A stretch of DNA of 36,372 nt from an uncultured Lachnospiraceae bacterium (GTDB taxonomy: Bacteria > Bacillota > Clostridia > Lachnospirales > Lachnospiraceae): positions 1-36,372 of the forward strand of contig CADBIU010000048.1 of assembly GCA_902794825.1 (NCBI GenBank), given 5' to 3'. This document shows positions 1 to 36,372 of the stretch, one piece after another (the stretch's first letter is position 1; each line of letters begins with the position of its first letter). A model generated the notes under the pieces. The model searched no databases and was not told where the DNA came from. It worked only from the letters and a program-made list of their open reading frames with translations. Made by a program: the position numbers and the translations under genes.

Positions 1-78
1 GGAGGCGTATCCGCAGGTGCGTTAGTCCGGCCGCCTAAAGCGGCCCTGTGGCGTAAGCCGCAGAATGGAAGCACGTGA
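1..78 (+). CDS. C-terminal end of an IS200/IS605-type TnpB (5' part outside window)
   Basis: Reading frame 1 is open from the window edge to a TGA at 76-78 and gives a short tail containing GVSAGALVRPP and ending KPQNGST. TnpB (OrfB) proteins of IS605-type elements in Firmicutes often end in a Gly/Arg/Pro-rich tail of this style, whose codons overlap the structured right end of the element. The RuvC core lies upstream of the window, so the identification rests on the tail plus the right-end hairpin that overlaps the stop codon. TnpB is an RNA-guided nuclease that helps the element persist at its site. A chance open frame is the alternative; confidence is moderate. Confidence 0.55.
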   Translation, partial: GGVSAGALVRPPKAALWRKPQNGST

Positions 79-99
79 ATTTATTCATGTGAGCTTCAC
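1..99 (+). mobile_element. Right end of an IS200/IS605-family element
   Basis: A perfect 9-bp hairpin (one G-T pair) with a 2-nt loop lies at 72-91 and is followed by GAGCTTCAC. IS605-type elements have subterminal imperfect palindromes at their right end, no terminal inverted repeats, and a short cleavage tetra/pentanucleotide after the hairpin, so the tip is placed near 99. The exact last base cannot be fixed without the left end. The element appears to have landed at the 5' side of the small gene at 103-399. Confidence 0.6.
1..99 (+). ncRNA. 3' part of a TnpB omega-RNA (reRNA) scaffold
   Basis: TnpB guide RNAs are transcribed across the 3' end of tnpB and the element's right end, and the guide is the flanking DNA just beyond the tip. 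Here 1-99 contains GC-rich pairing segments (CCGGCCGCC around 27-35 and the AAAGCGGCC that follows, then GTGGCGTAAGCCGC) and the terminal hairpin 72-91. The scaffold should start upstream of the window. The predicted guide would begin about position 100 (GATTGACAAAATATATAC). This follows family knowledge; RNA production is inferred. Confidence 0.45.
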
Positions 100-102
100 G
101 GA

Positions 103-399
103 TTGACAAAATATATACCGGATCTGGAAGAGAAGAAAGACGCGCACCGGATCATCAGCAAGATAGAAGACGCGGTCTACAGTTTTGTACACAATAATCC
201 GAAGTGCGGCCTCAAGTACTACAGAGATATCTTAAAGAGCAGAGGAGTAGATATCGAGAAGACACCGCTGTCCGAAGTTGACGCGGCAAGCCTTGGCTGG
301 CTGGGCGTCATGGCGCTTCTTGCCGCCGCGGTACACGGCGAGCGCCACAACTGCGGAACGCTGAGCGCGATCTACGAGGACGGAAGCCTGCTTGCTTAA
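103..399 (+). CDS. Small orphan protein or 3' fragment of a gene cut by the IS605-type element
   Basis: The frame encodes up to 98 residues from a TTG at 103 and ends at TAA 397-399. I do not recognise the family. The sequence is a charged alpha-helical N-terminal half (DLEEKKDAHRIISKIEDAV), a middle segment with CGLKYYRDILKSRGV, a hydrophobic stretch LGWLGVMALLAAAVHGERH and a short tail. There is no Shine-Dalgarno before the TTG, and the frame remains open back to position 79, inside the IS right end. The simplest reading is that insertion removed the real start and promoter and left the C-terminal part of a soluble protein. Nothing downstream forms an operon with it. Confidence 0.45.
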   Translation: MTKYIPDLEEKKDAHRIISKIEDAVYSFVHNNPKCGLKYYRDILKSRGVDIEKTPLSEVDAASLGWLGVMALLAAAVHGERHNCGTLSAIYEDGSLLA

Positions 400-544
400 G
401 TGGCTTCTATTATTAAAGAAATTTGATGAGCAGATGTAATGAAAAAAGGGGCTGTCGCATTAAGCGAAGGATTAAATCCTGCGCGGGTGCGGACCTGATT
501 CATGACGCTTGACAGGCAGGTCACTTTTCATATCCGTATAACAC

Positions 545-574
545 AAAAACCGGACTCCAAAGAGCCCGGTTTTT
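545..574 (+). terminator. Rho-independent terminator in the IS1182 left end
   Basis: CCGG-A-CTC, loop CAAA, GAG-C-CCGG, flanked by A5 and followed by T5 (570-574). It sits just upstream of the transposase ATG at 591 and would block read-through into the transposase from outside, a common insertion-sequence safeguard. The A5/T5 flanks could also let it act in the opposite direction. Confidence 0.75.
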
Positions 575-604
575 GCTGTAAAATCAAGTTATGCAACTAA
601 CAAA

Positions 605-612
605 AATCTTAC
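605..612. repeat. Target-site duplication, left copy
   Basis: AATCTTAC immediately left of the IS66 left inverted repeat is identical to 2601-2608. Eight base pairs is the standard duplication length for IS66-family elements. Confidence 0.95.
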
Positions 613-631
613 GTAACTGTTCAGAACCCCT
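613..631 (+). repeat. IS66 left terminal inverted repeat
   Basis: GTAACTGTTCAGAACCCCT. It pairs with 2582-2600 with one mismatch at the seventh base (G versus A). The tnpC stop codon lies only 2 bp inside it. Confidence 0.93.
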
Positions 632-633
632 AC

Positions 634-2106
634 TTATTGCAGGACAATCTCAGCATTTCCGGCAAAAGCAGCGGTCAATGCTTCGTATGCGCTGACACCA
701 TGCTTTCTGCCTGTACTGATATATGACATGATGTCCAGATAATCCTGCGCACCACTTTCTGTGCGAAAACAGCCGGACACCTTGGTCTTGGTTTTAACGT
801 TGCGGACATCACGTTCCGCCTGGTTGTTATCAAAGGGAACGTCGAAGTTCCTGATAAACAGGCAGACTGATGCCTTGAGTGCTACAAGGCGTTCGATGAG
901 CGATCTCTCTTTTCCTTTTTTCTTCCGTCCTTTCTTTTTCTGCGGCGGATCCGGTGGCAGAGGACATTCCTCATCGGCCAGCTTCATAAGCCTGTCATAC
1001 TCTGTGTCAAACTTATGAAGGTAATAGTAGCTAAGTTCCGTTTTGCCTTTGATTACTGCTTTATCACGGGCTCTTTTCATGGAACGCAGGAGCGCTTTGA
1101 ATGCCGGTGCCCATTTATGTTCCGGGCTGTACTGTTCAACACCGGTCAATTCCCGAAGCAGATGGGCATTACATACCGCATGAGTAACCCCGCCGTATTT
1201 CCAGTACGGAGACCAGCAGTCATGGACAGCGATGCCGATGAACTCGGTGAGTACGCCATTGTTCTCCATTCCGGTCTGGCCACGTTTCGCGTTGATCGTC
1301 TGATAGGTCAGTCCCGGAGTAGATGAGTTGTGCACCCAGATAGTCTTTCCGCTTACATCGGTACCAGTCTCATCAAAGTTGGCAACCTTTGCTCCGATCA
1401 GCATAGACTTTATGGTTTCAAGTGTACTGCCTACTTTTTTGGCACATTTCTTCACCATGGAGGTTATCGTTCCGGTGGACAAACTGACACCGAGAAGACT
1501 TCCCAGCAGGACATGGATCCGCATCGTGCTGACCGCACCATAGGTGCTCAGTAATCCGGCAAGCACGGAAACAGAATCGCCATACTGCACATATGCCCGG
1601 ATCCCTTCAGGGAATTCTCCGGCCAAAGATTCTCCGGTACACGGGCACGAATCCACATGAATTGACTGATGTTCCGTTACCCTGGTTGTGATAACCGCGT
1701 TGACTTCATAACGCTTCTCGCCGCAGGTGAATACATTACCATTCATGACACATTCGTTCAGGTGCGGGCAGGACAGACACTTTTTGGGCAGGTGCCTGCT
1801 GTACTCATCCGGTTCATGCGGAATCGACATATGCGATCCGGGATGCCCCTTTTGTCCACCCTGTTTCTTCCCGGATTTCTGGCGAAGACTCTTCGGGTTT
1901 GGCTTGTTAAAGCCATCACTTGACGGCGGTTTGGAACTGTTCCGGGAGTTCTGGTTCAGCTGGCGCTGGAGTTCCCGAATCGTTTCCTGCAGTTCTTTAA
2001 TGGTCTCATTAAGAGCTGCGTTGGACTCTGTAAGCGTTTGCACAAGGGCGGTGAGATCCGCATTCTGTTTTACCATTGTTTCGATGATAAGATCTTTGTT
2101 ATCCAT
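634..2106 (-). CDS. tnpC: IS66-family transposase TnpC
   Basis: This 490-residue DDE transposase starts at ATG 2106-2104, preceded by GGAG. The frame is open further upstream, but that stretch lacks a ribosome site and overlaps the preceding gene. Order of parts: a leucine-zipper-like coiled coil (about 10-55), the hallmark QNSRNSSKPPSSDGF motif, a basic GGQKGHPG segment, a Cys-rich zinc-finger region (CLSCPHLNEC, later SCPC), then the catalytic core with D245 (NFDETG), D296 (VHDCWSPYW) and E431 (NNQAERDVR). All three acidic residues are present and the length is normal, so it should be active. The start overlaps the end of the upstream small gene by 8 bp, suggesting translational coupling. 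Confidence 0.95.
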   Translation of the reverse strand: MDNKDLIIETMVKQNADLTALVQTLTESNAALNETIKELQETIRELQRQLNQNSRNSSKPPSSDGFNKPNPKSLRQKSGKKQGGQKGHPGSHMSIPHEPDEYSRHLPKKCLSCPHLNECVMNGNVFTCGEKRYEVNAVITTRVTEHQSIHVDSCPCTGESLAGEFPEGIRAYVQYGDSVSVLAGLLSTYGAVSTMRIHVLLGSLLGVSLSTGTITSMVKKCAKKVGSTLETIKSMLIGAKVANFDETGTDVSGKTIWVHNSSTPGLTYQTINAKRGQTGMENNGVLTEFIGIAVHDCWSPYWKYGGVTHAVCNAHLLRELTGVEQYSPEHKWAPAFKALLRSMKRARDKAVIKGKTELSYYYLHKFDTEYDRLMKLADEECPLPPDPPQKKKGRKKKGKERSLIERLVALKASVCLFIRNFDVPFDNNQAERDVRNVKTKTKVSGCFRTESGAQDYLDIMSYISTGRKHGVSAYEALTAAFAGNAEIVLQ

Positions 2107-2479
2107 TGATCCGCTCCTTTCCGGAAGCGGTATCCATAAGGATATCACAAGCCTTCTTCATCGAACGGCGGAAGGTGCGGTTTTCACTCTCCACAGCAGA
2201 AAGCCGGCTGCGAAGTTCAGCTATTAGCGCATCCTTCTGTTCCATTGCCGCAAGAGTCTGTTCATAAAGAGCCTTATAGTCTGTATCACTATGGGACAGT
2301 GTGGAAGTGTTTGCTTTTGTCCGCCTGACTGTCGGAACAACCTCGCCTGTAGCAGGGTCAATGCGCCCGATCAGCTTTCGATGGGAACGCGGCTGCTTCA
2401 GCTCCTTATCCCAATAGGAAACAGACTCATAAACATATGTTATATTTCGTGCTTTATTATGAACCTTTACGACGCCCAT
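2099..2479 (-). CDS. IS66-associated small protein of unknown function
   Basis: A 126-residue protein encoded inside the IS66-type element, directly upstream of and overlapping tnpC. The N-terminal half (VHNKARNITYVYESVSYWDKELKQ, then RKLIGRIDPATGEVVPT) resembles the short N-terminal domain often seen in IS-encoded transposase relatives. The C-terminal half (about 65-110) is a predicted coiled coil (LYEQTLAAMEQKDALIAELRSRLSAVE). It has no catalytic residues and is not TnpA or TnpB of classical IS66. Its position and coiled coil suggest it assists or regulates TnpC, perhaps by hetero-oligomerising with the TnpC zipper; that role is inference. Confidence 0.8.
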   Translation of the reverse strand: MGVVKVHNKARNITYVYESVSYWDKELKQPRSHRKLIGRIDPATGEVVPTVRRTKANTSTLSHSDTDYKALYEQTLAAMEQKDALIAELRSRLSAVESENRTFRRSMKKACDILMDTASGKERING

Positions 2480-2581
2480 AAACCATCCCCTTAAATAGTG
2501 TTACTGTTTTGTATATTGTATCACTATTCAAGGAGCATTTCAAATGTTATGTATCACTACGGCGTATAACTATGTTGCCGC

Positions 2582-2600
2582 AGGGGTTCTGAATAGTTAC
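2582..2600 (-). repeat. IS66 right terminal inverted repeat
   Basis: Reverse complement GTAACTATTCAGAACCCCT; 18 of 19 bases match the left repeat. The element's promoter for the small gene and tnpC should lie between here and 2479. Confidence 0.93.
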
Positions 2601-2608
2601 AATCTTAC
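2601..2608. repeat. Target-site duplication, right copy
   Basis: AATCTTAC, identical to 605-612. Removing 613-2608 restores the IS1182 transposase frame. Confidence 0.95.
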
Positions 2609-4253
2609 AGGGTGATTATACCCAATCCAGATCTTATTATCAAATCAGACTTCCTATTGATTTGGAGCCAATGATCCCGGATAACGACCCGGTGCGCCTC
2701 CTGAATGCATGCGTGGAGGGCATGGACCTTTCTGAACTCTATAAGACCTATACAAGAGTTCCGAAAAATCTGGCGACGCCGAAGCAGCTATTCAAGATCG
2801 TGGTCTACGCAGCTATGAACGGGATCTATTCCAGCAGGAAGATCGAAGCCGCCTGCAGGCAGAACATAAACTACATGTATCTGCTTGAAGGAAAGCCTGC
2901 TCCGGATAACACTACGATCGCCCGTTTCATATCCCTTCATCTCGCACAGTGCTCAAAAGAACTCATGTCAGAATCCACATGGCTCCTGCGCAGGAACGGC
3001 CTCATTTCCTCTGAGGTTGTATTTATTGACGGCACCAAGATCGAGGCAAACGCTAATAAATATACTTTTGTGTGGAAAAAAGCGGTTACCAAAAACCAGG
3101 CGCGTATGCTGGAAAAGGTCGCGGAGCTCATAGCGGTATGCGAGGAAATGTATGGCATCAGGGTCGCTTACAATGACCGGATCTCACTTGGGACCATAAA
3201 AATGCTGGTCAGAGAACTGGATAAGATCTGTCAGAAAGAAAGAGTCGTTTTTGTCCACGGGAGCGGGAAAAGAAAAACAGATCTCCAGAGGTTTGCCGAA
3301 CAGGCCGGGGAATACCTTAAGAGGATGGAGGAGTATGTTTATAAGCTCGATGTATGCGGGGACCGGAACAGCTATTCTAAAACAGACCATGACGCGACCT
3401 TTATGAGAATGAAGGAAGACGCCATGCTGAACGGCCAGCTGAAACCGGCTTATAACGTCCAGCATGCGGTGGACGCCGGATTTGTCACATGGGTGGACGT
3501 CAGTTCCCATCCTGGCGATACCCTGACCCTCTGCCCCATGCTTGCTGATATGGAGAAATATCTGCACTTCAGGTACCGCGATATAGTCGCAGATGCAGGA
3601 TATGAAAGCGAGGAGAATTACATGTACCTGGAGAATAACGGTCAGGCCTCGTATATCAAGCCGACGAACTATGAGATATCCAGGACAAGGAAATATAAGA
3701 CAGACATCGGCCGCCGGGAAAATATGTCATACGACAAAGAAACAGACAGCTATACCTGCAGAAACGGGAAAAAGCTGAATGTGTGCGGTACCAGAAGATC
3801 CAGGACAACGAGCGGGTATGTAAACGTTTCAACCATCTACAGGTGCAGCGAGTGCTCCGGATGTCCGTTTAAGAGGAAATGCATCAAAGGGAATAACTGT
3901 AACACTCCGATGGAAGAACGCAGCAAAGTCCTTTATGTATCAAAGACCAAAGAGGAAAAGAGGGCAGAGAACCTGAAGCGCATCCTGAGTGATTACGGTA
4001 CACAGCTCAGGATGAACCGCAGCATACAGGCAGAGGGGACGTTTGCTGTTGTAAAAGAGGATATGGGGTTCAGACAGTACCTGTACAGGGGGAAGGATAG
4101 TGTACTGGCAGAGAGTGTGCTTGTTGCGATCGCGTATAACGTCAATAAGCTGCACTGGAAGATCCAGTCTCAGAAGTCCGGGATCCGGCTCTATGAACTA
4201 AAGAAAACGGCATAAAATTTAGACATTTCAAAACGAGCCGTCATTCAGAAATG

Positions 4254-4273
4254 CAGACATCGGGGGATGTCTG
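4254..4273 (+). other. Stem-loop downstream of the IS1182 transposase
   Basis: CAGACATC, loop GGGG, GATGTCTG: a perfect 8-bp stem about 40 bp after the transposase stop, followed by TTTCAG. It could be a weak terminator or a subterminal structure of the element. Without a U-run of normal length its function is open. Confidence 0.45.
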
Positions 4274-4378
4274 TTTCAGTGCGTCTGAAATATAAAGCGG
4301 ATGAAGAATGGAAAGGTATCTGATGAGATCAGGCCGCAAAAACGGTAAAGATCAGAGAGAAAACCATGGTTTTGGCGC

Positions 4379-4427
4379 AAAAAGAGGGCGTTGCCCTCGC
4401 TGATTAATCAGCGAGATGCAACACCCC
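4379..4427 (-). terminator. Terminator of the citrate operon
   Basis: On the minus strand a long hairpin (4386-4427) built on the 20-bp perfect palindrome CTCGCTGATTAATCAGCGAG (4397-4416), extended by GTTGC and GGG arms with one bulge, is followed by a U5 tract (4383-4379). It starts about 20 bp after the transporter stop codon and closes the cit operon. Confidence 0.85.
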
Positions 4428-4446
4428 CGAGAGTTCGCTCTTCGCA

Positions 4447-5853
4447 TTACAGCGGCATAATTCCAAATACAACTGCAACAAGCATGCAGAGGATGGAGAA
4501 TGCCCATACATACAGGAAGCTTGCCTTGATGTGGTCCTTGATATCGACCTCCGCGAGACCTGTACCAAGCAGGGTAGCAGGAACCATGGGGCTGATGAAG
4601 GTAGCGCAGTTACGGCAGACAACCATAGCAACAGCGATCGGCAGAGCCTCGACGCCGAATGCCTGGCCGATTCCGATAACGACGGGAAGCATGCCATAGA
4701 AGTAGGAGTCTGTATCGAATGCCAGTGCCAGCGGAACGGACAGGATACCGATAACCAGAGGAAGGTGCTGACCGAGAGAAGCGGGCATAATGCCGGCAAC
4801 GATGTTAGCAAGGCAGCGGACTACAGACGGGATAGCATCCGCAGGCAGTTCCATTGTCTTAGCGGAGATAACAGCGCCGTCTGCACCCAGAGAAGATGTC
4901 AGGATACCCATCAGGACGGCTGCGCCCATCAGAGTGGAGCACATCATAAGAGCCGGGCCTGCGTGCAGGTTGATGATCTTCTTGTGCATCTTGGCAGTAA
5001 AGCCGTAGTTCACGAACAGTGCGATCGCCACACCGAGCATGAAAGGATAGTAGCTGGGGAATACGTCCCAGATCAGCATTGCGATAACTGCGAGAGTCAG
5101 GGTAATGTTGAAGATGAAAAGTCCGGGGCGCTTGAGTTCGTTGTTATCATCAGCGACGGCAGACTCTTCGACTTTAACTTCTCCTTCTACCTCAGCAAGT
5201 TTGCCGTGGAGGCCGGCGCCGCGCGCCTTCTCCTGGAAACCTGTAAGTACGGCATGTGCAAGGGCAAGAATGATACCGAAGACCTGGATGGGAAGGATTG
5301 TCTGCCACAGGCTGCCTGCCTCAATACCGAGAACGGAAGCGGCACGCATTGTGGGGCCTGCCCAAGGCATCAGGTTCAGAACGCCCATTGCAAGGACTGC
5401 AATACGAAGCAGGGAAGTTCTGCGCATATGCATGCGGTCGAATACGGGCATCATAGCGGGAACAACGATACAGAATGTGGAAGCGCCGCCGCCGTCCAGA
5501 TGGCCGACCAGAGCGATGATGCAGGTAACGATACAAACGCCGATAACATTGTCGCCGACGAAGGTCATCAGCTTACCGATGATGACATCAAACATACCCG
5601 CATCGGTCATTATACCAAAGTATAGAACCGAGAAGACGAACAGAGCCGCTGTAGGGCCTGTGCTTCCGAATCCGCTTTTGATCATCGCGGCGATATTGTC
5701 GAATGAATAGCGGCCGGTGACGACCAGGATCAGAGCAAGGATTGTAGGCCATACGATGAAAGCGATAGCCGGCTGTGTTTTGCTCTGGAACAGAGTTACA
5801 ACAATCGCGACGATTGTGAGCAATCCCAAAATACCAACAATAGTATTACTCAT
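4447..5853 (-). CDS. CitMHS-family metal-citrate/H+ symporter
   Basis: This 468-residue integral membrane protein imports citrate, usually as a divalent-metal complex, in symport with protons. Family signs are the N-terminal hydrophobic block with ILYFGIM-like text (VLYFGIMTDAGMFD), the conserved HLDGGGASTFCIVVPAMMPV loop near residues 118-137, and the C-terminal half with MPASLGQHLPLVIG, FDTDSYFYGMLPV and FISPMVPATLLG. About 10-12 membrane segments are evident, with a charged cytoplasmic loop in the middle (KLAEVEGEVKVEESAVADDNNELK). Length is slightly above the roughly 430-450 usual, mostly in that loop. It is the last gene of the citD-citE-citF unit and has a good GGAG site before the ATG. 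Its place next to citrate lyase strongly supports citrate as substrate; which metal is favoured cannot be told. Confidence 0.92.
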   Translation of the reverse strand: MSNTIVGILGLLTIVAIVVTLFQSKTQPAIAFIVWPTILALILVVTGRYSFDNIAAMIKSGFGSTGPTAALFVFSVLYFGIMTDAGMFDVIIGKLMTFVGDNVIGVCIVTCIIALVGHLDGGGASTFCIVVPAMMPVFDRMHMRRTSLLRIAVLAMGVLNLMPWAGPTMRAASVLGIEAGSLWQTILPIQVFGIILALAHAVLTGFQEKARGAGLHGKLAEVEGEVKVEESAVADDNNELKRPGLFIFNITLTLAVIAMLIWDVFPSYYPFMLGVAIALFVNYGFTAKMHKKIINLHAGPALMMCSTLMGAAVLMGILTSSLGADGAVISAKTMELPADAIPSVVRCLANIVAGIMPASLGQHLPLVIGILSVPLALAFDTDSYFYGMLPVVIGIGQAFGVEALPIAVAMVVCRNCATFISPMVPATLLGTGLAEVDIKDHIKASFLYVWAFSILCMLVAVVFGIMPL

Positions 5854-5881
5854 AAAGAGTATCTCCTTTCAGTTATTCCGC

Positions 5882-5912
5882 CGGCACGCGGGTATCCCGG
5901 ACCCGCGCGCCG
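5882..5912 (-). other. Intercistronic stem-loop between citF and the transporter
   Basis: CGGC-A-CGCGGGT pairs with ACCCGCG-C-GCCG around a 7-nt loop: eleven pairs with one mismatch, very GC-rich. There is no U-run on the minus strand, so it is not a simple terminator. It may stabilise or mark a processing site in the cit mRNA and set the transporter level relative to the lyase. Confidence 0.65.
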
Positions 5913-5953
5913 ACTCATTTCCCCTCAGTAAAAGTGCTAAAAGCAATTTGGAA

Positions 5954-7507
5954 TCATTCGGCAGGTTTGACCTGGCGAACAACGTCCATGATGGTGCCGT
6001 CACGGGCTTCGATGATACCGACGATGCGGTCGCCGAATTCTACGGGATCAGGCTCGCCGACGATGGAATACGCGATGTCGCGCAGCTCTTCGATGGTCTT
6101 GAGCGGTACGCAGTCCGCCTTGCGGAGGCACTCCAACAGATCATGACGGTTAGGGTTGACAGCTACGCCGTAGTCTGTGACTACGATGTCCACGCTCTCG
6201 CCGGGAGTGGTCACGGTCGTGACTTCCGAGCAGATCGCGGGGATACGGCCCTGCAGAAGCGGGCAGATGACGATGGTGCACTTAGCGCCCTGGGCGGTAT
6301 CAGGATGTCCGCCCTGCGCGCCGGTGATGACACCGTCGGAGCCTACCACTACGTTGCAGTTGAAGTGGACGTCAACCTCAAGGGATGCCAGAATGACATA
6401 ATCAAGTTTGTTGACGAACGCGCCCTTGTTGAAGGGGTTCGCGTATGCACCTGCAGTGATGCGGTGGTGAGCGGGGTTGATGACGTTGTTGACTGCGTCA
6501 AGGTCAAAAGCCTGCGTATCCATCAGGACGCGGACCATGCCCATATCCAGAAGGTCGCACATGGGTTTGGTCAGTCCGCCTACGCCAAATCCCATCTTGA
6601 TGTTGCGCTCTTTCATGATGCGGGTCAGGGAGATGGTCGAAGCGATGGAAGCTCCGCCGACGCCGGTCTGATAGGAGAAACCATCCTTGAAGTAAGGAGT
6701 GTTCACAACGACCTGCGTGCAGTATTCAGCCATCATCAGCTTGCGCTGATCGGTAGTGGGTTTCGCTGCGCCTGTAGCGATCTTCTCGGGGATACCGATG
6801 GCATCCACAACGACAACACAGTCAACCTTGGTCATGGAGATGTGTGCCGGGAAGTTCGGGAAAGGTACCAGGCAGTCAGTGATCGCTACTACATACTCAG
6901 CACAGTCGCCGTCGACGTGGGAGTAACTCAGAACGCCGCAGTTGGTCTTGCCGCCGACACCGCGGAGGTTGCCGTAATCATCGGATGTGGGAGCGCCGAT
7001 GAATGCGATATCAACCTTTGTCTCACCCGTTACCAGAGAGCGGACACGTCCGCCGTGGCTGCGCATGATCGCAAGGCCCTTGAGCTTGCCGTTGGAGATC
7101 GCTTCGCCGATCTTGCCGCGGACGCCGGAGGCCTCGATGCGGGTGATGGTGCCGTCTTCGATCATGGGAACAAGAGCTTCGTGAGCCTTGCCCAGGGAAG
7201 TGGCTGCCAGTGTGATGTTCTTAAGACCCATGTCGTGGATCTCCTTCATGACCATGTTGACGATCAGGTCGCCTTCACGGAAATGATGGTGGAAGCTGAT
7301 GGTCATGCCGCTGTGCGCTTTGCATTTGACCAGGGCTTCACGGATATCCTTGCACATCTTACTGTGCTGATTGTCCATTACAGGACGGATAATGGGAGCC
7401 TGTCTTCTGAAAGGCACGCCATTTTTATAATTATTGCCCTGAAAGGGCTCTTTCCCCGTTGCTCTGAGGATTTCATCGGGAATTTCCCGACCGACTGCAT
7501 TTCTCAT
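5954..7507 (-). CDS. citF: Citrate lyase alpha subunit (citrate:acetyl-ACP transferase)
   Basis: 517 residues, the normal CitF length. The alpha subunit exchanges the acetyl group on the acyl-carrier subunit for citrate, forming citryl-ACP and releasing acetate; the beta subunit then cleaves citryl-ACP to oxaloacetate. The sequence is CitF-like throughout: early NAVGREIPDEI, FHHHFREGDLIVN, GKIGEAISNGKLKG, SHGGR near the first CoA-transferase-like half, and a Gly-rich GVGGASIAST plus GAQGGHPDTAQGAK in the second half. The ATG at 7507 has GGAG upstream. It follows citE after about 85 bp, in the order D-E-F found in other bacteria. No damage is visible. Confidence 0.96.
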   Translation of the reverse strand: MRNAVGREIPDEILRATGKEPFQGNNYKNGVPFRRQAPIIRPVMDNQHSKMCKDIREALVKCKAHSGMTISFHHHFREGDLIVNMVMKEIHDMGLKNITLAATSLGKAHEALVPMIEDGTITRIEASGVRGKIGEAISNGKLKGLAIMRSHGGRVRSLVTGETKVDIAFIGAPTSDDYGNLRGVGGKTNCGVLSYSHVDGDCAEYVVAITDCLVPFPNFPAHISMTKVDCVVVVDAIGIPEKIATGAAKPTTDQRKLMMAEYCTQVVVNTPYFKDGFSYQTGVGGASIASTISLTRIMKERNIKMGFGVGGLTKPMCDLLDMGMVRVLMDTQAFDLDAVNNVINPAHHRITAGAYANPFNKGAFVNKLDYVILASLEVDVHFNCNVVVGSDGVITGAQGGHPDTAQGAKCTIVICPLLQGRIPAICSEVTTVTTPGESVDIVVTDYGVAVNPNRHDLLECLRKADCVPLKTIEELRDIAYSIVGEPDPVEFGDRIVGIIEARDGTIMDVVRQVKPAE

Positions 7508-7543
7508 ATCACAAATCTCCTTACGCTCTTAGTAGCGTGGTGA

Positions 7544-7562
7544 CAGATTGCAGAGCAATCTG
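7544..7562 (-). other. Short hairpin between citE and citF
   Basis: CAGATTGC, loop AGA, GCAATCTG: a perfect 8-bp stem in the 85-bp citE-citF gap. There is no U-run after it on the minus strand. It may be an mRNA processing or stability element. Confidence 0.55.
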
Positions 7563-7592
7563 CAAAGGAGAGCTCGCTATGAATGAATAACA

Positions 7593-8492
7593 TTACAGCT
7601 CTCCTTTATAAACGCCGGATGCTTTGGCGAGCGCGAGAGTGCGCTTTGCGCCGTCATAGAAAGCGATGTCGATCATCTTGCCGTCAACGGTGAAGACGCC
7701 GATGCCCATTGCCTTCTTGGTGTCGATTTCGCGAACGACCTTCTCAGCGAAGATGATTTCCTTCGGCTTGGGAGTGTAGATGTCGTGCACGATCGGAATC
7801 TGTCTGGGATTGATGATACTCTTTCCGTCAAATCCCATCGTGTGGATGGTCTCGACATCCTTGCGGAAACCTTCCATGTCGTTCAGATTCGTGTAGACAG
7901 TGTCAAAACACTGTTTGCCTGCAGCGCGTGCCGCAATGATCATGTGCTGGCGTGCGCCCATGAGCTCGACGCCTGTGCCGGAGATCGAGGTCTGAAGGTC
8001 CTTGGTGTAGTCGCCGCCGGAAAGAGCGATACCAAACAGACGGGGAGAAGCCTCGCAGATCTCAAGAGCGTTCAGAACGCCCTTAGCGGACTCAAGAGCC
8101 GCCATGATCAGCGTGCGTCCGTCTTCGATGCCGAATTCCTTTTCAGCTGCGATAACGGCAGCTTCCACTCTTTTGACATCTTCCGCGGTCTCGGTCTTGG
8201 GAATACGGATCGCATCGCAGCCGCCTGCTACGGAGCAGCGGATGTCTTCTTCCCAGAGATCGGAGTCAAGACCATTGATACGTACAACGCGCTCTACGCC
8301 GCGGTAATCGATTTCCTGCAGCGCGTGGTAGAGCGAATAACGGGCGGCATCTTTCTCGCGCTCCGCTACCGCGTCCTCAAGATCCAGCATGATCGAATCG
8401 GGTCCGTATACATAGGGATCCTTGATCAGGCCGGGTTTCTGGCAATTCAGGAACATCATGCTCCTGCGAAGTCTTTTCAGGTTTGGATTCAT
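7593..8492 (-). CDS. citE: Citrate lyase beta subunit (citryl-ACP lyase)
   Basis: 299 residues from ATG 8492. The frame is open further upstream, but this start has GGAGGTG at ideal spacing and forms an ATGA overlap with citD, so it is preferred. CitE belongs to the HpcH/HpaI-type TIM-barrel aldolases and splits citryl-ACP into oxaloacetate and acetyl-ACP in a Mg-dependent reaction. Visible family blocks are RRSMMFLNCQKPGLI at the N-terminus, DSIMLDLEDAVAEREKDAAR (acidic metal/CoA region), VRINGLDSDLWEED, IRIPKTETAEDVK, the ALESAKGVLNA block with the conserved Glu, and GFDGKSIINPRQIPIV near the C-terminus. Length and content are normal. Confidence 0.96.
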   Translation of the reverse strand: MNPNLKRLRRSMMFLNCQKPGLIKDPYVYGPDSIMLDLEDAVAEREKDAARYSLYHALQEIDYRGVERVVRINGLDSDLWEEDIRCSVAGGCDAIRIPKTETAEDVKRVEAAVIAAEKEFGIEDGRTLIMAALESAKGVLNALEICEASPRLFGIALSGGDYTKDLQTSISGTGVELMGARQHMIIAARAAGKQCFDTVYTNLNDMEGFRKDVETIHTMGFDGKSIINPRQIPIVHDIYTPKPKEIIFAEKVVREIDTKKAMGIGVFTVDGKMIDIAFYDGAKRTLALAKASGVYKGEL

Positions 8493-8788
8493 CTGATGGC
8501 ACCTCCCCAAGGTAAACCGCCCTTGATGTCGTTGCTGCGGTAGACGGCGCATTCAACTCTCGCTTTGATGGTGCAGTCGAGAGCGCCTTTATCTACAACG
8601 GTCACTTTGACATCATTGACGTCAAGACGTTTCAGGGTATCATAGATCACTTTGCGGATCTGCCTGCCGTACTGGCGGATGACGACGCTGTCGAGATCAA
8701 GATCGACCTGCCCCCTGCCAGGCTCAACTGTTACCATGCAGTCACTGGATTCCAGAGTGCCGGCAACCGCTGACTTTTTGATATCCAT
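8489..8788 (-). CDS. citD: Citrate lyase gamma subunit (acyl carrier protein)
   Basis: 99 residues. CitD carries the phosphoribosyl-dephospho-CoA prosthetic group on a serine; here the AGTLESSD motif places it at Ser14, as in the well-known enzymes. The rest of the protein (VEPGRGQVDLDLDSVVIRQYGRQI, then VKVTVVDKGALDCTIKARVE) is typical. The ATG at 8788 has AGGAG nine bases upstream. The stop overlaps the citE start by 4 bp (ATGA), so the two are translationally coupled. First gene of the operon, divergent from the LysR gene. No citC, citX or citG, which are needed to make and attach the cofactor, lies in the window. Confidence 0.95.
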   Translation of the reverse strand: MDIKKSAVAGTLESSDCMVTVEPGRGQVDLDLDSVVIRQYGRQIRKVIYDTLKRLDVNDVKVTVVDKGALDCTIKARVECAVYRSNDIKGGLPWGGAIR

Positions 8789-9017
8789 TTGACATTTCTC
8801 CTTTCCCCTAAGATTGGATAATCTTTATTTGCTACAATAATATAATTACATAGTTTACCATAATCTTCAAATACTGATTTGAGAATAAGGATATAGTATT
8901 TATATTATATCTTGGTATTTGGACTATACATGCTATACTTATTTCGAAGATAGAACAAAATAAGTGAAATAACGTAGGATGATGTGATGAAATTTAATAT
9001 AAATAGGGGGATTTTCC
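8789..9017. promoter_or_regulatory. Divergent citD-lysR control region with repeated AAGAT/ATCTT half-sites
   Basis: A 229-bp AT-rich spacer. It holds AAGATT-N4-AATCTT (8810-8825, just upstream of the citD ribosome site), AATCTT at 8862-8867 adjoining the palindrome TCAAAT-N4-ATTTGA (8867-8882), TATCTT at 8908-8913 and AAGATA at 8947-8952. LysR-type regulators usually bind such dyads in a divergent promoter region, so these are candidate operators for the neighbour at 9018; the inducer would plausibly be citrate. Binding is inferred. Confidence 0.55.
8912..8939 (+). promoter_or_regulatory. Candidate promoter of the lysR gene
   Basis: TTGGTA (8912-8917), 16-bp spacer, TATACT (8934-8939). It lies between the half-sites TATCTT and AAGATA, consistent with autoregulation. 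Confidence 0.4.
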
Positions 9018-9932
9018 ATGAATATAAAGCAGGCGCAGTACATTCAGACCATCGCTAATGAGGGAAGCATAACGGCGGCAGCAAAAAAATTATATATCAG
9101 TCAGCCATCTCTGAGCCAGATGGTGCGCCAGGTAGAGAAAGAACTAGGAGTAACTCTGTTTGACCGGACCTCTCTGCCGCTGAGGCTCACTTACGCCGGG
9201 GAGAAATATCTCGAGTGCGCGCACACGATGATCGTCGCCAACGACCGTCTTGAGAACCAGCTTCAGGATATCCGGCAGGAGAACAGCGGACACTTGCGCC
9301 TGGGGATCAGTGTGCAGAGGGGAATGAGGATCCTTCCCCTGACAATGCCGAAATTTATTGCCCGCTATCCCAATGTGTCGCTGGAATTGCGGGAGACGGG
9401 GTCCGTGAGAATGGAAGATCTTCTTCGGTACGGTGAGATCGATCTTGCCTTTGCTGCTCTTGAGTCCACCAGCGCGAGGTTTGATTACAAACTGATCGAG
9501 AAGGAGACCACAGGAATACTGGTAGGCAGATCCTCGAAACTTGCCGAGCGGTTTGAATCAGGAACGGCGATCCCGCTTAAAGAGGCGAAGAACGAGCAGT
9601 TCGTCAGTCTCAAACAAGGCCACAGTATCAGGGTGGTGCAGGACCAGCTGTTTCGGATGCTTGATATTGACCCCAAGATCCTGATGGAAGTGGATTCCCT
9701 CGAGATGGCCAAGCGGGTCACGGTATCCTGCGGGGCGTGCATGCTGTGCCCGGATATCTATTTTGACGAAACGGTTATAAAGAAAGGGGTATTTTACCCG
9801 CTCAAAGGAGTTGAGAATCACCGGCATTTCTATGCATGCTGGAGAAAGGGAGAGAATCTGCCGAGGTATGCGGAAGATCTGATTGAGATCGTGACCGGCG
9901 TGCTGGACGGCAGAAGGGCGTGGGAGATCTGA
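9018..9932 (+). CDS. LysR-family transcriptional regulator, probably of the cit operon
   Basis: 304 residues, the standard LysR length. The N-terminal winged helix-turn-helix spans about 1-60 (IANEGSITAAAKKLYISQPSLSQMV, then VEKELGVTLFDR), followed by a linker helix and a periplasmic-binding-protein-like effector domain from about residue 90 (GHLRLGISVQRGMRILP) to the end. The effector domain contains several Cys residues (VSCGACMLC around 238), which is uncommon. The ATG at 9018 has a GGGGG ribosome site. It is transcribed away from citD across a dyad-rich spacer, the classic arrangement for a LysR activator of the adjacent operon, as with CitR-type regulators of citrate metabolism. Ligand and targets are inferred from position. 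Confidence 0.9.
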   Translation: MNIKQAQYIQTIANEGSITAAAKKLYISQPSLSQMVRQVEKELGVTLFDRTSLPLRLTYAGEKYLECAHTMIVANDRLENQLQDIRQENSGHLRLGISVQRGMRILPLTMPKFIARYPNVSLELRETGSVRMEDLLRYGEIDLAFAALESTSARFDYKLIEKETTGILVGRSSKLAERFESGTAIPLKEAKNEQFVSLKQGHSIRVVQDQLFRMLDIDPKILMEVDSLEMAKRVTVSCGACMLCPDIYFDETVIKKGVFYPLKGVENHRHFYACWRKGENLPRYAEDLIEIVTGVLDGRRAWEI

Positions 9933-9964
9933 ACGGATAAAGAGACAATATGTGGAGGTGACTA

Positions 9965-10589
9965 ATGAATAAAGGAGCGATTTTTGACGTCGACGGGACG
10001 CTGCTGGATTCCATGCCGATTTGGGAGAACGCTTCAGAGAGATTTCTTGAAGGGCTGGGCATTGAGGCTAGCCTACCTGAGGTCGGCCTATAATCTTGCC
10101 ATGACTGATCAGGAAATCAAGGAAGGCGTCCTTGGAGTGATCCGCGACTTCTATTTCTATCAGGCGCAGCCCAAGCCCGGCGCGGCAGAGTTTCTGGAAC
10201 GGATGAAGGGGCGGGGAATCCCGATGTATATTGCTACATCCAACAACAGGGAGCATGTCCGGGCAGCCTTTGAGAGGCTTGGACTGTATGATTACTTCGA
10301 GGGACTGATCACCTGCGAGGAGGCAGGGGCAGGCAAGGACGCTCCCGTGGTCTTTATGCTGGCGTCGGAGCGAATGGGACTTACCCCCCCTGACATATTT
10401 GTGTTCGAAGACGTGATCCACGCTGTCCGGACGGCGAACAGGGCGGGATTTGTGACGGTAGGCGTATTTGATCCCGCCAGCAGCGCAGATAACGCCGCGA
10501 TGAGGGCGGAGAGCGGGCTTTACCTGCATTCGCTTGAGAACTGGGAGAGATTCAGATTCCGGAATTTCGCGTTTAATGCGGCGAAATGA
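9965..10589 (+). pseudogene. HAD-family phosphatase (beta-phosphoglucomutase-like), internal out-of-frame deletion
   Basis: A clear start at ATG 9965 with GGAGGTG gives MNKGAIFDVDGTLLDSMPIW, the HAD motif I (DVDGT), and reads on to LGIEA before meeting a TAA at about 10091. The remainder of the protein is in another frame from about 10070 (AYLRSAYNLAMTDQEI), with motif II in IATSNN and motif III/IV in FEDVIHAVRTANRAGF, ending at 10589. The two pieces together give about 207 residues, against about 215-225 for the family, so some 10-17 residues of the cap domain are missing as well as the frame. The junction lies in the palindrome AGGCTAGCCT. HAD proteins of this type dephosphorylate small sugar phosphates or nucleotides. 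It follows the lysR gene by 33 bp and ends before a two-way terminator. Confidence 0.85.
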
Positions 10590-10633
10590 TCGCTGTGAGT
10601 ATCGGATTCCTGAAAGGCAAAAAATGGCATAAA

Positions 10634-10662
10634 AAAGGGCGCTGCTTAATGCGGCGCCCTTT
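10634..10662. terminator. Bidirectional terminator
   Basis: AAAGGGCGC, 11-nt loop, GCGCCCTTT, with A-run on one side and TTTATTTG on the other. It lies between the convergent ends of the HAD gene and the CNNM-type gene and can serve both. Confidence 0.8.
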
Positions 10663-10670
10663 ATTTGCCT

Positions 10671-11924
10671 TTATTCTTCTTTTTTAACCTGCACCTTTAC
10701 CCGTCTGACTCTCCGTTTCGACACTTCCAGGATCGTCACTTCGATATCTTTGTATCTGAAGACGCTGTTGACATTGGGGAATCCGTTGTTGTACTCGATG
10801 CACCAGCCGCCGACGGTCTCGGAATCGAAATCGAAGTCATCCTCTTTCCAGCCCATCAGCTCCAGGAACTCATAGATCGGCGTGTCGCCGTCCAGTTCGT
10901 ACTTTCCGTCGCCGTGCTTTACGACATCCTTTTCCACCGTGTCGGTCTCATCCCAGATATCTCCGACCAGCTGCTCCAGAACGTCTTCCATGGAGACCAC
11001 GCCCAGCGTTCCTCCGTACTCGTCGGTCACCACCGCGATGTGCTGCTGAGCGTTCCGCAGAGAAGAGAGCACTGCCGGAAGCCTCATTGTCTTGTACACG
11101 TAGCATGTGGGGAGCAGGAGAGAACGTATCTCTACTTTGTCCTTGTCGATCATAGCCTTAAGGAAGCGGTTCAGGGACAGAATGCCGATTATGTGGTCAA
11201 TACTGTCCTCATAGACAGGGATCCGGGTATAGGGGGAGGAATCGATGGTCCGCAGGATTTCCTCCCACGGGTCGTCTATGTCGATCGCTACAATATCCAC
11301 CCTGGCCGTCATGACTTCCGAAGCCGAAATGTCCGCGAAGTCGATCGCCGCGCTGACAAGTTCCGACGCGTCCTCATCAAGGACATCCTCGTCCTCCGCC
11401 ATGTCGATCATTGTGTGCAGTTCCTCCAGAGCAGCGTCGCTGTCCGGGTCCTCTATGTCGGGCAGCAGGCGGGTGATCAGATTGACCAGTCCCACAACTA
11501 TGAATGTCACCGGTTTTAAGATGATCATCAGCGCCCTGATCGGGTAGGCAAAAGAGAGAGCAAATCTGGTCGCGTTCTTCTTGGCCGTGATCTTGGGAAT
11601 GGTTTCGCCGAAAATTATGACCGCCACTGTGATAAGCGCCGTTGAGACCCAGGTGTAGTGCTCGCCCAGCGTCATCATCACTGCGACCGATCCCATGGAA
11701 GAAGCAGCAATATTCACAAGGTTATTTCCTACCAGAATAGTGGAGAGGGCGTCGTCAAACTTATTCGCTATTTTGGCCGCGATCCCCGCTTTTTTGCTGC
11801 CGTTGTCCCGCTCGTGCTCAAGGCGGACTTTGTTGCAGGCGGAATAGGACATCTCAGACGCGGAGAAGAATGCCGAGAGCATGACGCAGACGATAATTCC
11901 TAAAATATAAATATACAGATCCAT
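10671..11924 (-). CDS. CNNM/CorC (HlyC) family membrane protein, copy 1
   Basis: 417 residues. Order: an N-terminal DUF21/CNNM transmembrane domain (about 1-175, three to four membrane segments, with ASEMSYSACNKVRLE and FGETIPKITAKKNATRFAL), a cytoplasmic CBS-domain pair (about 195-310, with EVMTARVDIVAID and VVTDEYGGTLGVVSMEDVLE), and a C-terminal CorC/HlyC transporter-associated domain (about 330-410, GGWCIEYNNGFP). Members are linked to magnesium or cobalt homeostasis, with nucleotides sensed by the CBS pair. It is the second gene of a two-gene unit, 7 bp after the stop of its paralogue, and its GGAGG site overlaps the end of that gene. Name and transported ion are inferred from the family; no damage is seen. 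Confidence 0.92.
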   Translation of the reverse strand: MDLYIYILGIIVCVMLSAFFSASEMSYSACNKVRLEHERDNGSKKAGIAAKIANKFDDALSTILVGNNLVNIAASSMGSVAVMMTLGEHYTWVSTALITVAVIIFGETIPKITAKKNATRFALSFAYPIRALMIILKPVTFIVVGLVNLITRLLPDIEDPDSDAALEELHTMIDMAEDEDVLDEDASELVSAAIDFADISASEVMTARVDIVAIDIDDPWEEILRTIDSSPYTRIPVYEDSIDHIIGILSLNRFLKAMIDKDKVEIRSLLLPTCYVYKTMRLPAVLSSLRNAQQHIAVVTDEYGGTLGVVSMEDVLEQLVGDIWDETDTVEKDVVKHGDGKYELDGDTPIYEFLELMGWKEDDFDFDSETVGGWCIEYNNGFPNVNSVFRYKDIEVTILEVSKRRVRRVKVQVKKEE

Positions 11925-11931
11925 CTACGCG

Positions 11932-13356
11932 TCACCTCCCCTCTCTTGCGGAAGGGCGCATAGCCTTCGCGTAGTGCTTGTTTTTGACCTGTTGAACGGC
12001 ATACGCTTCGCCTTTGGCAAAGCCCTCGTAGTTTTCCCTGATTTCTTCCGGGCTGTCATCGTTTTCGGCGATCCTGCGGTCTTCTTTGAGTTCCGTATCG
12101 GTCAGGCGGCGCACTTTAAGGCGCATGATCCTGTTGTGGCGCATGACGAGGATCGAGATCTTGGTTCCAAGATAGTGGAAGCTGTCCCCGGCCACAGGAA
12201 TAGACGGGAACGCCTCATAGGCAAGCTCGTTCATGAGCTTGTATCCGATGCTCTCCTCCTGCTCCTCAGTGTATTCGACGCCCAACTCATCCAGGATATC
12301 CAGAACCTGCTCTTCAGGGTTGACGCTGTAGGAGCCGTCCGTCATGGGGACAACATTGCGCACCGCGCGGTCGTCCTCATCCCAGATCTCTCCCACAAGT
12401 TCCTCCAGAATATCTTCGTCTGTCACAATGCCGAGGGTTCCACCGTAGTTGTCCGTGACAACAGCGATGTTGATCTTGTTTCTTGACATGATCGTCAGAA
12501 GATCATCGATCTTGGTCGACTGATGGACGAAGAAAGGTTCATAGAGGAGAGGCCTGATATCCAAAGCTTTTCCTATGCGGATGTAATAGCGGATGTATCT
12601 GCGGATGTGCAGGATGCCGATGATATTGTCGATACTTCCTTCATATACCGGAAGGCGGCTGTGATTCTGCTCCTTGATGAACTGCAGGATCTCCTCCTGG
12701 GGCATATTGATGTCAATAGCCGCAATATCCATGCGGGGCGTCAGAATACTCTCCACGGTCACATCACCGAACTGCAGCGCCGAGGAGATCAGCTCGCTCT
12801 GTTCCTCATTGATCGTCCCTTCCTCGGTCATGTCCTCAATGATGTCATAGATATCATTTTCTGTGACGGACGTCTCGTCGTCGCCCTTTGAAGCTTTCGC
12901 CGCGGCGTTGCCGATCATTGTCAGCAGCGCGGCAAAAGGCTTGAGGACCGTCATGATCACGCGCAGCGTGCCTGCTGTCGCAAGGCTGATGGGCTCACTG
13001 TATTTTCTCGCAACACTTTTAGGCAGCATCTCTCCGAAGAAGAATACTACCAGCGTGGTTACCAATGTGGAAATGGATACTGCGGAAACGCCCCACCGCT
13101 TGGTGACATACACTGTCACAATGGAGGCTGTCGCGATGTGAACAATATTGGTACAGATCAGGAGAGTTGTGATCGCACGGTCAAAGTGATCCGTCACATA
13201 CAGCGCCGTTTCTGCCCGCTTATCCCCTCTCTCTGCGTCTGTCTTGAGACGCACCCGGGAAACCGATGCAAAAGCGGTCTCCGCTATAGCGAAAAACATT
13301 GCGGCAAACAGCAACAGAATTACGATCAGCCATGTTGATTGACTGCCATCGTCCAT
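11932..13356 (-). CDS. CNNM/CorC (HlyC) family membrane protein, copy 2
   Basis: 474 residues, paralogous to the next gene. It begins with a hydrophobic segment (STWLIVILLLFAAMFFAIAETAFA), continues through the DUF21 domain (FGEMLPKSVARKYSEPI), a CBS pair (SILTPRMDIAAIDINMPQEEIL and VVTDNYGGTLGIVTDEDILE) and the C-terminal CorC domain. It is about 60 residues longer than its partner, mostly in a charged tail (DTELKEDRRIAENDDSPEEIREN, AVQQVKNKHYAKAMRP). Upstream lies a 174-bp spacer shared with the divergent thioesterase. The two proteins may form a heterodimer, because CNNM-type proteins dimerise through their membrane and CBS domains. That is inference. Confidence 0.92.
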   Translation of the reverse strand: MDDGSQSTWLIVILLLFAAMFFAIAETAFASVSRVRLKTDAERGDKRAETALYVTDHFDRAITTLLICTNIVHIATASIVTVYVTKRWGVSAVSISTLVTTLVVFFFGEMLPKSVARKYSEPISLATAGTLRVIMTVLKPFAALLTMIGNAAAKASKGDDETSVTENDIYDIIEDMTEEGTINEEQSELISSALQFGDVTVESILTPRMDIAAIDINMPQEEILQFIKEQNHSRLPVYEGSIDNIIGILHIRRYIRYYIRIGKALDIRPLLYEPFFVHQSTKIDDLLTIMSRNKINIAVVTDNYGGTLGIVTDEDILEELVGEIWDEDDRAVRNVVPMTDGSYSVNPEEQVLDILDELGVEYTEEQEESIGYKLMNELAYEAFPSIPVAGDSFHYLGTKISILVMRHNRIMRLKVRRLTDTELKEDRRIAENDDSPEEIRENYEGFAKGEAYAVQQVKNKHYAKAMRPSAREGR

Positions 13357-13456
13357 AAGACTCGATCACACTCCTTCTAAAATCAGGAAACGAAAAACAT
13401 ATGATTTCATGTTCAAGAGCGTATCATAAAAGCACATATTGCGCAAGGGCAGGCAC

Positions 13457-13485
13457 TTTCCTGCTATTCGGAAATCATATATAAT
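13457..13485 (+). promoter_or_regulatory. Candidate promoter of the thioesterase gene
   Basis: TATAAT at 13480-13485, with TTTCCT 17 bp upstream. The -10 is consensus, the -35 weak. A 5' leader of about 40 nt then leads to AGGAGG. Confidence 0.5.
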
Positions 13486-13530
13486 AGAGGTCACAGACGT
13501 CCATACCCGCTTAAAGAACAGGAGGGAAAA

Positions 13531-14064
13531 ATGAGCGATTTACATGCAGGACTCGGCAATACCGGAACGGATTACGGAGCCAGCGATCCCCGTCCCAAGA
13601 GGAGCGTGGAATTCTCCCAGGTTGAGAATGTATATGTGATTCGGTATGAGAATATCAATCCCACAGGAAGGCTGTTCGGCGGGCAGCTCGTCTCCTGGAT
13701 CGACGAAGTGGCCGGCGCCTGCGCGAGCCGCCATACAGGACTCGCGGTGACTACCGCATCCATCGACAACCTCACATTCAAGCGCGGCGCGTATCTCGCC
13801 GACCGCCTTGTTCTGGTAGGCCGCATCACCTTTGTCGGCCGTTCCTCCTGTGAGATCAGAGTCGACTCTTTCATAGAGGACAAGGACGGTTACCGCCATA
13901 TCATCAACCGCGCTTTTCTCACCTATGTAGCCATCGATGAGAAGGGAAATCCTCTGCCGATCCCTTATGGCCTGGAGGTCAACACCGTGGCTGAGAAGGC
14001 CCGCTGGGACGGGGCCCTTCTGCGCCGCAATAACCGCAAATCGAGGAAGGACATCGGATTCTGA
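13531..14064 (+). CDS. Acyl-CoA thioesterase (hotdog fold, YciA/BFIT type)
   Basis: 177 residues. Hotdog thioesterases hydrolyse acyl-CoA to fatty acid and CoA in the cytoplasm. The diagnostic block RYENINPTGRLFGGQLVSWIDEVAG (about 35-60) has the conserved N, GG and D of the YciA/BFIT group, and is followed by VTTASIDNLTFKRGAYLADRLVLVGRITFVGRSSCEIRV, typical of the central beta-sheet. Length fits a single-domain enzyme that assembles as a hexamer. The first 28 residues are low-complexity and precede the domain. AGGAGG sits six bases before the ATG. Monocistronic, between its own promoter and terminator. Substrate chain length cannot be told. Confidence 0.88.
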   Translation: MSDLHAGLGNTGTDYGASDPRPKRSVEFSQVENVYVIRYENINPTGRLFGGQLVSWIDEVAGACASRHTGLAVTTASIDNLTFKRGAYLADRLVLVGRITFVGRSSCEIRVDSFIEDKDGYRHIINRAFLTYVAIDEKGNPLPIPYGLEVNTVAEKARWDGALLRRNNRKSRKDIGF

Positions 14065-14082
14065 CCCTTTAAGACAACGAAG

Positions 14083-14135
14083 AAGCTGTGAAGAAATGAG
14101 CCTGATACAGGACTCATTTCTTCACAGCTTTTTTT
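14083..14135 (+). terminator. Strong terminator after the thioesterase
   Basis: An 18-bp perfect stem (AAGCTGTGAAGAAATGAG with its complement at 14113-14130), 12-nt loop, then U7. The stem is unusually long. Confidence 0.92.
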
Positions 14136-14156
14136 AAATATTCAGCTATGGGCCGA

Positions 14157-15188
14157 TCATAATAAGGTGGGCCTGCGGCTCCTTCGGGAGGTCAAAAAAC
14201 CGAAGGGGCTCCTTTTTTCGTTCAGGAGCCTGGCCGATACGGAGGCGTTGCCGGTGCCTGAGACGGGGGAGACACTGAAAGCAACTTCTCTGTTAATGAT
14301 CTCCAGCAGTTCGGCTGAGCTCTGCGGGCGCTTTGCGGGGTCAAGTTCGAGCCCGCTAAGAAGCAGATCGTTTACAAAGGCAGGAAGATCGCTTACGTGA
14401 ATAACGGGCGGGACAAGGGGCTCACCCCGCAGACGCTCCACGCATTGTCTGGGCGGTTCTCCGCAGACAGCGTCGTATATCGTGGCGCACAGACAGTAGA
14501 GGTCTGTGGCCGGGGTCAGGGTGCGGCCGCTGATCTGCTGTTCGGGGGCCGCATAGCGTATATTGACTGCCTGCCGGACTACGTGATCTTCCATACTGCC
14601 GCTCAGATCCACGGCGTTGCCCCAGTCGATGAGATAAACGCCGCCGTCCCTGCACAGGAAACTGTTGATAGGACTGATGTCACAGTGGATATAGCCCCGG
14701 CTGTGTATTGCCTGCAGGATCTCAAGGGTGCCCTTCATTATATAGAGCGCCAGGGTAAAGGGCATGCGGCCGCGGAAGCGGTCCATGTATTCTTTACAGG
14801 TCATGCCTTCGAGATATTCCTTGACGAGATAGAAGGTGTTGTTCTCCTGAAAGGTGTCAAGGACGCCGGGAACGCCGGGAACACCGCTGAAGAGATCCAG
14901 CATCTGCGCCTCCCTGCGCACCTGCATCAGGCCTCTGGAAAGCTTTTCCTCGCCGGAAAGATCGGAGGGGTCAGGCACGGGCTGCGGCTCAGAACGGTTC
15001 GCGATATCATAGGCGTTGACGCGCAGGGCGGTCGCAAGTCCGTCCATGTGCTCGGCGGTAAATTCCTTGACGGACACCTCTGTCCCAGTGGTCTCATCCA
15101 CAGCAAGATAGATCGTACTGAAGCCTCCGGTACCCAGTATGCTCCTGACGCGGTAACGGTTGTGAAGAAGAACTGTATTTTGACTCAT
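14157..15188 (-). CDS. Stand-alone Ser/Thr protein kinase
   Basis: 343 residues from ATG 15188, chosen over an open upstream extension because AGGAGG sits correctly before it. A Hanks-type kinase domain fills residues 12-300: glycine loop LGTGGFST (18-25), Lys41 (VSVKEF), catalytic loop HCDISPINS with Asp170 and Asn175, metal-binding Asp188 in DWG, and the AAPEQ motif. HRD is altered to HCD and DFG to DWG, but all essential side chains remain, so activity is likely. There is no membrane segment or PASTA domain, unlike PrkC. A Ser/Thr/Arg-rich tail follows the domain. It is divergent from the NifX-FKBP gene and lacks a partner phosphatase nearby. Targets are unknown. Confidence 0.88.
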   Translation of the reverse strand: MSQNTVLLHNRYRVRSILGTGGFSTIYLAVDETTGTEVSVKEFTAEHMDGLATALRVNAYDIANRSEPQPVPDPSDLSGEEKLSRGLMQVRREAQMLDLFSGVPGVPGVLDTFQENNTFYLVKEYLEGMTCKEYMDRFRGRMPFTLALYIMKGTLEILQAIHSRGYIHCDISPINSFLCRDGGVYLIDWGNAVDLSGSMEDHVVRQAVNIRYAAPEQQISGRTLTPATDLYCLCATIYDAVCGEPPRQCVERLRGEPLVPPVIHVSDLPAFVNDLLLSGLELDPAKRPQSSAELLEIINREVAFSVSPVSGTGNASVSARLLNEKRSPFGFLTSRRSRRPTLL

Positions 15189-15378
15189 AGCGGTCCTCCT
15201 GAATGTGATCACAAAATACTGCATATTCATTATACCATTATTTAGAAAAGTATATGTGACAGTCTGCCAAAACTCTGCAATAAGGGATTGAACTGCGATT
15301 TTTACTCTTTTTCTCAATGTGGTCCTGTGCTACTATAGTAAGACGGACTTTTTTAACAGCGTAACAGAAAGGGATATG

Positions 15379-16222
15379 ATGAAGATTGCAGTAACCTATG
15401 ATAACGGAAACGTTTTCCAGCATTTCGGAAGAACAGAGAGTTTTAAAGTATATGAGATAGAGGATGGAAAGGTCGTGTCGAGTGAAGTGATCGGCTCTGA
15501 CGGGATCGGCCACGGCGCGCTGGCGGGACTTCTTGCGGGACACGACATTCAGGTGCTGATCTGCGGCGGTCTTGGCGGCCGACGAGGCAGTAGAGGCGTT
15601 TCTTAGGGGCGATCTGGTTGACACCGGCGCTAATTGTGACCATCATGGGGAAGGACATGAGTGCGGCCACCATGACGGCGATGACCACGAGTGCTGCGGC
15701 GGACATCACGATGACGAGGATCACGAGTGCTGCGGCGGCCACGGTGAAGGCGGCGGATGCTGCGGCAGACACGCGCAGCAGCTCACACTGGAAGGGAAGA
15801 ACGCGGGAAAGAGCGTCAGGGTCCACTACAGAGGCACCTTCGACGACGGAACGCAGTTTGATTCTTCCTATGACCGCGGCGAGACTTTGGATTTTGTCTG
15901 CGGCACAGGCATGATGATCAGGGGCTTTGACAAGGCAGTGGCGGACATGGAAGTCGGTCAGGCAGTGGACGTGCATCTGATGCCCGAGGAGGCGTATGGC
16001 CCTAAGGATCCCGAAGCGATCATTACGATTGAGATCGCGCAGCTTCCCGGCTCCGAGAATCTGAATGTAGGAGAGAGAGTCTATCTCAGGAATATGATGG
16101 GACAGCCTTTCCCCGTGACAGTCACGGCCAAGGATGACGATACGATCACACTGGACGCTAACCACGAGATGGCGGGCAGGGAATTAAACTTCCACATCGA
16201 ACTTATTGAAGTACAGGAATGA
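15379..16222 (+). pseudogene. NifX-like domain / His-Cys metal-rich linker / FKBP (SlyD-like) fusion, out-of-frame deletion
   Basis: The start at 15379 (AAAGGG upstream) gives MKIAVTYDNGNVFQHFGRTE, the opening of a NifX/NifB-type iron-molybdenum-cofactor-binding domain, down to LICGGLGG, then runs out of frame to a TAG at 15604-15606. The rest continues in the next frame from about 15575: ADEAVEAFLRGDLV (the last helix of the same domain), a His/Cys-rich metal-binding stretch with repeats of HHDxxDHECCGG, and a SlyD-type FKBP prolyl isomerase (VHYRGTFDDGTQFDSS, AYGPKDPEAI). About 17 residues that link CGGLGG to ADEAVE in related proteins are absent. The undamaged parent would couple a metal-cluster-binding domain to a metallochaperone isomerase. 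Neither half alone has a clear ribosome site for the second frame. Confidence 0.82.
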
Positions 16223-16247
16223 CACACTGAGGTCCTGAACGCAGGTA

Positions 16248-17240
16248 ATGAAGAACATAGTTAAGATCATTGGCTTTACGGCCGGAGTGCTCATCATCAT
16301 CTGGGTGCTGTCATGGTTTTTTGACGGCGCGAAATGGGTGGGAAAGGGCTATATAGCGGACCGCGACGCGCGGATCGCCGGGATGGACGCGGAGGTGCCC
16401 GGACAGATCGACGTGCTCAATGTCGGCGACAGCCTGTGCAATGTCGGTATGACGCCCATGGAACTGTACCGGGACTACGGCTATACGGCGTTTAATATGG
16501 GGCGCGATCTGCAAAAGCCTCTGGAATCGCTGTTTTACATCAGGCAGGCCGTCAAGAGACAGCCGATCAAAGTCATCCTCTGGGAAGCGCATAATCTGTT
16601 CAAGGACGAGAGCATTATCACTTCCGGAAGTATGCTCTTTTCCGAGTATTTCAAGTATAAGTTTCAGTTCATCAAGTACCACTATATCTGGAAGAACTGG
16701 CTGGAAGGACCCGGGATCCGCAAGTATTTCAAGGGATATCTGGTCAACGAGGAGAGCGTGCCTTATACCGGCGGCCCGCATTACTGGTATCCGGACAAGG
16801 AGATCTATCCGATCCACACCAAGCAGAAGCTTCTGTTTAAACTGGCGCTGCAGTACTGCCGGAAGAATGACATACAGCTCGTGCTGTACAGCGGCGTCTC
16901 CGCGAAAAGCTATGACATACGTATGCACAACGCGGTCATACAGTTTGCGCAGGAGTGCGGCGTGGATTATCTGGACGCCAACTATGACATGGACAAGGTT
17001 TATATCGACTGGTCGCGGGATACATTTGACGGCGGAGATCATCTGAATCTTTTCGGATGTCAGAAGATGACGCGCTATCTCGGCAATTATCTGGCTGACG
17101 AGTGCGGACTTACTGATCACAGGGGCGATCCGGATTACCGTAACTGGGATGACATGCTTCCCGCCTATGAACAGGAACTGAAGGATATGGAAGGGACCAG
17201 TTATCCCCGGATCGAAAAGGATATGAAAGAGAACAAATGA
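16248..17240 (+). CDS. Membrane-anchored SGNH/GDSL-type hydrolase, copy 1
   Basis: 330 residues. An N-terminal membrane anchor (about 4-26, IVKIIGFTAGVLIIIWVLSWF) precedes an extracytoplasmic SGNH-type domain. GDS at 60-62 supplies the candidate nucleophile Ser62 (LNVGDSLCN) and FDGGDHLNLFG in the C-terminal part supplies the Asp/His pair. Between them are blocks shared with the next gene: LYRDYG, NMGRDLQKPLES, GPGIRKYFKGYLV and ECGLTDHRGDP. SGNH enzymes of this layout often remove or transfer acyl groups on cell-wall polymers or glycans; the true substrate is unknown. The ATG lies 25 bp after the FKBP stop; the ribosome site is weak. Confidence 0.8.
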   Translation: MKNIVKIIGFTAGVLIIIWVLSWFFDGAKWVGKGYIADRDARIAGMDAEVPGQIDVLNVGDSLCNVGMTPMELYRDYGYTAFNMGRDLQKPLESLFYIRQAVKRQPIKVILWEAHNLFKDESIITSGSMLFSEYFKYKFQFIKYHYIWKNWLEGPGIRKYFKGYLVNEESVPYTGGPHYWYPDKEIYPIHTKQKLLFKLALQYCRKNDIQLVLYSGVSAKSYDIRMHNAVIQFAQECGVDYLDANYDMDKVYIDWSRDTFDGGDHLNLFGCQKMTRYLGNYLADECGLTDHRGDPDYRNWDDMLPAYEQELKDMEGTSYPRIEKDMKENK

Positions 17241-17307
17241 CGGACGAAACCGGCCCCTGAGGGAACCGGAACCGAAGAGAAGGACGCAATAGACGGAAAA
17301 TATTAAC

Positions 17308-18342
17308 ATGAAGAATTTGCTTAAAATACTGAGCTTTGGAGCGATACTGATCGTCCTGATCGGTATACTGTCGGTGGTATTTAACGGCGGAGACCTGGCT
17401 GCCAGGGGAAGCGTTATTTATTACGACAGAAGGATTGCCGAATTATCCAATGAGCAGGAGGGACAGATCGACGTCCTGTTTGTGGGAGACAGCCTGTGCG
17501 GCGCCGGATTTTGCTCACCGTCCCTTTACCGGGATTACGGAATTACTTCCTATAACGCCGGTAAGGAGATGCAGAAACCAGTTGAGACATATTACTGCAT
17601 CAAGGAAGCGATAAAGAAGCAGCCTGTTAAAGTTGTGATGCTGGAGACTCACGGACTGCTCAGGAAGCTTGACGGATTAGACCCCTGGGGCTATGGCCTG
17701 TCTGAGGCTGTCATGTACAGGCTTCCTTTTCTCAAATATCATTCTTTCTGGAAATTCTGCACTGACGGAAGGAGTATCCGTAAATATTTCAAAGGCTTTA
17801 TAGTGGATGAAACAGTGGAAGGATATGAGGGCCCGGTCCCGTATTATGACCCTGAGGACCCGGATACTTATCCGATGCCGTGGTATAACAGATATATGCT
17901 GACAAAGATCCGGAAACTGTGTGAGAGCAACGGGGTCAAACTGGTGCTTGTAGGCACTGTGTCGCCTAAATGCTATAACACTCAGGTACACAGGCGTTTT
18001 GAAAAAGAGGCTCAGCAGCTGGGGGTTGATTTTTATGACCTTAACTGTGAACTGGACAAGATGGACATTGACTGGAAAAATGATTTTTACGACGATGGAG
18101 ATCATTTGAACGTGTTCGGCGCGGAGAAGGCCACAGATCCTCTCGGCGTATATCTGTCAAAAGAGTGTGGACTTGAGGATCACAGAGGAGATCCGGCTTA
18201 CCGGCTATGGGACGAAATGCTTGCCAAATACAAGCAGGAAGTCATAGATATGGAGGGGACGGACTATTTTATCCTTGAGGATGATGCCGGTATTCAGCGG
18301 CAGATCAGGGTGTTGACGGAATTGGACAAAAGTAAGGAGTAA
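17308..18342 (+). CDS. Membrane-anchored SGNH/GDSL-type hydrolase, copy 2
   Basis: 344 residues, a tandem paralogue of the preceding gene. It has the same N-terminal anchor (about 4-25, LLKILSFGAILIVLIGILSVVF), GDS at the same position (Ser62 in LFVGDSLCG), LYRDYGI, KYFKGFIVDE, and the C-terminal YDDGDHLNVFG with the candidate catalytic Asp/His. The duplication must be old, because the middle sections differ strongly while catalytic and flanking blocks are kept. It is spaced 67 bp from copy 1 and 3 bp from the aldo/keto reductase, so the three are probably one transcript. Different acceptors for the two copies are possible; function is inferred. Confidence 0.8.
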   Translation: MKNLLKILSFGAILIVLIGILSVVFNGGDLAARGSVIYYDRRIAELSNEQEGQIDVLFVGDSLCGAGFCSPSLYRDYGITSYNAGKEMQKPVETYYCIKEAIKKQPVKVVMLETHGLLRKLDGLDPWGYGLSEAVMYRLPFLKYHSFWKFCTDGRSIRKYFKGFIVDETVEGYEGPVPYYDPEDPDTYPMPWYNRYMLTKIRKLCESNGVKLVLVGTVSPKCYNTQVHRRFEKEAQQLGVDFYDLNCELDKMDIDWKNDFYDDGDHLNVFGAEKATDPLGVYLSKECGLEDHRGDPAYRLWDEMLAKYKQEVIDMEGTDYFILEDDAGIQRQIRVLTELDKSKE

Positions 18343-18345
18343 GCA

Positions 18346-19533
18346 ATGCAATACAGGAGCGATAAACACGGCAACATGCTGTCAATCCTGGGTTACGGCT
18401 GCATGCGTTTTACAAAAAAGGGAAACAGTATAGACATCGATAAGGCGGAGCAGGAAATCCTGGCCGCTTACAGGGCCGGCGTAAACTATTACGACACGGC
18501 CTATATTTATCCCGGCAGCGAGGAGGCGCTGGGAGAGATCTTTGAGAGGAACGGGATTCGGGAGAAAATCAATATAGCGACGAAACTTCCTCAGTACATG
18601 ATCCGAAGCCGCGAGGGGCTTGACAAGTACTTCGGGGAGGAACTGACCCGTCTGAGGACCACATATATCGACTACTATCTGATGCATCATCTGACAGATA
18701 TCGCAATGTGGGAGAAACTCAAGCAGGTAGGGATCCTTTCATGGATCGCTGACAAAAAAGCGAGCGGCGCCATTAAGAACATCGGATTTTCTTATCACGG
18801 CAATACCGAGAATTTCCTGAAGATTTTGAATGATTACGACTGGGACTTCTGCCAGATCCAGTACAATTATCTCGATGAAGTGGCGCAGGCCGGAGTGAAG
18901 GGACTCAAGGCGGCAGCTGACAAGGGGATCCCTGTTGTTATCATGGAGCCTTTACGCGGCGGGAAACTTGTGAATATGCTGCCTGCGGGCGCGCTTGAGG
19001 CGATGAAAAAGAGCGGCCATGACTGGACGCCTGCCGAGTGGGGACTTCGCTGGCTCTACAACCAGGAGGAAGTGACCGTGGTCCTGTCGGGCATGAACTC
19101 TTTGGAAATGGTGGAGGAGAACTGCAGGACGGCGTCGGAGGCAGCAGCCGGGCACCTGACGGAAGCAGATTTTGAGACCCTTGAAGTGGTCAAAAACTGT
19201 ATCCGCGAGAAAGAGAAGGTTGGCTGCACCGGATGCAGATACTGTATGCCATGTCCAAAAGGAGTGGATATTCCCGGCATTTTCCGCTGTTATAACGCGA
19301 TGTATACAGAAGGGAAGAGCGCCGGACGGTTTCAGTTTGCCCAGACCGTGAGTCTGTCCAAGGAGCCTCCTTTCGCGACGCAGTGCGTCGGCTGCGGAAA
19401 ATGCGAGCAGCACTGTCCTCAGGGAATCCCGATCCGGGAGAAACTCAAAGAGGCGGACAGAGAACTGCGCCCGCTGCCGTATCGGATCGGCATTGGTCTT
19501 GCCAGAAAGATCATGTTTCGGAAAGTAAAATAA
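18346..19533 (+). CDS. Aldo/keto reductase with C-terminal 2x[4Fe-4S] ferredoxin domain
   Basis: 395 residues. An AKR barrel (about 1-270) holds the complete tetrad Asp50, Tyr55, Lys80 and His114, with the NADPH-binding SGMNSLEMVEEN block later. A C-terminal bacterial ferredoxin-like region carries two cysteine clusters: CTGCRYCMPCPKG near 294-304 and CVGCGKCEQHCPQG near 347-360. This architecture is common in anaerobes (predicted oxidoreductases of the aldo/keto reductase family) and implies electron exchange with ferredoxin or flavodoxin. The ATG is 3 bp after the SGNH copy 2 stop, with AGGAG overlapping that gene's end, so expression is coupled. The substrate is unknown. Confidence 0.93.
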   Translation: MQYRSDKHGNMLSILGYGCMRFTKKGNSIDIDKAEQEILAAYRAGVNYYDTAYIYPGSEEALGEIFERNGIREKINIATKLPQYMIRSREGLDKYFGEELTRLRTTYIDYYLMHHLTDIAMWEKLKQVGILSWIADKKASGAIKNIGFSYHGNTENFLKILNDYDWDFCQIQYNYLDEVAQAGVKGLKAAADKGIPVVIMEPLRGGKLVNMLPAGALEAMKKSGHDWTPAEWGLRWLYNQEEVTVVLSGMNSLEMVEENCRTASEAAAGHLTEADFETLEVVKNCIREKEKVGCTGCRYCMPCPKGVDIPGIFRCYNAMYTEGKSAGRFQFAQTVSLSKEPPFATQCVGCGKCEQHCPQGIPIREKLKEADRELRPLPYRIGIGLARKIMFRKVK

Positions 19534-19541
19534 GAGTCATA

Positions 19542-19598
19542 CAGCGGCCTCCGGGGCAGGTTATCCATATTTTGTGGACAAACCGCCTTCGGAGGCTG
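19542..19598 (+). terminator. Probable terminator after the aldo/keto reductase gene
   Basis: A compound stem: CAGC/GCTG, then CCTCCG/CGGAGG, then GGTT/AACC at the tip, with internal loops. The following tract is only TAATTGTTT, so termination strength is uncertain. Confidence 0.45.
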
Positions 19599-19736
19599 TA
19601 ATTGTTTAGCAACTTTTAAGAAATTTTATATTCCGCAATGAATTATTTTCATTTATAATTTCGTAGTATAAGAAACAAATCTGCAAGAAATCATTTTGGT
19701 TCAGGCCCGATCCCCATTCTTGAAAGAGGTAAAACG

Positions 19737-20318
19737 ATGAGACTCAGGAAAAGTGTTACATTTGTTACAACGGCAATTCTTTTTGCATCAATGATCGCAG
19801 GTCCCGGAAGCATCGGGGCAGCGGCGGCGGAGAGTACCACGGCGGATTACGCAGTATCGATTGCCCTTAGTGACGCAGGGCTTTCTGAGGACGAAGTGAC
19901 CATTGAAGATGTGGAGAAGGGAACAGAGCAGGGCGCTTCTGTCTATGAGATAGAGTTCTGGACAGACGAAAAGGACTATGAATATGATATCGCGGTCGCC
20001 GACGGCGAGATCGTAAAAGTCAGCTGGGAATATTTTGAACCCTCTGCGGACGGCAAACAGATCAGCCAGGCTCAGGCCAAAAATATTGCGGTCGCAGATG
20101 CCGGTGTAAACGAGAATAAGACTTCTTTCAGGAAGAACAGGAACGGCACGGAGAAAGGCGTCCCTGTCTACGAGTTTGAGTTTGAGGACGATACAGCGGA
20201 GTATAAATATGACATTGCCAGGCAGGGAGGAGAGATCCTGAGTTACTCCAGGACTATCAAGTCACCCGCATGCGCCAGAGCGGCAGCCGAGAAGGCGGCC
20301 GGCGCGGAGTCACAATAG
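19737..20318 (+). CDS. Secreted protein with two PepSY-type repeats
   Basis: 193 residues. An N-terminal signal peptide (about 1-31, RLRKSVTFVTTAILFASMIAG then AAAAE) is followed by two similar modules: residues about 38-97 (ALSDAGLSEDEVTIEDVEKG, YEIEFWTDEKDYEYDIAVADGEIVK) and about 106-170 (AVADAGVNENKTSFRKN, YEFEFEDDTAEYKYDIARQGGEILS). Both have the PepSY pattern, Ala-rich helix, EFxx..YxYDI strand and a G-E-I turn. PepSY domains are found in propeptides of M4 proteases and in YpeB, where they inhibit or modulate peptidases. It precedes an S41-type protease gene but has its own terminator. AGAGGT precedes the ATG. It may act as an extracellular protease inhibitor; that is inference. Confidence 0.87.
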   Translation: MRLRKSVTFVTTAILFASMIAGPGSIGAAAAESTTADYAVSIALSDAGLSEDEVTIEDVEKGTEQGASVYEIEFWTDEKDYEYDIAVADGEIVKVSWEYFEPSADGKQISQAQAKNIAVADAGVNENKTSFRKNRNGTEKGVPVYEFEFEDDTAEYKYDIARQGGEILSYSRTIKSPACARAAAEKAAGAESQ

Positions 20319-20347
20319 TGACAAAAATTTATATAACAGATTGTTAC

Positions 20348-20393
20348 AGCCCCCCTCTTTCGCATTTAATGTGCGAAGAGCGGGGGCTTTTTT
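20348..20393 (+). terminator. Terminator after the PepSY gene
   Basis: AGCCCCC pairs with GGGGGCT, with an inner TCTT/AAGA and CGCA/TGCG stem, and ends in U6. A strong rho-independent terminator. Confidence 0.88.
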
Positions 20394-20412
20394 AGGCGCT
20401 GAAGCCGTTTTA

Positions 20413-20441
20413 TTCAATAAAACATATGGACATGTTATAAT
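20413..20441 (+). promoter_or_regulatory. Candidate promoter of the S41 lipoprotein gene
   Basis: TTCAAT (20413-20418), 17-bp spacer, TATAAT (20436-20441). It lies about 70 bp before the preferred start. Confidence 0.5.
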
Positions 20442-20509
20442 ATTTTCCATAGAACAACACATTCTGAAAACTGCTGAATGGGTATAGAAAAATGAAAGGA
20501 ATGGGACAG

Positions 20510-22660
20510 ATGAAGAAGAAAAGATTATTGTGTTTGGGGCTTTCTATGATCATGATCCTGTCTGCGACAGCCTGCGGAGGCGCTACAGGAGCGAGCAGCG
20601 CTGCCAATGCTGATGCTCCGGCAGCAGAAGATGCTGCAGGGGAAGCCGCAGTACCCGCCGAGAGCGGGGAGCCGGACGCCGAAGCCGTCGGCGCAGCGGA
20701 ACAGACGGATGCTTCTGCCGTTGAAAATGCCGGGGAAGAGATCCCGGAGAGTGACATTTCCGTTAAGTGGGATGACAGCCGCATATTCCTGGGAACGTCT
20801 CTGGGGAATTTCAGTACCGTCACGACTTATGAGGTGAAGGGGTATGAAGACGTGCCTTTTATCAAGGCTTCTGATTATCTGGATGTCATCCTTGAAGGAA
20901 AAGAAAAAATCAGTATACAGGATGGCGTTATGACGATCGCCGTAAACGAGACCACGGGAACGATCGACGCCGCAGCAGATACGATCACTATAGAGAATCC
21001 CGGAAAATTCAGAGCACTTGGCGTCGTCAGCGGCGGTATCATAGACCGCCCGGAGTATAATACGATCACGCCGTCCGTGAAAAACCAGTCTGCGGAGACA
21101 GCGGGGACTTCTCTGACTATATCACTCAAAGATTATCATATGCCGGTCATAGCGTATGACGGGGATATCCTGATGCCTTTTCTGGCTCTGCAGAATACCT
21201 TTGGAAATGTTGCCATGAAAAATGAACTGACATACAACGGCAAGGATTATTTTAATATCATTGAGGCTAACAACTTCCAACTGAGCAAACCCGATGAGGC
21301 AAAAGACAGTGTTTATATCAAGACGCTTTTCTCAGGTCCTTTCAGTACCCTGAGCAAGGCTTCGCAGGACTATGCGGATTACAACTATTATTCGGTCTGT
21401 CTGCTGCTGGATATAGCTTTCGGACACAAGGAAGAGAAGAACGTCACGACATTTGATGAATATTTTACCAGGATCAACGCCAAAAAAGCGCTGTGTTCCA
21501 CGGATCCTGCTCAATCAATGACGGCGGAGTTCCTGCTGTTCAACTATCTGTTTGATACTGCACACGATTCGCTTACAGGGGTGATGACTGTGGTCGGGAA
21601 TACTCCGATCGACGAAAAAACGGTCAATGATGTCGCGGATCAGATCAAGAGTTCGGAAGCGGGAAAAGAGCTCTTCGAGGAAGAACAGGAGGAGCAGACA
21701 CGGGAAAACGATGGATCAGTCGACGCGATCCTTGGAGCCCTTCTCGAAAAAGGACTCAATGTTCCGGATATTGCCCCGATCATAATCTGGAGTAATTATA
21801 TGAAGGCTAATACGCCGGAAGGATACGGTGAACAGCGGCTTGATATTTCCGGTGACACGGCAGTGATCTATTTTACACACTTTATGGACAACATACTGAA
21901 GCGGAAACCCTCCTACTACATGGACGGCATAAAAGAAGGGGATGCGGAGGAGGACAATTTCGCTTTCTTCTATAACTGTTTCGAAGAGATAAAGGAACAC
22001 GAAGAGGTCAAAAATGTTGTGATCAACCTCTGCAACAACGGAGGAGGATCGGCGGGCGGCCTGGTCAACATTCTCGGATTCCTCTCTGAGGACGGAGAGG
22101 TGACTTTCACGGATAAAGATATGGTGACGGGAAGTTACAGGGAAGAGAAGTATCATGTTGACACCAATCTCGACGGCGTCGCGGATGATCAGGACGGTTT
22201 CGGCGGCCAATATGATTTCTATATCATGTGCAGCGGCTCCTCCTATTCCTGCGGAACTGCTCTTCCTTACCTAGCGCAGCAGAGCGGCACTGCGAAGATC
22301 ATCGGTACATATCCCGGCGGCGGGGACTGTGTTCTGGGAACATTCGTAGACGCGTACGGACACTGCGCGGCGTTCTCCGGTATGCTGAAGATCGGCAGAG
22401 AGACCGAAAGCGGATTTGTATCGGATGAAAAAGCTACAACCCTCGATTATGATATGCTGCCCTCGCTTCTGGATGTCCATCTGGTTCCGTGGTATGACGC
22501 GGACGGTATTGCGGAGGCTGTTCACAGATACCAGAGCGGTGAGACAGCCGCTGATTACAGTGAGGAGGAAGCAGAGCAGGCCAGGGGAATCCTTGAAATG
22601 CTTTTAGAAACAATGAACGCATCAGGTGAACAGGCAAGTGAACCGGCAGCAGCGCAGTAA
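20510..22660 (+). CDS. S41-family-like secreted lipoprotein peptidase
   Basis: 716 residues from ATG 20510, which has AAGGA nine bases upstream; the frame is open from 20492. A lipoprotein signal (KKKRLLCLGLSMIMILSATAC) ends in a lipobox with Cys near 22, followed by an Ala/Glu-rich low-complexity linker (about 25-85). The middle holds a YDGDILMPFLALQ segment. The C-terminal half shows S41 features: VVINLCNNGGGSAGG near residue 502 (compare DLRxNxGG) and CSGSSYSCG near 575 with the candidate nucleophile Ser, then IIGTYPGGGDCVLG. The general-base Lys of CtpA-type enzymes is not evident; the tripeptide is GGG. It may use another base, as tricorn-type enzymes do, or be inactive. The oligoendopeptidase gene follows after 25 bp. 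Confidence 0.82.
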   Translation: MKKKRLLCLGLSMIMILSATACGGATGASSAANADAPAAEDAAGEAAVPAESGEPDAEAVGAAEQTDASAVENAGEEIPESDISVKWDDSRIFLGTSLGNFSTVTTYEVKGYEDVPFIKASDYLDVILEGKEKISIQDGVMTIAVNETTGTIDAAADTITIENPGKFRALGVVSGGIIDRPEYNTITPSVKNQSAETAGTSLTISLKDYHMPVIAYDGDILMPFLALQNTFGNVAMKNELTYNGKDYFNIIEANNFQLSKPDEAKDSVYIKTLFSGPFSTLSKASQDYADYNYYSVCLLLDIAFGHKEEKNVTTFDEYFTRINAKKALCSTDPAQSMTAEFLLFNYLFDTAHDSLTGVMTVVGNTPIDEKTVNDVADQIKSSEAGKELFEEEQEEQTRENDGSVDAILGALLEKGLNVPDIAPIIIWSNYMKANTPEGYGEQRLDISGDTAVIYFTHFMDNILKRKPSYYMDGIKEGDAEEDNFAFFYNCFEEIKEHEEVKNVVINLCNNGGGSAGGLVNILGFLSEDGEVTFTDKDMVTGSYREEKYHVDTNLDGVADDQDGFGGQYDFYIMCSGSSYSCGTALPYLAQQSGTAKIIGTYPGGGDCVLGTFVDAYGHCAAFSGMLKIGRETESGFVSDEKATTLDYDMLPSLLDVHLVPWYDADGIAEAVHRYQSGETAADYSEEEAEQARGILEMLLETMNASGEQASEPAAAQ

Positions 22661-22685
22661 GTCACCGCAGACAGGAGCACACCGG

Positions 22686-24444
22686 ATGAACGACAGATTA
22701 CCAAAGAGAGAAGAGGTGCCGGCAGAAATGACCTGGCGCCTCGAAGATATATATCCCGACGAGGTCCTTTGGGAGAAGGAACTTGAGGAGGCGAAGGAAC
22801 TGGCCGCAGAGGTCGGAAAGTACGAGGGGCGGCTCGGGGAGAGTGCCCGGAATCTCTATGAAGCGCTGAAGATATACGATGATTGTTCGCTGAAGCTGGA
22901 TCGCGTGGGAGGCTATTCTTTCATGCGTCACGATCAGGACGCAGGCAATTCCCGCTATCAGGAGCTGCAGCTGAAGGCGCAGAGCGCTTCGGTCAGGATC
23001 AGTGAGAAGCTTTCTTTTATGGAGCCGGAGATCCTCGCCATTCCGGATGAGGTGATCGCCCGTTTCTGCGAGGAGGAGCCGGGAATCAGGGATTACGAGG
23101 TGACGATCCGTGAGATCCGCCGCATGAAGGAACATACGCTCACTAAAGAGATGGAACAGCTTCTCGCCTCGGCCGGGGAGATGGCGCAGACCGCGTCCAA
23201 CGGCTTTGGAATGCTTTCCAACGCGGATCTGAAGTTTCCGCCGGTAAAGGACAGCTCCGGCAATGAGATCCAGCTCTCCAACGGTCGCTTCGTGCCGCTG
23301 CAGATGTCTCCGGACAGAGAACTGCGCAGGGAGTCTTTCGAGAAGTTCTACACGCGCTACAGCGAGTTCGCAAATACATGGGCGGCCCTCTACGACGGCC
23401 AGGTCAAGCAGCAGATATTCTATGCCAGGGCCAGGAAATATCCGTCGACTTTCGTGGCTGCTGTCGACGGCAACAATGTTGATCCTGCAGTATGCGACCG
23501 ACTGATCGACAGTATCCATGACAAAATATCGTATATGCACCGCTATGTCTCCCTGCGGAAGGAGATGCTGGGAGTGGACGAACTTCACATGTACGATGTT
23601 TACGTGCCTATGGTCGCAGACTATGACAGGAAGTTCTCCTATGAGGAGGCGAAGGAATTATCACTGAAGGCGCTGGCGCCTTTGGGAGAGGAATATCTTT
23701 CCATAGTCCGCAAAGCCTACGCAGAGCGCTGGATCGATGTCTATGAGAATGAGGGGAAGCGCTCCGGGGCCTACTCCTCGGGCGTTTACGGCGTCCATCC
23801 ATATATGCTGCTCAACTATACCGATACGCTGGACGATGTTTTTACTCTGGTCCATGAAATGGGGCACTCCATGCACACATGGTATTCTGAGCACGCGCAG
23901 TCCCACCTCAATTCCGGGTATAAGATATTTGTGGCGGAGGTCGCCTCCACGACCAATGAGATCCTGCTCCTGGAATACATGCTTGCGCGCGCGAAGGACC
24001 CGAAGGAAAAGGCTTACCTGATCAACTACTATCTGGAATGCTTCAAGGGAACGGTCTACCGCCAGACAATGTTCGAGGAATTCGAGCGCAGGACCAACGC
24101 GATGGCGGAGGCGGGCAGTCCCCTGACGGCGGATGCGCTCTGCGGCCTGTATCTGGAGCTTAATAAGCAGTATTTTGGCGAAGATCTTCTATTACAATTT
24201 CTACGTATACCAGTACGCCACCAGTTTCTCGGCGGCAGTCGCGATCGCGCACCGCATCCTGGAGCAGGGAGAGGCAGCTGTGAAGCCGTATCTGGAGTTC
24301 TTAAAGAGCGGCTGCACGCAGGACCCTGTCAGCCTTCTTAAGATCGCGGGCGTGGACCTCTCCACGTCGAAGCCGGTGGATGAGGCGCTGGAAGTCTTTG
24401 GAGACGCTGTCAGGCAGATGGAGGAACTGCAGAAGGAGTTCTGA
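22686..24444 (+). pseudogene. pepF: Oligoendopeptidase F (M3 family), frame-disrupting deletion near the 3' end
   Basis: The start ATG 22686 (GGAG upstream) begins MNDRLPKREEVPAEMTWRLEDIY, and the protein runs in frame through the HEMGH zinc motif (LVHEMGHSMHTWYS, nt about 23851-23892) and the downstream Glu block (VAEVASTTNEILLLE) to QYFGED at about nt 24184. Then the frame changes: the true C-terminus (YYNFYVYQYATSFSAAVAIAHR to the end at 24444) is in another frame. About 15 residues that normally link GED to HFYYNFY are missing, so this is a deletion and not only a single-base slip. The original frame continues with unrelated residues to a stop at 24341. The product would lack the conserved active-site Tyr region and is probably inactive. 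PepF cleaves short peptides in the cytosol. The junction is the palindrome GAAGATCTTC. Confidence 0.86.
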
Positions 24445-24528
24445 CGAGAGGCGTCGTAATGAAACGCGAACTGAAATGTAATGCTTTATAGAGTTGTCAC
24501 AGTGGGATGTAAGGAAAGGAGATCAACG

Positions 24529-25044
24529 ATGAGCAAGAAGATTTTGCAGCTGATCAGCGGGGATTTTGAGGACCTGGAGGTCTGGTATCCCGTGTACAGG
24601 TGCAGGGAAGAGGGCTGGCAGGTGGATTTTGCCGCTGAAAAGCCCGGGCTGTACCACGGCAAATACGGCGTGCCCTGCGAGGTGGCGCTGAGCTTTAAAG
24701 ATCTGGATCCGGACGACTACGACGGACTTTTAGTACCCGGCGGATGGGCGCCCGACAAGCTGCGCCGTTTCCCTGAGGTCCTGAATATCGTGCGAAAGAT
24801 GAACGCCGACAATAAGGCGATCGGTGAGATCTGCCATGCGGGATGGGTCCTGATCAGCGCGGATATTCTGCGCGGCAAAAAAGTGACCAGCACGCCCGGT
24901 ATTAAGGACGACATGAGCAATGCGGGCGGCATCTGGGTCGACGAGGAGACCGTTGTCGACGGCAACATCGTCTCCGGAAGAAGACCTCCGGACCTGCCGG
25001 CTTACGCGAAGGCGTTTATTGAAGTTGTAAAGGCGAGAGGGTGA
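24529..25044 (+). CDS. DJ-1/PfpI (class I glutamine amidotransferase-like) protein
   Basis: 171 residues from ATG 24529 with AAGGAG upstream; an open extension from 24481 has no ribosome site. The fold is recognised by the N-terminal ILQLISGDFEDLEVWYP (acidic residue in the active site), DYDGLLVPGGWAPD, and the nucleophile elbow GEICHAGWVL with Cys102 and His103, followed by TSTPGIKDDMSNAG and GRRPPDLPAYAKAF. Family members are proteases, glyoxalases or deglycases and stress chaperones. Which one applies is not shown. The stop overlaps the GTG start of the permease gene (GTGA), so the two are translationally coupled. Confidence 0.9.
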   Translation: MSKKILQLISGDFEDLEVWYPVYRCREEGWQVDFAAEKPGLYHGKYGVPCEVALSFKDLDPDDYDGLLVPGGWAPDKLRRFPEVLNIVRKMNADNKAIGEICHAGWVLISADILRGKKVTSTPGIKDDMSNAGGIWVDEETVVDGNIVSGRRPPDLPAYAKAFIEVVKARG

Positions 25045-27698
25045 CAAAGCATAGTAAAAACATGCTTCTTACGGACACGGTCCGCGAGATCCTGCACACA
25101 AAAAAGCGCTTTCTGTCACTGTTTGTGATGAGTCTTCTGGCGGTCGGATTCCTTTCCGGCCTCCGGATGACAGCGCCAGACATGCATAACACGGTGGATC
25201 ATTACTATGACCGCCAGCATTTCATGGATGTGCGGCTGATCTCTATGCTCGGTCTGACTAAGGAGGATCTTGAGGCGGTTTCCCGCGCGCCCGGTGTAAG
25301 GGCGGCTGAGGGAAGCCGTACTTTTGATGCCCTGGCGGGGGAGGACAGCGTCAACGTCCTTGAGATGCCGCGGCAGATCAATCTGCTGGATCTCACAGAG
25401 GGGCGGATGCCGGTGTCCCCGGACGAGTGCGTCACCGAGATCAAAATATTGGAGGCTCTCCATAAAGAGATCGGCGATACGATCACCATTGATACTAAAG
25501 AGTCTTTTGATGCCGTGCTGGGGGAGGACCCGCTGGCGCAGCAAGCCGGAAGCTCAGGGGAGGGAAGCTCCGGGGCGGGCGTCCCGCATTCCACAAAGCA
25601 CACGTACAAAATCGTCGGAATTGCCCGCAGTCCCCTTTACATTTCGCGTACCAGAAGCGGATCGAGCGTAGGCACGGGCAGTGTCACCGGATTTGTGGTT
25701 CTTCCGTCTGAGTGTTTTACACAGGATGTCTATTCCACTATTTATCTCGAACTGGAAGGACTGGACCGTTATAACTGCTATACAGATGACGCCTACAAGG
25801 AGCAGGTGGATGACTTCATAGAAAGCATTAAGCCGCTCGCCAAAGAGAGGGCCCGGATCCGGGAAAAGCAGGTGACGGAAGAAGTCACATTCGCGGACAT
25901 GGCCGCAGCGCTGATCGCAGGGATCGCGGAGTCCGGAAGCGGCGGCAGCGGTGCTTTGTCGGGCCTGGATACCTCGAGCGGGGAGTGGTACATACTGGAT
26001 CGGGAGACGATCCGGAGCTATGTGGAGTTCTCCTCCGACTCAGAGCGCATGGGAAATCTCGCGGATGTATTTCCTCTGATCTTCTTTCTTGTGGCTGCGC
26101 TCAGTTCTCTGACTTCCATGACGAGAATGGTCGAAGACCATCGCACGGAGATCGGCACGATGAAAGCGCTCGGCTTTTCCACGGCGTCTATATCCATCAA
26201 ATACATAGGCTATGCGCTGGCAGCCAGCCTTGTGGGAGGCGGAGCAGGACTCGCGATCGGATGCACCGCGCTGCCTTCGCTTATCTATTATGAATGGGGG
26301 ATCCTCTATCTTTTGCCGAAGCTGGAGATGAGCATCTCGCCGGTGGTGGTTCTCTATTCACTGGGAGCAGCGGTCCTGGCGACTGCGGGAGCTGCCTTTG
26401 CGGCCTGCTATGCGACACTGCTGGCCAGACCCGCGGAGCTTTTACGGCCCCGCGCGCCCAAACCCGGCAAGCGCATATTCCTCGAATATATCGGACCGGT
26501 CTGGGAGCGGCTGTCTTTTATCCAGAAGGTCAGCGCGCGCAACCTGTTCCGCTACAAAAAGCGTTTCTGGATGACTATCATCGGAATTGCGGGATGCACA
26601 GCGCTGCTGGCGACGGGCTTTGGATTGCGGGATTCCATTTTTGATGTGCTGACATGGCAGTTCGACGACCTGATGCCCTACAACGCGACGATCTCCATAG
26701 ACGCGGGCCTCAATCCATCGGACCGCGCGGAGATGATGGAGGCGCTGGAAGCGGATCCCGGCATCATCTCTTTTCTGGGGTGCTATGACAGGGGAGTCAG
26801 CGTGCGGACTGAAGAGGGAACCATCGACGGCGTCGCGCTCAGGTCCACTTCGGGGTGGACGACTTACACAGATACGGAAGGCATGCACCCCGTCGCGGAG
26901 GACTATATCTGCCTCTACCCGAGGGCTGACGGACTGCGCCGTTACGGCAGGGTGGGAGAGCTTCCCCGGCTGGTCCCGACGGACGAGGCGGTGGTCATAG
27001 ATGAGAAACTGGCAGATAACCTCGGGATCAAAGAGGGCGATACGATCGCGCTGCTCGACAGCGATGAGAAAGAATATCCGGTGACAGTGGGAGGTATCTG
27101 CGAGAACTATGTCGGCCATTACGTCCACATGACAGCTTCCTGTTACAAAAAGGTATTTGGAGAGAGGCCGCGCGACAACGTACTGCTTGTGAAGGCGGCA
27201 GAAAACCCTGCTGACAGGGTTATGAAGATTAAAGGCGTCATCACCTATAACAGCATTGATGAGACCCGGGATCACTTCCACGAGAGCATGAAGAGCCTGG
27301 ACGTCGTGGTCTGGATCATCATCGGCGCGGCGGCAGCGCTGGCTTTTTTAGTGCTTTTCAATCTGACCAATATCAATGTGACGGAACGCATCCGTGAGCT
27401 GGCGACCCTCAAAGTCCTCGGATTCTATGACGGGGAGACGGCGTCCTATGTCTACCGCGAGAATATCATCCTCACCCTGATGGGTTCCGCCCTGGGGCTT
27501 CTCGGCGGGAAATGGCTGCACCGCTGGCTGATCGGAACCATCGAGATGGAGTATATGATCTTCGGTCACGGCCTGCACGGGCGCAGCTACCTTTATGCGG
27601 TCATCCTGACAGTGGTCTTCTCACTGTCGGTGAATTTCTTCTCCTATTTTTACATCCGGAAGATCGACATGGTGGAGTCGCTCAAATCAGTGGAGTAA
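25041..27698 (+). CDS. Large FtsX/MacB-type ABC permease, no adjacent ATPase
   Basis: 885 residues. It starts at GTG 25041, overlapping the DJ-1 stop; an ATG lies seven codons later. Membrane layout: one segment near 23-42, a long extracellular domain to about 335, three segments between about 340 and 460 (FFLVAALSSLTSM, LVGGGAGLAIGCTALPSL, VLYSLGAAVLATAGAAFAACYA), one near 510-530, a second extracellular domain (about 530-755) and three terminal segments (WIIIGAAAALAFLVLFNLTNI and beyond). This is the two-FtsX-repeat architecture of the exporters that move lipids or peptides or drive signalling. Such permeases need a dedicated cytoplasmic ATPase, normally encoded next door. None is present here; cbiO belongs to the cobalt system. 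A trans-acting ATPase is inferred. Confidence 0.9.
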   Translation: MTKHSKNMLLTDTVREILHTKKRFLSLFVMSLLAVGFLSGLRMTAPDMHNTVDHYYDRQHFMDVRLISMLGLTKEDLEAVSRAPGVRAAEGSRTFDALAGEDSVNVLEMPRQINLLDLTEGRMPVSPDECVTEIKILEALHKEIGDTITIDTKESFDAVLGEDPLAQQAGSSGEGSSGAGVPHSTKHTYKIVGIARSPLYISRTRSGSSVGTGSVTGFVVLPSECFTQDVYSTIYLELEGLDRYNCYTDDAYKEQVDDFIESIKPLAKERARIREKQVTEEVTFADMAAALIAGIAESGSGGSGALSGLDTSSGEWYILDRETIRSYVEFSSDSERMGNLADVFPLIFFLVAALSSLTSMTRMVEDHRTEIGTMKALGFSTASISIKYIGYALAASLVGGGAGLAIGCTALPSLIYYEWGILYLLPKLEMSISPVVVLYSLGAAVLATAGAAFAACYATLLARPAELLRPRAPKPGKRIFLEYIGPVWERLSFIQKVSARNLFRYKKRFWMTIIGIAGCTALLATGFGLRDSIFDVLTWQFDDLMPYNATISIDAGLNPSDRAEMMEALEADPGIISFLGCYDRGVSVRTEEGTIDGVALRSTSGWTTYTDTEGMHPVAEDYICLYPRADGLRRYGRVGELPRLVPTDEAVVIDEKLADNLGIKEGDTIALLDSDEKEYPVTVGGICENYVGHYVHMTASCYKKVFGERPRDNVLLVKAAENPADRVMKIKGVITYNSIDETRDHFHESMKSLDVVVWIIIGAAAALAFLVLFNLTNINVTERIRELATLKVLGFYDGETASYVYRENIILTLMGSALGLLGGKWLHRWLIGTIEMEYMIFGHGLHGRSYLYAVILTVVFSLSVNFFSYFYIRKIDMVESLKSVE

Positions 27699-27753
27699 GG
27701 TGACGTGATAAAGCGCTAAAATATAACCCCCCCCGGGGCTTGTGCCGTATTTT

Positions 27754-27794
27754 CGAGGCGTTATAAACTTGAAACAGGAATATATAACGCTTCG
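27754..27794 (+). promoter_or_regulatory. Hairpin abutting the cbiM ribosome binding site
   Basis: CGAGGCGTTATA pairs with TATAACGCTTCG in a perfect 12-bp stem (one G-U) with a 17-nt loop. The last paired base is the first G of the GGAGGTG ribosome site at 27794-27800. It lies in the 109-bp spacer after the permease gene, which also has a C8 tract. The position suggests translational control of cbiM. No B12-box was seen. Confidence 0.55.
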
Positions 27795-27807
27795 GAGGTG
27801 TTTTATC

Positions 27808-28863
27808 ATGCATATGGCTGACGCTCTTCTTTCTCCCGCCGTAGCGGCTACGATGTACGTCGCGTCCGGTACAACAGTGGGACTGTCTGTAAAAAAACTG
27901 ACAGAGGATGAAAATACTCAGAAACTCCCCACCATGGCAGTGGCCTCCGCCCTGGTTTTCGCGGGACAGATGATCAACTATACGATTCCGGGGACCGGAT
28001 CTTCGGGACATATGTGCGGAGGAATGCTCCTGTCCGCGCTCCTGGGGCCTCAGGCGGGCTTTTTGTCGATGGCTGTGGTGCTGACGATCCAGTGTCTCTT
28101 TTTTGCCGACGGAGGGCTTATGGCGCTTGGCGCCAACATATGGAACATGGCGTTCTACGGGTGTTTCGTGGGGTACTACCTGATCTGGCGGCCGATCATG
28201 AGAAGCAGACTGTTTGAGAATCTCGGCGCAGAGGCGGCTCAGAGAGCCAGGATCATCGCCGCGTCGATCATCGGCTGCATCGTGACCCTGCAGATGGGCG
28301 CATTCTCAGTGGTCCTTGAGACAACACTTTCCGGGATCACGGAACTTCCCTTCAGCGCGTTTTGCGGCCTGATGCTTCCCATTCACCTGGCCATCGGCCT
28401 TGTGGAAGGCCTGATCACAGCTGCGGTGCTGACTTATGTGTACGCTGTCAGACCGGAACTGCTGCGCGATGTGGAGGTCTCAGAGGAAGTGCGCAGCGGA
28501 TCTTCCAAATCCCTCAGGACTGTTATCATCACACTGGCAGTGGCAGTAGTAGTCGTCGGCGGAATCTTTTCCCATTTCGCAAGTTCCAACCCGGACGGGC
28601 TTGAATGGGCGCTCTTCGGAAACGAGGAGGCGGGCTACAGCGCCAACATGGGCCTTGATGAGGAGAATTTCGGCACGAGCAGCGCTGTATCGGAGACGGC
28701 AGCAGGCATTCAGGAGAAGACCTCCTTCCTGCCGGACTATGCTTTTGCCGGAAGCGACAATCCCATGGGAACGACGGTCTCAGGAATTGTGGGCAGCGCA
28801 ATGGTCGCGGGAGCGGCGCTTGTGATCTGCTATACCGGGCGCTTCTTCAGAAAGAGGAACTAA
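27808..28863 (+). CDS. cbiM: ECF-type cobalt/nickel transporter substrate component CbiM with C-terminal PDGL (CbiN-like) domain
   Basis: 351 residues from ATG 27808 (GGAGGTG seven bases upstream). The N-terminal MHMADALLSP is diagnostic: the mature amine, His2 and nearby residues form the metal site in CbiM/NikM proteins. Seven or so membrane segments follow, with SGHMCGGMLLSALLGPQAGFL and QCLFFADGGLMALGANIWNM, ending in a linker. The C-terminal portion (FSHFASSNPDGLEWALFGNEE, then GTTVSGIVGSAMVAGAALVICY) resembles the CbiN/PDGLE domain, so the two small components are fused. It is the S-component of an energy-coupling-factor importer with cbiQ and cbiO further on. Cobalt or nickel cannot be told from sequence alone. 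Confidence 0.93.
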   Translation: MHMADALLSPAVAATMYVASGTTVGLSVKKLTEDENTQKLPTMAVASALVFAGQMINYTIPGTGSSGHMCGGMLLSALLGPQAGFLSMAVVLTIQCLFFADGGLMALGANIWNMAFYGCFVGYYLIWRPIMRSRLFENLGAEAAQRARIIAASIIGCIVTLQMGAFSVVLETTLSGITELPFSAFCGLMLPIHLAIGLVEGLITAAVLTYVYAVRPELLRDVEVSEEVRSGSSKSLRTVIITLAVAVVVVGGIFSHFASSNPDGLEWALFGNEEAGYSANMGLDEENFGTSSAVSETAAGIQEKTSFLPDYAFAGSDNPMGTTVSGIVGSAMVAGAALVICYTGRFFRKRN

Positions 28864-28969
28864 TTGTTTGTTTTGGGTCTGATGGCGCCTTGCCGGCGCT
28901 AAAAAGAGGAATTCGGCACAGAACTACATTTTAAGAAAAAAATCGTCCGCAAACAAAGGACGGAAAGGC

Positions 28970-29003
28970 CTTAATTGGCCGGTTCGCAACTCAGCCAATT
29001 AAG
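28970..29003 (+). other. Perfect stem-loop in the cbiM-cbiQ spacer
   Basis: CTTAATTGGC pairs with GCCAATTAAG around a 14-nt loop containing GGTTCGCAACTC. There is no U-run. It is flanked by the repeated TTCGGYA words. Confidence 0.6.
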
Positions 29004-29241
29004 AGTTCGGTACAGAAGCTTTATTTGCGTACACTTACGTCCACCAAATACAGGGATTACTGAAGAAAAGTCATAAAAATCAGGCAACAGCGCTGAGACC
29101 AGTAATTTTCATGGACGCAATTTTTTGCCAGAGACGCCTTTGTGCCGAAAATAGTAAGTAAAGGATTACCACAGGAAGGAACTACTTCATCAAAAACGTT
29201 CGGCAGGGACGAGAATACTAGAAAAACAGGTTTGCGTACCG

Positions 29242-29291
29242 AAACGGGGAGCGTTGCATCTGATCATCAACAGGATCCAACGCTTCCGTTT
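29242..29291 (+). terminator. Terminator/attenuator-like hairpin upstream of cbiQ
   Basis: AAACGG-GG-AGCGTTG pairs with CAACGCT-T-CCGTTT around a 21-nt loop and runs into TTTTGATTT. It ends 21 bp before the cbiQ ATG, so it could separate cbiM from cbiQ-cbiO or attenuate the latter. Confidence 0.55.
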
Positions 29292-29312
29292 TGATTTAAA
29301 GAAAGAATAACA

Positions 29313-30119
29313 ATGAGCCAGAATATTGAGCGTTCAATCCGCGACCTCAGGGAAATGGATACCCTCGCCTCGGGAGATTCCCCGCTCCATAAAGTCAGTG
29401 CGGGCGTGAAACTCCTTGTGACGGTGGTCTATATCCTGGTCGTGGTATCTTTTGACAAATTTAATATGAGCGGACTGATGTTCATGTTGCTGTACCCGGC
29501 GCTGCTCTTTGCGGTCAGCGGGATCCCGGTCTCCACGTGCTTCTACAAGCTGCGGTTCGTGCTGCCGCTCGTATGCGCGGTGGGGATCTTCAACCCGATC
29601 CTGGACAGGACGCCGGCTTTTGAGATCGGCTCCTTCGTGGTGACTACGGGGATGATCTCCATGATCACGCTGCTTATGAAGGGCGTGTTCTGTCTGATGG
29701 CGTCATTTCTGCTTGTGGCATCCACCAGGATCGAGGCGCTCTGCGCGGTACTTCGGAAAATTCATGTGCCGTCTATGCTGGTGACCCTTCTGCTCCTGAC
29801 TTTCAGGTATGCGGCGGTCCTGGCGGAGGAGGCCAATGTTATGACGCAGGCCTACAGTCTGCGGGCCCCGGGGCAGAAGGGAATCCACTACAAAGCGTGG
29901 GGATCCTTTCTTGGCCAGCTCCTTTTAAGAAGCATAGACCGGGCGGATGAGTTATATTCCTCGATGCTGCTCAGGGGCTATCACGGAGAGTTTTACTATG
30001 CGCAGGCAGGCGGGGGTTCGATCAGAGATGTACTGTACGCTGTATTCTGGTGCGCACTGTTCATCGCGGCGCGATGCGTGAACTTTACGCAGCTGCTCGG
30101 CACATCGGTAATGAGGTGA
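29313..30119 (+). CDS. cbiQ: ECF transporter transmembrane coupling component CbiQ (EcfT)
   Basis: 268 residues. EcfT-type proteins couple the ATPase to the substrate-binding S component. N-terminal cytoplasmic part (about 1-33), then four to five membrane segments (VSAGVKLLVTVVYILVVVS, MFMLLYPALLFAVSG, FVVTTGMISMITLLM) and a cytoplasmic coupling domain whose two helices carry the family Ala/Ser-x-x-Arg motifs near AYSLRAPG and SSMLLRGYHG. A last hydrophobic segment (YAVFWCALFIAA) closes the protein. The preceding hairpin may regulate it. It is 3 bp upstream of cbiO, with the GAGGTG ribosome site for cbiO overlapping its end. Confidence 0.92.
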   Translation: MSQNIERSIRDLREMDTLASGDSPLHKVSAGVKLLVTVVYILVVVSFDKFNMSGLMFMLLYPALLFAVSGIPVSTCFYKLRFVLPLVCAVGIFNPILDRTPAFEIGSFVVTTGMISMITLLMKGVFCLMASFLLVASTRIEALCAVLRKIHVPSMLVTLLLLTFRYAAVLAEEANVMTQAYSLRAPGQKGIHYKAWGSFLGQLLLRSIDRADELYSSMLLRGYHGEFYYAQAGGGSIRDVLYAVFWCALFIAARCVNFTQLLGTSVMR

Positions 30120-30122
30120 GAG

Positions 30123-30869
30123 ATGATCCGGTTTGAGAATGTGACATTTGCATATGAAAAGGGAAAGCCGGTGCTTTCGGGCGTTTCGTTTGCGATCGGT
30201 GAGGGTGAGACGGTCGGACTGATCGGCGCCAACGGGGCGGGCAAGTCCACGGTCATGAAACTCCTTTTAGGGCTCGCGGGGCCCGGAGCCGGAAATAAGG
30301 GCGTGAGCGGAACGGCAGAGGGAAAGATCCTGGTGGACGGAGAAGAAGTCAGCCCCCGGAACCTGACGCAGATCCGGCGCAAACTGGGCTTTGTCCTGCA
30401 GAACTCAGACAATCAGATGTTCATGCCGACAGTCTGGGAGGATATGCTGTTCGGGCTTCTCAATTACGGGATGCCGCAGCAGGAAGCGGAGCAGAGAGCG
30501 GGGCAGGTCCTGAAAGAACTGGGGCAGGAGAAACTTAAAGGTCTTTATAACCACAAGATCTCGGGCGGTGAGAAGCGCATGGCGGCGGTGGCCACTGTGC
30601 TTGCCATGGACCCCGAGGTGCTGCTGATGGACGAGCCGACTTCAGCGCTTGATCCTTACAACAGGCGGATCATTATCAACACGATCAGGAAACTGCCGTG
30701 TACTAAGGTCATCACGTCCCATGACCTCGATATGATCTATGACACCTGCGGCCGCGTGATCCTGCTCTCAGAGGGGCGGATCGCCGCGGACGGTCCTGCG
30801 GAGACCATCCTGCGGGACAGAGATCTCCTGGAGGCCAACCGCATGGAACTGCCGCTCCGGTTTCAGTAA
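30123..30869 (+). CDS. cbiO: ECF transporter ATPase CbiO
   Basis: 248 residues with all ABC ATPase motifs: Walker A GANGAGKST (35-43), Q-loop FVLQNSDNQMF, signature ISGGEKR (about 146-152), Walker B VLLMDEPTSALD (about 167-178) and the His switch TSHDLD. The Q-loop form QNSDNQMF is characteristic of ECF-type ATPases, which pair with EcfT. A single ATPase gene implies a homodimer. It is followed by a 98-bp spacer to the lactate regulator, with no visible strong terminator. No damage. Confidence 0.94.
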   Translation: MIRFENVTFAYEKGKPVLSGVSFAIGEGETVGLIGANGAGKSTVMKLLLGLAGPGAGNKGVSGTAEGKILVDGEEVSPRNLTQIRRKLGFVLQNSDNQMFMPTVWEDMLFGLLNYGMPQQEAEQRAGQVLKELGQEKLKGLYNHKISGGEKRMAAVATVLAMDPEVLLMDEPTSALDPYNRRIIINTIRKLPCTKVITSHDLDMIYDTCGRVILLSEGRIAADGPAETILRDRDLLEANRMELPLRFQ

Positions 30870-30967
30870 AATAACTTGCATTTCTCCTGCGTTCAAAGGA
30901 TACTGGAATAGAGGTGCCCGCACCCGTAAGCATCTTCTGTTAAACGCCTTATGTTAGGAAATTACCG

Positions 30968-31663
30968 ATGAAGAACAGCCAGGAAAATGTAAAAGAGAAG
31001 CCTTATCAGCTTGTGATCGACCATGTGAGAGGAGAGATACTCCACGGAAATCTCAAACCGGGCGACAGACTGCCCGGAGAGAGGGAACTTGCGGAGCAGC
31101 TGGGGATCAGCCGCAATTCCGTAAGAGAAGGACTGCGCATATTGGAGAATATGGGGGTCACCTCCTCCCAGCACGGGGCAGGACACTACATCTCCCTGAA
31201 TTTTGACGAGCCGATGACGGAGACACTGTCCCTCATCTATACGATGAAAGGAATGGGCAGAGACGACCTCACACAGTTCCGTTACTGCCTTGAGAGAGAG
31301 GCGATGCATCTGGCTGTGGATTACGCCTCGGAACAGCAGAAGATCATGATCGGGAAGCATCTGGAGGCGCTTTTGAGTGCCGAGACAGAGAAGGACCGGT
31401 ACGAACACGACATGGCCCTTCACATGACATTGATCGAGGCCTCCCGCAACGACTACCTGATCACCACCTACCGCGCACTGACCAACGTGATCGAGGATTA
31501 TATTCCCGTGTTCAGAGGGAAGATCATCGAGGGAATGAAGAGCAATCACAAGCTCGAAGACACGCACCGCATGCTGGTGATGGGCGTGGTGAACAGCGAC
31601 CTGAGAACGGGGCTGGAGGGCCTCAGCCGCCATTTCGAATATATCAGACAATTTAAAGATTAG
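30968..31663 (+). CDS. FadR-subfamily GntR regulator, probable lactate (LldR-type) regulator
   Basis: 231 residues. A winged HTH (about 12-75, with GDRLPGERELAEQLGISRNSVREGLRILE) and an all-helical FCD ligand-binding domain (about 90-228). The FCD metal site is complete: Asp148, His152, His200 and His222 (HDMALH, DTHRML, SRHFEYI), so a carboxylate such as lactate could bind through a metal. It is read in the same direction as the dehydrogenase and permease genes, with a terminator between, and TGGTAGAACCA in the following spacer fits the FadR-family operator. Its own ribosome site is AGGA. By analogy with LldR it is likely a repressor relieved by lactate; this is inferred. Confidence 0.9.
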   Translation: MKNSQENVKEKPYQLVIDHVRGEILHGNLKPGDRLPGERELAEQLGISRNSVREGLRILENMGVTSSQHGAGHYISLNFDEPMTETLSLIYTMKGMGRDDLTQFRYCLEREAMHLAVDYASEQQKIMIGKHLEALLSAETEKDRYEHDMALHMTLIEASRNDYLITTYRALTNVIEDYIPVFRGKIIEGMKSNHKLEDTHRMLVMGVVNSDLRTGLEGLSRHFEYIRQFKD

Positions 31664-31713
31664 CAGTTAAATGTTTACAAAACATCTTCCTGTTATTTGG
31701 TAAAAACATAGAA

Positions 31714-31762
31714 AAGCCTGCCTGTGGAGACTGATTAATTGACAATTTGCACAGACAGGCTT
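31714..31762 (+). terminator. Terminator after the FadR-type regulator gene
   Basis: AAGCCTGCCTGTG pairs with CACAGACAGGCTT with one mismatch around a 23-nt loop, followed by ATTATTATATTT. It separates the regulator from the lactate structural genes. Confidence 0.78.
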
Positions 31763-31780
31763 ATTATTATATTTAGAAAG

Positions 31781-31813
31781 TGGTAGAACCAATTGACAAA
31801 AATTGGTCAACCA
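31781..31813 (+). promoter_or_regulatory. Candidate FadR/LldR operator region for the lactate genes
   Basis: TGGTAGAACCA at 31781-31791 fits the FadR-family pattern TNGT-N3-ACNA. A second dyad, TGGTCAACCA (31804-31813), has a 2-nt spacer. TTGACA at 31793-31798 lies between and could be a -35; the nearest -10-like TAATAT (31822) is too far for a standard spacer. A 5' leader of about 80 nt then precedes the dehydrogenase. Confidence 0.5.
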
Positions 31814-31909
31814 CCAAGGGGTAATATTTAGGACACAGATAATAAAAACGCTGATTTGACAGTCGGCGGACCGTTCGAGATGAAACGGGTTTTATGAAAG
31901 GAGCAAAGC

Positions 31910-33334
31910 ATGCAGTACAACAAAGTGACTCCTGAATTTCTTGCTGAACTTGAGAAGATCGTGCCCGGCAAGGTGCACTCAGGCAAGGACATTAACGAAG
32001 ATTTTTACCGCGATGAGATGCCCATCTACGGCTCCAATCCCCCCGACGCAGTTGTAGATGCGACGACGACAGAAGATATCGCAGCTATCGCGAAACTCTG
32101 CTATGATAATAATATCCCAATCATCCCTCGCGGTGCCGGTACCGGCCTGACAGGAGCGTCTGTAGCCATTCACGGCGGTGTCATGATCGACATGCAGAAG
32201 ATGAACAAGATTCTGGAGTACGATGAGGATAATTTCGTCGTCCGCGTACAGCCCGGAGTCCTTCTGCACGATCTGGCTGAGGACGCTCTTGGCAGAGGCC
32301 TCCTTTATCCCCCGGATCCGGGTGAGAAGTTTGCAACACTGGGCGGAAACGTATCAACCAACGCTGGCGGCATGCGCGCTGTCAAGTACGGCTGCACAAG
32401 AGATTACGTGCGCGCTATGACCGTAGTACTTCCTACAGGCGAGATCATCAAGCTCGGCGCTACAGTTTCCAAGACCAGTACAGGTTATTCTCTGCTTCAT
32501 CTGATGATCGGTTCCGAAGGAACTCTCGGAATCATCACAGAGCTCACTCTGAAAGTCATCCCTGCTCCGAAGGAGACTGTATCCCTGATCATTCCTTTCG
32601 AGAACCTCGACGACTGCATTGCTACAGTTCCGCTTTTCATGAAGAACCGTCTGAATCCTCAGGCTGTCGAGTTCATGGAGAGAGAGATCGTCCTTGCTTC
32701 CGAGAGATTTATCGGAAGAGAGACTTTCCCCAAGTCCTTCGGCGGTGTGGAAGTCGGCGCATATCTGCTCGTGACATTCGACGGAGACGATTTCGACCAG
32801 CTCAATGACCTGGTAGAGAAGGCGGCGGAAGTGGTTCTCGAAGAGGGCGCCATCGACGTTCTTGTAGCGGATTCCCCCGCCAAGAAGCGCGACGCATGGG
32901 CAGCACGTTCTTCCTTCCTCGAGGCGATCGAAGCTGAGACAACATGGCTTGACGAGTGCGACGTCGTTGTTCCTGTGACCAAGATCGCGGAGTACCTTAA
33001 GTATGTCAAGTCCACAGAGGACAGATACTGCTTCAAGATCAAGAGCTTCGGCCATGCAGGCGACGGCAACCTTCACATCTACGCATGCGGAGATGACACT
33101 GTTGATGAGGCAACATTTAAGAAAGACGTCGAAGTCTTCATGAAAGACATCTACGCGAAGGCAGCGGAAATGGGCGGCCTGATCTCCGGCGAGCACGGAA
33201 TCGGACACGGCAAGATGGAATTCCTCGCGGACTTCTCCGGCGACGCCCAGATGCGCATTATGGAAGGCATCAAGCAAGTCTTTGATCCGAAGATGATCCT
33301 GAACCCGGGCAAGGTCTGCTATAAGGTTCGCTGA
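31910..33334 (+). CDS. GlcD/LldD2-type FAD-linked oxidase, probable D-lactate dehydrogenase
   Basis: 474 residues, the usual length. An N-terminal FAD-binding PCMH domain has PRGAGTGLTGASVAIHGG (about 73-90) and DPGEKFATLGGNVSTNAGGMRAVKYG. The C-terminal FAD-linked oxidase domain has SFGHAGDGNLH (about 381) and SGEHGIGHGKMEF (about 427), with His residues of the substrate/metal site. Members oxidise D-lactate or glycolate to the 2-keto acid. In acetogens the homologous LctD works with EtfAB to drive lactate oxidation by electron bifurcation; no etf genes are in the window, so the electron acceptor is unknown. AAAGGAG precedes the ATG, and lctP follows after a structured 145-bp gap. Confidence 0.92.
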   Translation: MQYNKVTPEFLAELEKIVPGKVHSGKDINEDFYRDEMPIYGSNPPDAVVDATTTEDIAAIAKLCYDNNIPIIPRGAGTGLTGASVAIHGGVMIDMQKMNKILEYDEDNFVVRVQPGVLLHDLAEDALGRGLLYPPDPGEKFATLGGNVSTNAGGMRAVKYGCTRDYVRAMTVVLPTGEIIKLGATVSKTSTGYSLLHLMIGSEGTLGIITELTLKVIPAPKETVSLIIPFENLDDCIATVPLFMKNRLNPQAVEFMEREIVLASERFIGRETFPKSFGGVEVGAYLLVTFDGDDFDQLNDLVEKAAEVVLEEGAIDVLVADSPAKKRDAWAARSSFLEAIEAETTWLDECDVVVPVTKIAEYLKYVKSTEDRYCFKIKSFGHAGDGNLHIYACGDDTVDEATFKKDVEVFMKDIYAKAAEMGGLISGEHGIGHGKMEFLADFSGDAQMRIMEGIKQVFDPKMILNPGKVCYKVR

Positions 33335-33346
33335 TCGGAACGATTG

Positions 33347-33417
33347 GGAGTTCCCACCATTAACGGCGGAGGTGAATATACTTATCCGTTACCGGTAGCA
33401 CTCACAAAGAGAACTCC
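33347..33417 (+). promoter_or_regulatory. Folded leader upstream of lctP (riboswitch-like, class unknown)
   Basis: GGAGTTC (33347-33353) pairs with GAACTCC (33411-33417), enclosing TAACGG (33361-33366) paired with CCGTTA (33386-33391). A terminator hairpin follows 7 nt later. Aptamer-plus-terminator is a riboswitch-like layout, but the core words match no class I can name. Alternatively it is an mRNA processing site. Confidence 0.5.
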
Positions 33418-33423
33418 GGACAG

Positions 33424-33459
33424 AAAAGCGGTGTAACTGCGCGTGCACCGCTTTTCTTT
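33424..33459 (+). terminator. Intrinsic terminator/attenuator between the dehydrogenase gene and lctP
   Basis: AAAAGCGGTG pairs perfectly with CACCGCTTTT around a 12-nt loop, followed by CTTTTC. It ends about 20 bp before the lctP start and would reduce lctP relative to the dehydrogenase unless overridden. Confidence 0.75.
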
Positions 33460-33479
33460 TCAAGCAAAGGAGAAAAACA

Positions 33480-35012
33480 ATGCAGTTTGTTCACTTTATT
33501 CTTGCACTGGCTCCGATCATCTGGCTTATGGTCGCTCTCAGCGTCTTGAAAATGCCGGGCTACAAAGCCTGCATTATTACTGTTATCATCACAGCGATCG
33601 AATCTGTCGCGATCTGGAAGTTCAATCCGGTCTTCATGCTCACTGCGGCGCTCGAAGGAGCCCTCAACGCGTTGTGGCCGATCTGCCTTGTCATTGTCGC
33701 GGCGCTGTTTACTTATAACCTCAGTCTTGAAACCGGCGCAATGGAGAAGATCAAGAAAATGCTGGCGAGCGTCTCCACAGACCAGCGCGTCCTCGCTCTC
33801 CTGATCGCATGGGCCTTCGGCCACTTCATGGAAGGCATGGCAGGATTCGGAACCGCGGTCGCTATTCCCGCAGGCATCCTGATCGCCCTCGGCATGGAGC
33901 CCCTCCCCGTCGTAGTCGGCTGCCTTGTGGTGAACTCTATGCCCACAGCCTTCGGCTCTGTAGGCGTTCCCACCACTACGATTTCCAACATCACCGGCCT
34001 CGATGTGGTCAAGCTCTCGGGAGACACTGCCAAAATAGAGCTGCTGATCTTCGCGATGCTGCCCTTCTTCCTGATATTCATTATTGGAAAAGGTTTTAAG
34101 GCCTTTAAGGGGATGATCGGCATGATCATCGTCGCGCTTGTATCCTTCCTCCTTCCCATGTTTATCTTTGCGACATTTGTGGGACCGGAGCTTCCGGATA
34201 TCATCGGCGCGATCTGCAGTATGGTCGCCATTGTGGTCTTTGCGAGAATGAGAAAGGGCGAAGTGCCCGAGGAGTACAGGGCGAAGGCAACACAGAGCGC
34301 GGATTCTGAAGGATCTCTTACTCTGAAGGAGGCAGTTATCGCATGGGCGCCTTTCCTTCTGATCTTTGTCCTGCTCGTCCTGACAAGCCTTGTTCCTTTC
34401 ATCAAGCAGCCTCTTTCAGCGATCAAGAGCAGCTTCCACATTTATCTGGGGAATCCTGATTCCAAGCTGACTTTTGCCTGGGTCAACACTCCGGGCGTGA
34501 TCATCATCATCTCTGCCGTGATCGGCGGACTGATCCAGGGCGCTTCTGTTAACACTCTGCTCAGCGTGTTTGGAAGAACTGTTAAGAACAATGTCAAGAC
34601 AATAGTCACGATCATGAGTGTTCTCGCAACTGCCAAGATCATGGGATACGCGGGTATGACGCCTGACATCGCGGCGTTCCTGGTAACTGCTACCGGCAAG
34701 TACTTCCCGTTCATCTCCCCTCTGATCGGAACCCTCGGCGGCTTCGTCACCGGCAGCGGCACATCTACCTGCGTCCTCTTCGGACCCATGCAGGCTGAGA
34801 CCGCAGCCGCGATCGGATCTGATCCCTCCTGGCTCGTGGCGTCCAATACCTGCGGCGCGGGCATCGGCAAGATGATCTCCCCTCAGGGTATCGCCATCGG
34901 CGCAGCCAGCGCGGGCCTTACCGGTCAGGAGAGCACGATCCTCTCAAGAGCGATCAAGTACTGCGTGATATTCGTCGTCGTGGCGGGCGTGCTGTGCTTC
35001 TTCATGCAGTGA
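33480..35012 (+). CDS. lctP: L-lactate permease (LctP family)
   Basis: 510 residues with about 12-13 membrane segments, typical of the lactate/H+ symporter family. Family text includes HFMEGMAGFGTAVAIPAGILIALGMEPLPVV (about residues 117-145), VVNSMPTAFGSVGVPT, and the late GSGTSTCVLFGPMQAETA and GAGIGKMISPQGIAIGAAS. The protein imports lactate, and often glycolate, driven by protons. It is the last gene of the lactate unit and has AAAGGAG before its ATG. Its leader carries the folded element and terminator described separately. No truncation. Confidence 0.95.
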   Translation: MQFVHFILALAPIIWLMVALSVLKMPGYKACIITVIITAIESVAIWKFNPVFMLTAALEGALNALWPICLVIVAALFTYNLSLETGAMEKIKKMLASVSTDQRVLALLIAWAFGHFMEGMAGFGTAVAIPAGILIALGMEPLPVVVGCLVVNSMPTAFGSVGVPTTTISNITGLDVVKLSGDTAKIELLIFAMLPFFLIFIIGKGFKAFKGMIGMIIVALVSFLLPMFIFATFVGPELPDIIGAICSMVAIVVFARMRKGEVPEEYRAKATQSADSEGSLTLKEAVIAWAPFLLIFVLLVLTSLVPFIKQPLSAIKSSFHIYLGNPDSKLTFAWVNTPGVIIIISAVIGGLIQGASVNTLLSVFGRTVKNNVKTIVTIMSVLATAKIMGYAGMTPDIAAFLVTATGKYFPFISPLIGTLGGFVTGSGTSTCVLFGPMQAETAAAIGSDPSWLVASNTCGAGIGKMISPQGIAIGAASAGLTGQESTILSRAIKYCVIFVVVAGVLCFFMQ

Positions 35013-35049
35013 TACGCTCACAAAACTAAATAGTATTCGCAGGATTATT

Positions 35050-35107
35050 GTCCGCTGCAGCCGCTGCTATGAATCTCATTCATACAGTGCCTGCGGCGGA
35101 CTTTTTT
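35050..35107 (+). terminator. Terminator after lctP
   Basis: GTCCGCTGCAG pairs with CTGCGGCGGAC with one mismatch around a 30-nt loop, then U6. Closes the lactate unit. Confidence 0.88.
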
Positions 35108-35141
35108 GCCCTCCGCGAAGACACGCCCCGCCTCCATTTGT

Positions 35142-35171
35142 CTGTTGTAAGGCCCGAAATAGTGATATACT
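35142..35171 (+). promoter_or_regulatory. Candidate promoter of the DgkA gene
   Basis: TATACT (35166-35171) with CTGTTG 18 bp or TTGTAA 15 bp upstream. The -10 is good; the -35 is ambiguous. Confidence 0.4.
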
Positions 35172-35202
35172 TATGACATATATGAAAGGCGGATCACAAG
35201 CG

Positions 35203-35625
35203 ATGGCATCGAAGAAAAGACGTCCCGGACCCGGCGATGAAAACCGTCATAGGAGGCAGAAACTGGTCAGCAGTTTTGCAAATGCATGGCAGGGCATAGT
35301 GGCCTGCTTTGTTGAAGAGCGCAATATCAAGATTCATTTTCTGGTCGCGGTGCTGGTGATGATCTTTGGATTCATCCTGCAGATCTCCGTGACAGAATGG
35401 TGCTTCTGCTTTGTACTGTTTGGCCTGATCATGGGGCTGGAACTGGTGAACACCGCAGTGGAATCTGTTGTGGACCTGGTGACAGAGGAATGGAGGCCTT
35501 TAGCCAGAAGAGCCAAGGACTGTGCCGCGGGCGCAGTGCTCATCGCGGCGATCTGGGCAGCGGTGGTTGGCGGCATAATTTTCTTCCCGAAACTGTATGC
35601 CCTGATCCCGAAACTATTCTCTTGA
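35203..35625 (+). CDS. dgkA: Diacylglycerol/undecaprenol kinase (DgkA family)
   Basis: 140 residues from ATG 35203, preferred because AAAGGCGG lies nine bases upstream; the frame is open from 35173. The small integral-membrane kinase of the Gram-positive type has three membrane helices (about 45-66, FLVAVLVMIFGFILQI; 68-86, FCFVLFGLIMGLELV; 110-130, AGAVLIAAIWAAVVGGIIFF). The catalytic signature ELVNTAVESVVDLVTEEW and ARRAKDCAAGAVL contain the conserved Glu and Asp/Lys residues. The cytoplasmic N-terminus is basic (SKKRRPGPGDENRHRRQK). It phosphorylates undecaprenol or diacylglycerol at the inner face for wall and lipid recycling. Monocistronic after the lctP terminator; the phasin-like gene follows. 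Confidence 0.92.
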   Translation: MASKKRRPGPGDENRHRRQKLVSSFANAWQGIVACFVEERNIKIHFLVAVLVMIFGFILQISVTEWCFCFVLFGLIMGLELVNTAVESVVDLVTEEWRPLARRAKDCAAGAVLIAAIWAAVVGGIIFFPKLYALIPKLFS

Positions 35626-35662
35626 GGATAGAACTTGTAAACACATATAGGAGGTATTGGAA

Positions 35663-35986
35663 ATGGATAAAATGTTTGGCGACGGAATCAAAAAATTCGT
35701 TCTGATGGGAATCGGCGCGGCGGCTATGACCGTTGAGAAATCCCAGCAGATGGTGGACGAACTTGTAAAGAAGGGCGAGCTCACCGTCGAGCAGGGCAAG
35801 GAGCTCAATCAGGAGCTTAAGCGCAACGTCAGGAAGACTATTGACGAGGCCGCGGAGAAGAAAGAAGCCGAGGAGAAGAAGGAAGCCACCCTCGAAGAAA
35901 AGATCGCTATGATGAGCGCCGAGGAACTTGAGAACCTCAAGGCTTTCATTGAGAAGACTGAAGCATCGCCCAAGACTGAGGAATAA
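35663..35986 (+). CDS. Phasin-like/PhaF-type helical protein
   Basis: 107 residues, from ATG 35663 eight bases after AGGAGG; a TTG further upstream is disfavoured. It has a hydrophobic N-terminal helix (DGIKKFVLMGIGAAAMTVEKSQQMVDELVKKGELTVEQGKELNQELK) typical of the phasin superfamily, then a long, strongly charged Lys/Glu helix (KTIDEAAEKKEAEEKKEATLEEKIAMM) and the tail SAEELENLKAFIEKTE. In Clostridia such proteins sit immediately upstream of UbiB/AarF-type kinase genes, as here (7 bp). No polyhydroxyalkanoate genes are visible, so a role in membranes or with the kinase is more likely. Partner function is inferred. Confidence 0.8.
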   Translation: MDKMFGDGIKKFVLMGIGAAAMTVEKSQQMVDELVKKGELTVEQGKELNQELKRNVRKTIDEAAEKKEAEEKKEATLEEKIAMMSAEELENLKAFIEKTEASPKTEE

Positions 35987-35992
35987 TGACCG

Positions 35993-36372
35993 TTGAATCC
36001 TGAGAATCAGAGCATTGCCGGTGGACCTGAGAGTGCCGCGCAGTCCGATAAGGCCAAAATAGACAACAGGGAGAGACTCGGAGAGATCACCGCAGTACTT
36101 CGCAAACACCACATCACAAGGGGCGTCACGCCGGAGAAACTGCGCGCGATCCTCGAGGAACTCGGCCCCACATATGTCAAGCTGGGACAGATCATGTCGC
36201 TTCACTCCGACGTGCTGCCGCAGCGCTATTGTGATGAGCTGATGAAACTGACCTCCGAGGTCACTCCCATGCCCTTTGAGACGGTGGAAGAGGTCATCAA
36301 CCGCTCCTACAGAGAGGACTGGCACCATATTTTCTCCTCGATCGAGAAGGAGACGCTCGGATCGGCTTCTAT
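35993..36372 (+). CDS. UbiB/AarF (ABC1) atypical kinase, 5' part (cut by window end)
   Basis: 126 complete codons are visible from a TTG at 35993, with GAGG about a dozen bases upstream and an in-frame stop just before, so this is the start. The N-terminus contains the UbiB signature GPTYVKLGQIMSLHSDVLP (about 57-75, KxGQ motif), followed by YCDELMKLTSEVTPM. ABC1-family proteins are protein-kinase-like ATPases associated with isoprenoid lipid or quinone metabolism; in Clostridia without ubiquinone their role is not established. It follows the phasin-like gene after 6 bp and probably forms an operon with it. The catalytic domain lies outside the window. Confidence 0.9.
   Translation, partial: MNPENQSIAGGPESAAQSDKAKIDNRERLGEITAVLRKHHITRGVTPEKLRAILEELGPTYVKLGQIMSLHSDVLPQRYCDELMKLTSEVTPMPFETVEEVINRSYREDWHHIFSSIEKETLGSAS

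Follow-up and report, generated by a model that had tools for sequence, protein, structure and literature searches.

The cbiM-cbiQ spacer

In an uncultured Lachnospiraceae bacterium, an unusually long stretch of DNA separates two genes of a cobalt/nickel ECF locus, and the question raised by this locus is what the spacer contains. The window analysed here is the whole 36,372-bp stretch of contig CADBIU010000048.1 in which the locus lies. An earlier note had described a gene-free spacer of 449 bp, which was confirmed: the cbiM stop ends at 28863 and the cbiQ start is at 29313, and Pfam assigned the flanking genes to CbiM+PDGLE and CbiQ. The note had also reported five TTCGGYA words in both orientations, a perfect 10-bp hairpin and a final hairpin before cbiQ. 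The words (at 28912, 29006, 29143, 29199 and 29237), the 10-bp hairpin (28970-28979/28994-29003) and the final hairpin (29242-29292) are all present. The note had found no known cobalamin or NiCo riboswitch signature, and Rfam gave no match to any RNA family in the spacer, either at the gathering threshold or at E<=10. With up to two mismatches, TTCGGYACAGAA matched 12 times in the whole window against 4.8 expected, and none of 100 shuffles gave as many.

Eleven cbiM-cbiQ spacers were inspected, of which four carry the element described below and seven (that of G032 and six others) do not. Relatives without the element (L026, L031 and L032) also show, by eye, a hairpin between cbiM and cbiQ. 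Because element-free relatives show such a hairpin, the one at 29242-29292 (plus strand), which overlaps the element edge by 3 bp, is probably a host feature outside the element; it is possibly an intra-operon attenuator or a transcript stabiliser. The cbiM-cbiQ spacer of G067 (L030 / L175 1174-1470) holds a different tandem array, made of near-palindromic CCTACGG...CCGTCGG units 63-64 bp (six turns) apart. This array was not found beside the two homologues of the partner protein (see below) fetched from G067.

Architecture and dispersal of the element

The whole element in the spacer, designated family 1, spans 28911-29244 (no strand assigned) and consists of four units, two 60-bp linkers and a 70-bp middle. 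The family-1 unit is about 34 bp long and reads GGYACAGAAG-N18-TCGTCC, and two units in direct orientation are followed by two inverted ones (++--). Unit A (28915-28948, plus strand) reads GGCACAGAAC-N18-TCGTCC, an exact match to the pattern with a PWM score of 33. The 60-bp A-B linker (28949-29008, plus strand) carries the 10-bp hairpin (28970-29003), which is copy-specific: it is kept in the four cbiM-cbiQ orthologues and was not recognised in the other element copies inspected. Unit B (29009-29042, plus strand) lies 94 bp, or nine turns, from A, and across the 70-bp middle (29043-29112, plus strand) the start distance from B to C is 104 bp, or ten turns. The inverted units C (29113-29146, minus strand) and D (29207-29240, minus strand), both located by PWM scan, are again 94 bp (nine turns) apart and are separated by the 60-bp C-D linker (29147-29206, minus strand). 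Of the five TTCGGYA words, the one at 29199 falls in a linker, and the remaining four form the outer ends of the 34-bp units. The element edges are sharp, conservation in non-redundant copies ending at (A)TTTCGG and CCGAAA(C). Dyad symmetry of the family-1 unit is weak (0.352 when centred, 0.378 one base off and 0.17-0.36 at other offsets); it is clear by eye in the arrays of L198, L227, L232 and G086, which are taken up below.

The same sequence recurs at many unrelated loci, the outcome that the earlier note had associated with a mobile element. A search of the spacer against its own genome gave longer partial matches of 67-73% identity on several further contigs, and a looser unit pattern found 31 places there (two of them unrelated by eye), with none for the reversed-pattern control. 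The fixed-length unit pattern matched 8 of 62 genomes of the genus, six with 6 to 35 matches and two with one chance-like match each; a slightly stricter pattern matched only the own genome among 295 sampled from the order. A two-unit pattern, run against a collection of 84,980 species that may leave out the own genome, gave 31 matching stretches; the six assemblies in which they all lie bear the title Lachnospiraceae or Clostridiales (RUG12657, SRR873608_bin.40, RUG13037, UBA6998, RUG12263 and RUG006). Searches of viral contigs, plasmids and phages found no copy of the element. A PWM scan of 422,612 fetched bases from six genomes detected 220 units in 63 places, 42 of them complete ++-- elements, and none in a mononucleotide shuffle.

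All 63 places are intergenic (simple gene caller, six genomes). The surrounding genes are in tandem at 32, convergent at 15, divergent at 8 and of undefined arrangement at 8. Forty of the 53 flanking genes listed were scanned with Pfam, and they include HrcA, PEPCK, aconitase, ArsP, HypA, ECF and NUDIX proteins, among others, with no common function. Copies between cbiM and cbiQ are 95-99% identical between species, against 83-92% for the flanks (the adjoining 1.5 kb on each side, mostly coding DNA). Other sites were mixed among the 28 pairs compared in all: the C60/C62 and C87 groups exceed their flanks, and others are similar or lower. Losses resemble internal deletions, leaving unit-A scars at the HipA-lactonase locus and half an element at the NUDIX locus. 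Upstream of hrcA (L079, G000:C11) lie about three repeats of a stretch of roughly 75 bp that carries a GGAGCCCTTAGAG hairpin; they adjoin an element of which the scan detected units ++- only.

The proposal of a decayed mobile element survives in part. The element is indeed dispersed; simple decay is countered by the units and spacing, which are kept in place across several species, and by the cbiM-cbiQ copy, which is more conserved than the DNA on each side. No recent movement is documented: identity between the longer matches in the own genome is no more than 67-73%, and neither a target-site duplication nor a clean insertion junction was found. Where sites with the element were compared with empty or partial ones, the flanking intergenic DNA changes too fast for clean junctions. 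Two adjacent transposase genes occupy the beginning of the window (637-2148, minus strand, and 2665-4212, plus strand), assigned by Pfam to the IS66 family and to DDE_Tnp_1_6/DUF772, the latter presumably IS1182-like. This IS1182-like transposase was rejected as the source of the element, exact motif matches within the window being confined to the spacer.

Helical phasing and the case for duplex DNA

The spacings between family-1 units lie close to whole turns of B-DNA. Of 98 distances between neighbours in the same orientation (A-B and C-D), 89 are 94 bp and the rest are 84, 93 or 95 bp. Across the middle, 58 distances fall at 73, 83, 92-94, 97 (one copy), 104, 113-115, 125-126 and 135-136 bp, with a best period of 10.40 bp (R=0.93). 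The phasing persists when orthologues are collapsed (n=37, R=0.925; random maximum 0.56 in 2000 draws) and when the 94-bp class is removed (n=23, R=0.90; random maximum 0.75 in 2000 draws). In 14 groups of orthologous sites, eight of the ten spacing changes lie within 0.15 turn of a whole number, with a mean deviation of 0.10 against 0.24 expected (p=5e-4), and the two misfits both involve a single two-unit copy. The 97-bp copy (G012:C17:47175) is off phase.

Inverted units that pair in an RNA should resemble their partners within an element more than those of other elements. Among 31 non-redundant copies no such covariation was found between units (A-D z=0.10, B-C z=-2.6), a comparison that concerns pairing between units and not within one. 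The linkers were likewise unmatched (0.288 within elements, 0.308 between), and two comparisons of units in the same orientation were slightly positive (A-B z 1.5, B-D z 2.2). This lack of covariation between inverted units argues for duplex, protein-facing DNA. A structured regulatory RNA responding to metal or B12, as the earlier note had proposed, would be in keeping with a position inside an operon and with predicted folds that are stable on both strands, the spacer folding better than dinucleotide shuffles (z -3.1 and -3.6). Against it stand the empty Rfam search, the absence of covariation between inverted units or linkers, spacings set by the DNA helix, the unrelated neighbours of other copies and the 7 of 11 inspected cbiM-cbiQ spacers that have no element. 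One of these belongs to G032, the closest relative by CbiQ (93% identical). A regulatory RNA is accordingly extremely improbable; the observation of an unusual spacer is real, and its reading as a metal-sensor RNA is wrong.

If the element were an ordinary MITE belonging to a DDE transposon, with a pair of transposase sites at each end, the sharp boundaries, inverted termini and scattered intergenic copies would be accounted for. On this reading the whole-turn lengths would reflect the synapsis of short elements, whose transposition is sensitive to helical phase. However, no target-site duplication was found when 900 combinations of offset and length were tried on the 31 non-redundant copies (best z 2.98), no transposase occurs among the 40 flanking genes scanned, the home gene described below has no Pfam transposase hit, and spacing is kept in place also after insertion. 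No autonomous transposon with the same ends was seen in the fetched loci, which come from incomplete genomes and include the same 40 genes. We regard this origin as very unlikely.

The partner gene and its arrays

In the own genome, a gene for a 277-aa protein (C76:5234-6064) lies between two family-1 elements, in an interval that also holds a GntR/aminotransferase-type gene. A 277-aa homologue has the same position in four close relatives, making five genomes in total. The gene and its 93-96% identical orthologues are present in five of the six genomes of the genus with family-1 arrays and in none of the 56 others (Fisher p=9e-7). The exception, G009, has two family-1 elements with no homologue detected; this assembly is 84% complete with 6% contamination, and both elements lie on one 7.9-kb contig.

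A second family of arrays has the same relation to homologous genes. At the AcnX locus of two species, family-2 units read GGGCACAG-N17-TTGTTCCCC and are mirrored, with steps of about 62 bp (six turns) and a centre near 52 bp (five turns). Some family-2 arrays, above all in G035, have other steps (81, 104, 113 and 117 bp). A period fit to family-2 distances in the same orientation (best printed value 10.04) was discarded, most units having been counted twice, one base apart. A 278-aa gene lies between two family-2 arrays in G023 and G032, and such arrays are found on both sides of a homologous gene in G012, G077 and G079 as well, again five genomes in total. The AcnX gap itself is occupied by family 1 in G077 (C86), by family 2 in G012 and G032 (L146 and L148) and by neither in two more genomes, which suggests a common landing place or replacement.

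Of the 62 genomes of the genus, 35 contain homologues of the 277-aa protein. For a wider survey, 57 homologue loci were reduced to 45 representatives (<80% identity), with short-period tandem repeats filtered out; the arrays found beside them have other sequences than family 1. A modal repeat spacing within 1 kb was found at 22 of the 45, against 1 of 23 control loci; an earlier, cruder count had given 16 of 30 against 2 of 19. The spacings, between 39 and 104 bp, have a best period of 10.32 bp (R=0.76), a value reached by none of 1000 random sets, and those of 45, 54 and 70 bp fit whole turns poorly. The 23 representatives with no array by this strict criterion include L178 of the own clade; since L178 has known flanking elements and fails, the criterion misses real arrays. 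Homologues at L191, L187 and L252 adjoin short-period tandem arrays of about 20 bp rather than phased ones. Two distant homologues in the own genome (L228 on C22 and L230 on C50; open frames of 362 and 352 aa, matched in the nuclease part) have tandem repeats of 70 and 72 bp nearby, the 70-bp case being off the whole-turn rule.

Beyond the genus, 17 of 398 genomes sampled from the phylum match the 277-aa protein. Whole-protein matches are confined to five genomes of the family (the own genome, G086 with six copies, G089, G102 and G113); elsewhere only the nuclease part is matched, often within longer reading frames. At least two repeat pairs within 1 kb were found at six of nine whole-protein loci in other genera, or at seven of nine with exact reading-frame placement, and at none of 12 nuclease-only and nine viral loci. 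In G086, which belongs to a second genus, the home-locus motif TACCTGCA-N19-TGCAGGTA, picked by eye from the cleanest of the three G086 arrays read, has 67 copies at <=1 mismatch, mostly in trains 74-75 bp apart. Any match to it occurs in 9 of 41 genomes of that genus, six of them with a single match; the reversed-pattern control gave 0, G086 included, except for one match in G764. As far as sequence comparison goes, these are dispersed, whole-turn-phased duplex arrays that are linked to this protein family.

A predicted nuclease fold

No Pfam or NCBIfam family was found for the partner protein, and Pfam gave no transposase or serine-recombinase hit for it. Transposase_17 (Pfam01797) was absent at E<=5 (seven homologues). 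The AlphaFold model (pLDDT 87.6, pTM 0.56) places a helix, three strands and a long helix before a PD-(D/E)XK-like core. Fold matches in the PDB are weak (best E 5e-3), the first ten being Bax1, the R2 retrotransposon protein and SSO0001, all of which we take to be nuclease-bearing. The PHROG endonuclease match is also weak (best 4e-4). Viral profiles matched were endonuclease, DUF2726, Vsr and homing endonucleases (best 4e-4), and matches in viral contigs are confined to the nuclease part. The phage-defence candidate PDC-S68 of PADLOC matched five homologues at 3e-22 to 4e-28, in the nuclease part only. In an alignment of 22 sequences (P0002 and 21 of the 30 homologues read, near-duplicates and two others being left out), 15 columns are invariant, including VRSK.E, PDF and EH.G. 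E167, P196-D197 and E212-H213 are invariant in 22 of 22. No conserved lysine follows E212, and the catalytic lysine typical of PD-(D/E)XK enzymes is not apparent. The model and profile searches together indicate that the C-terminus probably adopts a PD-(D/E)XK-type nuclease fold.

These resemblances bear on a role in homing or defence, in which the arrays would serve the cell as its own platforms or decoys for keeping an anti-invader nuclease, or be targets at which the nuclease drives gene conversion. The likeness to PDC-S68 and to viral Vsr-type and homing endonuclease models points in that direction, as do motif dialects that vary between lineages and the AcnX gap, where G077 has the family-1 dialect and G012 and G032 that of family 2. 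The matches in viral contigs nevertheless covered the nuclease part only, and no defence gene was noticed by eye in the few home loci read. Such a role is considered unlikely, less so than a MITE origin.

A more serious alternative is that the arrays serve the host, as docking sites of a domesticated, non-cutting DNA-binder that loops or organises the chromosome or regulates its own gene, following an ancient dispersal. In its favour, orthologous sites keep their units and phase in different species, conservation of the cbi copy exceeds that of the DNA around it, all 63 copies are intergenic and recent copies were not seen. Nuclease-type active-site residues invariant in 22 of 22 sequences are, however, unexpected for a pure binder. 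Elements have been deleted in some species and are therefore not essential, and the mixed orientation of neighbouring genes does not fit promoter control. About one chance in five or slightly better would be given to it.

Proposed function

The reading preferred here, with moderate confidence, is that the arrays are docking sites of their cognate nuclease-fold protein, in an organisation that resembles REP/RAYT and uses unrelated chemistry. The 277-aa protein, or its dimer, would bind each unit through the N-terminal helix/three-strand/helix domain. With sites whole turns apart, the bound molecules would all face the same side of the DNA, and from this we infer that they may assemble cooperatively and thereby fold the mirrored array into a single complex. 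On this complex the C-terminal PD-(D/E)XK-type domain would then act, and in the past it may have duplicated arrays or transferred them to further intergenic gaps, as RAYT enzymes presumably do with REPs. The copy between cbiM and cbiQ would then be a gene-less passenger, unconnected to cobalt or B12.

In broader terms, the evidence tilts slightly towards a previously undescribed two-part system of Lachnospiraceae, in which fast-diversifying nuclease-fold proteins would own and seed intergenic, whole-turn-phased platforms, with a dialect for each lineage. No description of such arrays was found in the literature searched, a weak negative, as the search covered few subscription papers and no preprints. 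This reading would explain a class of intergenic repeats in Lachnospiraceae that is unnamed in the libraries used, and a protein family outside Pfam and NCBIfam gains a probable DNA partner. Comparing site dialect with protein lineage would offer a direct test bed for the evolution of DNA-binding specificity, and the whole-turn rule yields clear bench predictions. Should the protein prove to cut or mobilise its arrays, the REP/RAYT lifestyle would have been reached a second time, by unrelated chemistry; should a nuclease instead be stored on the chromosome in this way, a new defence layout would be at hand.

Comparison with known systems

Like MITEs, the elements are short, gene-less and scattered, with inverted ends; unlike them, they have phased internal sites, and neither a target-site duplication nor a transposase partner was found. 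The res sites of serine resolvases contain dyad-like subsites of about 28-34 bp that are necessarily whole turns apart. Family 1 shares this subsite size and whole-turn spacing, whereas the present arrays are mirrored, have four to eight units and are dispersed, and Pfam gave no serine-recombinase hit for the partner protein. Viral Vsr-type and homing endonucleases, DUF2726 and PDC-S68 resemble the partner protein in predicted C-terminal fold or profile, but they have neither its N-terminal domain nor its partnership with arrays.

The closest likeness in organisation is to REP/BIME repeats with RAYT: a home gene flanked by repeats, many gene-less intergenic copies and lineage-specific repeats. 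According to PMC2817692, RAYT genes are flanked by REPs, RAYT homologues carry Transposase_17 (Pfam01797), and REPs are palindromes with preserved complementary features. The partner gene is likewise flanked on both sides by repeats, a feature not seen at every homologue. In contrast to REP/RAYT, the present system combines a PD-(D/E)XK-like protein with whole-turn-phased duplex repeats that show no pairing covariation between inverted units. The array system is thus not classed with REP/RAYT, because its enzyme class and the nature of its repeats depart from the features that define that system.
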